From Vicinamibacterales bacterium (GTDB lineage: Bacteria > Acidobacteriota > Vicinamibacteria > Vicinamibacterales > UBA8438), in the NCBI GenBank assembly GCA_029940535.1, contig JAPYUM010000020.1, positions 1 through 55,335 on the forward strand: 55,335 bases of DNA, written 5' to 3'. This document shows positions 1 to 55,335 of the stretch, one piece after another. Every line of letters begins with the position of its first letter. Within the stretch, counting starts at the first letter, position 1. The notes below the pieces were generated by a model. The model was not told where the DNA came from, did not search any database, and worked only from the letters and a program-made list of their open reading frames with translations. Both the position numbers and the translations under genes were made by a program.

Positions 1-540
1 CTGGCCGGCGGCGCACATGGGACAGGCGGCCGGGTCGTATGTCGGGAGTGGGGTCCTCGCCAGCGCCTCGAACGGCACGTCGAACGCCATGGGCTCCGCC
101 CCCCGGTCGATGATCGCTGCCGCCTCCACGACGACAGCGCCCGCGGCGGTCGCCACCTCGATCGTCTCGCGGGTCGAACCGCCGGTCGTGACGACGTCCT
201 CGACCACGAGCACCCGCTCGGCCCGCGCGAGCTCGAATCCGCGGCGCAGGGTCAGCCGGCCGTCGCGACGTTCGGCGAATACCGCCCGCACACCGAGCGC
301 TCGAGCGACCTCGTGCCCGATGACCACGCCACCCAGGGCGGGCGACAGCACCACCGCCGGCTCGAACCGAGCCACTGCTTGGGCCAGAGCCGCCCCGAGT
401 GTCGCCGCGTGCTCAGGATGCTGCAACACGCGGGCGCACTGCAGATACCCACCGCTGTGCAACCCGGACGAGAGCTGAAAATGCCCCTCGAGGAGCCCTT
501 CGCAGCGCCGGAACAAGTCGAGAACCGTCGTCGAATCCAT
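1..540 (-). CDS. pyrE: Orotate phosphoribosyltransferase (3' end cut by window)
   Basis: Transfers orotate onto PRPP to give OMP, the fifth step of de novo pyrimidine synthesis. The frame is open for 180 codons from ATG at 540 to the window edge, so the C-terminus is missing. The type I phosphoribosyltransferase PRPP loop is clear near residues 108-120 (VLVVEDVVTTGGS), and an N-terminal FQLSSGLHSG stretch is typical of PyrE. It is transcribed away from the TolC-like gene. The rest of the pyr genes lie about 4 kb away, so pyrE appears to have its own promoter in 541-795. The product call is firm; only the truncation limits it. Confidence 0.93.
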   Translation of the reverse strand, partial: MDSTTVLDLFRRCEGLLEGHFQLSSGLHSGGYLQCARVLQHPEHAATLGAALAQAVARFEPAVVLSPALGGVVIGHEVARALGVRAVFAERRDGRLTLRRGFELARAERVLVVEDVVTTGGSTRETIEVATAAGAVVVEAAAIIDRGAEPMAFDVPFEALARTPLPTYDPAACPMCAAGQ

Positions 541-620
541 TGTCACCCTCACCCCTACGGCCGCAAGTCTAGCAGAGCGTTGAACGGTGGCGCGCGGCGC
601 GTCCACCGCTCTCTCTTTCC

Positions 621-650
621 TTGACAATCGACAGGTCTATACGAGTATTG
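621..650 (+). promoter_or_regulatory. Possible promoter for the TolC-like gene
   Basis: A perfect -35 hexamer TTGACA sits at 621-626 in the 255-base divergent gap between pyrE and the outer-membrane channel gene. The region 17-19 bases downstream (around 644-651) is AT-richer but has only a poor -10 match (GTATTG/TATTGC). If used, the leader would be about 135 bases. No other element is evident in this gap. Low confidence because the -10 is weak. Confidence 0.3.
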
Positions 651-795
651 CAAGGGACAACCGCCGGGGCCGACGCGTCAGACACGGGGATACAATCGAA
701 CCGCGAAGAACTCCGCACGCCGCCGTAACGTCTAATCGTTCCAGGGCACGACAGAGTAGCCTCGCCCGTGCGCCGTCCCATTCAGGAGATCTCAG

Positions 796-2439
796 ATGCG
801 TAGTGGACAGATCCTCGTTTCCGTAGCAGTCCTGTCCGTCCTGCTTGTTGCCTGGCCCTCGTCAAGCTTGGCGCAGACCATACCCGAATCTGCCGAACCG
901 CCGTCGGCCGTCGTCACCACAGTCTCCGGCGGGGGGGTCATCCTTCCGGCCGGACTACAGCCGTCGGCCGGTCCGATGCGGCGGTTGTCAGTCGATGAGG
1001 CGGTCACCTTGGCGCTCGAACAGAACATGGACCTGCGGGTTGAGCGCATCAACCCGCGGATTCAGGACACGGGCGTCGCCGAGGCGCGGTCCATCTACAC
1101 GCCGCTGCTCTCAACTACGTTCACCGGCAACAACAGGAACAGTCCCAACAACGGCTTTCTGTCGGGCGCCGCGGACGACTCCGACAGCGTGACCGACCGG
1201 GTGCTGACGGACGGGGTGGACCTGGTGCAGGAGGTCCCCTGGGCGGGCGGGCGCTACTCCGCCAACTGGACCGGCTCGCATCGGACGACGTCGAGCATCT
1301 TCACCTCGTTCGACCCAGTCCTCGATTCGAGCCTGACGCTCGACTACACCCAGCCACTTCTGCGCAACCTGGGTATCGACACGCCCAGATGGCAGATTGC
1401 AATCGCCCGCGCCAACCGGGAGATCTCGGACATCCAATTGCGGAACACGGTCGTCTTCACGCAGCGAAACGTGCGAAACGCGTACTGGGGGCTCGTGGTC
1501 GCGCGGTCGTTCCTCGGTGTCCAACGTCAGTCGCTCGACCTGGCCCAGGAGTCACTGCGGAACAATCGGACCCGGGTGGAGGTCGGCACCATGGCACCGA
1601 TCGACATCGTGCAGGCCGAGTCGGAGGTCGCTCGAAACCAAGAAAATGTCATTGTCGCCCTGGCGAGCGTCGAGCGCGCGGCAGACATGCTTCGCACGCT
1701 CATCTTCGACCCGGACTCCCCAGATTTTTGGTCCATCCAGATCGAGCCGAGCGACGCGCCGATGCTTGCGCCCCGCGAGATCGACATCGATGCCGCGGTC
1801 CGCAACGCACTCGACAACAGAACCGACCTGGACGCGCTGGACCGAAACATCGAAACCAACGGCACCGATATTCGCTACTACCGCAACCAGCAATTGCCGG
1901 ACGTGGACCTGCGGGTCAGCTACCGCGCGACCGGGGTCGGCGGCACGTTTCTCGAACGGGACGGGTTCTTCGGAGAGGTCATCGACACACGGAACACCGC
2001 GTTTGGGAGCGTCCTCAACAACATCTTCACGAACGATTTCCCGAGCTGGACCGTAGGCGTCACGGTGTCGTACCCGTTCGGCACCAGTGCCGCCGAAGCC
2101 AACCTCGAACGAGCCAGACTCGTGCGTAGCCAGGAGGTCGTAAGTCGTCGGAGTCTCGAGATGCGCATCGCCGCGGAGGTCCGCGACGCCGCGCGGAGTG
2201 TCCGCACCAATCTCGAGCGGGTCGAGGCCACGCGGGCCTCGCGGGTATTGGGGGAGCGGCGCCTGGCGGCTGAGCAGCGACGATTCGAGGTCGGTCTCTC
2301 GAACACGTTTTTTGTCGCTCAAGCCCAACGCGATCTGGCGCTCGACAGCAACCGCGAGCAGAGTGCCATTCTCGACTACACGCGGTCGCTCGTCGACTTC
2401 GACGCGGTGCAACAAATCCCGCTGGGCGGTGGGTTTTAG
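796..2439 (+). CDS. TolC-family outer-membrane efflux channel protein
   Basis: 547 aa. Signal peptide at residues 1-27 (hydrophobic core ending SSLAQ), then an OEP/TolC fold. The region after about residue 55 contains LSVDEAVTLALEQN, the usual start of the first OEP repeat. Long alpha-hairpin segments with regularly spaced Arg/Glu/Ala follow (about 220-290 and 430-520). The family forms trimeric outer-membrane exit ducts for RND or ABC efflux and type I secretion. GGAGAT precedes the ATG at a normal distance. No membrane-fusion or pump gene is next to it in this window, so the partner is unknown. Downstream, 2440-2762 (323 bases) holds no gene, only repeat B1. Confidence 0.88.
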   Translation: MRSGQILVSVAVLSVLLVAWPSSSLAQTIPESAEPPSAVVTTVSGGGVILPAGLQPSAGPMRRLSVDEAVTLALEQNMDLRVERINPRIQDTGVAEARSIYTPLLSTTFTGNNRNSPNNGFLSGAADDSDSVTDRVLTDGVDLVQEVPWAGGRYSANWTGSHRTTSSIFTSFDPVLDSSLTLDYTQPLLRNLGIDTPRWQIAIARANREISDIQLRNTVVFTQRNVRNAYWGLVVARSFLGVQRQSLDLAQESLRNNRTRVEVGTMAPIDIVQAESEVARNQENVIVALASVERAADMLRTLIFDPDSPDFWSIQIEPSDAPMLAPREIDIDAAVRNALDNRTDLDALDRNIETNGTDIRYYRNQQLPDVDLRVSYRATGVGGTFLERDGFFGEVIDTRNTAFGSVLNNIFTNDFPSWTVGVTVSYPFGTSAAEANLERARLVRSQEVVSRRSLEMRIAAEVRDAARSVRTNLERVEATRASRVLGERRLAAEQRRFEVGLSNTFFVAQAQRDLALDSNREQSAILDYTRSLVDFDAVQQIPLGGGF

Positions 2440-2612
2440 TACTTAGACGGCCTCTTGCTACGCCCGAGCTGGTTCCCTGGCAGACGTTCGCCTCCTGAGG
2501 AAACGTAGGAGCCGGCCACGGCGACCGGGGCACAGATCTCATTGTGGCGCAGGGCCTCACTCGTTTCCGGCCCGAGGCTCCACGCCCCGCGTGTGACGGC
2601 CGGCAAGGCGAC

Positions 2613-2703
2613 GGCGCGCGACAATGCGCGCCCCGCGGCGGCGGAGTGGGGCACTCGGGGTCCCCGCGCAGCCGCCGCGTGGGGTTCGGGGCGCGGCCCC
2701 GTC
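2613..2703 (+). repeat. Repeat family B, copy 1 (triple hairpin)
   Basis: A 91-base element made of three successive hairpins. The first is a GCGCGC stem with loop GACAAT. The second is a GGCGGAGTG / CACTCGGGG-type stem around GGGG. The third is GGGGC-GCG-GCCCC followed by GTC. Related copies are at 6868-6974, 37047-37138 and 43725-43819. It lies 59 bases upstream of the proposed glycosyltransferase start. The open frame running through it is not believable as protein (Arg/Gly/Pro-rich, repeat-derived). Confidence 0.85.
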
Positions 2704-2762
2704 TGAAAGAGGACGCAGCAACGCCGCCAGACGGATGCCTGGCCAGGAAACCGGGTACACTC

Positions 2763-3548
2763 GTGGCCGTGCCGAAGGTGTCGGTCGTCGTCATTACTCT
2801 GAACGAGGCATCGCACATCGATGACGCTCTCACGTCGGTCGCGTGGGCCGACGAGATCGTGGTCGTCGATTCAGGCAGCACCGACGACACGGTGCAATTG
2901 GCCCAACGGCATACGGACCACGTCACGTCTCACGCGTGGCCGGGCTACGGAGCCCAGAAGGACCACGCCACCAGTCTTGCCTCGCACGACTGGGTACTCT
3001 CGCTTGACGCGGACGAGCGCGTCACGCCCGAGCTTGCGGCAGAGATCACGGCGCGGCTGGACGAGGACCAGGACCCGCCGCACCGCGGCTACCGCATCCC
3101 ACGCACGACACGCTATGCCGGTCGGTGGATGCGAACGACCGATTGGTATCCCGACTACCAGCTACGGCTGTACGACCGGCGGGTCGCCTCCTGGAGCACG
3201 GACCTCGTGCACGAGTCGGTATGTGTGGACGGCCCGGTTGGCACCCTCGCGCGTGACATCCAGCATTACGCCTACTCGGATCTGTCGAGCCACGTGGCGA
3301 CGATCAACCGCTACACCACGCTGGCCGCGGACCAGCTGACTCGAGACGGGCGAACGGCCGGGCTGGTCGATGTCCTGGTTCATCCGCCCGCGGCGTTCCT
3401 ACGAAACTACCTGCTGCATCGCGGGTGCCTGCAGGGCAGCGCCGGCCTCCTTGTCTCGTTGATGAACAGCTACTACGTCTTCCTGAAGTACGCAAAGCTG
3501 CGAGAGCGAGCGATGGTCGAACGGTCTGCGTCACATGGAGACCGATAG
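2763..3548 (+). CDS. Family 2 glycosyltransferase, WaaE/KdtX-like
   Basis: 261 aa from GTG 2763. The GT-A core begins at once (VSVVVITLNEASHID). Next comes the nucleotide-binding VVVDSGSTDDT, then the metal-binding LSLDADERV near residue 80. Family members add a sugar to the inner core of lipopolysaccharide or to related glycans on the cytoplasmic face. The open frame extends upstream to 2544, but that part runs through repeat B1, so an internal GTG (2763 or 2769) is preferred. AGGA lies about 15 bases upstream. The family 4 glycosyltransferase starts 15 bases after the stop, which suggests a two-gene unit. The acceptor sugar cannot be named. Confidence 0.85.
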   Translation: MAVPKVSVVVITLNEASHIDDALTSVAWADEIVVVDSGSTDDTVQLAQRHTDHVTSHAWPGYGAQKDHATSLASHDWVLSLDADERVTPELAAEITARLDEDQDPPHRGYRIPRTTRYAGRWMRTTDWYPDYQLRLYDRRVASWSTDLVHESVCVDGPVGTLARDIQHYAYSDLSSHVATINRYTTLAADQLTRDGRTAGLVDVLVHPPAAFLRNYLLHRGCLQGSAGLLVSLMNSYYVFLKYAKLRERAMVERSASHGDR

Positions 3549-3562
3549 CGGGCCTCCGTACG

Positions 3563-4693
3563 ATGTTCTCCTTGCACGTGGATACGGCGAGAACCTGGCG
3601 CGGCGGCCAGAACCAGGCACTCCTGACCGTTCTCGGTCTCCGAGCCCAGGGTCACCGCACAGCACTCGTGGCACATCCGGACGGCGAACTCCGTCGGCGC
3701 GCCAGCGAAGGCCCAGACCTGATTCCCATCGCCTCGTCTGGCGACATGGATCTGCGTGCCGCCTGGAAATTGTCCCGTGTGCTGCGAATGATGCGCCCGA
3801 CGGTGGTGCACGCGCATGACGCCCACGCCGTCACGATGGTCGCGCTGGCTCGGTCGCTGGGACGACTCGAACCGCCGCCCCCCATCCTGATGTCACGACG
3901 CGTCGACTTCCATATCCGACGCAACGCCTTCTCGCGGTGGAAATACGGGCAGATCGACCGCTTCCTGTGCGCATCGGACGCCATCCGGGCCATGCTCGTC
4001 GGCGACGGCATTGCGGCGGAGCGGACCACGACGGTGCATGACGGGGTCGACCTGGACCACGTCGCGGCGACACCCCGGCTCGACGCCCACGCTGAGCTGT
4101 GGCTCCCGTCGAGCGCGCCGCTCGTCGGCAACGTCGCCGCGTTGGTGCCACACAAGGGCCACCGGTATTTGATCACGGCGGCGGCCATCGTCATCCGGTC
4201 CGTGCCGGACGCGCGGTTTGTGATCGTGGGTGAAGGCGAGCTGGAAACCAAGCTCCGCAAGCAGATCCGAGATCTCCATCTCGAGCGGCACGTGCTCCTG
4301 GCCGGATTTCGACCGGACGCGCTGTCGCTACAGAAAGGCTTCGACCTCTTCGCGCTGAGTTCGGTAACCGAGGGGATGGGCTCGGTCCTGCTGGACGCGA
4401 TGGCGATAGGCCAGGCGACGGTTGCGACCCGGGCCGGCGGGATTCCCGAAGTGGTCGTCGACGGCCGCACCGGGGTGTTGGTGCCGGTACGCGATGCCCC
4501 GGCGCTGGCCTCCGCCATTGTGAGCTTGCTCGGGGATCCCGATCGTCGAGCCCGTCTCGGGGCGGCCGCACGGGCTCGGGTCCTCGAGAGCTTCAGCGTC
4601 GAACGAATGGTCCAGCGGGTCCTCGACTCCTACGCCCGGTTGGCCGGCACACGCCCCGCAACGGGCACTGGAGATCACCCTGGGGCCGACTGA
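3563..4693 (+). CDS. Family 4 glycosyltransferase (GT-B)
   Basis: 376 aa from ATG 3563. The frame is open from 3425, but the extra N-terminus overlaps the preceding gene and lacks family character. The start of the fold is seen in FSLHVDTARTWRGGQNQ. The C-terminal donor-sugar half has VGEGELETKL, LLAGFRPD and the EX7E-type region SVTEGMGSVLLDAMAIG, followed by ATRAGGIPEVV. It probably acts with the upstream GT2 enzyme in LPS or exopolysaccharide assembly. The last 101 bases overlap the convergent TIGR02757 gene, and both reading frames look genuine there. Confidence 0.87.
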   Translation: MFSLHVDTARTWRGGQNQALLTVLGLRAQGHRTALVAHPDGELRRRASEGPDLIPIASSGDMDLRAAWKLSRVLRMMRPTVVHAHDAHAVTMVALARSLGRLEPPPPILMSRRVDFHIRRNAFSRWKYGQIDRFLCASDAIRAMLVGDGIAAERTTTVHDGVDLDHVAATPRLDAHAELWLPSSAPLVGNVAALVPHKGHRYLITAAAIVIRSVPDARFVIVGEGELETKLRKQIRDLHLERHVLLAGFRPDALSLQKGFDLFALSSVTEGMGSVLLDAMAIGQATVATRAGGIPEVVVDGRTGVLVPVRDAPALASAIVSLLGDPDRRARLGAAARARVLESFSVERMVQRVLDSYARLAGTRPATGTGDHPGAD

Positions 4694-5519
4694 ACCCACA
4701 CGCGTCCATCATGCCGAGGTGACACAACGAGAAGTCGTACCGGATCGGGTCTACGGGGTCCAGACGTCGTAGCGACTCGGTGATCTCCCTGGCCATCCGC
4801 CAGCCGGGGCTCCGATAGCGGGTCAATCCCAGGCACTGCCCAATCCGGATCACGTGCGTGTCGAGCGGAATCACCAGGGTCGAGGGCGACACCCGCGACC
4901 ACAGGCCGAGGTCGACCGCGTCCCGGCGTACCATCCACCGGAGAAACAGGTTCAGACGCTTGCAGGCGCTCCCCGCGTCCGGGCGAGGGAAGAAGTAGTC
5001 CACCCCACGTCGTCCCCCTCGAGTGCCATAGATGTCACGCAGGTCGATGGTCCGGGCGCGTCCGGAAAAATCGTCCAACGCGGGCCCGACGTCGGTGTCG
5101 GCGCAAGCCGCCTCGTTGCCCGCGAGAAAATACCCCTCGATGGAACCGGCATCCGTCAGCATCTGCCTGAGAATCCACAGCAAGGCGATCAAATCGACGC
5201 CCCGGATCCATCGATGGACCAGCGGCCGCAGCCGGTCGGCGTCTCTCGCCGGGTCGAATTCGCGGATGAACGCCGCGGGGTGAGGTCCAAGCACGGACAG
5301 CAATGACTCGATCGAACCGAGCACGCTGGCTACACGACCGAACGCCAGCGCAGCGGCGCAGAACGCAACGACTTCCTGATCCTCGGGCGCCGTGAAGCGC
5401 CGCACGACGTGGACCGGGTCGACCGCCGATTCCGCGTAATTGAAGGTGTCGTAGAGTCGATCGAGCGGCGCTTTCAGGCGTCGGACGTTCGCCGCCGACA
5501 GCGGTGGTCGAGTCTTCAC
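4593..5519 (-). CDS. TIGR02757/DUF2400 family protein
   Basis: 308 aa from GTG 5519, overlapping the pyrC stop by four bases (GTGA), so probably translated with pyrC. Family features are the N-terminal LYDTFNY, AALAFGRVASV, and a central DYFFPRPDAGSACKRLNLFLRWMV-type block (about 170-195). A later block, LDTHVIRIGQCLGL (about 222-235), resembles the Asp-containing segment of endonuclease III (VDTHVHRISNRLG in the nth gene of this window). The C-terminal Cys pattern C-x10-C-x5-C also recalls the iron-sulfur tail of that family. No function is established. The 3' end overlaps the family 4 glycosyltransferase in antisense. Confidence 0.85.
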   Translation of the reverse strand: MKTRPPLSAANVRRLKAPLDRLYDTFNYAESAVDPVHVVRRFTAPEDQEVVAFCAAALAFGRVASVLGSIESLLSVLGPHPAAFIREFDPARDADRLRPLVHRWIRGVDLIALLWILRQMLTDAGSIEGYFLAGNEAACADTDVGPALDDFSGRARTIDLRDIYGTRGGRRGVDYFFPRPDAGSACKRLNLFLRWMVRRDAVDLGLWSRVSPSTLVIPLDTHVIRIGQCLGLTRYRSPGWRMAREITESLRRLDPVDPIRYDFSLCHLGMMDACGFSRPQGDLQCPLRGVCRPTGRRSRGPAGPFVRR

Positions 5520-6847
5520 ATCGCGTTCGTGAATGGCTCGGCACCCTTTGCCGCCGCATTGGCATAGACCACCCGCCCGCCGACGATGGTCGCGGTCACG
5601 CCGCCTCGGAGCCTCCAGCCGTCGAACGGCGTGTTCCGAGCCAGGGACTTGAACGCGGACGAGTCCACCGTCACGGACAGTTCCGGGGCAAGCACGGTGA
5701 TGTCAGCGGGGACGCCGACCCCGAGCGTGCCGCCGGGCACCCTCAGGATGCTGGCGGGGTTCGTCGACATCAACTCGACCAGCCGGACGAGCGTCACGTG
5801 GCCCGGGTGCACGAGCCGGTCGAGACACACGGAGACGGCCGTCTCCAGACCGATGACGCCGAACGGCGCGCTGTCGAACTCGGCATGCTTCTCGTCGTAG
5901 TGGTGTGGCGCGTGGTCGGTCGCAATGCAATCGATAGTGCCATCGCGCACCGCGTCGAGCAGGGTATCGAGATCCGCCGCTTCGCGCAGGGGCGGGTTCA
6001 TCTTGTAGTTGGTGTCGTAGCCGGCGAGCCGATCGTCGGTCAGGGTCAAGTGGTGCGGCGTCACCTCGCAGCTCACCCTCACACCGCGCGTCTTCCCGTC
6101 ACGCACCGCGCGGATGGAGCCCCGCGAACTCAAGTGGGCGAGGTGCACCGGCGACCCGGTGAGACCGCTCAAACCCACATCGCGTCCGGCGATGATCTCC
6201 TCGGCCGCCGCCGGTAGTCCGCGCAGGCCGAGCATAGTCGCGTGATACCCCTCGTGGGCGACACCGTCTCCGGCCAACGATCGGTCCTCGCAATGGTCGA
6301 TCACCGGCATGTCGAACATCGAGGCGTACTCGAGTGCTCGCCGCATCAGCAGCGCGTTGGCGATCGGTCGACCATCATCGGAGATCGCCACACATCCGGC
6401 GGCGTGCAACTCCCCGATCTCAGCCAGCTGCTCGCCATCTCGCCCCTTGGTCGCCGCGCCCACCGGGTACACCCGGGCCAGCCCGACGTCAGCGGCCTTC
6501 CCTCGAATCAACCGAGTCACACCGGCGTGATCGTTGACGGGGGTGGTATTCGGCATGCAGGCCACAGCGGTGAAGCCACCGGCGACGGCGGCCGCCACTC
6601 CGGTCGCCACCGTCTCCTTATGCTCGTCTCCGGGCTCACGCAGATGCACATGCATGTCAATGAAACCGGGGCATACGACACCGTGTCGTGGCACTTCGAT
6701 GACGGTCGTGCCAGGGTCGATCGGCAGGTCGCGACCGACCGCGGCGACTCGCCCTCCGACAATCAAGAGGTCGGCCGGTCCATTCACGCTGTTGGTGGGA
6801 TCAACGAGGTGGCCACCGGTGAGCATGATCCGCGTGTCGTCGACCAC
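5516..6847 (-). CDS. pyrC: Dihydroorotase
   Basis: 443 aa. Closes N-carbamoyl-aspartate to dihydroorotate, the third pyrimidine step. The metal-binding DMHVHLREPG motif lies near residues 55-64 and is followed by EHKETVATG. SCEVTPHHL and TDHAPHHYDEK give the further His/Asp ligands of the amidohydrolase fold. The start is GTG 6847, chosen because AAAGGAGA lies eight bases upstream; the frame is open to 6916 only through repeat B2. pyrB ends 182 bases upstream, and that gap holds B2. The stop overlaps the TIGR02757 start. This is the long allantoinase-like type of dihydroorotase. Confidence 0.96.
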   Translation of the reverse strand: MVDDTRIMLTGGHLVDPTNSVNGPADLLIVGGRVAAVGRDLPIDPGTTVIEVPRHGVVCPGFIDMHVHLREPGDEHKETVATGVAAAVAGGFTAVACMPNTTPVNDHAGVTRLIRGKAADVGLARVYPVGAATKGRDGEQLAEIGELHAAGCVAISDDGRPIANALLMRRALEYASMFDMPVIDHCEDRSLAGDGVAHEGYHATMLGLRGLPAAAEEIIAGRDVGLSGLTGSPVHLAHLSSRGSIRAVRDGKTRGVRVSCEVTPHHLTLTDDRLAGYDTNYKMNPPLREAADLDTLLDAVRDGTIDCIATDHAPHHYDEKHAEFDSAPFGVIGLETAVSVCLDRLVHPGHVTLVRLVELMSTNPASILRVPGGTLGVGVPADITVLAPELSVTVDSSAFKSLARNTPFDGWRLRGGVTATIVGGRVVYANAAAKGAEPFTNAM

Positions 6848-6867
6848 GTTCTCGTTCTCCTTTCTTC

Positions 6868-6974
6868 GACGGGGCTGCGCCCCGAAACCCCACGCGAGCC
6901 CTCGCGGGGGCCCCAAAGCCCCACTCCGGGCCCGCGGGGCTACGTTCAGAACCCGACGCGCAATATCGCGCGCC
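6868..6974 (-). repeat. Repeat family B, copy 2
   Basis: A 107-base copy read on the minus strand. The order is GCGCGCGATATTGCGCG hairpin, a 16-base insertion containing GTTCTGAACGTA, the middle hairpin around GGAGTGGGGC, then GGGGC-GCA-GCCCC-GTC. It sits between pyrB and pyrC and ends 20 bases before the pyrC GTG, directly upstream of its Shine-Dalgarno sequence. Its orientation relative to the downstream gene is the same as in the other three copies. Confidence 0.83.
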
Positions 6975-7029
6975 TTCGCGTCTGTCCGCTCACCCCCACG
7001 TCCACCGAACCACCGATGTGCGCGGCCGT

Positions 7030-8004
7030 TCAGGACTGGAGTTCGTCCGCCAGCAAGTAGAGCACGGCCATCCGCACGGCCACACCGTTGGCGACCTGTT
7101 CGAGAATCACCGAGTACGGTCCATCGGCAACATCGGACGCGATCTCGACCCCTCGATTCATCGGACCAGGGTGCATGATGATGGCGTCCGGTTTCGCGCG
7201 CCGCAGCCGCTCAGGTGTCATCCCGAACAGTTGGAAGTATTCCCGTAGCGACGGGAAGAAATAACCACTCATCCGCTCCAGCTGGATCCGGAGCAACATC
7301 ACCACGTCGGCACCTTCGACCGCCTCGTCGATTGACGTCGTGGCCCGCACACCGAGCCGAGCCATGTCCGGCAACATCATCGTGGCCGGCCCGCAGACGC
7401 TGACGTCGGCGCCCAGCACCTGCAGGAGCTGGACATTCGATCTGAGCACACGGCTGTGGAGCAGGTCGCCGATGATGGAGACCTTGAGACCTTTGATCGT
7501 TCCCTTGCGCTCGCGAATCGTCAGCGCGTCGAGCAGCGCTTGGGTTGGATGCTCGTGCATCCCGTCGCCAGCATTGATCACGCGGGCCCGGCACAGACGG
7601 GCCACGAGATGGCCAGCGCCGGCCGATTGGTGACGGACCACGATGATATCCGGCGCCATGGCCTCCAGGTTCCGCACGGTGTCGGCCAGGGTTTCGCCCT
7701 TGACCACACTCGAGCCGCTGGCGGCGATGTTGATCGTATCGGCGCTCAGTCGTTTCTGGGCGACCTCGAAAGATGTGCGGGTACGAGTACTCGCCTCGAA
7801 GAACAGATTCACCACAGTCCGGCCACGGAGGGCAGGTACCTTCTTGATGGACCGGGTGCCGACCTCCTTCATGGCCTCGGCGGTATCGAGAATCAGATAG
7901 ATCTCCTCCGGCAACAGGTCGCCGATACTCAGCAGGTCCTTCGTGCGCAGCCCGACCGGGGCCGCGAGCCCGTCAGGCGTGAGCACGTCAGCTATCGGAG
8001 GCAT
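7030..8004 (-). CDS. pyrB: Aspartate carbamoyltransferase catalytic chain
   Basis: 324 aa. Joins carbamoyl phosphate and aspartate, the committed pyrimidine step. The carbamoyl-phosphate loop [13 protein letters not shown] is near residues 69-81. HPTQALLD (about 150) and the C-terminal half with [12 protein letters not shown] and the HPGPMNRG loop are typical of the catalytic chain. It starts 17 bases inside the 3' end of pyrR, indicating translational coupling. No regulatory chain (pyrI) is present in the window, as expected for PyrR-controlled clusters. Confidence 0.97.
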
Positions 8005-8530
8005 CTTTGATCACGACCTCATCCAGTCCCTCCACCTCAGCCAGTCGGACCTGGACGCTCTCAGAGAGCGAGGTGGGCACGTTCTTGCCGACGTAGTCGG
8101 CCTTGATGGGCAACTCGCGGTGCCCGCGGTCTACGAGCACGGCGAGTTCAATCGCACCGGGACGGCCGAAGTCAATCAGCGCGTCGAGCGCGGCACGGAT
8201 CGTCCGCCCCGTGTACAACACGTCGTCGACCAGGAGGATCCGGCGGTCATCGATCGAGAAATCGATATCGGTCTTGCGCAGCACCGGCTGCGGACCGACG
8301 GCGTGACGCATCAAATCGTCGCGATATAGCGTGATGTCGAGGACACCGGTCGGCACGGTGGTGCCCGCAATGTCATGCAACCCGGCCGCCAGCCGACGCG
8401 CAATCGGCACTCCGCGGGTACGAATGCCGATCAACGCCAGATTGTCGAGCGTCCGGTGACGCTCGACCACTTCGTGGGCGATCCGGGTGATGCTGCGCGC
8501 GACCTGATCGGCCGCCATTACGACAGGCAC
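7988..8530 (-). CDS. pyrR: PyrR bifunctional regulator / uracil phosphoribosyltransferase
   Basis: 180 aa from GTG 8530 (GGAGG four bases upstream); ATG 8518 is an equally possible start. The PRPP-binding loop [20 protein letters not shown] is near residues 100-120. The C-terminal [15 protein letters not shown] is a PyrR signature. In known systems PyrR binds a hairpin in pyr mRNA when UMP is high and lowers expression; many homologues also have weak UPRT activity. A matching RNA site lies about 120 bases upstream (8649-8682). First gene of the minus-strand pyr run. Confidence 0.95.
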
Positions 8531-8648
8531 AAGTCCTCCCAGAGCACATGTCGCCGGACCCCGTGGCCTACGGCACACACATCGCCGCGCCGCGGCGCGT
8601 ACGTTGATGAAACGGAGGAAGTAGATGGAGGCAGGGACACGATCTGAC

Positions 8649-8682
8649 CTCTTTGCGACCTCTCAGGGCCAGCATTAAAGAG
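8649..8682 (-). promoter_or_regulatory. PyrR-binding RNA hairpin in pyrR leader
   Basis: On the minus strand the sequence folds with lower stem CTCTTT/AAAGAG, a 5' bulge AATGCT, upper stem GGCC/GGTC, and hexaloop CTGAGA. The known PyrR target consensus ARUCCNGNGAGGYU has the same stem geometry and a CNGNGA hexaloop, which is matched exactly. The stem differs from consensus by changes that keep pairing. No terminator with a U-run is visible between this site and pyrR, so control by translation or by Rho seems likelier than classical attenuation. Confidence 0.8.
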
Positions 8683-8766
8683 ACGCGCCGATTTTAGCGT
8701 ATCGATGAGGTGGTTGCCAAGGCGGTAATCCGAACCGCCACACGGTGGCGCCATGAATCCTTCGGG

Positions 8767-8772
8767 TATACT
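8767..8772 (+). promoter_or_regulatory. Possible -10 box for leaderless pyrK transcript
   Basis: TATACT lies only nine bases before the pyrK ATG (8782), and no Shine-Dalgarno sequence occurs in the short interval. If used, transcription would begin at or next to the ATG. No convincing -35 is seen 16-18 bases upstream. Offered as a weak candidate. Confidence 0.3.
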
Positions 8773-8781
8773 CGGCCGCGT

Positions 8782-9603
8782 ATGCCGGTCGACGTGGACG
8801 CGGTCGTCCTGTCCAACACCCAACTCTCGCACGACTACAACACCGTGATCCTGGCGGCCCCCCGGCTCGGTGACCAGGCCCTGCCCGGCCAATTCGTCAT
8901 GGTCAAAACCACCTATGGCGACGACCCACTGCTGCGCCGACCCTTCTCTGTGTTCGAGATCCTCCGGGACGACGCGGGCCGCAGCACGGGTGTGTCGCTT
9001 CTAAACAAGCGCATCGGGGTCACGACACGGGCCCTGTATGCACTACGACCCGGTGACCATGTCCGCTGTCTCGGTCCACTCGGGCGGCCGTTTTCGGTCG
9101 CCGAACCACCGGAGCAGGCCTGGATGGTCGCGGGCGGCGTGGGCCTGGCGGCGTTCGCCACGCTCGCCGCCAACCTACGGGCACGGCGCGTCGACACGAC
9201 CTTGTTCTACGGTGGACGACGCGCCGACGATCTGTTCCATCTGGACACCTTCGAGTCGCTCGATGTACATCTGCGACTCGCGACCGACGACGGCAGTCGC
9301 GGCGATCACGGCAACGTCACGGTCCCGCTGCGACGGGCCTTCGTGTCGACCGACCGGACGACACCGGTACGACTCTACGCGTGCGGACCGACACCGATGA
9401 TGCGGGCGGTCACCGAGCTGGCAGCGTCGGAGGGACGCGCCACCGAGGTCTCACTCGAACAGGTCATGGGATGCGGCCTCGGCGGCTGCTACAGCTGCGT
9501 CGTACCGGTGCGTGGACCCGACGGGACCCATTTCGTCCGGTCGTGCCTCGACGGACCGATCTTCGACGGGGGCTCCGTGGTTTGGGAGCAACTGGGCGAA
9601 TGA
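8782..9603 (+). CDS. pyrK: Dihydroorotate dehydrogenase electron-transfer subunit
   Basis: 273 aa from ATG 8782; the frame is open from 8710, but the extra residues do not fit the family. The ferredoxin-reductase-like fold shows the FAD motif RRPFSVFEI (about 52-60), and LLNKRIGVTT then precedes the NAD-binding region VAGGVGLAAF (about 115). The C-terminal [2Fe-2S] site is MGCGLGGCYSC with a later SCLDGP Cys. Together with PyrD it forms the class 1B enzyme that oxidises dihydroorotate with NAD+. The ATG of pyrD overlaps its stop. Confidence 0.95.
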   Translation: MPVDVDAVVLSNTQLSHDYNTVILAAPRLGDQALPGQFVMVKTTYGDDPLLRRPFSVFEILRDDAGRSTGVSLLNKRIGVTTRALYALRPGDHVRCLGPLGRPFSVAEPPEQAWMVAGGVGLAAFATLAANLRARRVDTTLFYGGRRADDLFHLDTFESLDVHLRLATDDGSRGDHGNVTVPLRRAFVSTDRTTPVRLYACGPTPMMRAVTELAASEGRATEVSLEQVMGCGLGGCYSCVVPVRGPDGTHFVRSCLDGPIFDGGSVVWEQLGE

Positions 9604-10535
9604 GCGTGGACCTGTCAGTCGATGTTGGTGGCCTTCAGCTTGCCACCCCGTTCATCGCCGCGAGCGGATGCTTCGGCTACGGCCTGGAGTACGGCGACAT
9701 CGTCGACCTCTCGACTCTGGGTGCGGTGGCGGTCAAGGGACTGTTCCTCGAGGAACGCGAGGGACACCCCCCGACGCGCATTGTGGAAACACCGAGCGGT
9801 ATGTTGAACGCCATTGGCCTGCAGGGGATCGGCGTGCGGCGATTTGTCGCCGACAAACTCCCGGGGCTGCGGGACTGCGGCGCGGTGGTGCTCGTCAACA
9901 TCTGCGGTTCGACGACTGAGGAGTATGCAGAAATTGCACGCATACTCGCCGATGCCGACGGTGTCGCCGCGATCGAATTGAACATTTCGTGCCCGAACAT
10001 CTCGAAGGGCGGCATGATGTTCGGCTCGTCCCTGCGGGGCACGCATGATGTGGTGTCGGCGGTACGCCGGGTCACGACGCTGCCGCTCATCCCGAAGCTC
10101 ACCCCCAACGTCACCGACGTTGCGTCGTTCGCGGTCGCCGCCCGCGACGCTGGCGCCGACGCGGTCTCACTGGTGAATACCTTTCTGGCCATGGCGATCG
10201 ACATCGAAACGCGACGACCGAAGCTCTCGAACGTCGTGGGTGGTCTGAGCGGCCCGGCCATCAGACCGATCGCGGTCAGGATGGTGCACGAGTGCCGGCA
10301 GGCCGCGGCCGACCTGCCAATCATCGGGATGGGTGGCATCATGACGAGCGAGGACGCGATCGAGTTCATCATCGCTGGCGCCGTGGCCGTTCAGATCGGC
10401 ACCGCGAACTTCGTGGACCCGTTCGTGTGGAGCAAGCTCCGTGAGGGCCTCACTGACTACCTGCATCGTCACGACGTGCCAAGCGTCTCCGCCCTCGTGG
10501 GTACCCTTGATACAACGAGAGGACACACCGCGTGA
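9600..10535 (+). CDS. pyrD: Dihydroorotate dehydrogenase, class 1B catalytic subunit
   Basis: 311 aa from ATG 9600 (ATGA overlap with pyrK). FMN barrel features are the N-terminal IAASGCFGYG, the substrate loop NAIGLQ (about 66), and ELNISCPN near residue 130. The latter carries the catalytic Cys that marks class 1 enzymes. LPLIPKLTPNV provides the FMN-binding Lys, and IIGMGGI and AVQIGTANF bind phosphate. It works with PyrK. The GTG of pyrF overlaps its stop by four bases. Confidence 0.97.
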   Translation: MSVDLSVDVGGLQLATPFIAASGCFGYGLEYGDIVDLSTLGAVAVKGLFLEEREGHPPTRIVETPSGMLNAIGLQGIGVRRFVADKLPGLRDCGAVVLVNICGSTTEEYAEIARILADADGVAAIELNISCPNISKGGMMFGSSLRGTHDVVSAVRRVTTLPLIPKLTPNVTDVASFAVAARDAGADAVSLVNTFLAMAIDIETRRPKLSNVVGGLSGPAIRPIAVRMVHECRQAAADLPIIGMGGIMTSEDAIEFIIAGAVAVQIGTANFVDPFVWSKLREGLTDYLHRHDVPSVSALVGTLDTTRGHTA

Positions 10536-11248
10536 ACCAGCTCCTCGTCGCCCTCGATGTCGACACCCGGGAACGTGCGCTCGAACTGGCGGACCAGCTG
10601 CGCGGCGCGGTGGGCGGTTTCAAGATCGGAAGCCGTCTGTTCACCAGTGAAGGACCATCATTGGTCACCGCCCTCGCTGCCCGTGGCGACCGTGTGTTCC
10701 TGGATCTCAAATTCCACGATATCCCGACCGTCGTCGGCGACGCCGTGCGGGCCGCGGCCCGATTGGGGGCATGGATGGTCACGGTACATGGCACCGGCGG
10801 ACGAGCGATGCTCGAAGCGGCCGCCGAGGCGGCCCGGGAGTCGGAACGGGCGCCGATCGTGGTCGCCGTCACGGTGTTGACGAGTTTTGGTCCGGACGAA
10901 CTGGCTCGCATCGGGGTGAGCCGCGGACTCCCCGAACAGGTCGAAGCGCTGGGCGAGCTGGCCACGACCTGCGGCCTAGATGGGATCGTCGCCTCCCCGC
11001 TCGAGGTGTCACGTCTGCGCGCGCGTCTGGGCCCAGCCCCCACCATAGTCACCCCAGGCATTCGCGGCGGGGTGGGTGGCAAGGCAACCGGAGGAGACGA
11101 CCAGGTCCGCACCCTCAGCGCCGCCGAGGCTTTGTCAGCAGGATCGAGCTACCTCGTCGTGGGACGCCCCATTATCGCGTCGCCGGACCCTCTCGAGGCG
11201 GCCAGAGCACTTGGACGACAGATGGCCCACACGTCCTCCCCGACGTAG
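10532..11248 (+). CDS. pyrF: Orotidine 5'-phosphate decarboxylase
   Basis: 238 aa from GTG 10532 (GTGA overlap with pyrD). Final step to UMP. The catalytic Lys/Asp cluster FLDLKFHDIPTVVGD lies near residues 56-70. FKIGSRLF and the C-terminal phosphate loop VVGRPII are also present. With pyrE it gives UMP from orotate. No carA/carB genes are in the window, so carbamoyl phosphate synthesis is encoded elsewhere. Confidence 0.97.
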   Translation: MNQLLVALDVDTRERALELADQLRGAVGGFKIGSRLFTSEGPSLVTALAARGDRVFLDLKFHDIPTVVGDAVRAAARLGAWMVTVHGTGGRAMLEAAAEAARESERAPIVVAVTVLTSFGPDELARIGVSRGLPEQVEALGELATTCGLDGIVASPLEVSRLRARLGPAPTIVTPGIRGGVGGKATGGDDQVRTLSAAEALSAGSSYLVVGRPIIASPDPLEAARALGRQMAHTSSPT

Positions 11249-11279
11249 GCCGTCACGACGAGGCGGACCACACACCGGT

Positions 11280-11513
11280 ATGGAACTTACGCTGTATACC
11301 CGTCACGGCTGCCATCTCTGTGACGACATGAAGGCGGTCATCAACCGGCTTCGCCAACGGAGACCGGTCACGCTCATCGAGATCGACATCTCGACCGATA
11401 TCGCCCTCGAGCGGCGCTACGGGCAGGACATTCCGGTGCTGCTGATCGATGGGACCGAGGTGGCCAGGCACCGTATCGGAGAGCACGATTTGCGGCTGCT
11501 GCTAGTGCCCTAG
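11280..11513 (+). CDS. Glutaredoxin-like small thiol protein
   Basis: 77 aa from ATG 11280. A thioredoxin-fold start (LTLYTRHGCHLCDDMK) carries a CxxC redox pair at about residues 10-13, and DIPVLLIDG supplies the cis-Pro loop. It matches the DUF836/glutaredoxin-like group. It is 31 bases after pyrF and probably the last gene of the pyrKDF run. A role in redox maintenance of the PyrK/PyrD enzyme can be imagined but is not shown. Nothing clear lies in the 72 bases after it. Confidence 0.75.
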   Translation: MELTLYTRHGCHLCDDMKAVINRLRQRRPVTLIEIDISTDIALERRYGQDIPVLLIDGTEVARHRIGEHDLRLLLVP

Positions 11514-11585
11514 CAGCCTGTGGTACGAGTGCCGCTGTATTCGACGAGCGCTGAAAACCGCCGCCCGGCATTGTTCATCGGTCAA

Positions 11586-11783
11586 CTACTGTCGGTACTT
11601 TTCCTCTTCTCGCCGCGTGGGCAGTGTCGCGACGGCGTGCACACGGCCGAACCGCGACCATTGTTCCTGGCCTAGCTGATCCGCGTACACGACAAAGCGC
11701 GTGCGCGCGGGAGGCACCCCGACACGCACGCGCTCTTGATAGAGTTCCGACTTCCGTTGACCGGATCCAATCCGTGGATCGGC
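11586..11783 (-). pseudogene. Possible remnant of a protein C-terminus
   Basis: 65 open codons between an in-frame TGA (11784-11786) and TAG (11586-11588), with no ATG; the first usable start would be an internal GTG. The translation looks protein-like (SELYQERVRVGVPPAR, RFVVYADQLGQEQWSRFGRV, ATLPTRREEEKYRQ), unlike the Arg/Ser-rich shadows around it. It lies directly downstream of pal on the same strand. I do not recognise the family. It could be the surviving 3' end of a deleted gene or a small gene with a non-standard start. Confidence 0.35.
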
Positions 11784-11800
11784 TCACGGAGCGCCGGCGA

Positions 11801-12385
<585 letters not shown>

Positions 12386-12552
12386 GATGCGGCGTCTCCT
12401 GTATCAGCACTCCAAACCAGTTCCGAACGTCGAACACCTCCCGGTACTGAGCGCTCGTTTGACCAGAGGTGCACAGCTTACAAAGTAACGGCGAAATCTG
12501 TCAATTCACAGTATTTCCAACCTCTTGCGACCAACCACCCTCGTCGAGCGTC

Positions 12553-12753
12553 TCAGTCCCAGTCGTCGTCGTCACCGTCGTCGTCTCCCGCCTCCTCAGG
12601 CGGCTCTGTCTCGTCGGCCGGAGCCAGCACCACGGGGGTGAGTACCGCCACTCGAAGATTCGCGCCACAATCTGGGCAACTCAGCAGGTCATCCCGATCA
12701 ACGTCGAATTCGTCGAGCTCGATGTCTGCCGCGCACTGTGTACATGCCGCCAC
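12553..12753 (-). CDS. LysW-like acidic zinc-ribbon carrier protein
   Basis: 66 aa from GTG 12753, chosen because GGAGG lies nine bases upstream; GTG 12762 overlaps that sequence. A CxxC pair at the N-terminus (CTQC) and a second pair (CPDC) about 26 residues later form a zinc ribbon. The C-terminus is a run of Asp ending DDDDWD. This is the architecture of LysW/ArgW amino-group carriers, whose last residue is normally Glu in an EDWGE-type tail. Here the tail ends in Trp-Asp. No lysine or arginine synthesis genes are nearby. The resemblance is good but the function is unproven. Confidence 0.6.
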   Translation of the reverse strand: MAACTQCAADIELDEFDVDRDDLLSCPDCGANLRVAVLTPVVLAPADETEPPEEAGDDDGDDDDWD

Positions 12754-12894
12754 GCTGCTCACCCTCCAACAAGGCCCCGGATGGTGGTACGTTCAGAACG
12801 CGGCACGCGGCTGACGTCCTTCCGTACGTGACCATTCTGACCCGTAATGCCGACCGCGACGACGACGGAAGCCACCAAAGTTGCGAGGGGCGGG

Positions 12895-12924
12895 ATTATA
12901 GCGAGAACCATCTGGAAACCGCAA
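12895..12924 (-). promoter_or_regulatory. Sigma-70-type promoter for the LysW-like gene
   Basis: On the minus strand a perfect TATAAT (12900-12895) is preceded, 18 bases upstream, by TTGCGG (12924-12919). It faces the LysW-like gene and predicts a leader of about 135 bases. It lies in the 270-base divergent gap before the REC-PilZ gene. Nothing else obvious lies there, except GGAGG just before the ATG at 13022. Confidence 0.45.
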
Positions 12925-13021
12925 CGGTCAGCAGCCTAACCCGCCGGACCGACACCGCCGATAACAAGGGTAGTTCGCTGGCTATGACCTCCTCACTGCC
13001 GTACCCGACGGAGGCCGCGCA

Positions 13022-13741
13022 ATGAGCGCGGCCGTGGCCCGAACCCTACTCATCGCGACGGACAACGTCGGCGTACGTGAGCGGTTTTCCGAAGCGTTGC
13101 GACAGGCCGGACACCGCGCGGTGGGCGCCGGAGACGCGACCACCTTGCACGGCGCGCTGGCCCGCGAATCGCCCGCCGTGGATCTGATACTCCTCGACCT
13201 GTCCTTGGGAGACGGTCCGGCGGTGATCAAGCGGGTCCACGAGCAGGCGCCGGGACTTCCTATCCTCGTATTCAGCGGATCCGTCCACGGCGCCGCTGAC
13301 GTCCGCGTGCTGGCTGCGCTTGGCGTGACCGGGTACGTCAACGAGCATTGCGACACGGACCACATCCTCCCGGCGCTCGCACCGCACCTCTTCCCGGACA
13401 ACTTCAATCGTCGCGGGAGCCCGCGGATCGACCTGGCGGTCCCGGTGTCCTATCGTGTCGACGATGTCGTCGCGGCCGCGCTGACACTGAATCTGGGTGA
13501 AAGCGGTCTGGGGATCAGAACGATGAACCCGCTCGATGTGTCGACGACGGTTCGCGCCCGGTTCCGGCTGCCTGGGTCGACCGGCGAGATCGAGGCAGAG
13601 TCGCGCGTCGTCTGGCGCGATCGGCGAGTCGGAATGGGTCTGCAATTCGAGCAAATGGACGCAAGTGACCAAACGACCATTGATGAGTATGTCGACCAAC
13701 GCCACCGCGCTGGTCCACCGCACCCCGAACCAGAGCGCTAG
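13022..13741 (+). CDS. Response regulator receiver domain fused to PilZ domain
   Basis: 239 aa. REC domain (1-120) has the phospho-acceptor Asp59 in LILLDLSLGDG and an acidic pocket reduced to ATDN. The usual Lys of the last loop is missing (TGYVNEHC). PilZ domain (125-230) has RRGSPR, fitting the RxxxR c-di-GMP motif. The second motif is GESGLG, where D/N-x-S-x-x-G is usual. This would link a phosphorelay to c-di-GMP-dependent behaviour such as motility or adhesion. No histidine kinase is adjacent. The TAG stop directly abuts repeat A1. Confidence 0.8.
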   Translation: MSAAVARTLLIATDNVGVRERFSEALRQAGHRAVGAGDATTLHGALARESPAVDLILLDLSLGDGPAVIKRVHEQAPGLPILVFSGSVHGAADVRVLAALGVTGYVNEHCDTDHILPALAPHLFPDNFNRRGSPRIDLAVPVSYRVDDVVAAALTLNLGESGLGIRTMNPLDVSTTVRARFRLPGSTGEIEAESRVVWRDRRVGMGLQFEQMDASDQTTIDEYVDQRHRAGPPHPEPER

Positions 13742-13846
13742 GTTTTCCGACGAGGCGCCCGCGTGGACGGCGTTGCGTCCTCGGTCACATGCCGCCTGCA
13801 TGCTCCCTCGTCGCGCCTTGCCACGCAGACGCCTCGTCAGAAAACC
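13741..13846. repeat. Repeat family A, copy 1
   Basis: 106 bases bounded by inverted termini GGTTTTCCGACGAGGCG and CGCCTCGTCAGAAAACC (one mismatch between arms). It begins at the last base of the REC-PilZ stop codon. The interior resembles the copy at 22345 but lacks that copy's central GC palindrome. The rest of the 293-base gap to the ABC ATPase holds TTTTCAGCAGCCTG at 13856-13869 and no gene. Confidence 0.85.
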
Positions 13847-14034
13847 CCCTTCGACACTTTTCAGCAGCCTGCCCCGAATCGCTTTTTTGCTGGCCTAAAA
13901 GCGCGTGACATGGGCGGACGTCTTTCCCCTCTGGCGCGGCGTCTAATACAATCCTACGACGAGGTGGGACGCCGGAAGGTCAGAATGGCCCCGTGCGGGC
14001 CTGACGTCCGCGCGGGGGTCCCAGGAGGAACATC

Positions 14035-15048
14035 GTGGTCGAAGTGGAGCATGTGACCAAACGGTATGGGTCACTGACGGCGGTCGATGACATCAGCTTC
14101 AGCGTCGAGCGAGGAGAGATCCTCGGGTTCCTTGGTCCAAACGGTGCGGGCAAGACGACGACCATGCGAATTCTGACCGGCTTTCTGCCGGCCACGGATG
14201 GTCGGGCTCGGGTCGCCGGCTTCGATGTGTTCGAGCGGCCCATGGAGGCCAAACGCCGAACCGGTTACCTACCCGAGACACCACCGCTCTATCCGGAGAT
14301 GACCGTCGCCGAGTATCTGCGTTTCGTCGCACGGATCAATGGCATGCCGTCGCGTGACCGGCGGACGCAGATTGGGCTCGCGATGGAACGCACCAACATC
14401 AGCGACATGGCCGATCGCTATTGCGGGAAACTGTCGAAGGGGTATCGCCAACGGGTCGGGCTCGCCCAGGCGATCTTGCACAACCCAGACGTCTTGATTC
14501 TCGACGAACCCACGGCCGGACTGGACCCACGCCAGATCATCGAAACGCGCCGATTGATTACGGAGCTGGCCGGTGATCACACCGTCATCCTCAGCACTCA
14601 CATCCTGCCGGAAGTCTCGCAGACCTGCCAACGCGTCGTCATCATCAATCGGGGCCGGGTGGTCGCGGTCGATACGCCAGACAATCTGACCGCGAGGCTG
14701 CAAGGTTCGCAGACTCTGTATCTGCAGATCGACGCGCAGGGCGCAGACGCCCTCGCGACGCTCGAAGGGGTAGACGGTGTCGCCTGCGTCACCCGCGCGG
14801 ACACGCAAGGCGAAGTCAGTGGATACGCCATCGAAAGCAACCACGGTGACGACGTGCGGCGCGAACTGTCGCGCACCGTCGTCACGCACGGATGGGGGCT
14901 GCTGGAACTCCGGCCGCAGCAGATGAGTCTTGAAGACATCTTTCTGCAACTGACTACCGATGAAACAGCAGCGGATGAGGCCCACCCGGTCACGGTCACG
15001 CCGGAGCCCGAGGCCGACACCGGTGAGGAGGACGGAGTCGATGAATAA
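14035..15048 (+). CDS. ABC transporter ATP-binding protein, GldA-like
   Basis: 337 aa from GTG 14035 with AGGAGG about six bases upstream. Walker A is GPNGAGKTTTMR (about 37-48), the signature is LSKGYRQRVGLAQ (about 134), and Walker B is VLILDEPTAGLDP (about 155). The C-terminal extension to residue 337 is acidic. The next genes encode an ABC-2 permease and a GldG-like auxiliary protein, so the complex resembles the GldAFG system linked to gliding or to envelope export. The substrate is unknown. It overlaps the permease start by eight bases. Confidence 0.88.
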   Translation: MVEVEHVTKRYGSLTAVDDISFSVERGEILGFLGPNGAGKTTTMRILTGFLPATDGRARVAGFDVFERPMEAKRRTGYLPETPPLYPEMTVAEYLRFVARINGMPSRDRRTQIGLAMERTNISDMADRYCGKLSKGYRQRVGLAQAILHNPDVLILDEPTAGLDPRQIIETRRLITELAGDHTVILSTHILPEVSQTCQRVVIINRGRVVAVDTPDNLTARLQGSQTLYLQIDAQGADALATLEGVDGVACVTRADTQGEVSGYAIESNHGDDVRRELSRTVVTHGWGLLELRPQQMSLEDIFLQLTTDETAADEAHPVTVTPEPEADTGEEDGVDE

Positions 15049-15808
15049 CATCCTGGCCCTCGCTCAGAAAGAGCTGCGGGCATACTTCGTCTCCCCCATG
15101 GCCTATGCGCTGTTCGGATTCTTTGCGCTCCTGTTCGGGTGGTTCTATGTCGCCAGCATGAACGTAATGCTGCAGTTCAGCATGGGTCAATTCGGCCAGG
15201 GGGGTCCGCAGGTCGTCAACATCAACGAGTTCATGATCCGCCCGCTGTTCGGCAACACGGCGGTCATCCTGCTCATGATGCTCCCGTTCCTGACCGCACG
15301 CGCGTACGCCGAGGAGAAACGCTCGGGGACGATCGAGCTGCTGCTCACGTCGCCAATCAGCGACGTCCAGATCATTCTCGGCAAGTTCGTCGCTGCAATG
15401 ACGCTGTACGGGATGATGCTGGGGCTCACCCTCATTCACGTCGGCATCCTGTTCTGGTACGGAGACCCGGAATGGGGACCGATCGTCAGCGGGTACCTCG
15501 GTCTGCTGCTCATGGGCGGCTCGTTCATCTCGGTCGGGCTCGCGATTTCCAGCATGACGAACAACCAGATGGTCGCCGGCCTCTCCACCTTTGCCGTGCT
15601 GCTGCTGTTCTGGATCATCAACTGGGTGGGCGACGCGTCCGGGTCCACGACGCAGACGGTGCTCTCCTATCTGTCGATCCTCGAACACTTCGACGACTTC
15701 TCCAAGGGTGTCATCGACACCTCGCATGTGACCTATTACGTCAGCTTCATCGCGCTCGGTCTCTTCCTGACCGCAAAGTCGCTCGATACCGCCCGTTGGA
15801 ACGGATGA
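15041..15808 (+). CDS. ABC-2 type permease, GldF-like
   Basis: 255 aa from ATG 15041; the frame is open from 14960, but that part overlaps the ATPase gene. The start LALAQKELRAYFVSPMAY is typical of GldF-like permeases. About six membrane segments are evident (around 20-40, 75-95, 120-145, 160-180, 185-205 and 230-248). The loop EEKRSGTIELLLTSPISD is the coupling element seen in ABC-2 permeases. Partner of the preceding ATPase. Confidence 0.87.
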   Translation: MNNILALAQKELRAYFVSPMAYALFGFFALLFGWFYVASMNVMLQFSMGQFGQGGPQVVNINEFMIRPLFGNTAVILLMMLPFLTARAYAEEKRSGTIELLLTSPISDVQIILGKFVAAMTLYGMMLGLTLIHVGILFWYGDPEWGPIVSGYLGLLLMGGSFISVGLAISSMTNNQMVAGLSTFAVLLLFWIINWVGDASGSTTQTVLSYLSILEHFDDFSKGVIDTSHVTYYVSFIALGLFLTAKSLDTARWNG

Positions 15809-15830
15809 CGGCCCGAGGCCCTGACCCCCG

Positions 15831-17462
15831 ATGCTGAATAGACTCTTTGGTGTTCTTGGATGGCTTGGATCGATATTCGTCTTCGCGGCGGTGGGAGTGT
15901 GGCTCGTCCGGCCTGAGCTCGAACCGTTGCGCCGAACCTTGGCGTTCGCCGGGCTCGCGTGCATCCTGGTGTACGGGGCCGGACACTGGCGCCAGGCCGC
16001 TCGGTCGTTCGACCGGAGGCAGACACGGTATGGCACTCTGGCCGGAGCGGGACTCCTGCTCGGGCTCGTCGTCCTGGTCGCGCTCAACTACCTGCTCGCC
16101 CGACAAAACACGCGGTGGGACCTGACGGCAGCTCAGCAGTATTCACTCTCGGACCAGACCCGACGAATATTGGACGGCCTCGACTCGCCGGTCCGAATCC
16201 TGGTCTTTACACGCGAGTCCGATTTTCCAATCTACCAGGACCGACTCGAGACCTATGCGTATCAGTCGACGCAGATCACGGTGGACTATATCGATGCGGA
16301 CCGAGACCCGGTACTGGCGCGCCAGTATGAGGTCCAGTCCTACGGCACGATCGTGTTCGACTACAACGGCCGGGTGGAACGTGTCCTGTCCGAGTCAGAG
16401 CAAGACCTGACCAACGCCCTGATCAAAGTGGTGGAAGGGGAGCCGCAGACCGTGTACTTCCTGGAAGGACATGGCGAGCGCGACCTGGCGGACCCCGAGA
16501 GAAACGGCTACTCCACTGTCTCGAACGCCCTGGCGCAAGACAACTACCAGGTGAGCCCGCTGGTGCTTGCGCAGCGCACGACCGTGCCGGAAGACGCCAC
16601 TGTCGTCGTCATCGCGGGGCCACAAACCGACCTACTCCCTGGCGAGGTCGATGCGCTCGGCGCCTACATGGATGGCGGTGGCAAACTGCTCGTGTTGATT
16701 GACCCGCCACCCAACGACGAAGCGCCCACCCCGGTCGGTCTGCTTGGTCTGATCGGTGACTGGGGTTTCGAGGCTGGCACGGATGTGGTGGTGGACGGCA
16801 GCGGTATGGGACAACTGTTTGGCGCGGACGCCTCGGTCCCGATCGCGGCCGACTACCCGTTCCACCCCATTACCGAGCAGTTCAATCTGCTGACCGCATA
16901 CCCACTCGCGCGGTCCATCAGCGCCAGTGCCGTGCCGGTGTCCGGGAGGATACCGCAATCGTTCATTGAAACGAGCCCGCAGAGTTGGGCCGAGGCGAAC
17001 CTCGACGAACTGACGGGCGGCGAGGTCGAATTGAACGAAGAGGTGGGTGACCGTCCCGGACCGATCGCGATCGGCATGGCGCTGTCGGTGCCGGCCCCAA
17101 GCCCCGCGTCCCCGGGCGAGCCGGCGGCTCCCGAAGCGGACGGAGCTGACGCCGAGAATCAGGAGGACCCGGGGAGCGACGAGTCGAGCGACCCACCAGA
17201 GTCCAGGCTGGCGGTGATCGGCGATTCCGATTTCGCGACGAACGGAATCGTCGGCATCCAGGGAAACCGGGACTTGTTCCTGAACACGATCAGCTGGCTG
17301 GCACAGCAAGAGAACCTGATCGCGATCCGACCGCGAGAGCCGGACGACCGGCGGCTCACCCTGACCGCTGACCAGCAGCGGCGAGTGTTCTGGCTCTCGA
17401 TCCTCTTCATTCCAGCCGCCACGATGGGCGCCGGGGTGTACGCCTGGTGGCGGAGGCGTTGA
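15831..17462 (+). CDS. GldG-family auxiliary transport protein
   Basis: 543 aa. Two N-terminal membrane helices (about 8-26 and 66-85) and one at the extreme C-terminus (about 520-540) frame a large extracytoplasmic domain. That domain has the GldG/ABC-type_uncharacterised signature: YSLSDQTRRILDGLDSPV, VDYIDADRDP, YFLEGHGERDL and LLVLIDPP. An acidic, Pro/Ser-rich linker lies at about 420-460. Known GldG proteins pair with GldA/GldF in gliding motility, but similar operons occur in non-gliders. The TGA shares its last base with the ATG of the next gene. Confidence 0.83.
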   Translation: MLNRLFGVLGWLGSIFVFAAVGVWLVRPELEPLRRTLAFAGLACILVYGAGHWRQAARSFDRRQTRYGTLAGAGLLLGLVVLVALNYLLARQNTRWDLTAAQQYSLSDQTRRILDGLDSPVRILVFTRESDFPIYQDRLETYAYQSTQITVDYIDADRDPVLARQYEVQSYGTIVFDYNGRVERVLSESEQDLTNALIKVVEGEPQTVYFLEGHGERDLADPERNGYSTVSNALAQDNYQVSPLVLAQRTTVPEDATVVVIAGPQTDLLPGEVDALGAYMDGGGKLLVLIDPPPNDEAPTPVGLLGLIGDWGFEAGTDVVVDGSGMGQLFGADASVPIAADYPFHPITEQFNLLTAYPLARSISASAVPVSGRIPQSFIETSPQSWAEANLDELTGGEVELNEEVGDRPGPIAIGMALSVPAPSPASPGEPAAPEADGADAENQEDPGSDESSDPPESRLAVIGDSDFATNGIVGIQGNRDLFLNTISWLAQQENLIAIRPREPDDRRLTLTADQQRRVFWLSILFIPAATMGAGVYAWWRRR

Positions 17463-18868
17463 TGCGCGGAGTGCGTTCGACACTCATGCTCTTCGTGCTG
17501 GCGGTGGGGCTCGGCGGCTACGCGTACTTCATCGAAGCCGAACGGCCCGCCGCTCCACCGGAAGCTCCGCTCGACACCGTCTTCGATTTCGAGGCGGACG
17601 AGATCACGGCCGTCACCGTCATCGCCGAGAACGGGGACCGGACGGTGGTCGACAAGACGGACGCGCGGTGGCGTCTCGTCGAACCCTTCGAGGGGAACGT
17701 CGAGGTAACCGCGGTGGTCGGACTCACGTCGAGCCTCGCGACCCTCGAAATGCAGCGTGTGGTGGCGGAGCCAGATGACAACGCGGACCTGGCCACGTTC
17801 GGTCTCGACCAGCCGCGGATCACCGTCGGCGTCACCACCGCAACCGGCGTCGACACCAGCCTGTTGATCGGAGAGCGCACACCGACCGGTGGCGACGTGT
17901 ATGCAACCCTCGACGGGTCGAACCGCGTGTTTCTCATATCAGGATTTCTGGACGACACCTTCAACCAGACCACGTTCGACCTTCGCGATAAGACGATCCT
18001 CGACTTCATCAGCGACCAGGTCGAGGGTCTGGAGATCAACGGCGACGAGGTGGCGGTTGAGCTTCGCAAGACCGACAATCGCTGGGCGTTGACCAGCCCC
18101 ATTGCAGCCCAGGCCGATTTCGGGACAACCGACGGGGTCGTGGGCCGGCTCGGTACTGGTCGGTTCGCCTCCGTCGAGGCGGAAAGCACCGATGACTTGA
18201 CGCAGTACGGACTCGCGCCGCCGCGACTGAAGGTCGACGTGCGTCTCACAGGGTCGACTGCGACCCTGCTCGTCGGAAGCGCGGCCGGCCCCGGCCTCAT
18301 TTATGCGCATGACGAGGCTCGAGCGCTGGTCTTTACGGTCGACGAGACGCTGGTCGGCGAACTCACGCAGAGCGCGGAGGCGTATCGTCGGAAAGATCTG
18401 TTCGGATTCCGCCCGTTCAACGCGGAATCGCTGTCGATCGAACGTGACGGCGAGACGTGGTCGTTCGAGAAGACCGAGTCGACGGCCGGCGAAACGGAGA
18501 CCACCGTCTGGCGTCGCAGCAGTCCGGAAACGGCCGTCGTCGACACCGTCGCGATGGACGACCTCTTGGCCAAGTTGTCAAACCTGCGCGCCGAATCATT
18601 CGTCGGATCTCGCGACGGCACCGGTCTGGCGCTACCGATCGCCAGCATGCTGGTGAGGTTCAGCGACAGGGCTGAGAACTCCAACGACGAGCGTGTGATT
18701 GTCGGCCGCGCCGGACCCGATGACGCTGACCCCGACTCAGTGTTCGCGGTCAACGGCGACGAACCGGGAGCCGCCCGCTTGAATACCCGCGCCTGGGATG
18801 ACGCCATGGAGGCTCTCGACGCCCTCAATGAGTTGTCCGCTCCCGACGCGGCAAACACCCCACGGTAG
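17462..18868 (+). CDS. DUF4340 domain protein, membrane-anchored
   Basis: 468 aa from ATG 17462. One N-terminal membrane helix (LMLFVLAVGLGGYAYFI) is followed by repeated DUF4340 units. Signatures include ADEITAVTVIAENGD, WRLVEPFEGNVE, DLATFGLDQPRITV and again DLTQYGLAPPRLKV. The protein presumably lies outside the cytoplasmic membrane. DUF4340 genes commonly follow GldG-type genes, so it is likely a further subunit or partner of that ABC system. No biochemical role is known. It shares one base with dacB (taGTG). Confidence 0.82.
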   Translation: MRGVRSTLMLFVLAVGLGGYAYFIEAERPAAPPEAPLDTVFDFEADEITAVTVIAENGDRTVVDKTDARWRLVEPFEGNVEVTAVVGLTSSLATLEMQRVVAEPDDNADLATFGLDQPRITVGVTTATGVDTSLLIGERTPTGGDVYATLDGSNRVFLISGFLDDTFNQTTFDLRDKTILDFISDQVEGLEINGDEVAVELRKTDNRWALTSPIAAQADFGTTDGVVGRLGTGRFASVEAESTDDLTQYGLAPPRLKVDVRLTGSTATLLVGSAAGPGLIYAHDEARALVFTVDETLVGELTQSAEAYRRKDLFGFRPFNAESLSIERDGETWSFEKTESTAGETETTVWRRSSPETAVVDTVAMDDLLAKLSNLRAESFVGSRDGTGLALPIASMLVRFSDRAENSNDERVIVGRAGPDDADPDSVFAVNGDEPGAARLNTRAWDDAMEALDALNELSAPDAANTPR

Positions 18869-20373
18869 TGTCGTACCGACCGCTCTCGATCCTGCTCTGC
18901 CTGGCTCTCACCGCCTGCGCCTCAACCCGACCACCGCGCTCGATTGGCTCACTCCCAGAACGAGACGCCGCCCTTCATCCGCTGGCGGCGTCACTCAACG
19001 CGTTGCTCGAGACACCCGAAGCCGACGTGGCTCTGTGGGGTGTCCACGTCCGGTCGCTCGATTCGGGCGAGGGCATCTACGACCACGAGGGCGATCGCCT
19101 GATGCTGCCCGCCTCTACGATGAAGCTGGTCACCCTGGCAGTCGCGGCCGAACGGCTGGGCTGGGACTATCGATACGAGACCGCATTGCTCTCCGCCGCG
19201 CCGGTCGTGGACGGAGTGCTGCAAGGTGACCTGATCGTCCGAGGGAGCGGCGACCCCAGCATCAACGCGGAGGGGGATTCCGGCACGCCGGTGTTCGATC
19301 TGTGGACCGAGACGCTTCGTCAGGGCGGGATCAGCGCCATCGAGGGGCGGATCATCGGAGACGATAATCTGGTGGAGGAAGCAACGCCCGGCTACGGGTG
19401 GTCCTGGGACGATCTCCCCTACGGGTACGCCGCCCCCACCGGCGCGCTGGTGCACCGAGACAACATGGTCCGCCTCACGATACATTCGGGCAGCGTTGCC
19501 GGCGAGGACACGCTGGTGGAAGTGTCTCCCCGAGCCAGCGGGGTGCGGGTGGTGAACCGGGTGGAGACCAACATACCGGACGCCGAGGTGGAGTTGGCGC
19601 TGCGGCGGGGGCCGGACGGCACACTCGAGGTGTGGGGCGCCGTCCCGGCCAGCGGGGCTCCGGTGTCGCGGACCGCCTCGATCACGAACCCCACTGTGTT
19701 CTTCGTCCGTGGTCTGAAACAAGCGCTCCAACGGGGCGGGATTCGCGTGTCTGGCGACCCGGTGGATCTCGATGATATTGATGGCCGAACAATCGGCGGT
19801 CCGTTGCGGGCACTCACGAACCACCAGTCGCCTCCGCTGTCAGCGTTGGCAACCACGCTCATGCAGACCAGCAGAAATCTGTACGCGGAGACACTCCTCC
19901 ACACCCTGGCCCAGAGGCGACGACCTCGCACCGCGGAGGCGGGACGCGCAGCAATTCGCGACGTGCTCGAAACCTGGGACATCGGTCCGTCGGAGATCAT
20001 CGTCGCCGACGGGTCCGGCTTGTCACGATACAACTACGTGACGGCGCGCGCGTTGGTCGACGTGTTGCGTCGGATGCAGGACGACCCTCGCCACGCGGAT
20101 CTCTTCATGGACACGCTGCCTGTCGCTGGAGTGAGCGGGACTCTCGCGATGAGAATGGTCGGGACGGCGGCCGAAGGAAACGCCCGCGCGAAGACCGGGT
20201 CGATGGCGAACGTGAGAACCCTGTCCGGCTACGTCACGAGCGCCGACAACGAGCGGTTGGCGTTCGCGGTGCTAGCCAACAACTTCCCCGGTTCGGCGGC
20301 CCCGATCCTGTCGGTCATCGATCGGCTGGTTGAACGACTTGCGCAGTCCACACGATCCGACAGCGGACGCTAG
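18868..20373 (+). CDS. dacB: D-Ala-D-Ala carboxypeptidase/endopeptidase, PBP4 type (S13)
   Basis: 501 aa from GTG 18868. The lipobox LALTACAS predicts a lipoprotein. Active-site motifs of S13 enzymes are present: PASTMKLVT (SxxK) near residue 91, TSRNLYAE (SxN) about 332, GSGLSRYN, and AKTGSM (KTG) about 440. Such enzymes trim or cleave peptidoglycan cross-links in the periplasm. It is translationally coupled to the DUF4340 gene, so the whole 14035-20373 block may be one transcript for envelope or surface machinery. Confidence 0.9.
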   Translation: MSYRPLSILLCLALTACASTRPPRSIGSLPERDAALHPLAASLNALLETPEADVALWGVHVRSLDSGEGIYDHEGDRLMLPASTMKLVTLAVAAERLGWDYRYETALLSAAPVVDGVLQGDLIVRGSGDPSINAEGDSGTPVFDLWTETLRQGGISAIEGRIIGDDNLVEEATPGYGWSWDDLPYGYAAPTGALVHRDNMVRLTIHSGSVAGEDTLVEVSPRASGVRVVNRVETNIPDAEVELALRRGPDGTLEVWGAVPASGAPVSRTASITNPTVFFVRGLKQALQRGGIRVSGDPVDLDDIDGRTIGGPLRALTNHQSPPLSALATTLMQTSRNLYAETLLHTLAQRRRPRTAEAGRAAIRDVLETWDIGPSEIIVADGSGLSRYNYVTARALVDVLRRMQDDPRHADLFMDTLPVAGVSGTLAMRMVGTAAEGNARAKTGSMANVRTLSGYVTSADNERLAFAVLANNFPGSAAPILSVIDRLVERLAQSTRSDSGR

Positions 20374-20405
20374 CGTCCGGCATCGCAGCGTGTGAGGACG
20401 CGGCT

Positions 20406-20933
20406 CTACTGCTCGCTGCTGGCCGCATTGCCCCCCCCACCCCGGTCACGTTGGCGGCCGTGGCCAACTGAACTACTTCGGAGCCCCCCCCGAAACTCGT
20501 CCTCGATGGTCGTCAGTTCGCTCACCATCAAGAACGTGCCGACTGTGTCACCGGCCACCAATGTCAGCGGCTGGCCAACCGCCTGCACCCGATCGGCGTC
20601 ATCCAACAACTCGATCACATACGACCCGCTGGCGAGTCCTTCGAAGCGGAACTCGCTCAAGTCGGTTCCGGTGGTTCTGGAAGCGACGCGTCCGTCTGTG
20701 AGTTCCCGAATCGCAAGACGCGGAAATGCGACCGGTGTGTCCTCGTCTGTCCACACGAACCCGACCACCCGGATGACCGACGACGCGGCGAACCCGAGAT
20801 TCGACCGCTCCGCCAGGGTCGCGGCCCGCCGAGCCGGAGTCGACTGGAGTCCCCAGCTCTGGCCCCGGGCGGCTGCAGGCCCGACACTCATGACGGCGGC
20901 AACGACGAACGCCGCGATTTTCTGTTTATTCAT
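20406..20933 (-). CDS. Secreted protein with prealbumin-like domain; two G8 tracts near the end
   Basis: 175 aa from ATG 20933, with GAGGG about eight bases upstream. Signal peptide at 1-25 (FVVAAVMSVGPAAARG). The middle (about 55-140) reads like a carboxypeptidase-regulatory/SpaA-type beta sandwich: VVGFVWTDEDTPVAFPRLAI, EFRFEGLASGSYVIELLD. The gene contains two runs of eight G near its 3' end. Between them an alternative frame reads SEVVQLATAANVTGVGG, which looks more natural than the annotated RSSSVGHGRQRDRGGGG. The true C-terminus is therefore uncertain. Function unknown. Confidence 0.6.
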   Translation of the reverse strand: MNKQKIAAFVVAAVMSVGPAAARGQSWGLQSTPARRAATLAERSNLGFAASSVIRVVGFVWTDEDTPVAFPRLAIRELTDGRVASRTTGTDLSEFRFEGLASGSYVIELLDDADRVQAVGQPLTLVAGDTVGTFLMVSELTTIEDEFRGGLRSSSVGHGRQRDRGGGGNAASSEQ

Positions 20934-21119
20934 GCGGGTACCCTCACGGGGTTGCTGCCAACACACATCCACGCTCGGTATCAAGATACAGAACAGACAC
21001 AACTTATGCACCCGTCTGTGTTTACGATGGCTCGCCATCACAACCTGTGGAGGCGCCAATGTCAGAACTGAAAGTCACGGCACAGATTCGAAGGACAGAA
21101 CCGGGTCGGCTTACCTCGG

Positions 21120-22331
21120 TCACCTGGCGAGCGATTCGGTGACGAGCGTACCGGCAGTCGCGAGCACCTCGGACGGATCGGCATCGAGTCCACCGGCCTG
21201 AGCCAGGTCTCGGCGACCACCTCCGCGCGCGTCCCATCGTGCCGTCACCTCTCCTATGACGGCGTTCGCATCGAGGTCGACGTCCGCGGACCGGCTGACG
21301 ACAAGACTCACTGGACGAGTGTCCGACACAAGCACGACAACATGTCCCGGGGCACGGACCAGACGCACGGCAATCGACATGAGCGACTTCGCGTCGTGAC
21401 CAGATCGCGTCGCCAGCACGACGGTGGCCCCTCCGACCGACTGGCCAGTCGCCACCAGTTCAGCCGCGTCGGTTGATGCGAGTCGCTCACGCAGGGCTCG
21501 GACCACACGTCGTTGCGCTTGTCGCTCCTGCTGTCCGCGCTCGACCGCGTCGGCCAGCTCGGTCGGTCCGACCGACAGCAGCGTGACCGAGCGACGCACC
21601 TGATGTCGTAGCGACTGAAACACCCGGAGTGCCCGGTCGCCACACACGAACCCAACCCGAGTGCCACCCTTGTACCGTTCGGAGGTGGTCACCCCAATGA
21701 CACCGACCGATCCGGTCCGCGCGACGTGCGTCCCGCCGCAGGCGGACAGATCACACCCGGCAATCTCGACCAACCGGAGTCGACCGGAACGCCGTGACGG
21801 TTTGCGAAGCTCGAGCCGCGTGGCCTCTTCGGCGGTCACGAACCTGACATCGACGGGCCGGTCGTCCCACACCACGGCGTTCGCGGCCAATTCGGCAACC
21901 GCCATGTCCTCGAGCACCAGCGACCGGTCGAGATCGATGGTCGCGGCCTCGACCCCGAGATGAAAACCGACGGTCTGCGCGCCCAACAGACGCGCCAGTT
22001 CCGCCGACAGGATGTGTTGGCCCGTATGCTGCTGCATGTGGTCGAATCGACGAGGCCAGTCGATCCGTCCCGCCACCGTTTCGCCCATCGCGAGAGTCGG
22101 CGAGCCATCGACGATGTGCCAGACCGAGCCGTCCTCCCCGTCGACCACGTCGACGACGGGCTGGTCTTCGATCCAGCCGGTGTCATGCGGCTGCCCGCCC
22201 GAGGTCGGATAGAACGCAGTCTGCTCCAAGCGGATGGCAGTCCGCCCCTCAGCTGGCTTGACCGTCACGACATGCGTCGTGAACTCGGTCAACCTGGAGT
22301 CGGTGTAGTACAGCCGATGTGTGTCACCCAT
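21120..22331 (-). CDS. AlaX-type alanyl-tRNA editing protein with DHHA1 domain
   Basis: 403 aa. It has the N-terminal beta barrel of alanyl-tRNA synthetase editing modules (TAFYPTSGGQPHDTG). The zinc site HTGQH lies near residue 103 with CGGTH about 195. A C-terminal DHHA1-like region (GHDAKSLMSIA) ends in a Gly-rich tail (RWDARGGGRRDLAQAGG). No aminoacylation domain is present. AlaX proteins hydrolyse Ser- or Gly-mischarged tRNA-Ala in trans. The 186 bases before the next gene contain only an ACAGAC/GTCTGT inverted repeat of doubtful meaning. Confidence 0.88.
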   Translation of the reverse strand: MGDTHRLYYTDSRLTEFTTHVVTVKPAEGRTAIRLEQTAFYPTSGGQPHDTGWIEDQPVVDVVDGEDGSVWHIVDGSPTLAMGETVAGRIDWPRRFDHMQQHTGQHILSAELARLLGAQTVGFHLGVEAATIDLDRSLVLEDMAVAELAANAVVWDDRPVDVRFVTAEEATRLELRKPSRRSGRLRLVEIAGCDLSACGGTHVARTGSVGVIGVTTSERYKGGTRVGFVCGDRALRVFQSLRHQVRRSVTLLSVGPTELADAVERGQQERQAQRRVVRALRERLASTDAAELVATGQSVGGATVVLATRSGHDAKSLMSIAVRLVRAPGHVVVLVSDTRPVSLVVSRSADVDLDANAVIGEVTARWDARGGGRRDLAQAGGLDADPSEVLATAGTLVTESLAR

Positions 22332-22344
22332 ATACCAGGGCCCT

Positions 22345-22470
22345 GGTTTTCCGACGAGGCGCCCGCGTGGACGGCGTTGCTTCCTCGGTCACCCCCGCCC
22401 GGCCGGGCGGGACTGACGCCTGCATGCTCCCTCGTCGCGCCTTGCCACACAGACGCCTCGTCAGAAAACC
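22345..22470. repeat. Repeat family A, copy 2
   Basis: 126 bases with the same termini as copy 1. Its centre carries an extra perfect palindrome CCCGCCCGGCCGGGCGGG. It lies 23 bases beyond the queC stop and 13 bases upstream of the AlaX-type gene, all on the minus strand. The sequence TTTTTCGCACCATGCTAG joins the element to the queC TAG. Confidence 0.87.
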
Positions 22471-22493
22471 GCTCCGTCGTTTTTCGCACCATG

Positions 22494-23183
22494 CTAGACC
22501 GTGAGGATCGGATCGTCGACACCTACCTGGGCAAATCCGCGAGCGCGTAGCTGACAGCTGTCGCATCGGCCACACGGCTGCCCGTTCGTTGACGGCACAT
22601 AGCAGCTGTGGGTCAGCCCGTAGTCGAGCCCGAGGGCGTGGCCCTGTCGGATAATCTCAGCCTTCGACATGTGCACCAGCGGCGCCCGGACCCGAAACGA
22701 GGCACCCTCGACCCCGGCCTGTGTCGCCAGGGCGGCTAGGCGCTCGAATGCGGCCACGTACTCAGGCCGACAGTCCGGATACCCAGAATAGTCGAGCGCG
22801 TTGACCCCTATGACCAGATCGCGAGCTCCGAGGACCTCCGCCCACCCGAGCGCGAGAGACAGGAGGACCGTGTTGCGCGCCGGCACGTAGGTCGATGGAA
22901 TCCCGACGCGATCAGGTGGCTGGTCGAGCGCCACGTCTCCGTCGCCGGTGAGGGCCGAACCGCCGAACGCGCCGAGGTCGACCTCGAGCTCCACGTGGCG
23001 CTCGACGGGCAACGCGTGTGCGACCCGGCGGGCCGCATCCAGCTCACACGAATGCAACTGCCCGTAGCGCACCGTGAGCGCGAACAAGTCGAAGCCCTCG
23101 GCCCGCGACATGGCGGCGGCGGTGTACGAGTCGAGTCCCCCACTCAGGAGGACGACGGCTCGTTTGGACGCGGCCTCGGTCAT
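22494..23183 (-). CDS. queC: 7-cyano-7-deazaguanine synthase
   Basis: 229 aa. ATP-dependent conversion of 7-carboxy-7-deazaguanine to preQ0. The PP-loop SGGLDS is near residue 14, [13 protein letters not shown] near 128, and the zinc site [17 protein letters not shown] at the C-terminus. It follows queE by 18 bases on the same strand. queA for a later step is 14 kb away in this window; queD, queF and tgt are not seen. Confidence 0.97.
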
Positions 23184-23201
23184 GGATTCACCGTGCGTGA
23201 A

Positions 23202-23843
23202 CTACACGCCCCTCGCGTCAGGGGCCCACAGATACTTGTGGAGTTGCACTTGCACCCGCACCGCCAGCCGGTCAGCGAGGACCCACTCGGCCAGCGTGAC
23301 CGGCGGGAGCACGCCGTGCACCGGTGAGAAGAGCACTGCCGCGCAGCGTTGGTCGAGGCCGTGTCGAAGCGTGACCTCTCGCGCAAACTCGTAATCCGCT
23401 CGGTCAGCGATGACGAACTTGGTCTGGTCGCGAGCCGTGAGCGACGACAGGTTGTCCCAGAGGTTGCGGTCGCACTCACCGCTGCCTGGGCACTTGACGT
23501 CCATGACCTTCACCACCGCCGCCGGCACCCGCGTCACGCTCAGGTGACCGCCGGTTTCCAGCATGACCGTGACGCCGGAAGCCAGCAGCCGCTCCATCAG
23601 GTCATACACTTCTTCTTGTAGCAGCGGCTCCCCTCCGGTGATCTCGACCAGATCGCAGCCGTAGGCGGCAACCTGAGCTACAACCTGTTCCACCTCGAGC
23701 TTGTGCCCTTCGTGAAACGCATACGGGGTGTCGCACCAGACGCAACGGAGATCACAGGCGGTCAACCGCACGAACACACACGGCCGTCCCGCCTGATCGG
23801 ACTCACCTTGAATGGAATGGAAGATCTCGTTGACGGTCAACAT
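23202..23843 (-). CDS. queE: 7-carboxy-7-deazaguanine synthase (radical SAM)
   Basis: 213 aa from ATG 23843. The longer frame to 23999 would overlap nth and lacks family character. The N-terminal NEIFHSIQGES, the radical-SAM cluster CDLRCVWCDTP (about 28-38) and EITGGEPLLQ (about 75) identify QueE. It turns 6-carboxytetrahydropterin into CDG, the substrate of QueC. The Shine-Dalgarno sequence is weak. It begins 27 bases after nth. Confidence 0.95.
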   Translation of the reverse strand: MLTVNEIFHSIQGESDQAGRPCVFVRLTACDLRCVWCDTPYAFHEGHKLEVEQVVAQVAAYGCDLVEITGGEPLLQEEVYDLMERLLASGVTVMLETGGHLSVTRVPAAVVKVMDVKCPGSGECDRNLWDNLSSLTARDQTKFVIADRADYEFAREVTLRHGLDQRCAAVLFSPVHGVLPPVTLAEWVLADRLAVRVQVQLHKYLWAPDARGV

Positions 23844-23869
23844 TCGGCGGTTCCATGTCAATTGTCCGT

Positions 23870-24583
23870 TCACTTCCCGACCTTGTCCACGCCGATACGC
23901 GGACACAATGACGCCAGCCGGCACCGGCCACAGATCGGATAGAGCGGTTTGCAGACGTTCTGTCCCCATGTGACGAGATACAGATTGATGAGCGGCCACC
24001 AGCGGCGGGCGACCGTGCGATAGAGCGCCTGCTCCGTCTCATCGGGGGTGCGGGTCGCCACCCAGCCCAACCGGTTCGAGATCCGGTGCACATGGGTATC
24101 GACACAAATATTGTCTTCGCTCCGCAAGGCGACAATAAGCGTCAGATTGGCGGTCTTCCGACCGACGCCGGGAAGGGCCACCAGTTCTGCCATCGTGGTC
24201 GGAACCTGTCCAGCGTGGCGCTCGAGCAGCAACCGGCAGGTGGCCTTCAGGTGGCGGGCCTTGTTCCGGTAGAAACTCACCGGGTAGATCAGTGTCTCGA
24301 TCGTGTTGGCACGGAGCCGAGCCATCGTAGCGGGCGTGTCGGCGCGGCCGAAGAGGCGCGTCGACGCTGCAAGCGTCACGGGGTCTCGTGTCTGGGCCGA
24401 GAGCAGCGTCGCGACCAGGACCTTGAACGGGTCCGCTTGCTGGTTCTCGGCCATCTTGGCGACCACCGGCTCTTCCATCGGCCGCAGCGCCGCCTTCAGA
24501 CGTCGCATCACCAGACCGACCTGTCGGCGCGGGGGCGCCGAGGCGGGACCAGAGCGCGCCGGGACGATGCGTCGTGCCGTCAT
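23870..24583 (-). CDS. nth: Endonuclease III, DNA glycosylase/AP lyase
   Basis: 237 aa. Repairs oxidised pyrimidines. The helix-hairpin-helix LPGVGRKTANL carries the catalytic Lys, VDTHVHRI the catalytic Asp, and CKPLYPICGRCRLASLC is the C-x6-C-x2-C-x5-C [4Fe-4S] site. There is a short basic N-terminal extension (about 25 residues). It sits between the hydroxyacid dehydrogenase and queE, 48 bases from the former, on the same strand as the BMC genes. Confidence 0.96.
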   Translation of the reverse strand: MTARRIVPARSGPASAPPRRQVGLVMRRLKAALRPMEEPVVAKMAENQQADPFKVLVATLLSAQTRDPVTLAASTRLFGRADTPATMARLRANTIETLIYPVSFYRNKARHLKATCRLLLERHAGQVPTTMAELVALPGVGRKTANLTLIVALRSEDNICVDTHVHRISNRLGWVATRTPDETEQALYRTVARRWWPLINLYLVTWGQNVCKPLYPICGRCRLASLCPRIGVDKVGK

Positions 24584-24631
24584 CAGAGAAGGACCAGGCG
24601 GAGATACCCGGGGGCGGTCGGACGTGCGGCC

Positions 24632-25597
24632 TCAACGATGGACCGGCGTCACCGCGGGTCGCCCGCCGAGCACTTCCACCACGTTTCGCACCGCCAGCGC
24701 AGCCATCGCCGCGCGCGTCTCTCGGGTCGCGCTGCCAATATGGGGCGTCAAACAGACGTTCTCTCGCTGCAGGAGACCGGGATGCACCCGAGGCTCCTCC
24801 TCGAACACATCGAGCCCGGCCCCCGCAATCAGACGCTCTTCAAGCGCCCACGACAGCGCTTCCTCGTCCACGACCGGACCACGCGATGTGTTGATGAGAC
24901 AGGCCGACCGCTTCATTCGCGCCAGCGTCCGCCGGTTGATCACGTGCCTGGTGGTCTCGGTCAGTGGGAGGTGGAGTGACACCACATCGGACGTCAGCAG
25001 AAGCTCGTCGAGCGATACGACCGTCTCGTCAGAGACGGAGTCACGGTCGGCGCCGGGCTTGGCCGCGAACACGACCTGCATGTCGAATGCGGGCGCGACC
25101 GCGGCCACGGCCCGCCCGATGCGACCCGCGCCGACGATGCCGAGTCGCTTGCCCTGAAGCTCGCTCCCTAGCATGAAATCGAAAGTCCAGCCGGTCCAGC
25201 CGCCTCGCCGGACGGCCCGGTCGGCCTCACCGATTCGCCGCGTGACCGAGAGAATCAACGCCCACGTCAGCTCGGCGGTCGCGCCGGTGAGGATATCCGG
25301 GGTGTTGGTGACGACGATACCGCGCGCGGCCGCCGCTACCACGTCGATGTTGTCGAAGCCAACGGCAACGGTGGCGATCACGCGTAGCGAGTCGCCCGCG
25401 GCGATGGCGGCCGCATCAATGCGATCGTTGAACATGCAGATGAGTCCCTGTTTCCCACGAAGTCGCGCACACACCTCCTCATGTGGCAAATCGTCGGTCC
25501 CCGGGTGAAGATCGACCAGGCATGACGGCGCGAGCTGGTCGAGGACGGCTGAGGGCATCCGGCGCGTCACCAGCACGGCTGGCTTGGTCTCGGTCAT
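24632..25597 (-). CDS. D-2-hydroxyacid dehydrogenase (glyoxylate/hydroxypyruvate reductase-like)
   Basis: 321 aa from ATG 25597; upstream open frame overlaps a BMC gene and is rejected. The NAD(P)-binding GIVGAGRIGRAVA is near residue 152. The catalytic triad is visible: Arg in INTSRGPVVDE, Glu in DVFEEEP and His in LTPHIGS. It resembles GyaR/GhrB-type enzymes that reduce glyoxylate or hydroxypyruvate. It follows the three BMC-P genes by 37 bases and is probably co-transcribed. It may handle a product or recycle NADH for the compartment. No encapsulation peptide is obvious. Confidence 0.86.
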   Translation of the reverse strand: MTETKPAVLVTRRMPSAVLDQLAPSCLVDLHPGTDDLPHEEVCARLRGKQGLICMFNDRIDAAAIAAGDSLRVIATVAVGFDNIDVVAAAARGIVVTNTPDILTGATAELTWALILSVTRRIGEADRAVRRGGWTGWTFDFMLGSELQGKRLGIVGAGRIGRAVAAVAPAFDMQVVFAAKPGADRDSVSDETVVSLDELLLTSDVVSLHLPLTETTRHVINRRTLARMKRSACLINTSRGPVVDEEALSWALEERLIAGAGLDVFEEEPRVHPGLLQRENVCLTPHIGSATRETRAAMAALAVRNVVEVLGGRPAVTPVHR

Positions 25598-25634
25598 GGC
25601 GGTTGGGCGGGTCGGCGGGCCAGCATGGAGTCTG

Positions 25635-25907
25635 TCAATCAGCCGCACCGGATGGATCGACGATACCCACGATGGCCGCGTCCACCGGCGCGGCGCGCCG
25701 CCCAAGCGCGCTCCCGGCCGCGCGCCCCTCGAGCACGAGCAGCACCAATTCGCCGATACCGGCACCAACCGCGTCGATCGCCAACTGTGCCGCGCCCGTG
25801 GGCTCGCCCGCCTGGTCCACCGGACGGGCGAGTAGCAGCTTCGCCCCCTCGAGCTTGGGGTTCTTGCGGGTCGCGACGACCGTGCCGACTATGCGCGCCA
25901 ATCGCAT
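25635..25907 (-). CDS. BMC-P vertex protein (EutN/CcmL family), first
   Basis: 90 aa from ATG 25907, which overlaps the stop of the next BMC-P gene (TGATG). The pfam03319 signature is clear: LARIVGTVVATRKNPKLEG at the start, QLAIDAVGAGIGELVLLVLEG in the middle and APVDAAIVGIVD near the end. Pentamers of this family cap the twelve vertices of microcompartment shells. It is the last of three tandem BMC-P genes. Confidence 0.94.
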   Translation of the reverse strand: MRLARIVGTVVATRKNPKLEGAKLLLARPVDQAGEPTGAAQLAIDAVGAGIGELVLLVLEGRAAGSALGRRAAPVDAAIVGIVDPSGAAD

Positions 25908-26236
25908 CAGCTCTGGCCCTTCACAGCGGCGCGGCCGGACCGACGGCGGGGCGGGGGTCTGGTGCCGCTGGCATCCAGGCTCCACTGGTCGCAGATGCCG
26001 ATGACGCTCGCGTCGGTGGGCACCGCGGCCGGAAGGAACGGGAACGAGGCCTCGCGTCCGCGGACGAAGAACACCTCCTCACCGCGACCCGCCCCGACCG
26101 AGTCTACAGCCACCAACGGGACACCAACCGTCTCGCGCTCGGGGGATAACGGCTGCAACACCAGGAGCGTGCGCCCGGCCAGACCTGGGTCCTTGGTCGT
26201 GGCGACGACGGTACCAATAACTCGAGCCAGGTGCAT
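25907..26236 (-). CDS. BMC-P vertex protein (EutN/CcmL family), second
   Basis: 109 aa. Same fold: LARVIGTVVATTKDPGLAG, VAVDSVGAGRGEEVFFVRG, VPTDASVIGICD. It differs from its neighbours by a basic C-terminal tail (residues about 92-109, RPPPRRRSGR) that would project from the pentamer and could contact cargo or nucleic acid. Translationally coupled to the first BMC-P gene. No good Shine-Dalgarno sequence is seen before its ATG; it begins nine bases after the third BMC-P gene. Confidence 0.93.
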   Translation of the reverse strand: MHLARVIGTVVATTKDPGLAGRTLLVLQPLSPERETVGVPLVAVDSVGAGRGEEVFFVRGREASFPFLPAAVPTDASVIGICDQWSLDASGTRPPPRRRSGRAAVKGQS

Positions 26237-26245
26237 GGGGCAGGC

Positions 26246-26521
26246 TCAGGACGCCTCGTTGGTCGAGACCACATCGACGATGCCGATGATCGCCGCATCG
26301 ATCGGGCGATCGGCCTGGCCGGCCGCCATTCTCGCGGAACTGCCGCTCACCACCAGCACCGTTTCCGCCGCGCCAGCATCCACGGTATCAACGGCGACGA
26401 TTGGGCCACCCCGGGCCTCGCCGTCCGGTAGGACGGGCTGGACGAGCAACAATGTGCTCCCGACCAGCCGCTCGTCTTTACGAGTGGCAACGATGGTGCC
26501 CACGACTTTGCCCAGAATCAT
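26246..26521 (-). CDS. BMC-P vertex protein (EutN/CcmL family), third
   Basis: 91 aa. Signature LGKVVGTIVATRKDERLVG, VAVDTVDAGAAETVLVVSG, PIDAAIIGIVD. Three divergent BMC-P copies in a row are characteristic of aldolase-type compartments of the Planctomycetes-Verrucomicrobia (PVM) kind and relatives. The gene is separated from BMC-H by 118 bases containing a strong hairpin. Confidence 0.94.
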   Translation of the reverse strand: MILGKVVGTIVATRKDERLVGSTLLLVQPVLPDGEARGGPIVAVDTVDAGAAETVLVVSGSSARMAAGQADRPIDAAIIGIVDVVSTNEAS

Positions 26522-26611
26522 GGCGGGTCACGTCTCCCAATGGTTCGTGGGTCAGGTCCCGGCGCGTGCCGCTCGGAGGAACCCGGCGGGCATGCATGAG
26601 GAACGCCTCGG

Positions 26612-26629
26612 CTGGTCGAGAACGACCAG
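26612..26629 (-). terminator. Hairpin downstream of BMC-H gene
   Basis: Perfect 7-base stem CTGGTCG/CGACCAG with a 4-base loop, 10 bases beyond the BMC-H stop and ahead of the BMC-P genes. There is no U-run, so it is more likely a partial terminator or an mRNA 3'-end stabiliser than a full stop. Confidence 0.5.
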
Positions 26630-26639
26630 TCGGGCGGAA

Positions 26640-26927
26640 TCACTTGCCGGCGCTCTTGCCGATAGGCAGCACGTCTTCGAGGTCGGCGTGGGGACGCGGA
26701 ATGACATGCACGGAGACCAGTTCGCCGACTCGCCGCGCTGCCGCCGCGCCGGCATCAGTCGCCGCCTTCACGGCCGCCACGTCGCCTCGCACGATGGTCG
26801 TCACGAACCCCGCACCGATCTTCTCCCAGCCGATCAGCGTGACGTTGGCGGCCTTCACCATGGCATCCGACGCTTCGATCATCGCGACGAGTCCCTTTGT
26901 CTCCACCATGCCGAGCGCCTCGCCCAT
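26640..26927 (-). CDS. BMC-H hexameric shell protein
   Basis: 95 aa. Single BMC domain: [22 protein letters not shown] at the N-terminus and [21 protein letters not shown] in the middle, with VHVIPRPH near the C-terminus. Hexamers tile the facets of microcompartment shells, and the loop at KIGAG lines the central pore (KIGSG or GIGSG in many relatives). This is the only BMC-H in the window and there is no BMC-T. A perfect AGGAGG six bases from the ATG suggests strong translation, as expected for the major shell component. Confidence 0.96.
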
Positions 26928-26933
26928 GATTTA

Positions 26934-26939
26934 CCTCCT
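26934..26939 (-). promoter_or_regulatory. Perfect Shine-Dalgarno sequence of BMC-H
   Basis: AGGAGG six bases before the ATG. It is the strongest ribosome-binding site among the BMC genes, the others being weak or stop-start coupled. Confidence 0.85.
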
Positions 26940-26961
26940 AGTGTGCCGCACCGCAACAGCA

Positions 26962-26975
26962 GTCCTTTCAAGGAC
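26962..26975 (-). other. Hairpin between aldolase stop and BMC-H
   Basis: GTCCT-TGAA-AGGAC (extendable to a six-base stem) begins one base after the aldolase TAG. With the hairpin at 26612-26629 it brackets the BMC-H reading frame, a layout that can give one gene of an operon a more stable mRNA segment. Confidence 0.45.
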
Positions 26976-26976
26976 A

Positions 26977-27828
26977 CTAACGCAGCTGGTTGACAGCATC
27001 CGCAATCAACGCCGTGAGTTCGCGGTATGTTAGTCGAACTTCATCATCCAGACCTAGCGCCGCGGCGCTCGGCCCCGACGCCGGGGTCACCAACCGGGCA
27101 TCGGGACTCGACGGCGCGTCCACGGTCTGGCAACTGACCTCATCCCCGACCTCCTGATCCGGTGCGCACAACGGCGCCGGCGCCGCAATCCCGTATCGAT
27201 CGCGCAGGCTCTGGAGACGATCGACCTCTTCACGTGATAGCACCCGCTCCCCGCCCAGTTGCCTCGCCACCAGACTGATACGGGCGAAATGCTCGACCGT
27301 CTCCATCTTGTAATAGGCCGCGAACAACTCCTGGGCCACCGTCAATGCCCCATGATTGGCCAGCAGCAACCCGTCGTGGGCACTGATGTAGTGCCGCACG
27401 GCGTCGGCCAGTTCAGCCGTCGAAGGTGTCCCATAGTCGGCGATCGGAATGCTCCCCAGCGTGGTGACCACTTCGGCCAGGACCGCTCGGTCCAGCGGAA
27501 TCCCAGCCACCGCGAACCCCGTCGCCGTGGGCGGGTGCGCATGCACGACGGCATTGATCTCCGGTCTGTGTTCATAAACCGCCAGATGCATCAGAATCTC
27601 GGACGAGGCCTCACGATCACCGGTCAGCTTCCGGCCGGCCAGGTCGGTCGTGACCATCATGTCCGGCGTCATGAACCCCTTCGACACGCCGGTGGGCGTC
27701 AGCAGCAGGCGGTCGTCATCGAGCCGGACGCTGATATTGCCATCGTTCGACGCCACGAACCCACGGGCGTAGACACGCCGACCGATCTCGACGATGTCGG
27801 CCCGAAGACGTTCCTCGACCTGCATCAT
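26977..27828 (-). CDS. Class II (fuculose-phosphate type) aldolase with C-terminal encapsulation-like peptide
   Basis: 283 aa from ATG 27828, overlapping the YHS gene stop (ATGA). Residues 1-215 form the aldolase II domain. Catalytic Glu77 lies in EASSEILMH, zinc ligands His96 and His98 in VVHAHPP, and a third His in LLANHGALTV. Family members cleave sugar 1-phosphates to DHAP and lactaldehyde or glycolaldehyde. A low-complexity Pro/Ser/Ala linker (about 215-258) ends in an amphipathic helix (DEVRLTYRELTALIADAV). This is the usual layout of a peptide that docks enzymes to the inner BMC shell. Likely the signature enzyme of the compartment. Confidence 0.9.
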   Translation of the reverse strand: MMQVEERLRADIVEIGRRVYARGFVASNDGNISVRLDDDRLLLTPTGVSKGFMTPDMMVTTDLAGRKLTGDREASSEILMHLAVYEHRPEINAVVHAHPPTATGFAVAGIPLDRAVLAEVVTTLGSIPIADYGTPSTAELADAVRHYISAHDGLLLANHGALTVAQELFAAYYKMETVEHFARISLVARQLGGERVLSREEVDRLQSLRDRYGIAAPAPLCAPDQEVGDEVSCQTVDAPSSPDARLVTPASGPSAAALGLDDEVRLTYRELTALIADAVNQLR

Positions 27829-28100
27829 GCGCCTTTGGCAGTTGCGCGTTGCCCCTGCTGAAAGCCGGTTCGGCAATCTTCTGAGCAGAAGTGGTGGGTT
27901 TCACCCTTGTGACGCAGGGTGATGGCTCGGCTCCGATCAATATAGGTGCCGCAGGCCGGATCACGCACCAGCGACACCGCCTTCGTGGGCGGTACCTGAG
28001 GCCGGGTCGTCGCGCCCTGGGCGAGTCCAGCCAGAAACTTCCAAGCCAGCCGCAGCAGGACCACTGTGATGAGAAACCGGATCAGCCAACCAAACACCAT
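27825..28100 (-). CDS. Membrane-anchored YHS/PP0621-like cysteine-rich protein
   Basis: 91 aa. An N-terminal membrane helix (LIRFLITVVLLRLAWKFLAGL) is followed by a YHS-type metal-binding segment with DPACGTYI and HHFCSEDCRTGF. Related proteins are small, often next to metal or sulfur genes, and of unknown function. The stop overlaps the aldolase start, so it belongs to the BMC operon, which is unusual for shell loci. Starts 15 bases after the TPR gene. Confidence 0.75.
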   Translation of the reverse strand: MVFGWLIRFLITVVLLRLAWKFLAGLAQGATTRPQVPPTKAVSLVRDPACGTYIDRSRAITLRHKGETHHFCSEDCRTGFQQGQRATAKGA

Positions 28101-28115
28101 CGGTGGCTCAGTCTG

Positions 28116-28685
28116 CTAATGAACCGCGCGGAGACTCTCGAGCGCCTCGGTCGCCGCGAGCGCTTCGGCACTGCCCGGAGCCACACGCAGGACCTCTTCC
28201 CAGGCGGACATGGCGCCGGCGAGGTCACGATTACCGAATGCGCGGACCATTCCGAGACTGAGAAACGTCTTGGGGTGCGCCGGATCCATCTCGAGTGACC
28301 GATCAAACTGGGCGAGCGCACGTTCGGTATCCTCCAGATAGTAGTAGGCCAGGGCCAGGTCGGTGCTGACGTCGACCTCGTCGGGCTCCATCTCCAACAC
28401 CGCTTCATACCAGGGGACCGCTTCCTCAAACCGTTGGGCATAGAAATAGAGGTTACCGAGGTCCACACGGGCTTGGGTGTCGGCCGGTGATTGTTCGGCC
28501 GCCTGACGCAGCTCTGCGGCCCGGGTCTCGTCGACCGGCGGCACGGCGGGCCCCGACTCCACCGACGACGACGCGTTGGCGACGGTCACCGGCTCGACCG
28601 GGCGCTGGGACCAGACGACCCACCCCATCAACCCGCACGCGACCCCGAGCGAGACGACGAGCGGCAACGGTTCGATACGTGTCAT
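28116..28685 (-). CDS. Membrane-anchored TPR protein
   Basis: 189 aa from ATG 28685 (ATG 28724 is an alternative). One N-terminal membrane segment (LPLVVSLGVACGLMGWVVWS), then about three TPR units. These are ARVDLGNLYFYAQRFEEAVPWYEAV, a unit at VSTDLALAYYYLEDTERAL, and one at TFLSLGMVRAFGNRDLAGAM. This CcmH/NrfG-like layout suggests an assembly or scaffold role. It heads the run that leads into the YHS, aldolase and shell genes. A GCCCGA/TCGGGC hairpin (28793-28807) lies upstream, between it and pdxJ. Confidence 0.75.
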   Translation of the reverse strand: MTRIEPLPLVVSLGVACGLMGWVVWSQRPVEPVTVANASSSVESGPAVPPVDETRAAELRQAAEQSPADTQARVDLGNLYFYAQRFEEAVPWYEAVLEMEPDEVDVSTDLALAYYYLEDTERALAQFDRSLEMDPAHPKTFLSLGMVRAFGNRDLAGAMSAWEEVLRVAPGSAEALAATEALESLRAVH

Positions 28686-28834
28686 GGCGGTACGGGAGTA
28701 TGACTCTGCGCTCTCGTCGATCATAGCAGCCTGTGATAGTTCTACCACCGCGGCTACCACCCCGCGGCGCGGGCGCGGGCCGAACGCGACCAGCCCGAAA
28801 GTCGGGCGTGTGGCCCCACCCCGACTCGTCTGGA

Positions 28835-29545
28835 CTAGCGTACGAGCATGATCATTTCCCGTACCGCTCGTTCCAGGCCAACCAACACCGCCCGGGAGAT
28901 GATGCTATGGCCAATGTTGAGCTCGACGATCTCGGGGATGGCGGCTACCAGCCCAACGTTGACATACGTCAGGCCGTGGCCACCCAGCACTTCGAGTCCG
29001 TCCGTGCGTGCCTGTCGCGCAGCTTGCTGGATCTTGACAATCTCCCCGGCTCGCCGCGAGGCGGGCGCGTCGGCATACGGCCCAGTATTGATTTCGATGG
29101 CCGTGGCGCCGGTCGGCCCGGCCAGCGATATCTGGTCGGGGTCGGCGTCGATGAACAGGCTTGCGGGGATCCCCGCGTCCTGCAGCCGACGCACAGCCGC
29201 ACTGATGGCCGTCTGGTTCGCCGACACATCGAGTCCACCGGTTGTCGTTACTTCGCCCGGCTCTTCCGGCACCAAGGTGACCTGATCCGGCTTCAGGGAT
29301 GACGCGATGGTCATCATCTCGTCGGTGGCCGCCATTTCCACATTCAGCCGGGTCGACACCACATCACGCAACATCCGCAGGTCGCGGTCCTGCATGTGAC
29401 GGCGGTCGCCTCGCAGATGGACGGTGATACCGTCAGCGCCGGCCAGTTCGGCCAGGGCGGCCGCGGTCACCGGCTCCGGTTCCCGCGCCCGCCGCGCCTG
29501 TCGGACAGTCGCTACGTGGTCGATGTTGACAGCCAGACGCATCAT
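28835..29545 (-). CDS. pdxJ: Pyridoxine 5'-phosphate synthase
   Basis: 236 aa. Condenses 3-amino-2-oxopropyl phosphate with deoxyxylulose 5-phosphate to form PNP. Family motifs are [16 protein letters not shown] at the N-terminus, [15 protein letters not shown] (about 40), [29 protein letters not shown] (about 90), and GHGLTYVNV with [13 protein letters not shown] near the end. It follows glmM by 12 bases, a common placement after the folP-cdaA-cdaR-glmM genes. Confidence 0.97.
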
Positions 29546-29557
29546 TCGTGCACCACC

Positions 29558-30910
29558 CTATGGCCTTACTCCCAGGTCGGCGTGCACCTGTCCCGCGATG
29601 CCTTCGGCCAGGCGTTGAATCGTCGCCTGATCCGGCCCCTCGATCATGACTCGCAGCAACGGTTCGGTCCCTGAGTAACGAACCAGCACGCGTCCCGCAT
29701 CGGCCAGTTGCCGCTCCGCCGCGGCGACCAGCCGTGACACCTCCGGCACGTTGGCCAATGGAATCCGCTCGCGTACCTGCACGTTCAGCAGCACCTGCGG
29801 CGACGACACCAGATCGGCGGCCAGCTCAGCCAGATCGCGCCCTGTCTCGATGACCGCCCGCAGGACCAGGAGGGCGGTCGCCAACCCGTCGCCGGTCGGC
29901 AGGTGGTCGGCGACAATGATGTGTCCTGACTGCTCTCCTCCCAACGCCAGTCCGCGCGTCGCCATCTCGCTCCACACGGCGCGATCGCCGACCGCACACC
30001 GATACATCTCGATGCCGTCGGCGCGCAACGCGTGCTCGAGACCGATATTGCTCATGACGGTCGCCACGACCCCACGATGCCGAAGACGACCGGCGGCAGC
30101 GAGTCGCCGCGCCGCGATCAGCAACACCGCGTCCCCATCAATGACCGCGCCGCGATGGTCCACGAACACGACCCGGTCGCCGTCCCCGTCAAACGCCGCA
30201 CCAAGACGGCATCCCTGTTCAACCACCGCCCGCGCCACGCTCTCCGGATGAGTGGAGCCGCACTCGACGTTGATGTTGCGGCCGTCCGGACGATCGTGCG
30301 TCACGATCGGATCGAACCCCACATCGCGACACAGCTGCGGCGCGATCCGGCTGGTGGCGCCGTTGGCGCAATCGATAACCAGCCGGAAATCTGTCGGCAC
30401 CGTAACGCCGTCGAACACGCGTCTCGTGTGCATCAGGTAACCATCCACGAGACCGACTGTCTCGCCGGGCGGTGTGGCCAGCGGCGGCGGCATCGACCCC
30501 GCATCGTCGACCGTGAACGCAGCGAGACGAGCCTCGACCGCGTCGTCCACCTTCTCGCCGGACCGCGTGAACACCTTGACGCCGTTGTCCTGGAACGGGT
30601 TGTGTGACGCAGAGATGACGATGCCCGCGTGGAAACCGCCCTCGCGGGTCACGTGGGCGACAGCCGGAGTCGACAGCACTCCGGCATCGGTGACCTCCGC
30701 TCCCGCGCCGACCAAACCACGCACCAGGTGGGTCGCGACCCACGGGCCTGACTCGCGCGTATCGCGGCCAATGCACACGCGGGTCGGGGGGGCATCACCA
30801 CCAAGCGTGCGAGCGATTGCCGTGCCCAGTCGCACGAGGGTGCGCTCGTCGAGTGGCGGCGTGCCGGGCCTACCGCGAACCCCGTCGGTTCCGAACAACT
30901 CGGTGTGCAT
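29558..30910 (-). CDS. glmM: Phosphoglucosamine mutase
   Basis: 450 aa. Interconverts glucosamine 6- and 1-phosphate for UDP-GlcNAc and peptidoglycan. Features are LFGTDGVRG at the start, the phosphoserine loop VISASHNPFQDNG near residue 100, metal loop AFDGDGDRVVF near 240, sugar loop LGGEQSGHII near 325 and phosphate loop RYSGTEPLLRVM near 425. Last step of a run whose neighbours cdaA and cdaR regulate GlmM in some Gram-positives. Confidence 0.97.
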   Translation of the reverse strand: MHTELFGTDGVRGRPGTPPLDERTLVRLGTAIARTLGGDAPPTRVCIGRDTRESGPWVATHLVRGLVGAGAEVTDAGVLSTPAVAHVTREGGFHAGIVISASHNPFQDNGVKVFTRSGEKVDDAVEARLAAFTVDDAGSMPPPLATPPGETVGLVDGYLMHTRRVFDGVTVPTDFRLVIDCANGATSRIAPQLCRDVGFDPIVTHDRPDGRNINVECGSTHPESVARAVVEQGCRLGAAFDGDGDRVVFVDHRGAVIDGDAVLLIAARRLAAAGRLRHRGVVATVMSNIGLEHALRADGIEMYRCAVGDRAVWSEMATRGLALGGEQSGHIIVADHLPTGDGLATALLVLRAVIETGRDLAELAADLVSSPQVLLNVQVRERIPLANVPEVSRLVAAAERQLADAGRVLVRYSGTEPLLRVMIEGPDQATIQRLAEGIAGQVHADLGVRP

Positions 30911-30925
30911 GATTGGACGTCGCGT

Positions 30926-31837
30926 TCACTGCACGGTCACTTGCACCACCGTGGGCTCGACGGTGACGTCATCAAACGCCCGATGCGGGTCGATCGTGAC
31001 CGCCAGATTGTAGACGCCGGCCCCATGGCCGGCAAGATCGAGATACGCCGTGACGTCCTCGCCGTCGAGCTCGCGCAGCAGCTCCGGCGGTCCGAACACC
31101 GTCACAGTGACCGAGGCGGGCGTCGCCGCCCAGGCCAGCCCGTCGGCGTTGCGTGTCTGCACCGGGACGTCCTCGAGGGTCCGCTGGACAGGCTCTCTGA
31201 CGATGTCCACGGTCACTCGTGCGGCCTGCGACGTGGCAAGACGCAGGTACGGATCATCCACACCCACAGTCACCGTCGATGCGACCGGCACCGCCGTGCC
31301 GGTCACGTCGAGTGACTCCGTGATGACATGAGTCAACTCGCCCAGGCGGCTCAGTGGCCCGATGACCTCGACCATGGCTGGATCAGCCGTCACCGCCCCC
31401 ACGACGAACCCGCTGGCCGGCTCGCCTTCGACGACTGGGACCACGGGCACCAGCTTGGGCAGACCTTGTACGTCCAGCCGTAACGACACGGTCGACGGAA
31501 TGACTTGGGTCACTTCCACCCCAAGCGGTACCTGCACCAGCCCATCCGTCATGTCGAAGAGTCGGGTGCCCGGTCGCGCCGAATCCAGAGGGATGATCGC
31601 CGCGACGTCACCGGCCTCCAGGCGCCGCAGGACGCCCGACGAGCCACGCACACGGACCTCGACGCTGTCAGGCGCGTCGCCCAGGATCTCGACTCCCCCC
31701 GGCAGGTTCTCAAATTCCAGTGGGATGCGGAACCCCCGCTCCACGATCGGATCTCCTGCCACGGCCAGCCGCAGCAACACGGCCAGTGCCACCGCGAGCA
31801 CTTTCAACCCGAGACCGCGCGCAAACGGGTGCGCCAT
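30926..31837 (-). CDS. cdaR: YbbR-domain protein (CdaR-like)
   Basis: 303 aa. N-terminal membrane helix (GLKVLAVALAVLLRLAVAG), then YbbR repeats with the recurrent pattern of hydrophobic strands: PDSVEVRVRGSSGVLRRL, PSTVSLRLDVQG, PAMVEVIGPLSRL, PASVTVTVFGPPELL. In Firmicutes CdaR binds and modulates the diadenylate cyclase CdaA. The ATG shares a base with the cdaA stop (TGATG), matching that partnership. Identity rests on YbbR repeats plus position. Confidence 0.88.
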   Translation of the reverse strand: MAHPFARGLGLKVLAVALAVLLRLAVAGDPIVERGFRIPLEFENLPGGVEILGDAPDSVEVRVRGSSGVLRRLEAGDVAAIIPLDSARPGTRLFDMTDGLVQVPLGVEVTQVIPSTVSLRLDVQGLPKLVPVVPVVEGEPASGFVVGAVTADPAMVEVIGPLSRLGELTHVITESLDVTGTAVPVASTVTVGVDDPYLRLATSQAARVTVDIVREPVQRTLEDVPVQTRNADGLAWAATPASVTVTVFGPPELLRELDGEDVTAYLDLAGHGAGVYNLAVTIDPHRAFDDVTVEPTVVQVTVQ

Positions 31838-32655
31838 CAGGAATCAAGTCCCTTCGCGTCGCGACTGGTCTCCGCCGGCTTGCGATCCAACATCAATGCT
31901 TCAAGGCGATAGCGAAGCTGGTCTGCCTCCAGGTCATGCTCCATCTGTCCGTTCAGCACGAGCGATAGCCGACCCGTCTCTTCCGACACCACCAGCACAA
32001 TCGCGTCGGTGTCCTCGCTGAGCCCAATCGCCGCACGGTGCCGCGTACCAAGGTCCTTGCTCACCCGTGGATTCACGGTCAGCGGGAGGAAGCACGCGGC
32101 CGCCGCCACTCGATCTTGCTGGATGACCACGGCGCCGTCGTGCATGGGCGAGCTGGGTCTGAACACGGTCACCAGCAGGTCGTAGCTGACGGTGGCGTCG
32201 AGAGGAATCCCGCTCTCGACGTAGTTGCGCAGACCGATGTCTCGTTCGATGGCAACAATCGCCCCGATTCGTTGGTCGGCCAGCATCTGAAGCGCGACCA
32301 CCACCTCTTCGAGCGTTTCGTCGGTGGTCTCCGGCCGGCTGAGGTATCGAAAGAACGGCGCGCGCCCGAAATGGACGAGCGCGCGCCGGATATCGGTCTG
32401 GAAGATGACGATGGCGGCAAACACGATATAGCCGAACATGTCGCGGATCAGCCAGTGCGTGGTCTGCAGTGGCGTGAACTGCGACGCGTAGTACAGCCCG
32501 ATGATCAGACCTCCGCCGATAAAAATCTGCACCGCATGGGTGCGCCGAACCACCTTCAACAACTCGTAGATCAGGACGGAGACGATGGCGATATCAAGCA
32601 ACCCCCACAAACCGACCCGATCCAACGCCAGGGCGTCGGTCAGCGTCTCGGTCAT
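31837..32655 (-). CDS. cdaA: Diadenylate cyclase (c-di-AMP synthase), membrane-bound
   Basis: 272 aa. Three N-terminal hydrophobic helices (about 18-100) precede the DAC domain. The domain carries the two hallmark motifs: DGAVVIQQDRV (DGA) near residue 165 and LGTRHRAAIGLSE (RHR) near 200. It makes c-di-AMP from two ATP, a messenger for osmotic and cell-wall control in Gram-positives. It is coupled upstream to folP (ATGA overlap) and downstream to cdaR and glmM, the classic order. Presence in a genome with outer-membrane genes is noteworthy but not unique. Confidence 0.95.
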   Translation of the reverse strand: MTETLTDALALDRVGLWGLLDIAIVSVLIYELLKVVRRTHAVQIFIGGGLIIGLYYASQFTPLQTTHWLIRDMFGYIVFAAIVIFQTDIRRALVHFGRAPFFRYLSRPETTDETLEEVVVALQMLADQRIGAIVAIERDIGLRNYVESGIPLDATVSYDLLVTVFRPSSPMHDGAVVIQQDRVAAAACFLPLTVNPRVSKDLGTRHRAAIGLSEDTDAIVLVVSEETGRLSLVLNGQMEHDLEADQLRYRLEALMLDRKPAETSRDAKGLDS

Positions 32656-33545
32656 GACGGCGCTCTTTTCCGCGCCGCGTCAGTTTCTGACCGGCACGCC
32701 AGGATTCGGTCGACCACCCGAACCACCCGCCCCAGCTCGGCCACTTGATGCACCCGCACGATGTGCGCTCCCCCGAGGACCGCCGCGGTGACGGCGGCGG
32801 CGGTTTCCCATTCGCGGTCCGTCGGTCCCGCGTCGTCCTCGGGCGCCAGAAACGATTTTCGCGATGGTCCGACCAGAATCGGTCGATCCAGGGAGACCAG
32901 CTCACCGATCGACGCCAGTGCCCCGTAACTGTGCTCGGCGCGTTTGGCGAACCCCAGACCAGGGTCTACGATGATCCGAGTCCGCCCGACCCCCGAGTCG
33001 ACCGCGACGGCGATCCGGTCCGCAAGCTCGGCAACGACCTCGCGGCCAACGTCGGCGTATTCAGCGTCTCGGTACATCTCGCGCGAACGTCCTCGGTTGT
33101 GCATCAAGACCAACGCGGCGCCCCGTGCGGCGACCACCTCCGCCAACTCTGGTTCGTACAACAGCCCCGACACGTCGTTCACGATCGTAGCGCCGAGATC
33201 GAGCGCCGCTTGCGCCACCCGCACCTTGTAGGTGTCGATCGACACTGGCGCCCGGACCTGCCCCATGAGCCCCCGGAGCACCGGCACGACTCGCGCCAAC
33301 TCCTCATCGTCCGGTAGCGCCGCCGCGCCAGGGCGTGTCGACTCGCCGCCGACATCCAGCACGTCTGCTCCCGCGGCCTCCATCTGCAACGCGTGGGCCA
33401 CGGCGCGACCCGGGTCGAAGCACAGCCCCCCATCCGAGAACGAGTCGGGCGTCACGTTGACAATGCCCATGACCAGTGTTCGGTCCCCCAGTTGAAGCGG
33501 GGCGGCACCGGGCAGCGGCACGGCGTAGCGACGCCTACGGGTCAT
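32652..33545 (-). CDS. folP: Dihydropteroate synthase
   Basis: 297 aa from ATG 33545; the longer frame to 33638 adds a Cys/Arg-rich stretch unlike the family. Motifs are MGIVNVTPDSFSDGG (about 24-38), DVGGESTRPGA (about 65), TIVNDVSGL (about 105), IIVDPGLGFAK (about 180), and the terminal VRVHQV segment. It makes dihydropteroate, the sulfonamide target. ftsH ends 174 bases upstream with a strong hairpin between them, so folP may begin a separate transcript. Confidence 0.95.
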   Translation of the reverse strand: MTRRRRYAVPLPGAAPLQLGDRTLVMGIVNVTPDSFSDGGLCFDPGRAVAHALQMEAAGADVLDVGGESTRPGAAALPDDEELARVVPVLRGLMGQVRAPVSIDTYKVRVAQAALDLGATIVNDVSGLLYEPELAEVVAARGAALVLMHNRGRSREMYRDAEYADVGREVVAELADRIAVAVDSGVGRTRIIVDPGLGFAKRAEHSYGALASIGELVSLDRPILVGPSRKSFLAPEDDAGPTDREWETAAAVTAAVLGGAHIVRVHQVAELGRVVRVVDRILACRSETDAARKRAPS

Positions 33546-33686
33546 GACGTTCCAGACACAGTCGAACGGCGACCGACCCTCACGACCAACCGGCAACTGG
33601 CCGGACCTGGGAGACAGGCGTGTGCAAAGACGGCACACCCCAGACTTCGACCCACGGTGCCGCGGGAGTGGGGAACCGGTGCCAGC

Positions 33687-33711
33687 ACGCCGCGCCGGGT
33701 CGGCGCGGCGT
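33687..33711 (-). terminator. Strong hairpin after ftsH
   Basis: Perfect 10-base GC stem ACGCCGCGCC/GGCGCGGCGT with a 5-base loop, nine bases beyond the ftsH stop on the minus strand. No U-run follows, so it is best described as a Rho-assisted terminator or 3'-end stabiliser. It separates ftsH from folP. Confidence 0.6.
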
Positions 33712-33719
33712 CGTGAGCA

Positions 33720-35615
33720 TTATTCCTGTGGCAACGGCTTCCCGAGCGGCGGCACGACCGGCGAGCGTTCCGTCTCGGGAATGGTGGACGGATCCAGCTG
33801 CTCTGACGCGGCCGGAAGAGCTTCGAGCGGTTGCCCGGAGACGATCTGTTTGACCTGATCTCCGGAGAGCACCTCTCGAGTCAGCAACTCTTCGGCGATC
33901 TGGAGCAGTTCACTCTTCTTGCCCTCAAGAACGGCACGGGCACGGTCGTAGTTCTCCGTCACGATCCGCTTGATCTCTTGATCGATCTGGTTTGCCGTCT
34001 CTTCGCTATAGTCTTTTTGCTGCGCGAAGTCGCGGCCGAGGAACACTTCCTCCTCCTTGCGACCGAACGTCAGCGGACCGATGGTCTCACTCATGCCCCA
34101 CTCGCAGACCATCTTGCGTGCAAGCTCGGTCACTCGGTCGAGGTCGTTGCCCGCACCGGTGGTGACGGCCGCGTTGGTAATCTCCTCGGCAATCCGACCA
34201 CCGAGCAACACCGCAAGCTGGTCGTGCAGATACGGAGTCGCGTAGTTGTGCTTGTCGTCGAGCGGGAGCTGCATCGTGACCCCGAGCGCCATGCCCCGCG
34301 GAATGATCGTGACCTTGTGCACCGGATCGGAATGCTCAAGCACCACGCCCAGCAACGCGTGGCCCGCCTCATGCACGGCCGTCACCTGTTTCTCTTCGTC
34401 GCTGATAATCATCGACCGACGCTCGGACCCCATCATCACCTTGTCCTTGGCGAATTCGAAATCCTGCATCATGACGGTCTTCTGGTTGTAGCGCGCCGCG
34501 TTGAGCGCTGCCTCGTTCACCAGGTTCGCGATGTCAGCACCGCAGAACCCTGACGTGCCACGGGCCAACACATTGAGATCGACGTCGTCCGAGAGGGGAA
34601 TCTTCCGGGTGTGTACCGCAAAAATGCCCTCTCGTCCCCGAACATCGGGGCGACTGACGACAATTCGCCGATCAAAACGACCAGGGCGAAGAAGCGCCGG
34701 GTCGAGCACATCGGGACGGTTCGTGGCCGACACCAGGATCACGCCCTCGTTTGACTCGAACCCGTCCATCTCCACCAGGAGCTGGTTCAACGTCTGTTCG
34801 CGCTCGTCGTGTCCGCCACCGAGACCGGCACCACGATGACGGCCCACCGCGTCGATCTCGTCGATGAACACGATGCACGGCGCGTTCTTCTTTCCCTGTT
34901 CGAACAGATCGCGGACCCGGGAGGCGCCGACACCGACAAACATCTCCACGAAATCAGAGCCGCTGATTGAGAAGAACGGCACGTTCGCCTCACCCGCAAC
35001 GGCCCGGGCCAACAAGGTCTTTCCGGTCCCGGGAGGGCCCATCAACAGGACGCCTTTCGGGATTCGTCCGCCAAGTTTCTGGTATTTCTGGGGTTCTCTG
35101 AGGAAGTCGATAATCTCTTGCAGTTCCTCTTTCGGTTCCTCGATCCCGGCGACATCCTTGAAGGTGACCTTCTTTTGAGTGCTCGATGAGAGCTTGGCGC
35201 GGCTCTTGCCGAAGGAGAGCGCCTTGTTGCCGCCGCTCTGCACCTGCCGCATGAAAAACACCCAGAAACCCACGATCAGCAACAGGGGCGCCCAGGAATA
35301 GAACAGCGTCGCCCACGGGCTCGCGGTGGCCGCGTTGGCCTGCACCACGACGTCACGCTCGAGCAACTTGTTGGCCAGCCCTTCGTACTGTGGCGGCGCG
35401 TAGGTGCTGAACCGCTCGCCACTCGAGGACGTGCCGACAATCTCGTTTCCGGTCAACTCGACCCGGTCAACCACACCAGTCTCCACCCACCGGATGAACT
35501 CGCTGAAGTCCACCGGCGTGTCGCCGGGCCGGAACTGGGACGAGAGGCTCCATACGAGAACCACTGCGACCACCAGAACCATCCAGAACAGCAGACTGCG
35601 CGTCGTCGAGTTCAC
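33720..35615 (-). CDS. ftsH: ATP-dependent zinc metalloprotease FtsH
   Basis: 631 aa. Two membrane segments (about 7-26 and 108-127) flank a small periplasmic domain. The AAA domain has Walker [18 protein letters not shown] (about 198), Walker [14 protein letters not shown] and the second region of homology [19 protein letters not shown]. The protease zinc site is HEAGH near residue 420. It degrades membrane proteins and short-lived regulators. Four-base overlap with tilS, the usual tilS-ftsH pair. The C-terminus is Pro-rich. Confidence 0.98.
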
Positions 35616-37039
35616 AACTTATCTCCCAGAGGTCTGACCCTCAAGATTACCATGCTTGTTGTTGCCCCTGTGACCCGAAAATCGTCGCTCAGCCCCAGCC
35701 CGACAACCCAGATGACGCGGTCCCGGTCATCGAGCACAACCGGGACCCGATGACGGTCTAGTCGACCAATTTTCCGGTCCACGAACAGATCTTGCAATTT
35801 CTTCCGGTGCCCGTTGAGCCCGAGCGGGCGAAACCGATCACCCACGCGCCAATTGCGCACGCAAAGCGAACGGGCCTCAACGTCCACGCCTACTGCCCAC
35901 TCGCCGACGTGGCCGTCGCCGAGCGGCTCCACCGGGAGGCGACCCGGTCGCTGTGCGGCGTGGCACTCAGCACTCATGGTGACGCCCGCTTCCGGAACCG
36001 CGACTACACCCGGCACGTCGAGTTGATACTCGAACGGCTCACACGCAGACGACGCGGCCCCGCGCCCCACTCGAGCCATCAGGTGAATCACGGGGCCCCG
36101 CCGCTCCGCACGGCACCCGGGCAGGTCGAGAGAGGGCAGCAAGCCGGCCGCCATCCCCCGCAGCCGCTCGACCTGGTCGAACCCACACCCTCGGTCAGAC
36201 ACGTCAGCGAGCAGGCCACGAACCACTCGCCTCGCCAGCGCCGGATGCAACGACGTCAAGGCTTCCGCGTCGACCTCGATAGCCCCCTCATTACTTTTGA
36301 CGAGAGTCGCGCGCGATTCGTTTGCGGCCTGGTCGAGCCACTCGTCGTCGGCCCGCGCGATCTCCGCCTCGCGAGCCAGGGTCTCGACCACCCGAGGCGC
36401 GTACCGACCGAGGTGCGGCAACAGATCGTGGCGGACGCGATTTCGCGACACACGCTCATCCAAGTTCGACGCATCCTCCCGAAACGACACGCCCTGCGCC
36501 ACGAGATACTCGCGTAGCTCGACCCGCCGCACCTGCAACAGCGGCCGCACAACCCGGTCGAGGACCGGCCGCATCGCGGACAGACCGGCCGTGCCAGCGC
36601 CCCGCAACAACCGCAGCAAGTAGGTTTCTGCCTGGTCGTCGATGGTATGACCAAGCGCGATGCGTGTGGCGCCGAGACTCTGGGCGGCCCGGTCGAAGAA
36701 CCCATGCCGCGCCTGGTGGCCGGCGGTTTCGATGGAGATCCCTTCCGCCTGCGCCAGCGCCGCGATATCAGTCGCTTCGATGACACACGGCAACCCGAAG
36801 CGGTTCGCCAGATCCTGACAGAAGCGAGCGTCTGCGTCCGAGGCCACCCCACGCAACTGGTGGTTGAGATGCGCCATCCCGACCACGTCGAACGCCCGCC
36901 GCTGGCTCAGTTCGCAGAGCAGACACCACAAGGCGACCGAATCGCCGCCACCGGACACGGCAACCAGCACTCGCGCCCCATCCGGCATCAACGCCTGATG
37001 GCTCAGAAACGCCGATACCCTCGCGACCAGTTCGGTCAT
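35612..37039 (-). CDS. tilS: tRNA(Ile)-lysidine synthetase
   Basis: 475 aa from ATG 37039. The frame is open to 37261 only through repeat B3 and non-coding sequence. The PP-loop [11 protein letters not shown] is near residue 30. [28 protein letters not shown] and the C-terminal TilS domain ([25 protein letters not shown] region) complete the enzyme. It puts lysidine at position 34 of tRNA-Ile(CAU) so that it reads AUA. A CAU-anticodon tRNA lies 300 bases upstream on the same strand. The ATG follows the last hairpin of B3 by seven bases with no clear Shine-Dalgarno sequence. Confidence 0.94.
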
Positions 37040-37046
37040 TTTTCTT

Positions 37047-37138
37047 GACGGGGCTACGCCCCGAACCCCACGCGACAACTGCGCGGGGACCCCGAGTGCC
37101 CCACTCCGTGGCCGCGGGGCGCGCATTGTCGCGCGCCC
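37047..37138 (-). repeat. Repeat family B, copy 3
   Basis: 92 bases, read on the minus strand. First hairpin GGGCGCGC/GCGCGCCC-type with loop GACAAT, second around CGGAGTGGGGCACTCGGGG, third GGGGC-GTA-GCCCC-GTC. The third hairpin ends seven bases from the tilS ATG, the closest spacing of the four copies. It occupies the gap between the tRNA gene and tilS. Confidence 0.88.
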
Positions 37139-37337
37139 TGGCAGTCTCGCCGGTTTCGGCGCGCGCGGCTGGCCGGACGTGGCGAAGGAGCCCGAGAGGG
37201 TTGTTGATGTGGTCGCGCGAGACCGCCCCGCCGGGGAGGGACACGGACAAAGGATGTTCACGACGTGACACCGGCGGGTCGTGGTCGGGGTTCAGGCGAC
37301 TGCGTACGAACCCCGGCCACTCCCGCGGTGAAGACAA

Positions 37338-37414
37338 TGGTGCCGGTGCAGGGACTTGAACCCCGGACGCCGCGGATATGAGCCGCGTGCTCTAACCAGC
37401 TGAGCTACACCGGC
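37338..37414 (-). tRNA. tRNA with CAU anticodon (Met or Ile2)
   Basis: 77 bases including an encoded CCA. Acceptor stem GCCGGTG/CACCGGC, D arm AGCTCAGCTGGTTAGAGC, anticodon stem CGCGG/CCGCG with loop CTCATAT, and a T arm containing GGGGTTCAAGTCCC. The CAU anticodon could be elongator Met or the minor Ile tRNA modified by TilS, whose gene is next to it. The loop ends in T at position 38, where A is usual. Isotype cannot be settled by eye; it is not a classical initiator (no C1-A72 mismatch). Confidence 0.93.
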
Positions 37415-37585
37415 GTGCTAACGAAGCGACTCCTCTGGGCGCACGGACCGACGTCGGCGCAGCATCTCCAGGTAACGCTTCTCGTGGACTGTGTCGGCGC
37501 GACCGAGCCGCTACTCGCGGCCCGTCGAGCCGGTGGACACCGCGTCATTGTATCAACTCTGGGACCCAGAGGCCCGCGACCGGCG

Positions 37586-38632
37586 TCACCGAAGCAGCAT
37601 GGCGTCGCCATAGCTATAGAACCGATAGCCACGCCGCACCGCGGCGGCATAGGCATCCAGCACCCGTTCCCGCCCCCCGAGGGCGCTCACCAGCATGAGC
37701 AGCGATGAGCGAGGCAGATGGAAGTTGGTGAACAGCGCCCCGACTACCCGAAGCGGCACTCCTGGATAGAGATAGAGGTCGCTGACACCGCGGCCCGCCC
37801 GCAGGCGGCCGCCACCGACCCGGGCGGCCGATTCGAGCGCACGAGTGGTCGTGGTACCGACGGACACCACCCGGCGGCCTGTGTCGAGCGCACGATTGAC
37901 GGCGTCGGCGGTCTCCGGCGGCACGTCGTATGGCTCCGCATCAACCGTGTGGTCCTCGACACAATCGACGCGAACCGGCTTGAACGTGCCGTATCCCACA
38001 TGCAGTGTCAGCCGGGCGACTTCGATGCCCCTCTCCGCACACCGCTGCAACATCGCCTCGGTGAGGTGGAGACCGGCGGTCGGTGCGGCGACCGAACCCC
38101 GGACGGAGGCGTACACCGTCTGATACCGCTCGCGGTCCACGGGATGGTCGGACCGACGGATGTAGGGTGGCAACGGAATGTGGCCGATCGCGTCCACCAA
38201 CTCGTCCACCGTCCCCTCACCGTCGCCCCAGAGACGAATCGTTCGGCGGCCATACACCAGATGTTCCAGCACCTCGCCGTCAAGCCAACGCCCCTCTCGC
38301 TCGAAACGCACCCGCGCACCGACCCGCAGCTTCTGCCCCGGATGCACGAGCGCGTCCCAGCGTTCGTCGTCGAGCCGGGCCAGCAGCACACACTCGACCG
38401 CCCCACCGGTCGGCACGCGATGCCCGAGCAGTCGGGCAGGAAAGACGCGGGTTTCGTTGATGACAAGCAGATCGCTCGGCCGGAGCAGATCAGGGAGATC
38501 GGCGACCCGCCGGTCCCGAACCCCGTGCCCCTCTCGGTCGACCACCAGAAGGCGAGCCGATTCGCGGTCGTCGGTCGGCGTCTGCGCGATCAGCTCGGCC
38601 GGAAGGTCGAAATCAAAGTCGGAAACAAGCAT
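37586..38632 (-). CDS. queA: S-adenosylmethionine:tRNA ribosyltransferase-isomerase
   Basis: 348 aa from ATG 38632; the longer frame to 38683 is not supported. Motifs are FDFDLPAELIAQTP at the start, DLLVINETRVFPARL (about 55), AAPTAGLHLTEAML (about 180), HVGYGTFKPVR (about 210) and TNFHLPRSSLLMLV (about 305). It transfers the ribosyl part of SAM to preQ1 in tRNA on the way to queuosine, linking it functionally to queC and queE. The tRNA gene lies 171 bases downstream. Confidence 0.96.
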   Translation of the reverse strand: MLVSDFDFDLPAELIAQTPTDDRESARLLVVDREGHGVRDRRVADLPDLLRPSDLLVINETRVFPARLLGHRVPTGGAVECVLLARLDDERWDALVHPGQKLRVGARVRFEREGRWLDGEVLEHLVYGRRTIRLWGDGEGTVDELVDAIGHIPLPPYIRRSDHPVDRERYQTVYASVRGSVAAPTAGLHLTEAMLQRCAERGIEVARLTLHVGYGTFKPVRVDCVEDHTVDAEPYDVPPETADAVNRALDTGRRVVSVGTTTTRALESAARVGGGRLRAGRGVSDLYLYPGVPLRVVGALFTNFHLPRSSLLMLVSALGGRERVLDAYAAAVRRGYRFYSYGDAMLLR

Positions 38633-38712
38633 GGGTACGGGGCCGCGATGCGTCCGCCGAGTCGCAGCCAGGACACAGGCCATCGGTCACTCTCAGGACC
38701 AAGAACACGCCG

Positions 38713-39741
38713 CTAATACGCCCAGCGCACCAACATCGCACCCACGGTGAACCCGGCGCCGACCGACGCCAGCAGCACCAGGTCGCCCTTCTTGAGTCGC
38801 TTGTCGGCGAGAGCATCAGCGAGGGCCAAGGGAATGGTTGCACCGGTCGTGTTGCCGAACCGGTCGATATTGATCACAACTTTCTCCTCCGGCAGGCGGA
38901 GCTGGCCCGCAGCGGCCTTGATGATCCGTCGATTCGCCTGGTGAGAGACAAACAGGTCGACGTCGGCGGCACGCAACCCGTTTCGATCCAGGATCCGATG
39001 ACAGATCTCACTCGTCTTTCGCACAGCGAACTTGAAGACCGCCGCACCATCCTGATGCACGTAGTGGAGTCGCTGGTCGACCGTGTCATGAGACGCGGGA
39101 AGCCGACTTCCACCGGCGGGCATCCGGAGCGCGGGCCCGCCGCTGCCGTCCACCTCATGGGCGAAATCGAGAATGCGCAACTCCGGATCCGCCGCGGGCG
39201 AGACAACGACCGCGCCGGCCCCGTCCCCGAAAATCACACAGGTGGTGCGGTCCTGATAGTCGATGATCCGCGACATGACGTCGGCACCGATCGCCAGAGC
39301 ATGGTCGTGCGCGCCCGACGCCACCATCTGCATGGCGGTCGTCACCGAGTAGGTGAAACCTGAGCACGCGGCCCCCAAGTCGAACCCCCACGCCCGAGTA
39401 GCGCCAATCCTGTCCTGTACCAGGCAGGCGGTACTGGGAAAGAACGTGTCCGGGGTGGTCGTCCCCACCACGAGGAAGCCGATGTCCGCCGCCGTGACCC
39501 CGGCCCCCGCCAGTGCGCTGCGCGCGGCCTCGACCGCCAAGTCCGAGGTGGCAACGTCGTCATCAGCGATGTGTCGTTCGCGTATACCGGTGCGCTTCAG
39601 AATCCACTCGTCAGACGTGTCCACCATCTGCTCGAGCTGGCTATTGGTCAGCACTCGCGGCGGCACATAGGTACCCAGCGAAGAAATCTGCACAGCTCGG
39701 AGGGTCCGACCCGGGTCTCCGGCGCGTGTCGTTTCGCTCAT
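38713..39741 (-). CDS. fabH: 3-oxoacyl-ACP synthase III
   Basis: 342 aa from ATG 39741 (GTG 39765 also possible). It initiates fatty-acid synthesis by condensing acetyl-CoA with malonyl-ACP. The catalytic triad is visible: Cys in DLGAACSGFTYS near residue 120, His in DLFVSHQANRRI near 260 and Asn in FGNTTGATIP near 290. It lies between queA (80-base gap) and ruvB (134-base gap), not in a fab cluster. Such isolated FabH copies can serve primary lipid synthesis or specialised acyl chains; which applies here is unknown. Confidence 0.93.
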   Translation of the reverse strand: MSETTRAGDPGRTLRAVQISSLGTYVPPRVLTNSQLEQMVDTSDEWILKRTGIRERHIADDDVATSDLAVEAARSALAGAGVTAADIGFLVVGTTTPDTFFPSTACLVQDRIGATRAWGFDLGAACSGFTYSVTTAMQMVASGAHDHALAIGADVMSRIIDYQDRTTCVIFGDGAGAVVVSPAADPELRILDFAHEVDGSGGPALRMPAGGSRLPASHDTVDQRLHYVHQDGAAVFKFAVRKTSEICHRILDRNGLRAADVDLFVSHQANRRIIKAAAGQLRLPEEKVVINIDRFGNTTGATIPLALADALADKRLKKGDLVLLASVGAGFTVGAMLVRWAY

Positions 39742-39875
39742 CTCGTCCGTCGCATCCTTTCCCACCGACCGATACCGGTTCGTCAGGCCGGCTCGTGCGG
39801 GCCCAGCTGCCGCCAGGGTGCAGACCGCGGTCCAAGACCCATGCCCACAAAGAGACTCTTAGAACGGGCGCACTC

Positions 39876-40907
39876 TTACCAGAGCCGGCCCTCACCATCC
39901 GGCACCCGCAATCCGAAGTAGTCGTAGGCGCGTGGGGTGGCCACTCGGCCGCGCTGAGTGCGGTCGAGAAATCCGGCCTGGATCAAGAACGGCTCGTAAA
40001 TGTCTTCGATCGCCTCTTTCTCCTCGCTGATCGCGGCAGCGATACTATTCAGCCCGACCGGTCCCCCCCCGAACTTGTCGATGATGGTACGCAATAGTCG
40101 TCGATCCGCCGCGTCCAGACCGTTCGGGTCAACTTCCAGCAGTTCGAGCCCCTTCAACGCCACCTCGTGCGTGATCGTGCCGTCGGCGCGCACCTGCGCG
40201 TAGTCGCGCACACGACGCAGGAGTCGATTCGCCACTCGCGGCGTTCCACGCGACCGACGCGCGATCTCCATGGTGGCGTCGTCGTCGATCGGCACCGCGA
40301 AAATGCCGGCCGACCGCCGGACGATCTCCTGGAGGTCAACGGTCCGGTAGAAATCCAGGCGATGGACGATACCAAACCGCGCGCGCAACGGCGCCGTGAG
40401 CAGACCGGCTCGGGTCGTTGCCCCGATTAACGTGAACGGCTGCAGCGGGACCTTGACGGACCGCGCACCCGGCCCCTGGCCGATCACGATATCGAGTTCG
40501 TGGTCCTCCATCGCCGGATAGAGAATTTCCTCGATAATCGGGCTGAGCCGATGAATCTCGTCGATGAACAGCACCTCGCGCTCCGAGAGATTCGTCAAGA
40601 TCGCAGCCAGATCTCCCGGTTTCTCGAGGACAGGGCCGGAGGTGGTCCGAATGGGCGCCCCCAGCTCGTTGGCTACCACGTAGGCCAGAGTGGTCTTGCC
40701 GAGGCCGGGTGGTCCGTATAACAACACATGGTCGAGCGCTTCGTGTCGTTGCCGCGCGGCGGTTATCGATACGCCAAGATTCTCGCGGAGCCGCTCCTGT
40801 CCAATATATGTATCGAGCGTCCGCGGCCGGAGCCCGGCCTCGAACTGATCTTCGTCGCCCAACCGCTCCGAAGCCACCACGCGGGGGGACGACTCGTCGT
40901 CGATCAT
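39876..40907 (-). CDS. ruvB: Holliday junction branch migration helicase RuvB
   Basis: 343 aa. Begins [19 protein letters not shown] and [12 protein letters not shown]. Walker A is [12 protein letters not shown] (about 65), Walker [11 protein letters not shown] (about 115), sensor 1 [15 protein letters not shown] (about 158), with the arginine-finger region and winged-helix [13 protein letters not shown] near the C-terminus. Four-base overlap with ruvA. AAA+ motor of the RuvABC recombination-repair complex. Confidence 0.98.
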
Positions 40908-41500
40908 CGGGCCAGTTCCTTGAGTGCCTGCCTCAAGATCTGTTCGAACGTACCGTCGGTCTCCGTCAACGCTGCGTCAACGGCTCGCTCGGCGTGGTGC
41001 CGATGGTAGCCGAGATTGAGAAGCGCTGAGAGCAGGTCGCCGCGCGTGTCGGACCCGACAACGCTGTCGGCGGGCTCATCGGAGTCCACCTCGAGGACCG
41101 CCTGGAGACGATCCTTCAGCTCCAGCCCGATCCGCTCGGCGGTCTTCTTGCCAACGCCCGGTATACCCGTCAAGCGTCCAACGTCTCCGTCACGCACCGC
41201 TCGCACAAGATCCACCGACTCGATGCCGGACAACACGGACAGCGCCAGCCGCGGGCCAATGCCGGAGATCCCGATCAACTGCTCGAAGAGCTTGAGCTCC
41301 AGACGCGTGGCAAAACCAAAGAGCGCAAGCGCGTCCTCCCGCACATGGGTATGCACACGCAGGGACACCTCAGCCCCTGCTTCACCCAGCCCGTAGAAGG
41401 TCGAGAGCGGAATCTGGACGTCGTAGCCGACACCGTGCACGTCGATGACGATTCGACTCGGCGCCTTGTCCAGCAGCCGGCCTGAGAGAAGCGCGATCAT
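40904..41500 (-). CDS. ruvA: Holliday junction protein RuvA
   Basis: 198 aa. N-terminal OB fold ([24 protein letters not shown]), two helix-hairpin-helix motifs ([37 protein letters not shown]), and a flexible linker. The small C-terminal domain III ([20 protein letters not shown]) contacts RuvB. Lies 21 bases after ruvC on the same strand. Confidence 0.97.
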
Positions 41501-41521
41501 TTGGTGCCTATCGCGAGCCCG

Positions 41522-42073
41522 TCACGACCCACTCCCCTCGGGGCGATATTGCCTCCAGCTCCGAACCTGGGTCTGGTCGACGGCCAGCCGGGTCGCGGCC
41601 GGCCCGGCGGCCGTGTTGGCATGACAGACGGCAATGGCCAGCGCATCCGATGCATCGTGGGGTGTCGGTGGAGTGTCCAACCCAAGGAGCAGCGTCACCA
41701 TGTGCTGCACCTGTGCCTTCTCGGCGCGTCCGAATCCCACCAGTGCCAGCTTGACCTCAGTTGGTGCGTACTCTGCCACGGTCAATCCGGCTTTCGACGC
41801 GGCCAGCATGGCCACCCCGCGAGCATGCCCCAGCTTCAGTGAACTCTTGGCGTTTCGTGCAACAAAAACGTCCTCGATGGCGACGCACTCGGGCCGATGG
41901 GTCGCGAGCAACGATGCCAACTCGTCGTAGATGCCGGCCAGTCTGTCGGAAAAGGGGAGACGTGTGGACACCGTCACGGCACCGCACGCCACGAGACGGT
42001 AGCGGCTCCCGTCCGTGTCGATACAACCGTACCCGGTGCGCCGCGAGCCGGGGTCTATCCCGAAGATCCTCAC
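41522..42073 (-). CDS. ruvC: Holliday junction resolvase RuvC
   Basis: 183 aa from GTG 42073, which overlaps the yebC TGA (GTGA). The frame continues to 42121 within yebC, but the extra residues are not RuvC-like. The four catalytic acids are visible: Asp in FGIDPGSRRTGYG, Glu in AIEDVFVARN and two Asp in HDASDALAIA. Cleaves the junctions held by RuvAB. Gene order yebC-ruvC-ruvA-ruvB is conserved widely. Confidence 0.97.
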   Translation of the reverse strand: MRIFGIDPGSRRTGYGCIDTDGSRYRLVACGAVTVSTRLPFSDRLAGIYDELASLLATHRPECVAIEDVFVARNAKSSLKLGHARGVAMLAASKAGLTVAEYAPTEVKLALVGFGRAEKAQVQHMVTLLLGLDTPPTPHDASDALAIAVCHANTAAGPAATRLAVDQTQVRSWRQYRPEGSGS

Positions 42074-42819
42074 GTCAGTGAGGCCTCGATCTCCTGTTCG
42101 CTGATGTCGGCGTTCGACCAAACGTGCCGGATGTCATCCAGATCGTCGAGGGCAGACAGTAATTTCAGCATCTGCTGTGCGGGCTTGCCCTCGAGCGACA
42201 CCTGATTTTGGGGCAGCATCGCGACGTGGGCCACCGTCGGCTCGACCCCCAGCCCCCGCACCGCTTCCGCCACGGCGTCGAAGGCCTCCGGGGAGCTGAT
42301 GATCTCCCAGCTATCGTCCTCGTCGAGGAAGTCGTCTGCACCGGCTTCGATGGCGGCGGTCATCAACGACTCTTCCTCAGCCGCCGCTCGATCGACCAAC
42401 ACGTATCCTCGTTTGTCGAACATCCAGGCCACGCTGTTCGCCGAGCCAAGGTTGCCACCATGTTTCGTGAGCGCGTGGCGAATCTCGCCCACCGCACGAT
42501 TCCGATTGTCGGTCAGCACCTCGAGAAACAACGCGACGCCGCCCGGGCCATACCCCTCATAAACGATCTCGTCGTAATTCACCCCGGTATCGGCGTCCGT
42601 ACCACGGCGTATCGCCCGCTTGATGTTGTCGGCCGGCATGTTGGCCGCCTTGGCGTCGGCGATCACCGTGCGAAGCCGTGGATTCATGTCAGGGTCGCCA
42701 CCGCCGGCGCGCGCCGCGACCGTGAGTTCCTTGATTATGCGAGTGAACAGCTTGCCGCGCTTAGCGTCAGCCGCGCCTTTTTTGTGCTTGATTGAGTGCC
42801 ACTTGGAATGGCCGGACAT
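42070..42819 (-). CDS. yebC: YebC/PmpR family DNA-binding regulator or translation factor
   Basis: 249 aa from ATG 42819, the conserved MSGHSKWHSIKHKKGA start; an upstream ATG at 42852 would add 11 unrelated residues. Further motifs are GKLFTRIIKELTVAAR, NMPADNIKRAIRRG, YEGYGPGGVALFLEVLTDNRNR-type region and KHGGNLGSANSVAWMF. Long called a transcription regulator; recent work on family members points to easing ribosome stalling at proline runs, which is of interest given the Pal polyproline tract. Confidence 0.97.
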   Translation of the reverse strand: MSGHSKWHSIKHKKGAADAKRGKLFTRIIKELTVAARAGGGDPDMNPRLRTVIADAKAANMPADNIKRAIRRGTDADTGVNYDEIVYEGYGPGGVALFLEVLTDNRNRAVGEIRHALTKHGGNLGSANSVAWMFDKRGYVLVDRAAAEEESLMTAAIEAGADDFLDEDDSWEIISSPEAFDAVAEAVRGLGVEPTVAHVAMLPQNQVSLEGKPAQQMLKLLSALDDLDDIRHVWSNADISEQEIEASLT

Positions 42820-42872
42820 AGCAAAGCTCCGTGAGTGAACGAGGAAAAACAACGTATTTTATCACGCAACCG

Positions 42873-43646
42873 TCAGCGCGCGCGGCACGCGACAACAAGC
42901 CAGGTCTCGGCCCCAGCGGTCCAGGGTCCGCCCACATAGTCGCCCTCCAGCCGCTCGATTGTGAATCCAGCGCGGCGCAGCCGACCGGTCATCTGGCGCA
43001 TCGACAGGGTGCGAAACGCCAGTGAGAAGCGTTGGGTGGTCCGGCGTCGACCACGGCGCTCCGTAAACTCCTGTTCGAACACCGTCAACTGTCGGATTCG
43101 GTCTTGCCGCACGGACTCGACCAGACTGATCCGCGCCGCGCCACCGCGGCGACGCCCGAGATGACTGACTCGGCGGTCGTACTCGCCCCACTGCGGGACA
43201 TCCGGCACCAGTTCCATGGCAAATGTTCCGCCGGGCCGCAGCACGCTCCTCACGGAGACCAGCGTGCGTCGCAGGTCCTGGTTTCGCAGCAGTGATTGCA
43301 AGACCCCGTATGGCGCCATCACCAGGCTGAAGTGCCCGTCCGACGCGAACGGCAACGACCGGATGTCACTACGCACCAGCCGTGCCGAGTCCGTCCCTCT
43401 CGCCCGCCGGAGCCGTCGCCGCGCGTGGCCGAGCATGTTGCTGGAACGGTCGAGTCCGACGACTTGCTCCCCGGTCCGGGCCATGGGCAACAGCACCCGA
43501 CCGGTGCCGCACCCCAGCTCGAGGACCGGACCGCCGCACGCCACCACCTGCCGCCGCCAGAACGGGATGTCGCGGCGACCGACAGTACGCGCGTTCTCCC
43601 AGTCATAGAATGGCGCATACGCGTCCCAGCCGTGCCATCCTTCCAT
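42873..43646 (-). CDS. Class I SAM-dependent methyltransferase
   Basis: 257 aa. Begins WDAYAPFYDWENARTVGRRD. SAM-binding motif I is VLELGCGTGRVLLPMA near residue 42, motif II acidic residue in VVGLDRSS, and post-motifs LVRSDIRSLPF and FSLVMAPYGVLQSL. A C-terminal beta-rich part ends FTIERLEGDYVGGPW. This resembles small-molecule or protein methyltransferases of the Methyltransf_25 group. The substrate is unknown. It precedes yebC by 53 bases but is probably not functionally linked. Confidence 0.85.
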   Translation of the reverse strand: MEGWHGWDAYAPFYDWENARTVGRRDIPFWRRQVVACGGPVLELGCGTGRVLLPMARTGEQVVGLDRSSNMLGHARRRLRRARGTDSARLVRSDIRSLPFASDGHFSLVMAPYGVLQSLLRNQDLRRTLVSVRSVLRPGGTFAMELVPDVPQWGEYDRRVSHLGRRRGGAARISLVESVRQDRIRQLTVFEQEFTERRGRRRTTQRFSLAFRTLSMRQMTGRLRRAGFTIERLEGDYVGGPWTAGAETWLVVACRAR

Positions 43647-43724
43647 CGCGTGTTGATGCCTCGCCGAGCCTTCGCGCCAGCCTTCCTGGCCGCAGTATTA
43701 TATGAGCCGCTCGGCCGCACCAGC

Positions 43725-43819
43725 GGGGCGCGCGACAATGCGCGCCCCGCGGCCGCGGAGTGGGGCACTCGCGGCCCCCACGTAGCAGCCGCGGGGGGTT
43801 CGGGGGCGTAGCCCCCGTC
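43725..43819 (+). repeat. Repeat family B, copy 4
   Basis: 95 bases with all three hairpins well formed: GGGGCGCGC/GCGCGCCCC with loop GACAAT-type, GGCCGCGGAGTG/CACTCGCGGCC, and CGGGGGC-GTA-GCCCCCG followed by TC. It ends 16 bases before the DUF2231 gene. TATTAT at about 43696-43701 upstream could be a -10 box, which would place the whole element in the 5' untranslated region. Confidence 0.88.
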
Positions 43820-43835
43820 TGAATAGTGACCCGTC

Positions 43836-44351
43836 ATGTCCCTGATCCCAGCCTGGGCCCCCAACCTCCACCCAGTCCTGGTTCATTTTCCGATCTCGCT
43901 GCTGCTCGTGGCCGCAGTCGTCGATTGCCTGGGCGCATATCGTCCGTCACGGACGTCGGTGCGCGACACCGCGACATGGCTGTATTGCGGTGGGGCGCTG
44001 ATGGCGATGGTGGCATATTTCAGTGGACTCGAGGCGGCAGAGGCCATGCGCGTCGGGACCGCAGAGAGCGCGGCGGTCACGGCGCACTTCACCTGGGCCG
44101 ATCGCACCACCTGGTTCTTCGTCGTCTTCGCCTCGTTCCGGATGGCCATGTCCTACATCTGGCACTCGACCACGCGGCGGGTGGTCATCGCGTCGGTGCT
44201 CGTCGCCTTGGGCGGGGTCGGCTTGCTGGTGGCCACCGCCGAGCATGGAGGCCGGCTCGTCTTTCACCATGGCTTGGGCGTTGCGCCAGTACCATCCGAC
44301 GGCCCGCTCTGGACGATTCCCGGCCGGACACCCTCAGAGCGGGCACCCTAG
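43836..44351 (+). CDS. DUF2231 membrane protein
   Basis: 171 aa. Starts PAWAPNLHPVLVHFPISLLL, the DUF2231 hallmark (His-Pro-x4-His-Phe-Pro). About four membrane helices lie at roughly 15-32, 50-66, 88-108 and 118-136. Conserved His residues could bind heme or metal. DUF2231 proteins often accompany cytochromes or copper/heme proteins, but the neighbour here is a PQQ-type propeller. The short 5' leader is repeat B4, and a decayed A-type repeat follows the TAG stop. Confidence 0.8.
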   Translation: MSLIPAWAPNLHPVLVHFPISLLLVAAVVDCLGAYRPSRTSVRDTATWLYCGGALMAMVAYFSGLEAAEAMRVGTAESAAVTAHFTWADRTTWFFVVFASFRMAMSYIWHSTTRRVVIASVLVALGGVGLLVATAEHGGRLVFHHGLGVAPVPSDGPLWTIPGRTPSERAP

Positions 44352-44390
44352 CTCGGTTTCCGAGCGAGGCGCCCGCCTGCCGGCGTTACC
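44352..44390. repeat. Decayed repeat family A copy
   Basis: Directly after the DUF2231 TAG. GGTTTCCGAGCGAGGCG and CCCGCCTGCCGGCG follow the left end of the A element with several changes; the right terminus is not found. Further on, TCGGTCAAACACTG and GGTATTTTCCCTCTTC (44449-44480) resemble 11577-11612, a separate short repeat. Confidence 0.5.
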
Positions 44391-44511
44391 GCGTCAGCGT
44401 GTTGTCGCAGTCTCCCTGAAGGGCAATTCGCGACGTTCGAGGATCGTCGGTCAAACACTGCGGTATTTTCCCTCTTCGTCGGCGGCTCCCTATGCGACAA
44501 TTCCTGTCGCC

Positions 44512-45837
44512 ATGTTCAGACGGATCCTCTGCCTCGTGGTCAGTTCGTGGTGCCTCCTCAGTGTGGCCGCGGCCCAGGAGTGGCCACGCTTTCGGGGGCC
44601 GGACGGTGCCGGCATCGTCACGATGCCCGATGACCCGGCTCTACCCGACACCTGGAGTCGCACGCAAAACGTGGTCTGGCGCACCGACATCCCCGGGGTC
44701 GGCTGGAGTTCGCCGGTGGTGTGGGGTCGGACCGTTTTTGTCACCGCGGTCGTGAGCGACGGTGCGGTCGAAGCGCCGATTGGCGGCCTCTATCGCGACG
44801 GCGAGCGCCCCCCCCCGGTGGACGTCCATCATTGGATGGCCTACGCCGTTGACCTCGACAGCGGAGACATCCGTTGGCAGACAGAGCTCTTCAGCGGGGC
44901 ACCCGACCACAGCAAGCATCTCAAGAACAGTTTTGCCTCCGAAACACCGGTGACCGACGGCGAGCGGCTGTATGTCTACTTCGGCAATGTCGGTGTGTTC
45001 TGTCTTGACTTGGACGGCCGCGAGCTCTGGTCCGTGGAATGGCCACCGGTCCGCACGCGTTCCGGGTGGGGAACCGGCGCCTCGCCGGTCTTGCACAACG
45101 GCCGCCTCTATGTGGTGAGTGACAACGACGACCAGTCATTCATCACGGCCCTCAGCGCCGAGACCGGAGCGGAAGTGTGGCGCACCCCGCGTGATGAAGG
45201 CACGAACTGGGCGACACCGTATGTCTGGGAGCATGAGGTCCGGACCGAAATCGTGACGACCGGCGCCGATCAGGTCCGCTCCTACGATCTGGATGGGAGA
45301 CTGCTCTGGCAGCTTGGCGGATTGTCTTCGATCACGGTGCCGATGCCGTTCTCGCGCTTCGGACTGCTCTACCTCGAGGCCGGATACACGGGCGACCGCC
45401 AACGACCGGTGTACGCCATCCGGCCTGGCGCTACGGGCGACATCTCGCTCGAACCGGGCCAAACCAGCAACGACTACATCGCCTGGCACCTGCCGCAAGG
45501 CGGCACGTACAACACGTCCCCGCTAGTCTACGGCGACTACTACTACACGCTGATGGACCGAGGCTTCATGACCGCCCACGACGCCAGAACCGGCGAACAA
45601 ATCTACAGTCGCCGCCGCATCGCGGTCGGCACCGGCTTCACCGCATCACCCTGGGCCTACAACGGTCAGATTTTCGCGATGAGCGAAGAAGGCGAGACCT
45701 TCGTCATTCGGGCTGGGTCGGATTTTGAGGTGCTGCACACAAATGATCTCGACGAATTCACCTTGGCGACTCCGGCCATCGTGGATGCGAGCCTGATCAT
45801 CCGGACGCACTCGGCGCTCTACCGGATCGCAGAATAG
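44512..45837 (+). CDS. Secreted PQQ-type beta-propeller repeat protein
   Basis: 441 aa from ATG 44512; the frame is open from 44023, but that overlaps DUF2231 in another frame. Signal peptide at 1-22 (ILCLVVSSWCLLSVAAAQ), then WPRFRGPDGAG, the usual opening of this family. Propeller blades recur at GWSSPVVWGRTVFV, YAVDLDSGDIRWQTELF, GASPVLHNGRLYVVSD, TALSAETGAEVWRTP and DARTGEQIYSRR. Likely periplasmic. Such proteins resemble BamB and quinoprotein dehydrogenases but usually lack known catalysis. Function unassigned. Confidence 0.88.
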   Translation: MFRRILCLVVSSWCLLSVAAAQEWPRFRGPDGAGIVTMPDDPALPDTWSRTQNVVWRTDIPGVGWSSPVVWGRTVFVTAVVSDGAVEAPIGGLYRDGERPPPVDVHHWMAYAVDLDSGDIRWQTELFSGAPDHSKHLKNSFASETPVTDGERLYVYFGNVGVFCLDLDGRELWSVEWPPVRTRSGWGTGASPVLHNGRLYVVSDNDDQSFITALSAETGAEVWRTPRDEGTNWATPYVWEHEVRTEIVTTGADQVRSYDLDGRLLWQLGGLSSITVPMPFSRFGLLYLEAGYTGDRQRPVYAIRPGATGDISLEPGQTSNDYIAWHLPQGGTYNTSPLVYGDYYYTLMDRGFMTAHDARTGEQIYSRRRIAVGTGFTASPWAYNGQIFAMSEEGETFVIRAGSDFEVLHTNDLDEFTLATPAIVDASLIIRTHSALYRIAE

Positions 45838-45845
45838 TTGCCACC

Positions 45846-45977
45846 ATGAGCCTGTTCGTTCGACTTCGCAACTGGTTGGCCGCCCCGCAACTCGCCGCCG
45901 TGGACATGGAGAGCGAGGAGCGCCTCCGCATCCATAAGGCGATCCTCGCCGAAAACGGCTGGAGGCCAGAAGAGTAA
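45846..45977 (+). pseudogene. Stub resembling an N-terminus of a SAM methyltransferase
   Basis: 43 codons from ATG 45846: FVRLRNWLAAPQLAAVDMES, then EERLRIHKAILAENGWRPEE and TAA. The pattern (basic amphipathic start, then a helix before a first domain) resembles the N-terminus of sugar-cluster methyltransferases, but no SAM-binding domain follows. The next 40 codons in the same frame carry the end of a different protein (DegT-type). Could instead be a genuine small protein. Confidence 0.4.
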
Positions 45978-46097
45978 CCCCACGCGACCCGTATCGGTCG
46001 ACAGACGGTCAGCTTGCCGCTATCGGTCAAACTCTCCGACCGCGACGTGGACGATGTGATTCGCGCGGTCCGGCGGGTGCTGCTCCCCCACCAGTGA
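45978..46097 (+). pseudogene. C-terminal remnant of a DegT/DnrJ-type aminotransferase
   Basis: Forty codons in frame after the preceding TAA: ATRIGRQTVSLPLSVKLSDR followed by DVDDVIRAVRRVL and TGA. This matches the last segment of DegT/DnrJ/EryC1 sugar aminotransferases (SLPL-x4-LTDxDVDxVIxAVRxVL). No active-site Lys region or PLP domain remains. It suggests that a surface-sugar gene cluster was deleted here. No start codon or ribosome site belongs to it. Confidence 0.6.
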
Positions 46098-46105
46098 CCG
46101 ACGTG

Positions 46106-46213
46106 ATGGCCGACATGAGCCTCCCGGTGGAGGTAGACGATACGCTCATTCGGTCGGCCGAGGGCTACTGGGTAGGGTCCAAGTCAGGGGCCGTCGCCGT
46201 CAAGTCGACCTGA
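46106..46213 (+). other. Short open frame of uncertain status
   Basis: 35 codons from ATG 46106 (GTG 46094 overlaps the DegT remnant stop). The translation MSLPVEVDDTLIRSAEGYWV then GSKSGAVAVKST is not recognised. It may be a third gene fragment in the scar or chance. The whole 413-base stretch 45838-46250 holds nothing else. Confidence 0.25.
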
Positions 46214-46250
46214 CGTGTCGGGAACGCTAGTCCGCAGGACGGGCCTCGTA

Positions 46251-47087
46251 TCAGTCGGCTCTCGCCGTGGGGAGACCCTTGGCACATCGGACGCCCACAT
46301 TGCTGGTCTGCCCGGTCTGCGCGAACGGCAGCCGCACCGAGGTCCGCAACGCCGCCGCGAAGTTGAGCCAGGAACCACCTCGGGCGATACGCGAGTAGCC
46401 CGTCGCCGCGCCGGGAGGATTGATGGGAGGCGAGGATGCGTAGTACTGATCGTCCAGCCATCCGTCTACCCACTCCCAGACATTGCCGGTCATGTCGTAC
46501 ACCCCGAAATCGTTCGGGGGAAACGACCGCACGGGTGCCGTGTTCACCCAGGCGTCCCCGCCGCCGGTCGCGCCGGAGCAGCACCGGTCGGCGCCAAAAT
46601 TCGCCTCATCGCGCGACAGCTCCTGACTGGTGGCGTAGACCAGCCCGGCTTGTCCGCCCCGGGCCGCGTATTCCCACTCTGCCTCCGTGGGAAGCCGGCC
46701 GCCGGCCCACTCACAAAAGTCGACCGCGTCATCCCAACTCACGAGCACGACGGGATGATCCGCGGCCTGCGGAAACTCCGGCGACGGAGGGGCCGGGTGC
46801 CGGCTGTCAGCGACGAACTGCGCGTATTGGGCGATGGTCGCTTCGGCCCCCATCAGATCAAATGGCTCGAGGAACGTCACCTCATGGCCTGGCCGCTCAT
46901 TGTCGAGACACGACGTATCGGACTCCACACAACCCATACGAAACGTGCCGGCCGGGACTCGAATCCAACCGAGGTTGACAATCTGGGTAGCCACGCTCGC
47001 CGGGGCCGAACCGGCCGGCCGCGGCGCCATCAGGGCCAACGCCGCAACGCCGATCAGTGCCGTCACTGCAACGCAACTGGTTCGCAT
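46251..47087 (-). CDS. Secreted SUMF1/FGE-sulfatase domain protein
   Basis: 278 aa from ATG 47087. Signal peptide at 1-28 (VTALIGVAALALMAPRPAGS). FGE fold: WIRVPAGTFRMGC, EVTFLEPFDLMGAEATIAQY, VVLVSWDDAVDFCEWAGGRL, LPTEAEWEYAARGG, YDMTGNVWEWV and RIARGGSWLN. The two catalytic cysteines of true formylglycine-generating enzymes are replaced (LRTSVRLPFAQ where CxxxxC is expected), though the later GVRCAKG is present. It is therefore probably a structural or binding relative. No sulfatase gene is nearby. Confidence 0.87.
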   Translation of the reverse strand: MRTSCVAVTALIGVAALALMAPRPAGSAPASVATQIVNLGWIRVPAGTFRMGCVESDTSCLDNERPGHEVTFLEPFDLMGAEATIAQYAQFVADSRHPAPPSPEFPQAADHPVVLVSWDDAVDFCEWAGGRLPTEAEWEYAARGGQAGLVYATSQELSRDEANFGADRCCSGATGGGDAWVNTAPVRSFPPNDFGVYDMTGNVWEWVDGWLDDQYYASSPPINPPGAATGYSRIARGGSWLNFAAALRTSVRLPFAQTGQTSNVGVRCAKGLPTARAD

Positions 47088-47115
47088 TCGGTCGAGCCTG
47101 GGATCTCTTTCGCCG

Positions 47116-48999
47116 CTACCACCCAACCGTGTACATCATCCGGCGCGGGTCCGCGCCGGCCACCATCGTACCGGTCTCCGGGTTCCACAGAACGCCCTGC
47201 ATGCTGCCGACGGAGTACTCGGCCACAGCTTCGACGTCGTGTCCCAGCTCCCGCAACCGGCGAAAGACGTCCGGCGCCACCCGACTCTCAACCTGAACCG
47301 TGATCTCGGCGCCCGACTTGTAGAAGTTCGGATCAGCGGCGATCGCGAGACGCGGGGCTTCAACCGCTTCCTGAATGCTCATGCCAAAGTCGATGACATT
47401 GAGCAAGACCTGGAACTGGGTCTGACCGATGGTCTCGCCGCCGGGGGTGCCAAGCGCGAGAAACGGTGCTCCATCTCGCAGCACCAGCGTGGGCGCGTTG
47501 TTCAAGATCGGAATCTGTCCACCGCGAGCGTAGTTCAGGTCGTCCGGGTACGGTGAGGTCGACCCGACCCGGGTACCGTTGTTGAAGAAAAGTCCGGTAT
47601 CTCCCACCACCACCCCGGTGCCCCAGAGGCTGCCCAGCGTCGGGGTCGCGACCACGACGTTGCCCGCACCATCGACGACGGAGAAACTGGTCGCGCTACC
47701 GGGGTAGGTCGTTTCCGCGACCGCCAGTCCGGCCACGGGCGGCGCCGACCGACCGCTTGCCGCCGGCGTCCCAGGCGGCGCGCCGTGGTCGGGGTAATCG
47801 ACCACCGTATCGAGAGAGATCAGGGTCCGGCGGGTGTCGGCGAACGCCTTCGAGACCAACCCGTTGACGGGCACGTCCGCGTGCTCCGGATCGGCCACGA
47901 AGTGATACACGTCGGACTTCGCCACCTTGATCGCCTCCGTAATCAGATGCAGCGACTCAGCCGAGTTGTGCCCCAGCGCGGCCAGGTCGAACCCCTCGAC
48001 CAGGTTGAGTTGCATCGTCACTTCGAGCCCACCACGGGACGTGGCCGGGCTGCTGTACACGTCGTAGCCACGATAGGTCGTGTGGATCGGTTCGGCCCAG
48101 ATCGGTTCGTACGCGGCGAAGTCGGCTCGGGTGAGCAGTCCGTCGTTCCGCTGGTAGAACCGCACCATGTCCCGCGCCATGTCACCGCGATAGAACCGCG
48201 TGAACGCGGTTCGCAACCCTGCCTCTCGACCACGTCGGTCCAACCGGGCCGTATCTTCGGCTTCAACCAGCTTGTGGAACGTTCTGGCAAGGTCTGGATA
48301 GGTGACGAGCTGCCCCGCCACCGGCGGTTTGCCGTCGGGCAGAAACACGGACGCCGTCGATGGATACCGTCCGAGCAATTCGCGGGAACGCGCGATCGAC
48401 CGCGCCACGAACGGGTCCACCGGATGCCCCTGCTCGGCATACTCGATGGCCGGCTCCAGCACCTGTCCGAGGGTCATGGTGCCAAACCGTTCCAACAGGG
48501 CAATCCACCCGCCCAACAACCCCGGCACCACCCCGGCCTGCATACCGCGATGCAACGCTTCCGGCTCAAGGTCGGCGGCGTTGAGCGCCGCTGGCGCGGC
48601 CCCGGTCGCATTCAGTGAAAAGACACGACCCGTCTCGGCGTCGTAGATCGTCATGAAACCGTTGCCACCGGCCCCGGACATCATCGGCTCGACCTGGCCC
48701 AGCGTCGCGAACACCGCCACCGCGGCATCGGCGGCGTTGCCGCCCTGCATCAGGATCCGCATCCCCGCCATCGACGCCAGCGGATGCCCCGCCGTGACTA
48801 GGCCCCGCACGCCAGGCACGGCCGGACGATGCGCGGTGCGACCATCCGTGATCGGCTGGGCATCGACCGCGGGGGCGATCTCCGATGGATCGATCGCGGT
48901 GTCACCACCTGAGCAGCTCATTGTCAGCACCGCCCCTGCGAGCGCCGTCAGGATCGTGGCGCACGGAATCAGTGCCTGACGAACGCCCTTCATCTTCAC
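47116..48999 (-). CDS. ggt: Gamma-glutamyltransferase family lipoprotein
   Basis: 627 aa from GTG 48999 (ATG 48993 also possible). The lipobox AVLTMSCSG suggests a lipoprotein. GGT features are GLVTAGHPLASMAGMRILMQ, GGNAADAAVAV, MSGAGGNGFMTIYD, RSIARSRELL and the C-terminal GTPGGETIGQTQFQVLLNVI. The autoprocessing site reads GSATSFSVVDGAGN, where T-T-H-Y/F-S-V-V-D or TSHxSVVD is usual. A residue appears lost, so the nucleophile Thr may be displaced. The enzyme would hydrolyse glutathione or gamma-glutamyl peptides in the periplasm if active. Confidence 0.88.
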   Translation of the reverse strand: MKMKGVRQALIPCATILTALAGAVLTMSCSGGDTAIDPSEIAPAVDAQPITDGRTAHRPAVPGVRGLVTAGHPLASMAGMRILMQGGNAADAAVAVFATLGQVEPMMSGAGGNGFMTIYDAETGRVFSLNATGAAPAALNAADLEPEALHRGMQAGVVPGLLGGWIALLERFGTMTLGQVLEPAIEYAEQGHPVDPFVARSIARSRELLGRYPSTASVFLPDGKPPVAGQLVTYPDLARTFHKLVEAEDTARLDRRGREAGLRTAFTRFYRGDMARDMVRFYQRNDGLLTRADFAAYEPIWAEPIHTTYRGYDVYSSPATSRGGLEVTMQLNLVEGFDLAALGHNSAESLHLITEAIKVAKSDVYHFVADPEHADVPVNGLVSKAFADTRRTLISLDTVVDYPDHGAPPGTPAASGRSAPPVAGLAVAETTYPGSATSFSVVDGAGNVVVATPTLGSLWGTGVVVGDTGLFFNNGTRVGSTSPYPDDLNYARGGQIPILNNAPTLVLRDGAPFLALGTPGGETIGQTQFQVLLNVIDFGMSIQEAVEAPRLAIAADPNFYKSGAEITVQVESRVAPDVFRRLRELGHDVEAVAEYSVGSMQGVLWNPETGTMVAGADPRRMMYTVGW

Positions 49000-49142
49000 G
49001 TCATCTCACTCGCTCTGGCCGAGGACCGAACCGCCTGAATGCGCTGTTCAGCGGTCACAACTCCCCAATTTGCTCCCTTGTCACGCCTGTTCAGCCGCGC
49101 GCCGCGCTACCGACGTATGCAGCGAATCACGGCTACAGGACA

Positions 49143-49595
49143 CTAGCGCCTGACCGCGATACCGGTCACTTCGAACCGCGCGTCCCTCAGCAGCGTACCG
49201 CTGCCCACAAACGCGCGGGCCGGTGGATCGGCGGTGAAGTAGCTGGTGTACACCGCGTTGAAGTCGCCGAAAAACGCCACGTCTGAGCAAAACACCTGGA
49301 CGGTGACCAGGTCGCTCATGGTCATTCCTGCTTCGGCAAGCACGGCCTGTATCTGATCGAGCGCGTTGCGGGCTTCTTGTTGCGGATCATCGGGGACCTG
49401 CCCGTTTTCCAATCCAAGCCGTCCGGCCAGGTAGAGCGTGTCACCGGCGAGGACCGCGTCACTGAAGGGCGCGTCCACACTCCGCCCCGGCAAGTTGATC
49501 GCTCGCCGTTCCGGCTGCGCCGAGGTCGACGCAACGGCCCCGGCCACCAGTCCTCCCAAGACCAACCCTAGTCCGAACGTGTGCACCAATCTCAT
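49143..49595 (-). CDS. Exported RidA/YjgF-family protein
   Basis: 150 aa from ATG 49595. Signal peptide at 1-26 (FGLGLVLGGLVAGAVASTSAQ). RidA fold: APFSDAVLAGDTLYLAGRLG, ARNALDQIQAVLAEAGMTMSDLV-type helix, and PPARAFVGSGTLL with the conserved Arg that binds the substrate carboxylate in imine deaminases, then EVTGIAVR. Classical RidA is cytosolic, whereas this one is secreted. It lies between a periplasmic GGT and a quinone oxidoreductase whose stop is four bases upstream, so it may be co-transcribed with the latter. Confidence 0.88.
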   Translation of the reverse strand: MRLVHTFGLGLVLGGLVAGAVASTSAQPERRAINLPGRSVDAPFSDAVLAGDTLYLAGRLGLENGQVPDDPQQEARNALDQIQAVLAEAGMTMSDLVTVQVFCSDVAFFGDFNAVYTSYFTADPPARAFVGSGTLLRDARFEVTGIAVRR

Positions 49596-49599
49596 GCCT

Positions 49600-50580
49600 C
49601 TATCCTCCAATGGTCAGCACGGTCGACCCGGTCGTCTGGCGCGCCTCCAAGGCGCGGTGCGCCTCAGCCGCATCCTCGAGTGGGTACGTCTGACTGATGG
49701 CAATCTTGACGGCGCCACTCTCCACCACGCCGAACAGTTCTGCCGCCGTCGCGTCCAACTCCTCTCGCGTACTGATGTAGCTGGCGAGTGTCGGCCTGGT
49801 CAAGAAGAGCGACCCCCTGGTGGCGAGCGCACCTGGACTGAACGGGTCGACCGGACCCGACGCATTGCCGTAACTGACCATCAACCCACGCGGTTGCAGA
49901 CAGTCGAGCGACGCGATGAACGTATCCTTGCCAACCGAATCGTAGACCACCGGCACACCCGCCCCGTCGGTCAGCGCCTTGACCCGCTCGACGATGTTTT
50001 CGCGGGTGTAGACGATGGTGTGGTCGCAGCCGTGTGCCCGCGCGAGTTCCGCCTTCTCGTCGCTTCCGACCGTCCCAATGACCGTCGCGCCCAGATGCTT
50101 CGCCCACTGACAGGCGATGAGCCCGACGCCGCCGGCGGCCGCGTGCAGGAGTATGGTGTCCCCCGTCTTCACTGGATAGATGCGCCGCATCAGATACTGC
50201 ACGGTGCATCCTTTGAGCATCATGGCGGCCGCCTGCTCGTCGGTAATGCTGTCAGGAAGCGTCACGAGCCGATGCGCCTCGACCACGCGCCGCTCTGCGT
50301 AGCTGCCCAGGCTCATGCTGTAGGCGACCCGGTCGCCCACCTGCACGACGGTCACTCCCTCGCCAACGGCCTCCACGACGCCGGCGCCCTCGTTGCCGAT
50401 GATCGCCGGCATGGACGGCACCGGATACAGCCCCGTGCGGTGATACACGTCGATGAAGTTGAGACCGGCCGCGGTCTGGCGAATCAGCGCCTGCCCCGCA
50501 TCTGGAACCCCGGGGTCGACCTCGTCCCAGCGTAGCGCCTCGGGGCCGCCGTGCTCGTGAATCCGAATCGCTCTGGTCAT
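49600..50580 (-). CDS. Quinone oxidoreductase (MDR family)
   Basis: 326 aa from ATG 50580. Zinc-free medium-chain reductase: RIHEHGGPEALRWDEV, AAGLNFIDVYHRTGLY (about 40), IGNEGAGVVEAVGEG, VGDRVAYS, the NADPH motif LLHAAAGGVGLIACQWAKHLGA (first 20 residues lie near 147), and the Qor segment SYGNASGPVDPF. It reduces quinones or enones with NADPH. Four bases separate its stop from the exported RidA gene. Confidence 0.93.
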   Translation of the reverse strand: MTRAIRIHEHGGPEALRWDEVDPGVPDAGQALIRQTAAGLNFIDVYHRTGLYPVPSMPAIIGNEGAGVVEAVGEGVTVVQVGDRVAYSMSLGSYAERRVVEAHRLVTLPDSITDEQAAAMMLKGCTVQYLMRRIYPVKTGDTILLHAAAGGVGLIACQWAKHLGATVIGTVGSDEKAELARAHGCDHTIVYTRENIVERVKALTDGAGVPVVYDSVGKDTFIASLDCLQPRGLMVSYGNASGPVDPFSPGALATRGSLFLTRPTLASYISTREELDATAAELFGVVESGAVKIAISQTYPLEDAAEAHRALEARQTTGSTVLTIGG

Positions 50581-50751
50581 GTTTTTTTGACGCCTCCCTC
50601 TGGAACCCACGACGAGTGGGCAGTGGAATCATACCGCCGTGTCGGTCGCCAGACCGCGCGCATTCTCTTCTGCCGCGCGTGTCGGGAGGGAGCCAGCGCG
50701 GGTCTCGGCGTCGCCCGAGCTGCCACCGCAGGCTGGTAGACTGTGGCGCAC

Positions 50752-52074
50752 ATGGCTCCCGCCTTCGACGCGCATCATCCCCCCGACGAGGCGCTCGTCG
50801 CCGATTGCGTCCACTGCGGGTTCTGCTTGCCGGCCTGTCCTACGTATGTGCTCTGGGGACGAGAAACCGACTCGCCTCGCGGCCGGATTGCGCTCATCAA
50901 GGGCGCCCTGGAGGGGGACACCGACATCACCGACCCCGTCGCTCGCCACTTCGACACCTGCCTCGGCTGTATGGCTTGTGTCACGGCGTGTCCATCGGGC
51001 GTGCAGTACGACAAGCTGCTGGGGGCGACACGGCCGCAGATCGAGCGGCAGGTCGAACGCCCGCTCGCGGACCGACTGTTCCGACGTCTGATCTTCGGGC
51101 TCTTTCCGTATCCGGACCGGCTCCGAGTGGTGGCGCTCAAGCTCTGGGCCTACCAAAAACTGGGTCTCCGGCGGCTCGCGCGCGAGTCCGGTCTGTTGGC
51201 CTTGCTGCCGCAGCGACTACGGGCGATGGAAGCGGTCATGCCGCCGGTCTCACTTAGAGGCGCGTGGACCGACGTACCGGCGCGTGTGCCGGCGGTCGGT
51301 GAACGACGTCGCCGGGTGGGCCTGTTGTTGGGATGCGTGCAGCGGGTATTTTTTGATGATGTCAACGCCGCGACCATTCGGGTGCTGACGGCCGAAGGGT
51401 GTGAAGTCGTGATTCCGCCCTCCCAAGGCTGCTGCGGTGCACTGATGCTGCACGCAGGTCTCGAAGAGGACGCGGCCGCGATGGCCAGACGGTTCATCGA
51501 CGCCTTCGACTCGGAAGCCGCCGATGTCGACGCCATCGTCATCAACTCCGCCGGCTGCGGCTCATCGCTGAAGGAGTACGGACATCTCTTGCGGGACGAC
51601 CCCAGATACGCCGCGCGCGCCCAAGCGCTGGCTGACAAGTGCAAAGACATCGCGGAACTGCTGGCCGAAATGGAGCCGCGCGCTGCACGGCACCCCGTCC
51701 CACTCAGCGTGGCCTACCACGACGCCTGCCACCTGCAGCATGCGCAGGGTGTGACGGCCGCACCACGACAGGTCCTGGCCACCATTCCTGAACTGGATGT
51801 CCGCGAGGTCCCCGAAGCCGGCATCTGCTGCGGGTCTGCCGGCATCTACAACCTGGTTGAGCCAACGACCGCGAGTGGCTTGGGTGACCGGAAGGCCTCG
51901 AATATCCGGACGACCGGTGCCGAGGCGGTGGTGTCGAGCAATCCAGGGTGTCTGCTCCAGATCGCCAGCCGGCTGGAACAAGCCGGCGTCCCGGCCCGCA
52001 CCTACCACATGGTGGAACTGGTCGATGCCTCGATCCGCGGCGTCAGTCTTGGCACCGGCACAGACATCGGTTGA
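50752..52074 (+). CDS. glcF: Glycolate oxidase iron-sulfur subunit
   Basis: 440 aa from ATG 50752 (GTG 50743 possible). Two N-terminal [4Fe-4S] clusters: CVHCGFCLPACPTYV near residue 20 and CLGCMACVTACPSG near 67. Two CCG domains for further clusters: QGCCGALMLHAG and GICCGSAGIYN. GlcF passes electrons from the flavin subunits to the quinone pool. The gene converges with glcE/glcD, which lie on the other strand, so the operon is split. Repeat A3 lies in the convergent gap. Confidence 0.94.
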   Translation: MAPAFDAHHPPDEALVADCVHCGFCLPACPTYVLWGRETDSPRGRIALIKGALEGDTDITDPVARHFDTCLGCMACVTACPSGVQYDKLLGATRPQIERQVERPLADRLFRRLIFGLFPYPDRLRVVALKLWAYQKLGLRRLARESGLLALLPQRLRAMEAVMPPVSLRGAWTDVPARVPAVGERRRRVGLLLGCVQRVFFDDVNAATIRVLTAEGCEVVIPPSQGCCGALMLHAGLEEDAAAMARRFIDAFDSEAADVDAIVINSAGCGSSLKEYGHLLRDDPRYAARAQALADKCKDIAELLAEMEPRAARHPVPLSVAYHDACHLQHAQGVTAAPRQVLATIPELDVREVPEAGICCGSAGIYNLVEPTTASGLGDRKASNIRTTGAEAVVSSNPGCLLQIASRLEQAGVPARTYHMVELVDASIRGVSLGTGTDIG

Positions 52075-52148
52075 CCGGCTGCCGCGCTGTGACCCCGCGG
52101 AGTCAAATGCCGCGACGTCCACCCTCCACGGGCACCTCGGCAGGAGGG

Positions 52149-52253
52149 GGTTTTCTGACGAGGCGTCTGTCTGGCCAGGCGCGAGGAGGGAGCAGCCAGG
52201 TGGGCTGTGACCGACGAAGCAACACCGCTAGACTGGCGCCTCGTCGGAAAACC
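52149..52253. repeat. Repeat family A, copy 3 (inverted)
   Basis: 105 bases, opposite orientation to copies 1 and 2. Left end GGTTTTCTGACGAGGCG, right end CGCCTCGTCGGAAAACC. The right end adjoins the glcE TAG. It lies between the convergent glcF and glcE genes, where a two-way terminator would be useful. Confidence 0.87.
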
Positions 52254-53551
52254 TAGCCGGCGGGGCCGCGGCCGGGATTGAGCGTACCGGTCGGGTCGAA
52301 CCGCCGTTTGACTTCCCGCATGATCGGCAGGCCGTCGCCGATCGGGCCCCAGACGCCCACGAGTGACTTCAGCTCGGCATCTGCGCGACGAATCACGACG
52401 CTGCCTTGACCAGGCAAGAAACGGTCCCGAAGCATCGTGACGAACGAGGCTCGGGCCTCGGTGGCGCCCTGCACCAACACATTGAGCACGCCAAGACCGG
52501 CTCGCCCGGTCACCGCGTAGTCGAGGTGGTTCGTCTGGGCGGCCTCGGTGATCCGCGTCAAGGTGGAGGACACCTCGTTCGGCACGGTCACGATCTTGAG
52601 AATGGTCCCGTCCTGACCGGTGCCGAACACGCGCGTATCGTGGGCACGCCAGGCGTGGCTCTCGTCATCGCCGGCCAACACCACCGCGCGGCCGCCCTGC
52701 TGCTCGGCGAGAGTGACGGCCTGTAAGGCCTGCTGCTCGGCGACGGTCTCGACAGACTCGAAGCGCACCAGCATCGCGGGCGGGGGCGCCGCCAGTTCGA
52801 GGGCGGTCGGCATGGACGCCTGCGCGACGAGGGCGGCGACGTACGGACCACACTGCTCCGGGCCGGCAAGTGTGACCGCCACCGTCCGCGACGCGTCGGC
52901 CCGCGGGGCAAGCTTGAACGTGGCGTTGACGACGACGCCGAGGCTCCCGAACGAGCCCGTCAACAGTCTGGCGAGGTCGTAGCCCGCGACGTTCTTGACG
53001 ACGATCCCACCACTGTGGGCCATGACGCCGTCGGCCCGCGCCAGCGTCATCCCGATAATGAGATCTCGGGGCGCGCCATGCCAATGCCGGCGCGGTCCAC
53101 TGTCATTCGTGGCGACGATCCCGCCGATGGTCGCGGTGTCTGGGTCGGGGGGATCGAGAGCCAGCCACTGACGATGCTCGGCCAGCACGGCGTTCATAGC
53201 CGACAGCGTGGTCCCCGCCTGCACGGTGGCCGTCAAGTCTCCATGGCGATGGGCTTCGACCCCGCTCATCCGACGCATTGACAACAGCACGTCGATCGGC
53301 CCTGGCGTGGGACCCCAGCCGATCTTGGTGCCGCCGCCCCGGACGATGACGGTGCGGCCGCTCTCGGTGGCCCAAGCGAGCGTCCCGCCGACGTTCGCGG
53401 GGGTCTGGGGCTCGACCACCAGCCGAGGCACGACGCCGTCGACCGCGTCCGAACCAGCGCCAGCGCGCGCGACCGGCGCCCCCAGCCGCGTATTCAGATC
53501 GGTCAGGGCAACGTCCGATGGTCCAGTCGCCATCGTGGGTCGAGACATCAC
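52253..53551 (-). CDS. glcE: Glycolate oxidase FAD-binding subunit
   Basis: 432 aa from GTG 53551 (ATG 53548 equally likely), overlapping the glcD stop (taGTG). FAD_binding_4 domain: VVEPQTPANVGGTLAWATE, VIVRGGGTKIGWG (about 68), TIGGIVATNDSGPRRHWHG and IVVKNVAGYDLARLLTGSFG (about 165). The short C-terminal half ends RFDPTGTLNPGRG. Shorter than GlcD, as usual for GlcE. The TAG stop touches repeat A3. Confidence 0.93.
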   Translation of the reverse strand: MMSRPTMATGPSDVALTDLNTRLGAPVARAGAGSDAVDGVVPRLVVEPQTPANVGGTLAWATESGRTVIVRGGGTKIGWGPTPGPIDVLLSMRRMSGVEAHRHGDLTATVQAGTTLSAMNAVLAEHRQWLALDPPDPDTATIGGIVATNDSGPRRHWHGAPRDLIIGMTLARADGVMAHSGGIVVKNVAGYDLARLLTGSFGSLGVVVNATFKLAPRADASRTVAVTLAGPEQCGPYVAALVAQASMPTALELAAPPPAMLVRFESVETVAEQQALQAVTLAEQQGGRAVVLAGDDESHAWRAHDTRVFGTGQDGTILKIVTVPNEVSSTLTRITEAAQTNHLDYAVTGRAGLGVLNVLVQGATEARASFVTMLRDRFLPGQGSVVIRRADAELKSLVGVWGPIGDGLPIMREVKRRFDPTGTLNPGRGPAG

Positions 53552-55014
53552 TAAACCCGCGTCGCGAGACCGGCGACTTCAGCCGGGTGAGCGCGGTACG
53601 GGCCCGGCACCTCGCCGCAGAGGCGCGGCGTGGGAAGCAGTTTGTCCGGGTTGCACAACTCGTGAGGGTCGAACGCGACTCGCACCAGTTGCATGGTGGC
53701 CAAGTCGTCGTCGCTGAACATCTTTGGCATGTGGCACGCCTTGTCCGACCCGATACCGTGTTCTCCAGTCAATGACCCACCAACATCGAGACAGTACGAC
53801 AGAATCTCCGATGCCACCTGTTCGGCCAGCTCGGCTTGGCCTTCCACGGCGTCGTCGTAGCAGACCAACGGATGCAGGTTGCCGTCGCCGGCATGGAACA
53901 CGTTGCCGATGGTCAATCCCGAACGCTGTTCCAGTGCGCGAATCCGGCGAAGCACCTCGGGTAGCGTGCTCCGAGGGATGACCCCATCCTGGACGTAGTA
54001 GTTCGGCGAGACGCGTCCCATGGCGGCAAACGCGGCTTTGCGCCCCATCCAGATCCGCCCGCGCTGCGCGTCGTCCTGCGCCACCTGCACGCCCCAGGCC
54101 TGGTTGCGCTCGCAGACCGCCTCGATCTGCCGGAACAGTGTGTCGACTTCGCTCTGGGGGCCGTCGAGCTCGACGATGAGCACCGCCTCGGCATCGGGAA
54201 AGCCGGGCTGAACGGCGGCCTCGGCGGCCCTGATCGTGGTGCGGTCCATCATCTCGATGGCAGCCGGAATAATGCCTGCGGCGATGACGTCCGACACGGC
54301 GTTTCCAGCCGCGTCGGTGGAATCGAACGCGGCCAGCAGCGTCCGGACCGCCTGGGGGCGGCGCATCAGCCGAAGGGTCACCTTGGTGACCACCGCCAAC
54401 GTGCCTTCAGACCCGACGACCACACCAAGCAGGTCGAGGCCCGGGCTGTCGAGCGCCGCGCCGCCCAGGTGGACCATGCTGCCATCCGGTAGCACCGCCT
54501 CGACCCCGAGCACGTGATGCACGGTAAATCCATACTTCAAACAGTGGGCGCCGCCAGAGTTCTCGGCGACGTTGCCCCCAATCGAGCAGATGACCTGACT
54601 GGAGGGGTCAGGCGCGTAGTAGTAGCCGTCCGGCGTCACCCGCCGTGTCACCTCCAGGTTCATGACCCCCGGCTCGACCGTAATTCGCTGGTTGGGAATG
54701 TCGATATCGAGCACCCGGTTCATCCGGGTCATGACCACCAGCACACCGTCCGGATGCGGAAGCGCCCCGCCAGACAGGCCGGTGCCCTGACCACGCGCGA
54801 CAAACGGCACCTTGTGTCGGTGACACAAGCTGACAACCGCTTGCACCTGCTCGGCCGTCTCCGGCAACACGGCGGCCGCCGGCCGAGACCGATGCGACAT
54901 CAGCCCGTCCGACTCGTAGGTCAGGAGCTCGCTCTCGTCTCGTACCAAGCCTTCGGTCCCGACGATGCGTTCGAGCTGCGACAGAAAATCAGAATCAATC
55001 ATGTCGATCGACAC
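53551..55014 (-). CDS. glcD: Glycolate oxidase FAD-linked subunit
   Basis: 487 aa from GTG 55014; ATG 55002 is an alternative start. FAD_binding_4 domain: VVSLCHRHKVPFVARGQGTG (about 60-79), SGGALPHPDGVLVVM and SIGGNVAENSGGAHCLKYG (about 145). The FAD-oxidase_C domain has NVFHAGDGNLHPLV (about 375), GGSLTGEHGIG and a C-terminal DPHELCNPDKLLP. It oxidises glycolate, or D-lactate in related enzymes, to the 2-oxo acid. It starts six bases after the M64 peptidase gene and leads directly into glcE. Confidence 0.95.
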   Translation of the reverse strand: MSIDMIDSDFLSQLERIVGTEGLVRDESELLTYESDGLMSHRSRPAAAVLPETAEQVQAVVSLCHRHKVPFVARGQGTGLSGGALPHPDGVLVVMTRMNRVLDIDIPNQRITVEPGVMNLEVTRRVTPDGYYYAPDPSSQVICSIGGNVAENSGGAHCLKYGFTVHHVLGVEAVLPDGSMVHLGGAALDSPGLDLLGVVVGSEGTLAVVTKVTLRLMRRPQAVRTLLAAFDSTDAAGNAVSDVIAAGIIPAAIEMMDRTTIRAAEAAVQPGFPDAEAVLIVELDGPQSEVDTLFRQIEAVCERNQAWGVQVAQDDAQRGRIWMGRKAAFAAMGRVSPNYYVQDGVIPRSTLPEVLRRIRALEQRSGLTIGNVFHAGDGNLHPLVCYDDAVEGQAELAEQVASEILSYCLDVGGSLTGEHGIGSDKACHMPKMFSDDDLATMQLVRVAFDPHELCNPDKLLPTPRLCGEVPGPYRAHPAEVAGLATRV

Positions 55015-55020
55015 CGGCCA

Positions 55021-55335
55021 TCACGGCCTGCCGGTGTATTGGTCGATGACGTTCTCGATGGCGCGACGGCACACGCGGCAGAAACCGACCGGGTTGCGGG
55101 TAAACATGATGCAGTCGACCTCGGAACGGTACAGGCCGGTCGGCTCGTACGAGGCGCCTTCGAAGGCCCCGACTGTGCCCGCGTGCGGCATGCCGCCCAG
55201 CAGCGCCGTTTCTCGGTCCATCTGCTCGGTAAACAAACGGTCCATCGCGCTCTCGGGGGCCCCGTCTTCTCGTAGCCCGCGTCGCTCCTGCTGCGCCGCC
55301 ACACTCCCGTTCTCGAACGCCTCTTTGTCCCACGG
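55021..55335 (-). CDS. M64-family metallopeptidase, C-terminal part only
   Basis: 104 codons open to the window edge (5' part lies outside). The segment PWDKEAFE at the edge and GTVGAFEGASYEPTGLYRSE, then VDCIMFTRNP and FCRVCRRAIENVI, match the C-terminal part of IgA-peptidase M64 enzymes. The CxxC-containing end is typical. The zinc site would lie upstream, outside the window. Likely secreted, judging from the family. Confidence 0.8.
   Translation of the reverse strand, partial: PWDKEAFENGSVAAQQERRGLREDGAPESAMDRLFTEQMDRETALLGGMPHAGTVGAFEGASYEPTGLYRSEVDCIMFTRNPVGFCRVCRRAIENVIDQYTGRP

Follow-up and report, generated by a model that had tools for sequence, protein, structure and literature searches.

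A LysW-derived zinc-ribbon protein of the Vicinamibacteria with a Trp-ended acidic tail, and the pairing of related genes with LarE

TtuA and TtuB are a PP-loop [4Fe-4S] sulfurtransferase and its small sulfur-carrier protein, the latter being ubiquitin-like with a C-terminal Gly thiocarboxylate. TtuA has been compared with LarE, in which a CxxC-C pattern marks the [4Fe-4S] type (PMC9283937). In the canonical amino-group carriers LysW and ArgW, the terminal EDWGE is recognized by a GSWGR motif, and the terminal Glu is required, as the ArgW mutation E54A abolishes arginine synthesis (PMC10433800). The window, i.e., the whole stretch of 55,335 nucleotides that was analyzed, codes for a protein related to these carriers, with the following features:

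12553–12753, minus strand: LysW-like (type 2) protein of 66 aa, with a GTG start at 12753 and a TGA stop
12763–12767, minus strand: Shine-Dalgarno sequence GGAGG, 9 nt upstream of the GTG start (12753)
12733–12744, minus strand: first zinc-binding pair, C-T-Q-C, both Cys invariant in alignment A1
12667–12678, minus strand: second zinc-binding pair, C-P-D-C, both Cys invariant in alignment A1
12556–12618, minus strand: acidic C-terminal tail, ...DDDGDDDDWD, the Trp penultimate and its position conserved across type-2 tails
11801–12385, minus strand: pal (OmpA-family peptidoglycan-associated lipoprotein), the next gene downstream; 120.4 bits to TIGR02802 (cut-off 125.35)
13022–13741, plus strand: REC-PilZ protein, the divergent neighbor; 56.5 bits to TIGR02266, under the cut-off of 68.7

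The longest reading of the frame runs from 12553 to 12762 on the minus strand (69 aa, GTG start), but the GTG at 12753 is the better start, because GGAGG lies 9 nt upstream and the resulting MAACTQC... aligns with the MAVC or MATC of relatives. The dN/dS values against six relatives fall between 0.14 and 0.27, and the gene is therefore under purifying selection. A scan for promoters and terminators found none. The protein scores 38.5 bits against PF21344 (Zn_ribbon_LysW), above the cut-off of 27, and 30.5 bits against the LysW equivalog model TIGR01206, below its cut-off of 53.2, where the canonical LysW of the class reaches 67.6 bits; all four of its Cys are invariant in the alignment, and the nearest solved structures are those of LysW (3wwl and 5k2m). 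The open reading frame is a real gene by its PF21344 score, its orthologues and its dN/dS, and the Shine-Dalgarno sequence and the starts of relatives favor its end at 12753.

The genome from which the window comes is 97% complete, and in it no second LysW, no RimK-family ATP-grasp protein over the cut-off and no LysX or ArgX with GSWGR were found, whereas the control LysX genes do carry that motif (all nine of the canonical ones read in the class). The best of the weak ATP-grasp matches (C55:4677) is a divergent RimK-like protein with 50.6 bits to TIGR00768 (cut-off 143.4), which sits on a different contig, next to a PepSY-like membrane protein, and has no GSWGR (G000:C55:3177-5398, L213); a second weak match is PurD by reading of its sequence. 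Lysine can be made through LysA (lysA match, 432 bits) and arginine through ArgJ (argJ match, 415 bits). Around the LysW-like gene itself no operon of LysX, LysZ, LysY, LysJ or LysK was found, its neighbors being pal and the gene for the REC-PilZ protein. Thus, a sequence-only reading of this DNA, which had described an orphan LysW-like protein with two CxxC pairs and a DDDDWD ending, flanked by pal and a REC-PilZ regulator and with no LysX, LysZ or similar genes nearby, is upheld on each of these points, and the search that it proposed for LysX/ArgX-type ligases and further LysW copies turned up no such ligase with GSWGR and no further copy in this genome.

Both neighbors recur elsewhere. Synteny places pal beside the LysW-like gene in the window's own family and in several others; in the window, its product has a very long Pro-rich stretch after the signal peptide (12180–12310). 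The REC-PilZ protein, an orthologue of which scores 54.1 bits against PF07238 (PilZ), is a conserved divergent neighbor at 31 loci of the same LysW-like type; it was considered as a functional partner and set aside, as it is not seen in the loci of families f16, f17 and f19 (families are numbered here with f, the window's own being f1).

Orthologues of the window protein were recovered by a single-sequence search in 121 of the 193 genomes of the class, and the same kind of search in named genomes returned one relative only (PAUN01000069.1). A profile of type 2, the type of the window protein, matches 169 of the 193, though it also picks up other LysW paralogues, and types were assigned by reading 100 loci and further ones. 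Three types can be told apart in this way. Type 1 proteins end in EDWGE or DWGE and are encoded in LysX-LysY-LysZ-LysJ operons in which the LysX and LysZ models pass their cut-offs; type 2, to which the window protein belongs, carries a long acidic tail that differs among its members in length and in ending; and type 3 is tailless, 48–56 aa long and seen in f16 only. A tree of the domain, built on a short alignment of 47 columns, separates the three types with the minimum number of label changes, and the window protein groups with the type-2 domains (it scores 73.4 bits against a type-2 profile built with it included). The window gene is best read as a member of a LysW-derived paralogue family that probably stands outside amino-group-carrier biosynthesis. 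Other LysW-like loci take different courses: the type 3 genes of f16 (L117, L119, L121, L123, L125, L128, L130, L132, L134, L137) form a well-supported clade of their own and are mostly convergent with genes that read as STAS-like and SurA/PpiD-like; what looks like a collapsed LysW operon is seen at L051 (G171:C98:9410), where a canonical LysW start leads in frame into the final part of a LysJ/ArgD-like aminotransferase; and L135 (G011:C226:32947) codes for a protein of 296 aa that has a zinc ribbon, LysW-like or other, at its N-terminus and a receiver-like domain at its C-terminus.

In most families, type 2 is followed directly by LarE. At least 100 of the 193 genomes have a type-2 gene directly 5' of a LarE gene on the same strand and within 500 bp, and such pairs occur in families f2–f13, f16 and f19 and in several orders, with one further pair in another class. 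In 34 of the 47 pairs inspected, the type-2 stop and a possible LarE start share 4 bp. LarE itself passes the TIGR00268 cut-off in 163 of the 193 genomes, and the paired LarE proteins have SGGxDS, RCxxCK and a third Cys. LarC is present in 158 of the 193, the window genome included, and the nickel-pincer route is therefore likely to be real in the class. No LysX-type ligase with GSWGR was seen beside the type-2 genes inspected, and when paired and unpaired LarE were compared for specificity-determining residues, no basic patch suited to docking stood out, the net charges being similar. No LysW-like partner of LarE is described in the literature searched, and no link between LysW and LarE was found in the literature naming both.

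The overlap with LarE bears directly on how the protein ends. The last residue of the orthologues can be E, D, N, S, T, A, H, R, K, Y, F or W, and the relatives of the window protein within its genus end in WD or WN. Terminal Glu is found in 38 of 41 paired type-2b tails as against 2 of 20 tails in the window's family, a descriptive comparison among relatives that are not independent. In the overlap GA[G/A]TGA, the third base of the final sense codon doubles as the first base of the LarE start codon, and so an acidic last residue must be Glu; confounded in this manner with the start codon of LarE, the Glu is not necessarily an acceptor, and its change to Asp in the window lineage, which has no overlap, therefore needs no acceptor chemistry on Asp. 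What is strongly kept is the Trp: in the 85 type-2 tails of the class it lies within the last four residues in 52 of 54 cases, with 9.1 expected if its place were random, and the Trp-acidic end is a real feature of type 2.

These observations sort out the options that the sequence-only reading had left side by side. Its comparison of orthologue tails, now made, yields varied endings. An Asp-accepting carrier was dropped as the leading interpretation, for the terminal residue varies, the loss of Glu goes with the loss of the LarE overlap and no LysX-type ligase with GSWGR was found in this genome or beside the type-2 genes inspected. A plain zinc-ribbon protein is nearer the mark than a carrier, yet this description is incomplete in view of the strongly conserved position of the Trp and the class-wide coupling to LarE. 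Similarly, varied orthologue tails lacking Trp-acidic ends, or the lack of an ATP-grasp partner in any genome, had been named as grounds for giving the idea up; what was found goes largely against a carrier role and leaves standing the Trp-acidic end, which is common. Together, this suggests that type 2 is a helper protein and not an Asp-accepting carrier.

The window's own lineage departs from the paired state. Its LarE is encoded on contig C187, away from the type-2 gene, and this is true of the whole of f1 as sampled. Together with those of f14 and of one f12 genome, the LarE proteins of the window's family make up a clade (100/100) that falls outside the clade of paired LarE of the same order (47 rows), which on this phylogeny would be explained by replacement of the paired LarE by one from another lineage; an old LarE paralogy may also underlie it. 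Within the family some tails are eroded and end in AKPFH, ERD or EFD, and no type-2 copy is detectable in four genomes (G167–G169 and G181). Elsewhere, f12 genera with neither LarE nor LarC over the cut-off still have type 2 in the same position, with DDWDE retained and most tails ending in WDE, and type 2 is also kept without LarE in f15, f17 and other classes. Relatives in other classes are mostly found in gene contexts unrelated to these, their last residue being W, Y, F, E or another, and in the other classes of the phylum LarE stands beside only one of the 20 loci fetched. In a set of 18 acid-tailed orphans from other classes (L193–L208, L210 and L211), 11 carry an aromatic Y, F or W among their last four residues. 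The retention of type 2 in f12 genera without LarE and LarC implies a role beyond LarE and counts against LarE as its strict partner; with the cases from f15, f17 and other classes, it weakens LarE as the key partner.

The explanation preferred here, which is regarded as having an even prospect of being right, is that type 2 is an adaptor derived from LysW that acts non-covalently and docks through an acidic tail ending in Trp, that LarE is its likeliest client and that it has been orphaned in the window lineage. The zinc ribbon would provide the folded part and the Trp-ended tail would dock on partners in the way that EDWGE does on LysX, such that the protein, small and acidic, would act as an adaptor that carries no covalent load. 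LarE, the PP-loop enzyme of the tri-Cys [4Fe-4S] type that inserts sulfur for the nickel-pincer cofactor, would be the likeliest client wherever the two genes are coupled; in the window lineage, the gene would have been uncoupled from LarE, its tail eroding, with a LarE-independent role keeping it in the genome. The family assignment, the gene neighborhoods, the tail statistics and the LarE clade behind this reading are computed results, and the mechanism is inferred. Against it, one of the many acidic residues of the protein might still bear a covalent load. Tentatively, and with an appreciable though lesser chance, the protein might instead have a general cellular role unrelated to LarE, e.g., in metal buffering or in docking to a housekeeping machine by way of the acidic tail, in which case the adjacency of type 2 and LarE may be an old gene order and not a sign of function. 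This would sit well with the intact-tailed type 2 of the LarE- and LarC-free f12 genera, with the acid-tailed relatives and the near absence of LarE beside the loci fetched from other classes, and with the unlinked gene of the window's own family; however, so tight a pairing, with the 4-bp overlap in most inspected pairs, and its spread over many families, several orders and one other class go beyond what an order passively inherited would lead one to expect while the other neighbors turn over.

The remaining alternatives assign the protein to carrier chemistry or to decay. It is unlikely that type 2 is a true amino-group carrier of another substrate, its terminal Asp or Glu being loaded by an unrecognized ATP-grasp enzyme. 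The LysW fold, the EDWGE-like end and the frequent Glu of the paired type-2b tails fit such a carrier, and the window genome does have the one divergent RimK-like protein noted above; but the latter lies on another contig next to a PepSY-like neighbor and has no GSWGR, the terminal residue is not conserved across the family and is confounded with the LarE start where it is Glu, and canonical carriers need that Glu, as ArgW E54A illustrates (PMC10433800). Somewhat more improbable still is the idea of a gene in decay, left over from a LysW pathway that has been lost: the eroded tails and the four genomes with no detectable copy point that way, but the dN/dS of 0.14–0.27, the intact Cys pairs and Trp within the window's own genus and the keeping of the gene in most of the family speak against it. 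At the far end of the scale, and very improbable, is a covalent or sulfur-carrying partner of LarE, wherein the PP-loop enzyme would activate the C-terminal carboxylate of the LysW-like protein and the resulting thiocarboxylate or adduct would supply nickel-pincer synthesis with sulfur or substrate, i.e., a LysW fold acting as a TtuB-like carrier.

If the link with LarE is functional, the non-covalent adaptor would be a new partner for nickel-pincer cofactor synthesis, one not found in the literature searched, and the overlapping gene pair could be directly expressed and tested. There is also a consequence for annotation: type-2a loci of f16 can pass TIGR01206 (e.g., L129, with 58.2 bits against 53.2) though their neighbor is LarE and they are not part of a LysX operon, and type-2 proteins over this equivalog cut-off are probably misnamed 'lysine biosynthesis protein LysW'.

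Set against the described systems, the window protein shares with LysW and ArgW (LysW of T. thermophilus, 3wwl, and of T. kodakarensis, 5k2m; ArgW of Natrinema) the zinc ribbon of two CxxC pairs and an acidic tail with a Trp near its end. It differs from them in ending with WD and not WGE, in its longer DE-rich tail and in missing the TIGR01206 equivalog cut-off, and its genome differs in that no GSWGR-bearing LysX or ArgX was found and lysine and arginine are made by other routes. The LarE that follows type 2 is of the same CxxC-C type as that of T. maritima, which inserts sulfur in the nickel-pincer nucleotide pathway and is of the [4Fe-4S] type; known LarE systems, as far as the literature searched goes, have no described LysW-like partner, and the LarE of the window genome is unlinked to type 2 and belongs to a clade other than that of the paired LarE. 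The nearest functional analogy is TtuA/TtuB, in which a PP-loop sulfurtransferase likewise works with a small partner, but type 2 differs from TtuB in being a zinc ribbon whose acidic end varies.

Follow-up and report, generated by a model that had tools for sequence, protein, structure and literature searches.

A probable encapsulation peptide on a cysteine-bearing linker in the class II aldolase of an ACI-type microcompartment locus from Vicinamibacterales

Introduction

The described system closest to the locus considered here is the ACI type of bacterial microcompartment, which occurs in Acidobacteria, mainly in subdivisions 4 and 6 (Sutter 2021, PMC8217296). As outlined there, it combines a class II aldolase “with a C-terminal EP” (i.e. 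an encapsulation peptide) with a hydroxyacid dehydrogenase, a triplet of BMC-P shell proteins and at least one BMC-H, while an aldehyde dehydrogenase (AldDH) is found on a satellite locus. By search listing, the word “cysteine” has no occurrence in that article, its supplementary data lying outside this scope.

Encapsulation peptides are better characterised in the Pdu and Eut systems, where those of PduP, PduD, PduL and EutC are terminal amphipathic helices of about 18 residues carried on a disordered linker; in PduD, PduP and PduL the peptide is N-terminal (PMC12108088), and the linkers are described as poorly conserved (PMC12339742). For Pdu peptides it has been reported that such helices support packaging (PMC12108088), and the encapsulation peptides of metabolosomes are reported to drive condensation of the cargo (Nat Commun 2025, PMC12339742); the string “cystein” is absent from the main texts of both papers. 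Another relevant group is that of the PVM and PVM-like microcompartments (fucose, rhamnose), in which a PF00596 aldolase is the signature enzyme (Axen 2014, PMC4207490). The nearest precedent found for cysteines in a comparable setting is CsoS2 of the alpha-carboxysomes, a disordered shell-binding protein in which conserved cysteine pairs of the middle-region repeats may form shell-stabilising disulfides, and in which mutation of the cysteines left growth in air unimpaired (PMC11365436); the likeness is one of description, and no sequence relation is claimed.

The window (the whole stretch of DNA that was analysed, 55,335 nucleotides from a Vicinamibacterales bacterium) contains a locus of the ACI type, and its aldolase resembles the Pdu and Eut cargo proteins in having a terminal amphipathic helix on a linker that is predicted to be disordered. 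It differs from them in that the helix is C-terminal and in that the linker carries, throughout the order, an almost invariant block of the form Cys/CQxxxAP. The cysteines of this linker are conserved in the window's aldolase and its relatives but are not mentioned for the ACI type in the text of Sutter 2021 (PMC8217296) as covered by the search listing, nor were they found in the open-access literature, a scope that left most subscription papers and all supplements aside.

Samples and methods

Relatives within the order were collected by comparing the aldolase core alone, with the tail excluded, against genome contigs and keeping the best 80 of 256 relatives, giving 80 named loci; a search of the phylum added 30 further order loci, the window included. 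The order tails thus total 110, of which 108 are complete and 89 distinct. The phylum sample comprised 396 genomes, 229 of which match the aldolase with an E of at most 1e-20 and 164 of which have BMC-P, and 80 regions around aldolases were compared, 55 of them from shell-bearing genomes and 24 from shell-negative genomes belonging to one family (f19). The shell status of the 55 was defined by BMC-P, except that G104 and G080 have only BMC-H and G188 only a BMC-H fragment. Shell negativity means that neither PF03319 nor PF00936 was matched; PF00936 was tested in 69 of the 82 aldolase-bearing genomes negative for BMC-P (4 of the 69 were positive), and the other 13 were left unused.

The threshold for a helix was a hydrophobic moment of 0.45 in counts of distinct rows and 0.40 on the tree. 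Two loci in which the aldolase is cut by the record end (L096 and L107) are left out of the tail counts; the distinct-row counts leave out L001 and L004, which are the window itself (entered once), and L194-L197, which are second copies of L178, L131, L138 and L179, and in them seven shell-negative rows are counted with the PVM-like set. The tree leaves out rows whose cores are duplicates, along with L131 and L215 (a shell-gene fragment or a single BMC-H); of the rows from the order, about one in six was kept, together with five named rows. AlphaFold2 was run on the aldolase with a 40-row alignment (mean pLDDT 73). Ratios of dN/dS were sought for 12 selected pairs, 11 of which were computable, the helix contributing only 19-21 codons to each.

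Results

The locus and its satellite

The features of the locus are collected in Table 1. The stop of the small YHS-like protein overlaps the start of the aldolase, and this protein is a recurrent neighbour across the order; it is conceivable that it is a membrane-anchored metal-binding partner. The exact gene order TPR-YHS-ALD-BMCH-3xBMCP-HDH is found in 51 of the 80 named loci, and 77 of the 80 include a shell gene; the exceptions are L096 and L107, in which the sequence does not extend past the aldolase, and L050, which is without the cassette.

Table 1 Positions in the window of the aldolase, the parts of its C-terminal extension and the neighbouring genes.
Feature	Position	Strand	Basis or remark
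TPR protein, recurrent upstream neighbour	28116..28760	-	Pfam
Small YHS-like protein with N-terminal hydrophobic stretch and cysteine motif	27825..28100	-	PF04945, 27.8 bits, below the cut-off of 30.3
Class II aldolase (PF00596), 283 aa, stop included	26977..27828	-	Best start ATG 27828
C-terminal extension past the aldolase fold, residues 215-283	26980..27186	-	PDB alignment, AlphaFold2
Cys221, first conserved linker cysteine	27166..27168	-	Codon, alignment
Cys233, second conserved linker cysteine	27130-27132	-	Start of block CQTVDAPSSPDARLV
Conserved linker block CQTVDAPSSPDARLV, residues 233-247	27088..27132	-	Alignment
Conserved motif EVRLTYRELTALIADAVNQLR containing the terminal helix	26980-27042	-	Conservation
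Terminal amphipathic helix, residues 268-282, probable encapsulation peptide	26983..27027	-	AlphaFold2, hydrophobic moment, conservation
BMC-H shell protein (PF00936)	26640..26927	-	Pfam
BMC-P shell protein 1 of 3 (PF03319)	26246..26521	-	Pfam
BMC-P shell protein 2 of 3 (PF03319)	25907..26236	-	Pfam
BMC-P shell protein 3 of 3 (PF03319)	25635..25907	-	Pfam; start inferred at internal ATG
D-2-hydroxyacid dehydrogenase (PF00389/PF02826)	24632..25597	-	Pfam; start inferred at internal ATG

Elsewhere in the source genome there is one more match to BMC-H (contig 128, 65061-65288), and beside it, in what is evidently the satellite locus, lies an AldDH of 608 codons (contig 128, 63167-64990, corresponding to 8165-9991 of locus L003). 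Set against the published description of the ACI type, the locus therefore shows every feature listed there (Sutter 2021, PMC8217296): a PF00596 aldolase with a C-terminal encapsulation peptide (recognised as such by sequence and prediction only), a PF00389/PF02826 dehydrogenase, a BMC-P triplet, at least one BMC-H and a satellite AldDH. The host also agrees: among named records, the closest ten are MAGs labelled Acidobacteria or Vicinamibacterales, the best of them 98% identical over the aldolase core; some farther records stand under other names, and are probably misnamed bins. Vicinamibacteria correspond to Acidobacteria subdivision 6.

The satellite AldDH has a C-terminal extension of its own, comprising a helix-like stretch GIDPALLSGRIETFLASRGI followed by a 45-residue module of the pattern FVCEDDVRxAxxxGRxIxIxxRTIITPAARDLGE, for which Pfam gave no match. 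This module is present in all 30 AldDH loci examined (its own included), and its cysteine in 29 of them. A relative of it forms the N-terminus of PVM-like aldolases (L303 7451-7813, L305 7190-7447), the AldDH segment matching that of L303 with a BLASTP E of 6e-9 in a single comparison; judged from these likenesses, it seems to be an unnamed microcompartment domain that moves between cargo enzymes and between termini. In one family (L125, L178 and L180, from genomes G156, G104 and G164) the AldDH is encoded together with the aldolase and two BMC-H in a single cluster, with no satellite, which ties the AldDH directly to the aldolase.

The aldolase core

The open reading frame of the aldolase spans 26977-27876 on the minus strand. 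It opens with a TTG, yet the ATG at 27828 is preferred as the start codon; in the sequence ATGA this codon overlaps the stop of the gene upstream. Aldolase_II is the sole Pfam domain, ending at residue 201 of the 299-aa form of the frame, i.e. residue 185 counted from ATG 27828. In phmmer comparisons with PDB sequences, residues 7-213 align with the fuculose phosphate aldolase 6btd and residues 10-203 with E. coli FucA (1fua), and by these alignments the core is a FucA-like class II aldolase to about residue 213. Glu77, His96, His98 and His159 are invariant in the 40-row alignment (window included); we take these to be the catalytic glutamate and the metal ligands of FucA. When the AlphaFold2 model was submitted to Foldseek, YgbL, FucA-type (fuculose-1-phosphate) and related aldolases came first, and the idea of an unexpected fold in the core was rejected on this account.

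Among the best 25 of 30 NCBIfam matches no family exceeds its cut-off, the best being 3-oxo-tetronate 4-phosphate decarboxylase with 142.9 bits against a cut-off of 250. The first-pass annotation had taken the aldolase to be the core activity of the compartment; support for this is indirect, the ACI type being placed by Sutter 2021 (PMC8217296) among those without an obvious aldehyde-generating signature enzyme.

The C-terminal extension

Since homology to PDB sequences stops at residue 213 at the latest, residues 215-283 constitute an extension, and the presence of a tail of about 70 extra residues on the aldolase is real; the first-pass annotation had located it correctly and in the right frame (26977-27190 on the minus strand, covering residues 214-283 and the stop). 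In the AlphaFold2 model the tail ends in a helix over residues 268-282 (pLDDT 77 over residues 271-280), preceded over residues 212-267 by neither helix nor any strand of at least three residues. The pLDDT of the linker is 47-65, but that of the core is also low locally (below 50 at residues 107-132, 57-65 at 181-210), so that disorder of the linker is not sharply shown, and its flexibility is a prediction only.

The 17-mer TYRELTALIADAVNQLR has a hydrophobic moment of 0.53, a value matched or beaten by 0.3% of 20,000 shuffles, and the tail thus ends, by moment and by model, in an amphipathic helix within the range of about 15-20 residues usual for encapsulation peptides. The first-pass annotation had proposed such a helix, and it does exist, but the string quoted for it, DEVRLTYRELTALIADAV, lies slightly upstream of the helix proper and has a moment of 0.40, attained by 5.6% of 20,000 shuffles. 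In the 40-row alignment Leu266, Tyr268, Leu271 and Leu274 are invariant, and Glu263, Arg265, Thr267, Ile275, Ala278 and Val279 nearly so; across the order the helix is kept in all 89 distinct complete tails (87 by regular expression, 2 as close variants recognised by eye). Outside the order, the 55 tails from shell-bearing genomes end, again by eye, in ITLTRxELxxLIxxAV or in another amphipathic type. The stretch compared contains no shell gene in seven of these 55 regions by a first scan and in six by a second.

The linker is a different matter, being partly variable among relatives in both length and sequence outside its conserved block. In all 11 computable pairs its dN/dS exceeds that of the core, while the dN/dS of the helix is lower than that of the linker in nine of the 11, the exceptions being the window with L035, and L048 with L051.

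A profile built from 27 such helices recovers the aldolase from the source genome with E 1.2e-10, while every other match has an E of 0.087 or worse, on which ground the idea of a second cargo bearing the same helix was rejected. The idea that the satellite AldDH has the same address was likewise rejected, its C-terminal helix differing in sequence. That the peptide is not recognisably shared with other proteins of the genome counts somewhat against the encapsulation reading.

The linker cysteines

The linker had initially been described as low in complexity (Pro, Ser, Ala, Asp), and as regards composition this is near the mark, Ala, Pro, Gly and Asp being abundant in it; what the description misses is that the linker also holds Cys221, Cys233 and the block CQxxxAPxxxxxRLV. 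The pattern of two cysteines with the second in CQ (C...CQxxxAPxxxxxRLV) is found in 88 of the 89 distinct tails of the order (87 with exactly two cysteines and one with three), the distance from the first cysteine to the second ranging from 9 to 39 residues. Poor conservation of the linker, which is the usual description for encapsulation peptides rather than a strict requirement, is therefore not what is seen here. Outside the order, at least one cysteine is present in 54 of the 55 tails from shell-bearing genomes, 24 having two or more and 30 a single one, and several families show CxxC motifs. Cysteine makes up 2.6% of tail residues in the order and 3.5% in these 55, as against 0.75% in the cores. 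On these alignments the tail has, besides its helix, a second conserved element in the linker, namely at least one cysteine in general and two in this order.

The likeliest role of these cysteines would be to form a disulfide or metal bridge by which contacts among cargo proteins, or between cargo and shell, may be stabilised, much as has been suggested for the cysteine pairs of CsoS2. The variable spacing favours a disulfide or intersubunit linkage over a single rigid metal site, whereas the CxxC forms of other families favour metal, and the tails with only one cysteine, which make up 30 of the 55 from beyond the order, are ill-suited to an internal disulfide.

Tails in genomes with and without shell genes

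Among ACI-type aldolases from shell-bearing genomes, all 142 distinct rows (window included) have a tail of at least 25 residues, and in 136 of them the helix is over the threshold of 0.45, six missing it; in shell-negative genomes, 7 of 25 distinct rows have a tail of that length and only one, L050, passes the threshold. Together with the published assignment (Sutter 2021, PMC8217296), this supports well the initial proposal that the tail is an encapsulation peptide and the aldolase a cargo. None of the 24 shell-negative aldolases of family f19 exceeds the threshold (the highest moment is 0.436, in L175), 15 of them ending within 11 residues of the core and the longest tail having 50; nor is there such a helix in the 18 other shell-negative rows, in all of which the tail ends within 16 residues.

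Cysteines are present in the tails of 141 of the 142 distinct ACI-type rows from shell-bearing genomes (the exception is L190) and in 3 of the 25 from shell-negative genomes, all three in tails of 10-11 residues; the other shell-negative rows have none (0 of 18). The PVM-like aldolases of Acidobacteria from shell-bearing genomes are only 31-38% identical to the core of the window's enzyme but, like it, have a cysteine-bearing linker and a terminal helix; several PVM-like copies differ from it in having an N-terminal module. Six of these seven rows carry a tail cysteine, the seventh being a tail-less paralogue in G171. All six long-tailed copies have two or more cysteines, four of the six have helices over 0.45 (L319 and L323 miss it), and five stand beside BMC-P, the sixth (G062) beside AldDH only. 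Among nine PVM-like copies from eight shell-negative genomes a single one has a tail cysteine, in a tail of 12 residues.

A quick tree of 133 rows contains six independent pairs on supported branches that differ in shell genes. Cysteine tracks the shell in 4.8 of these six contrasts on average and opposes it in none (median p 0.0625, ranging to 0.25), while the helix tracks it in 2.2 and opposes it in 1.0. If only tails of at least 25 residues are considered (93 rows, 13 of them shell-negative), cysteine agrees with the shell in 4.9 of five pairs, again with none opposed (median p 0.0625). That the tail cysteines follow the presence of shell genes is thus suggested, though not established, by these comparisons.

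The first-pass annotation had named conservation of the same tail in genomes without BMC genes as the finding that would tell against its reading. Helix-like endings do persist in some shell-negative genomes, but those tails lack cysteine. They comprise L050 and G289 among ACI-type aldolases and, among PVM-like ones, G007, G258, G388 and both copies in G394; in G007, G388 and the two G394 copies the helices are over the threshold, while that of G258 (0.448) falls just under 0.45 and is classed as similar to an encapsulation peptide by its sequence pattern. The same holds for G289, a genome listed as 100% complete in 30 contigs in which neither shell family was found: its tail ends in ...EKLEVTRQQLLALIDEALRV, with a moment of 0.437 that is about equal to that of L175 in family f19. 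The G394 aldolases (L334 7135-8175, L335 6928-7890) have helix-like sequences at both ends, the N-terminal ones recognised by eye, which would be unexplained unless they serve some shell-free assembly; one copy adjoins an apparent sugar kinase, isomerase and DeoR-type regulator, as judged from the first 50 residues of these neighbours.

The clearest case is that of L050 (PBHT01000034.1). The order TPR-YHS-aldolase-hydroxyacid dehydrogenase-endonuclease is retained but the shell cassette is absent, only 188 bases lying between the final codon of the aldolase and the match to the dehydrogenase, as against about 1.55 kb in L048; neither PF00936 nor PF03319 has a match in the 1.5-Mb genome, whereas three relatives each have two BMC-H and three BMC-P. 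Its tail keeps the helix, with other residues in place of the two linker cysteines. The locus contains 217 ambiguous letters in 10.9 kb, none of them in the stretch that was inspected, but the genome is a small draft, so that shell genes located elsewhere may have escaped assembly.

Discussion

As all the features of the ACI type are present and a C-terminal encapsulation peptide is part of its description, the assignment made here is sound but not new for this type: the peptide on the ACI aldolase is a published finding (PMC8217296), here confirmed in a further genome. By its sequence the tail is very probably a tag that carries the aldolase into a protein-shelled organelle, and to the full reading, in which the tail is the C-terminal encapsulation peptide of a cargo aldolase in an ACI-type microcompartment and the cysteines of its linker appear to follow the shell genes, we assign a probability of about 0.87. 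Mechanistically, the hydrophobic face of the helix (Leu271, Leu274, Ile275, Ala278, Val279 and Leu282) would pack on the inner face of the shell and on other cargo peptides, by which the aldolase would become condensed and enclosed; the enclosed enzyme would then release an aldehyde to be oxidised inside the shell by the satellite AldDH.

Several other readings have to be weighed against this. That the tail is an unselected low-complexity extension with no function is extremely improbable, for although some stretches of the linker are free to change in both sequence and length, the helix and the cysteine block are conserved throughout the order and the helix is in most pairs under tighter constraint than the linker. 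It is also improbable, if less drastically so, that the extension serves the enzyme itself, its proximal part with the cysteines either extending the lid of the active site or acting as a site for metal or for oligomer contacts. The linker does begin directly after Tyr212, which by offset corresponds to Tyr209, close to the C-terminus of E. coli FucA (1fua), a residue mutated in solved variants, and the CxxC motifs of several families could be taken in the same sense; but shell-negative homologues manage without the extension, a spacing between the two cysteines that ranges so widely does not suit such a site, and the AlphaFold2 model, at low confidence, has no packed structure there. More deserving of attention, though still unlikely, is the view that the helix is primarily a self-association element that condenses the aldolase, perhaps with partners, even where no shell is present, enclosure being secondary. 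The endings similar to encapsulation peptides in shell-negative genomes, some of which (G394, G388) also seem by eye to have an N-terminal helix, would be expected on this view, as would the fact that the helix of L050 is still constrained relative to L048 (pN 0.07, pS 0.63), and it accords with the reported condensation of cargo by metabolosome peptides (PMC12339742); on the other hand, the helix is missing from both shell-negative control sets, whereas nearly all shell-bearing rows have it. Such self-association is in any case compatible with a role as encapsulation peptide rather than opposed to it. Helix-like tails in shell-negative genomes do mean that the helix alone is no proof of encapsulation, and on the sequences compared it appears to be a strong but imperfect sign of enclosure.

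As regards the cysteines, their association with the shell could instead reflect shared ancestry combined with gaps in draft genomes, the cysteines being incidental; this we consider a real possibility, albeit somewhat doubtful. There are only 5-6 independent contrasts, with a median p of 0.0625, the L050 genome and G188 are incomplete or fragmented, and one row from a shell-bearing genome (L190) has no cysteine. Set against this are the retention of two cysteines in 88 of 89 tails despite varying linker length and spacing, and the same direction of association in the second, distantly related clade of aldolases, with no opposed contrast. Returning to the encapsulation reading, a tentative extension of it, to which we would give rather less than even odds, is that the address has two parts: an encapsulation helix, and shell-dependent linker cysteines acting as a redox or metal latch that joins cargo enzymes to one another or to the shell, the cysteines being lost after the shell while the helix lingers.

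What is added here to the published encapsulation peptide, then, is the cysteines of the linker. If they do depend on the shell, this would amount to a testable statement about the chemistry of the lumen (its redox state or metals) and about cargo assembly in a large and little-cultured group of bacteria. Natural losses of the shell, as in L050 and G289, would allow the function of the helix in condensation to be separated from enclosure without engineering, and if the two-part address is correct, the linker cysteines would indicate true cargo in genomes more reliably than the helix does.
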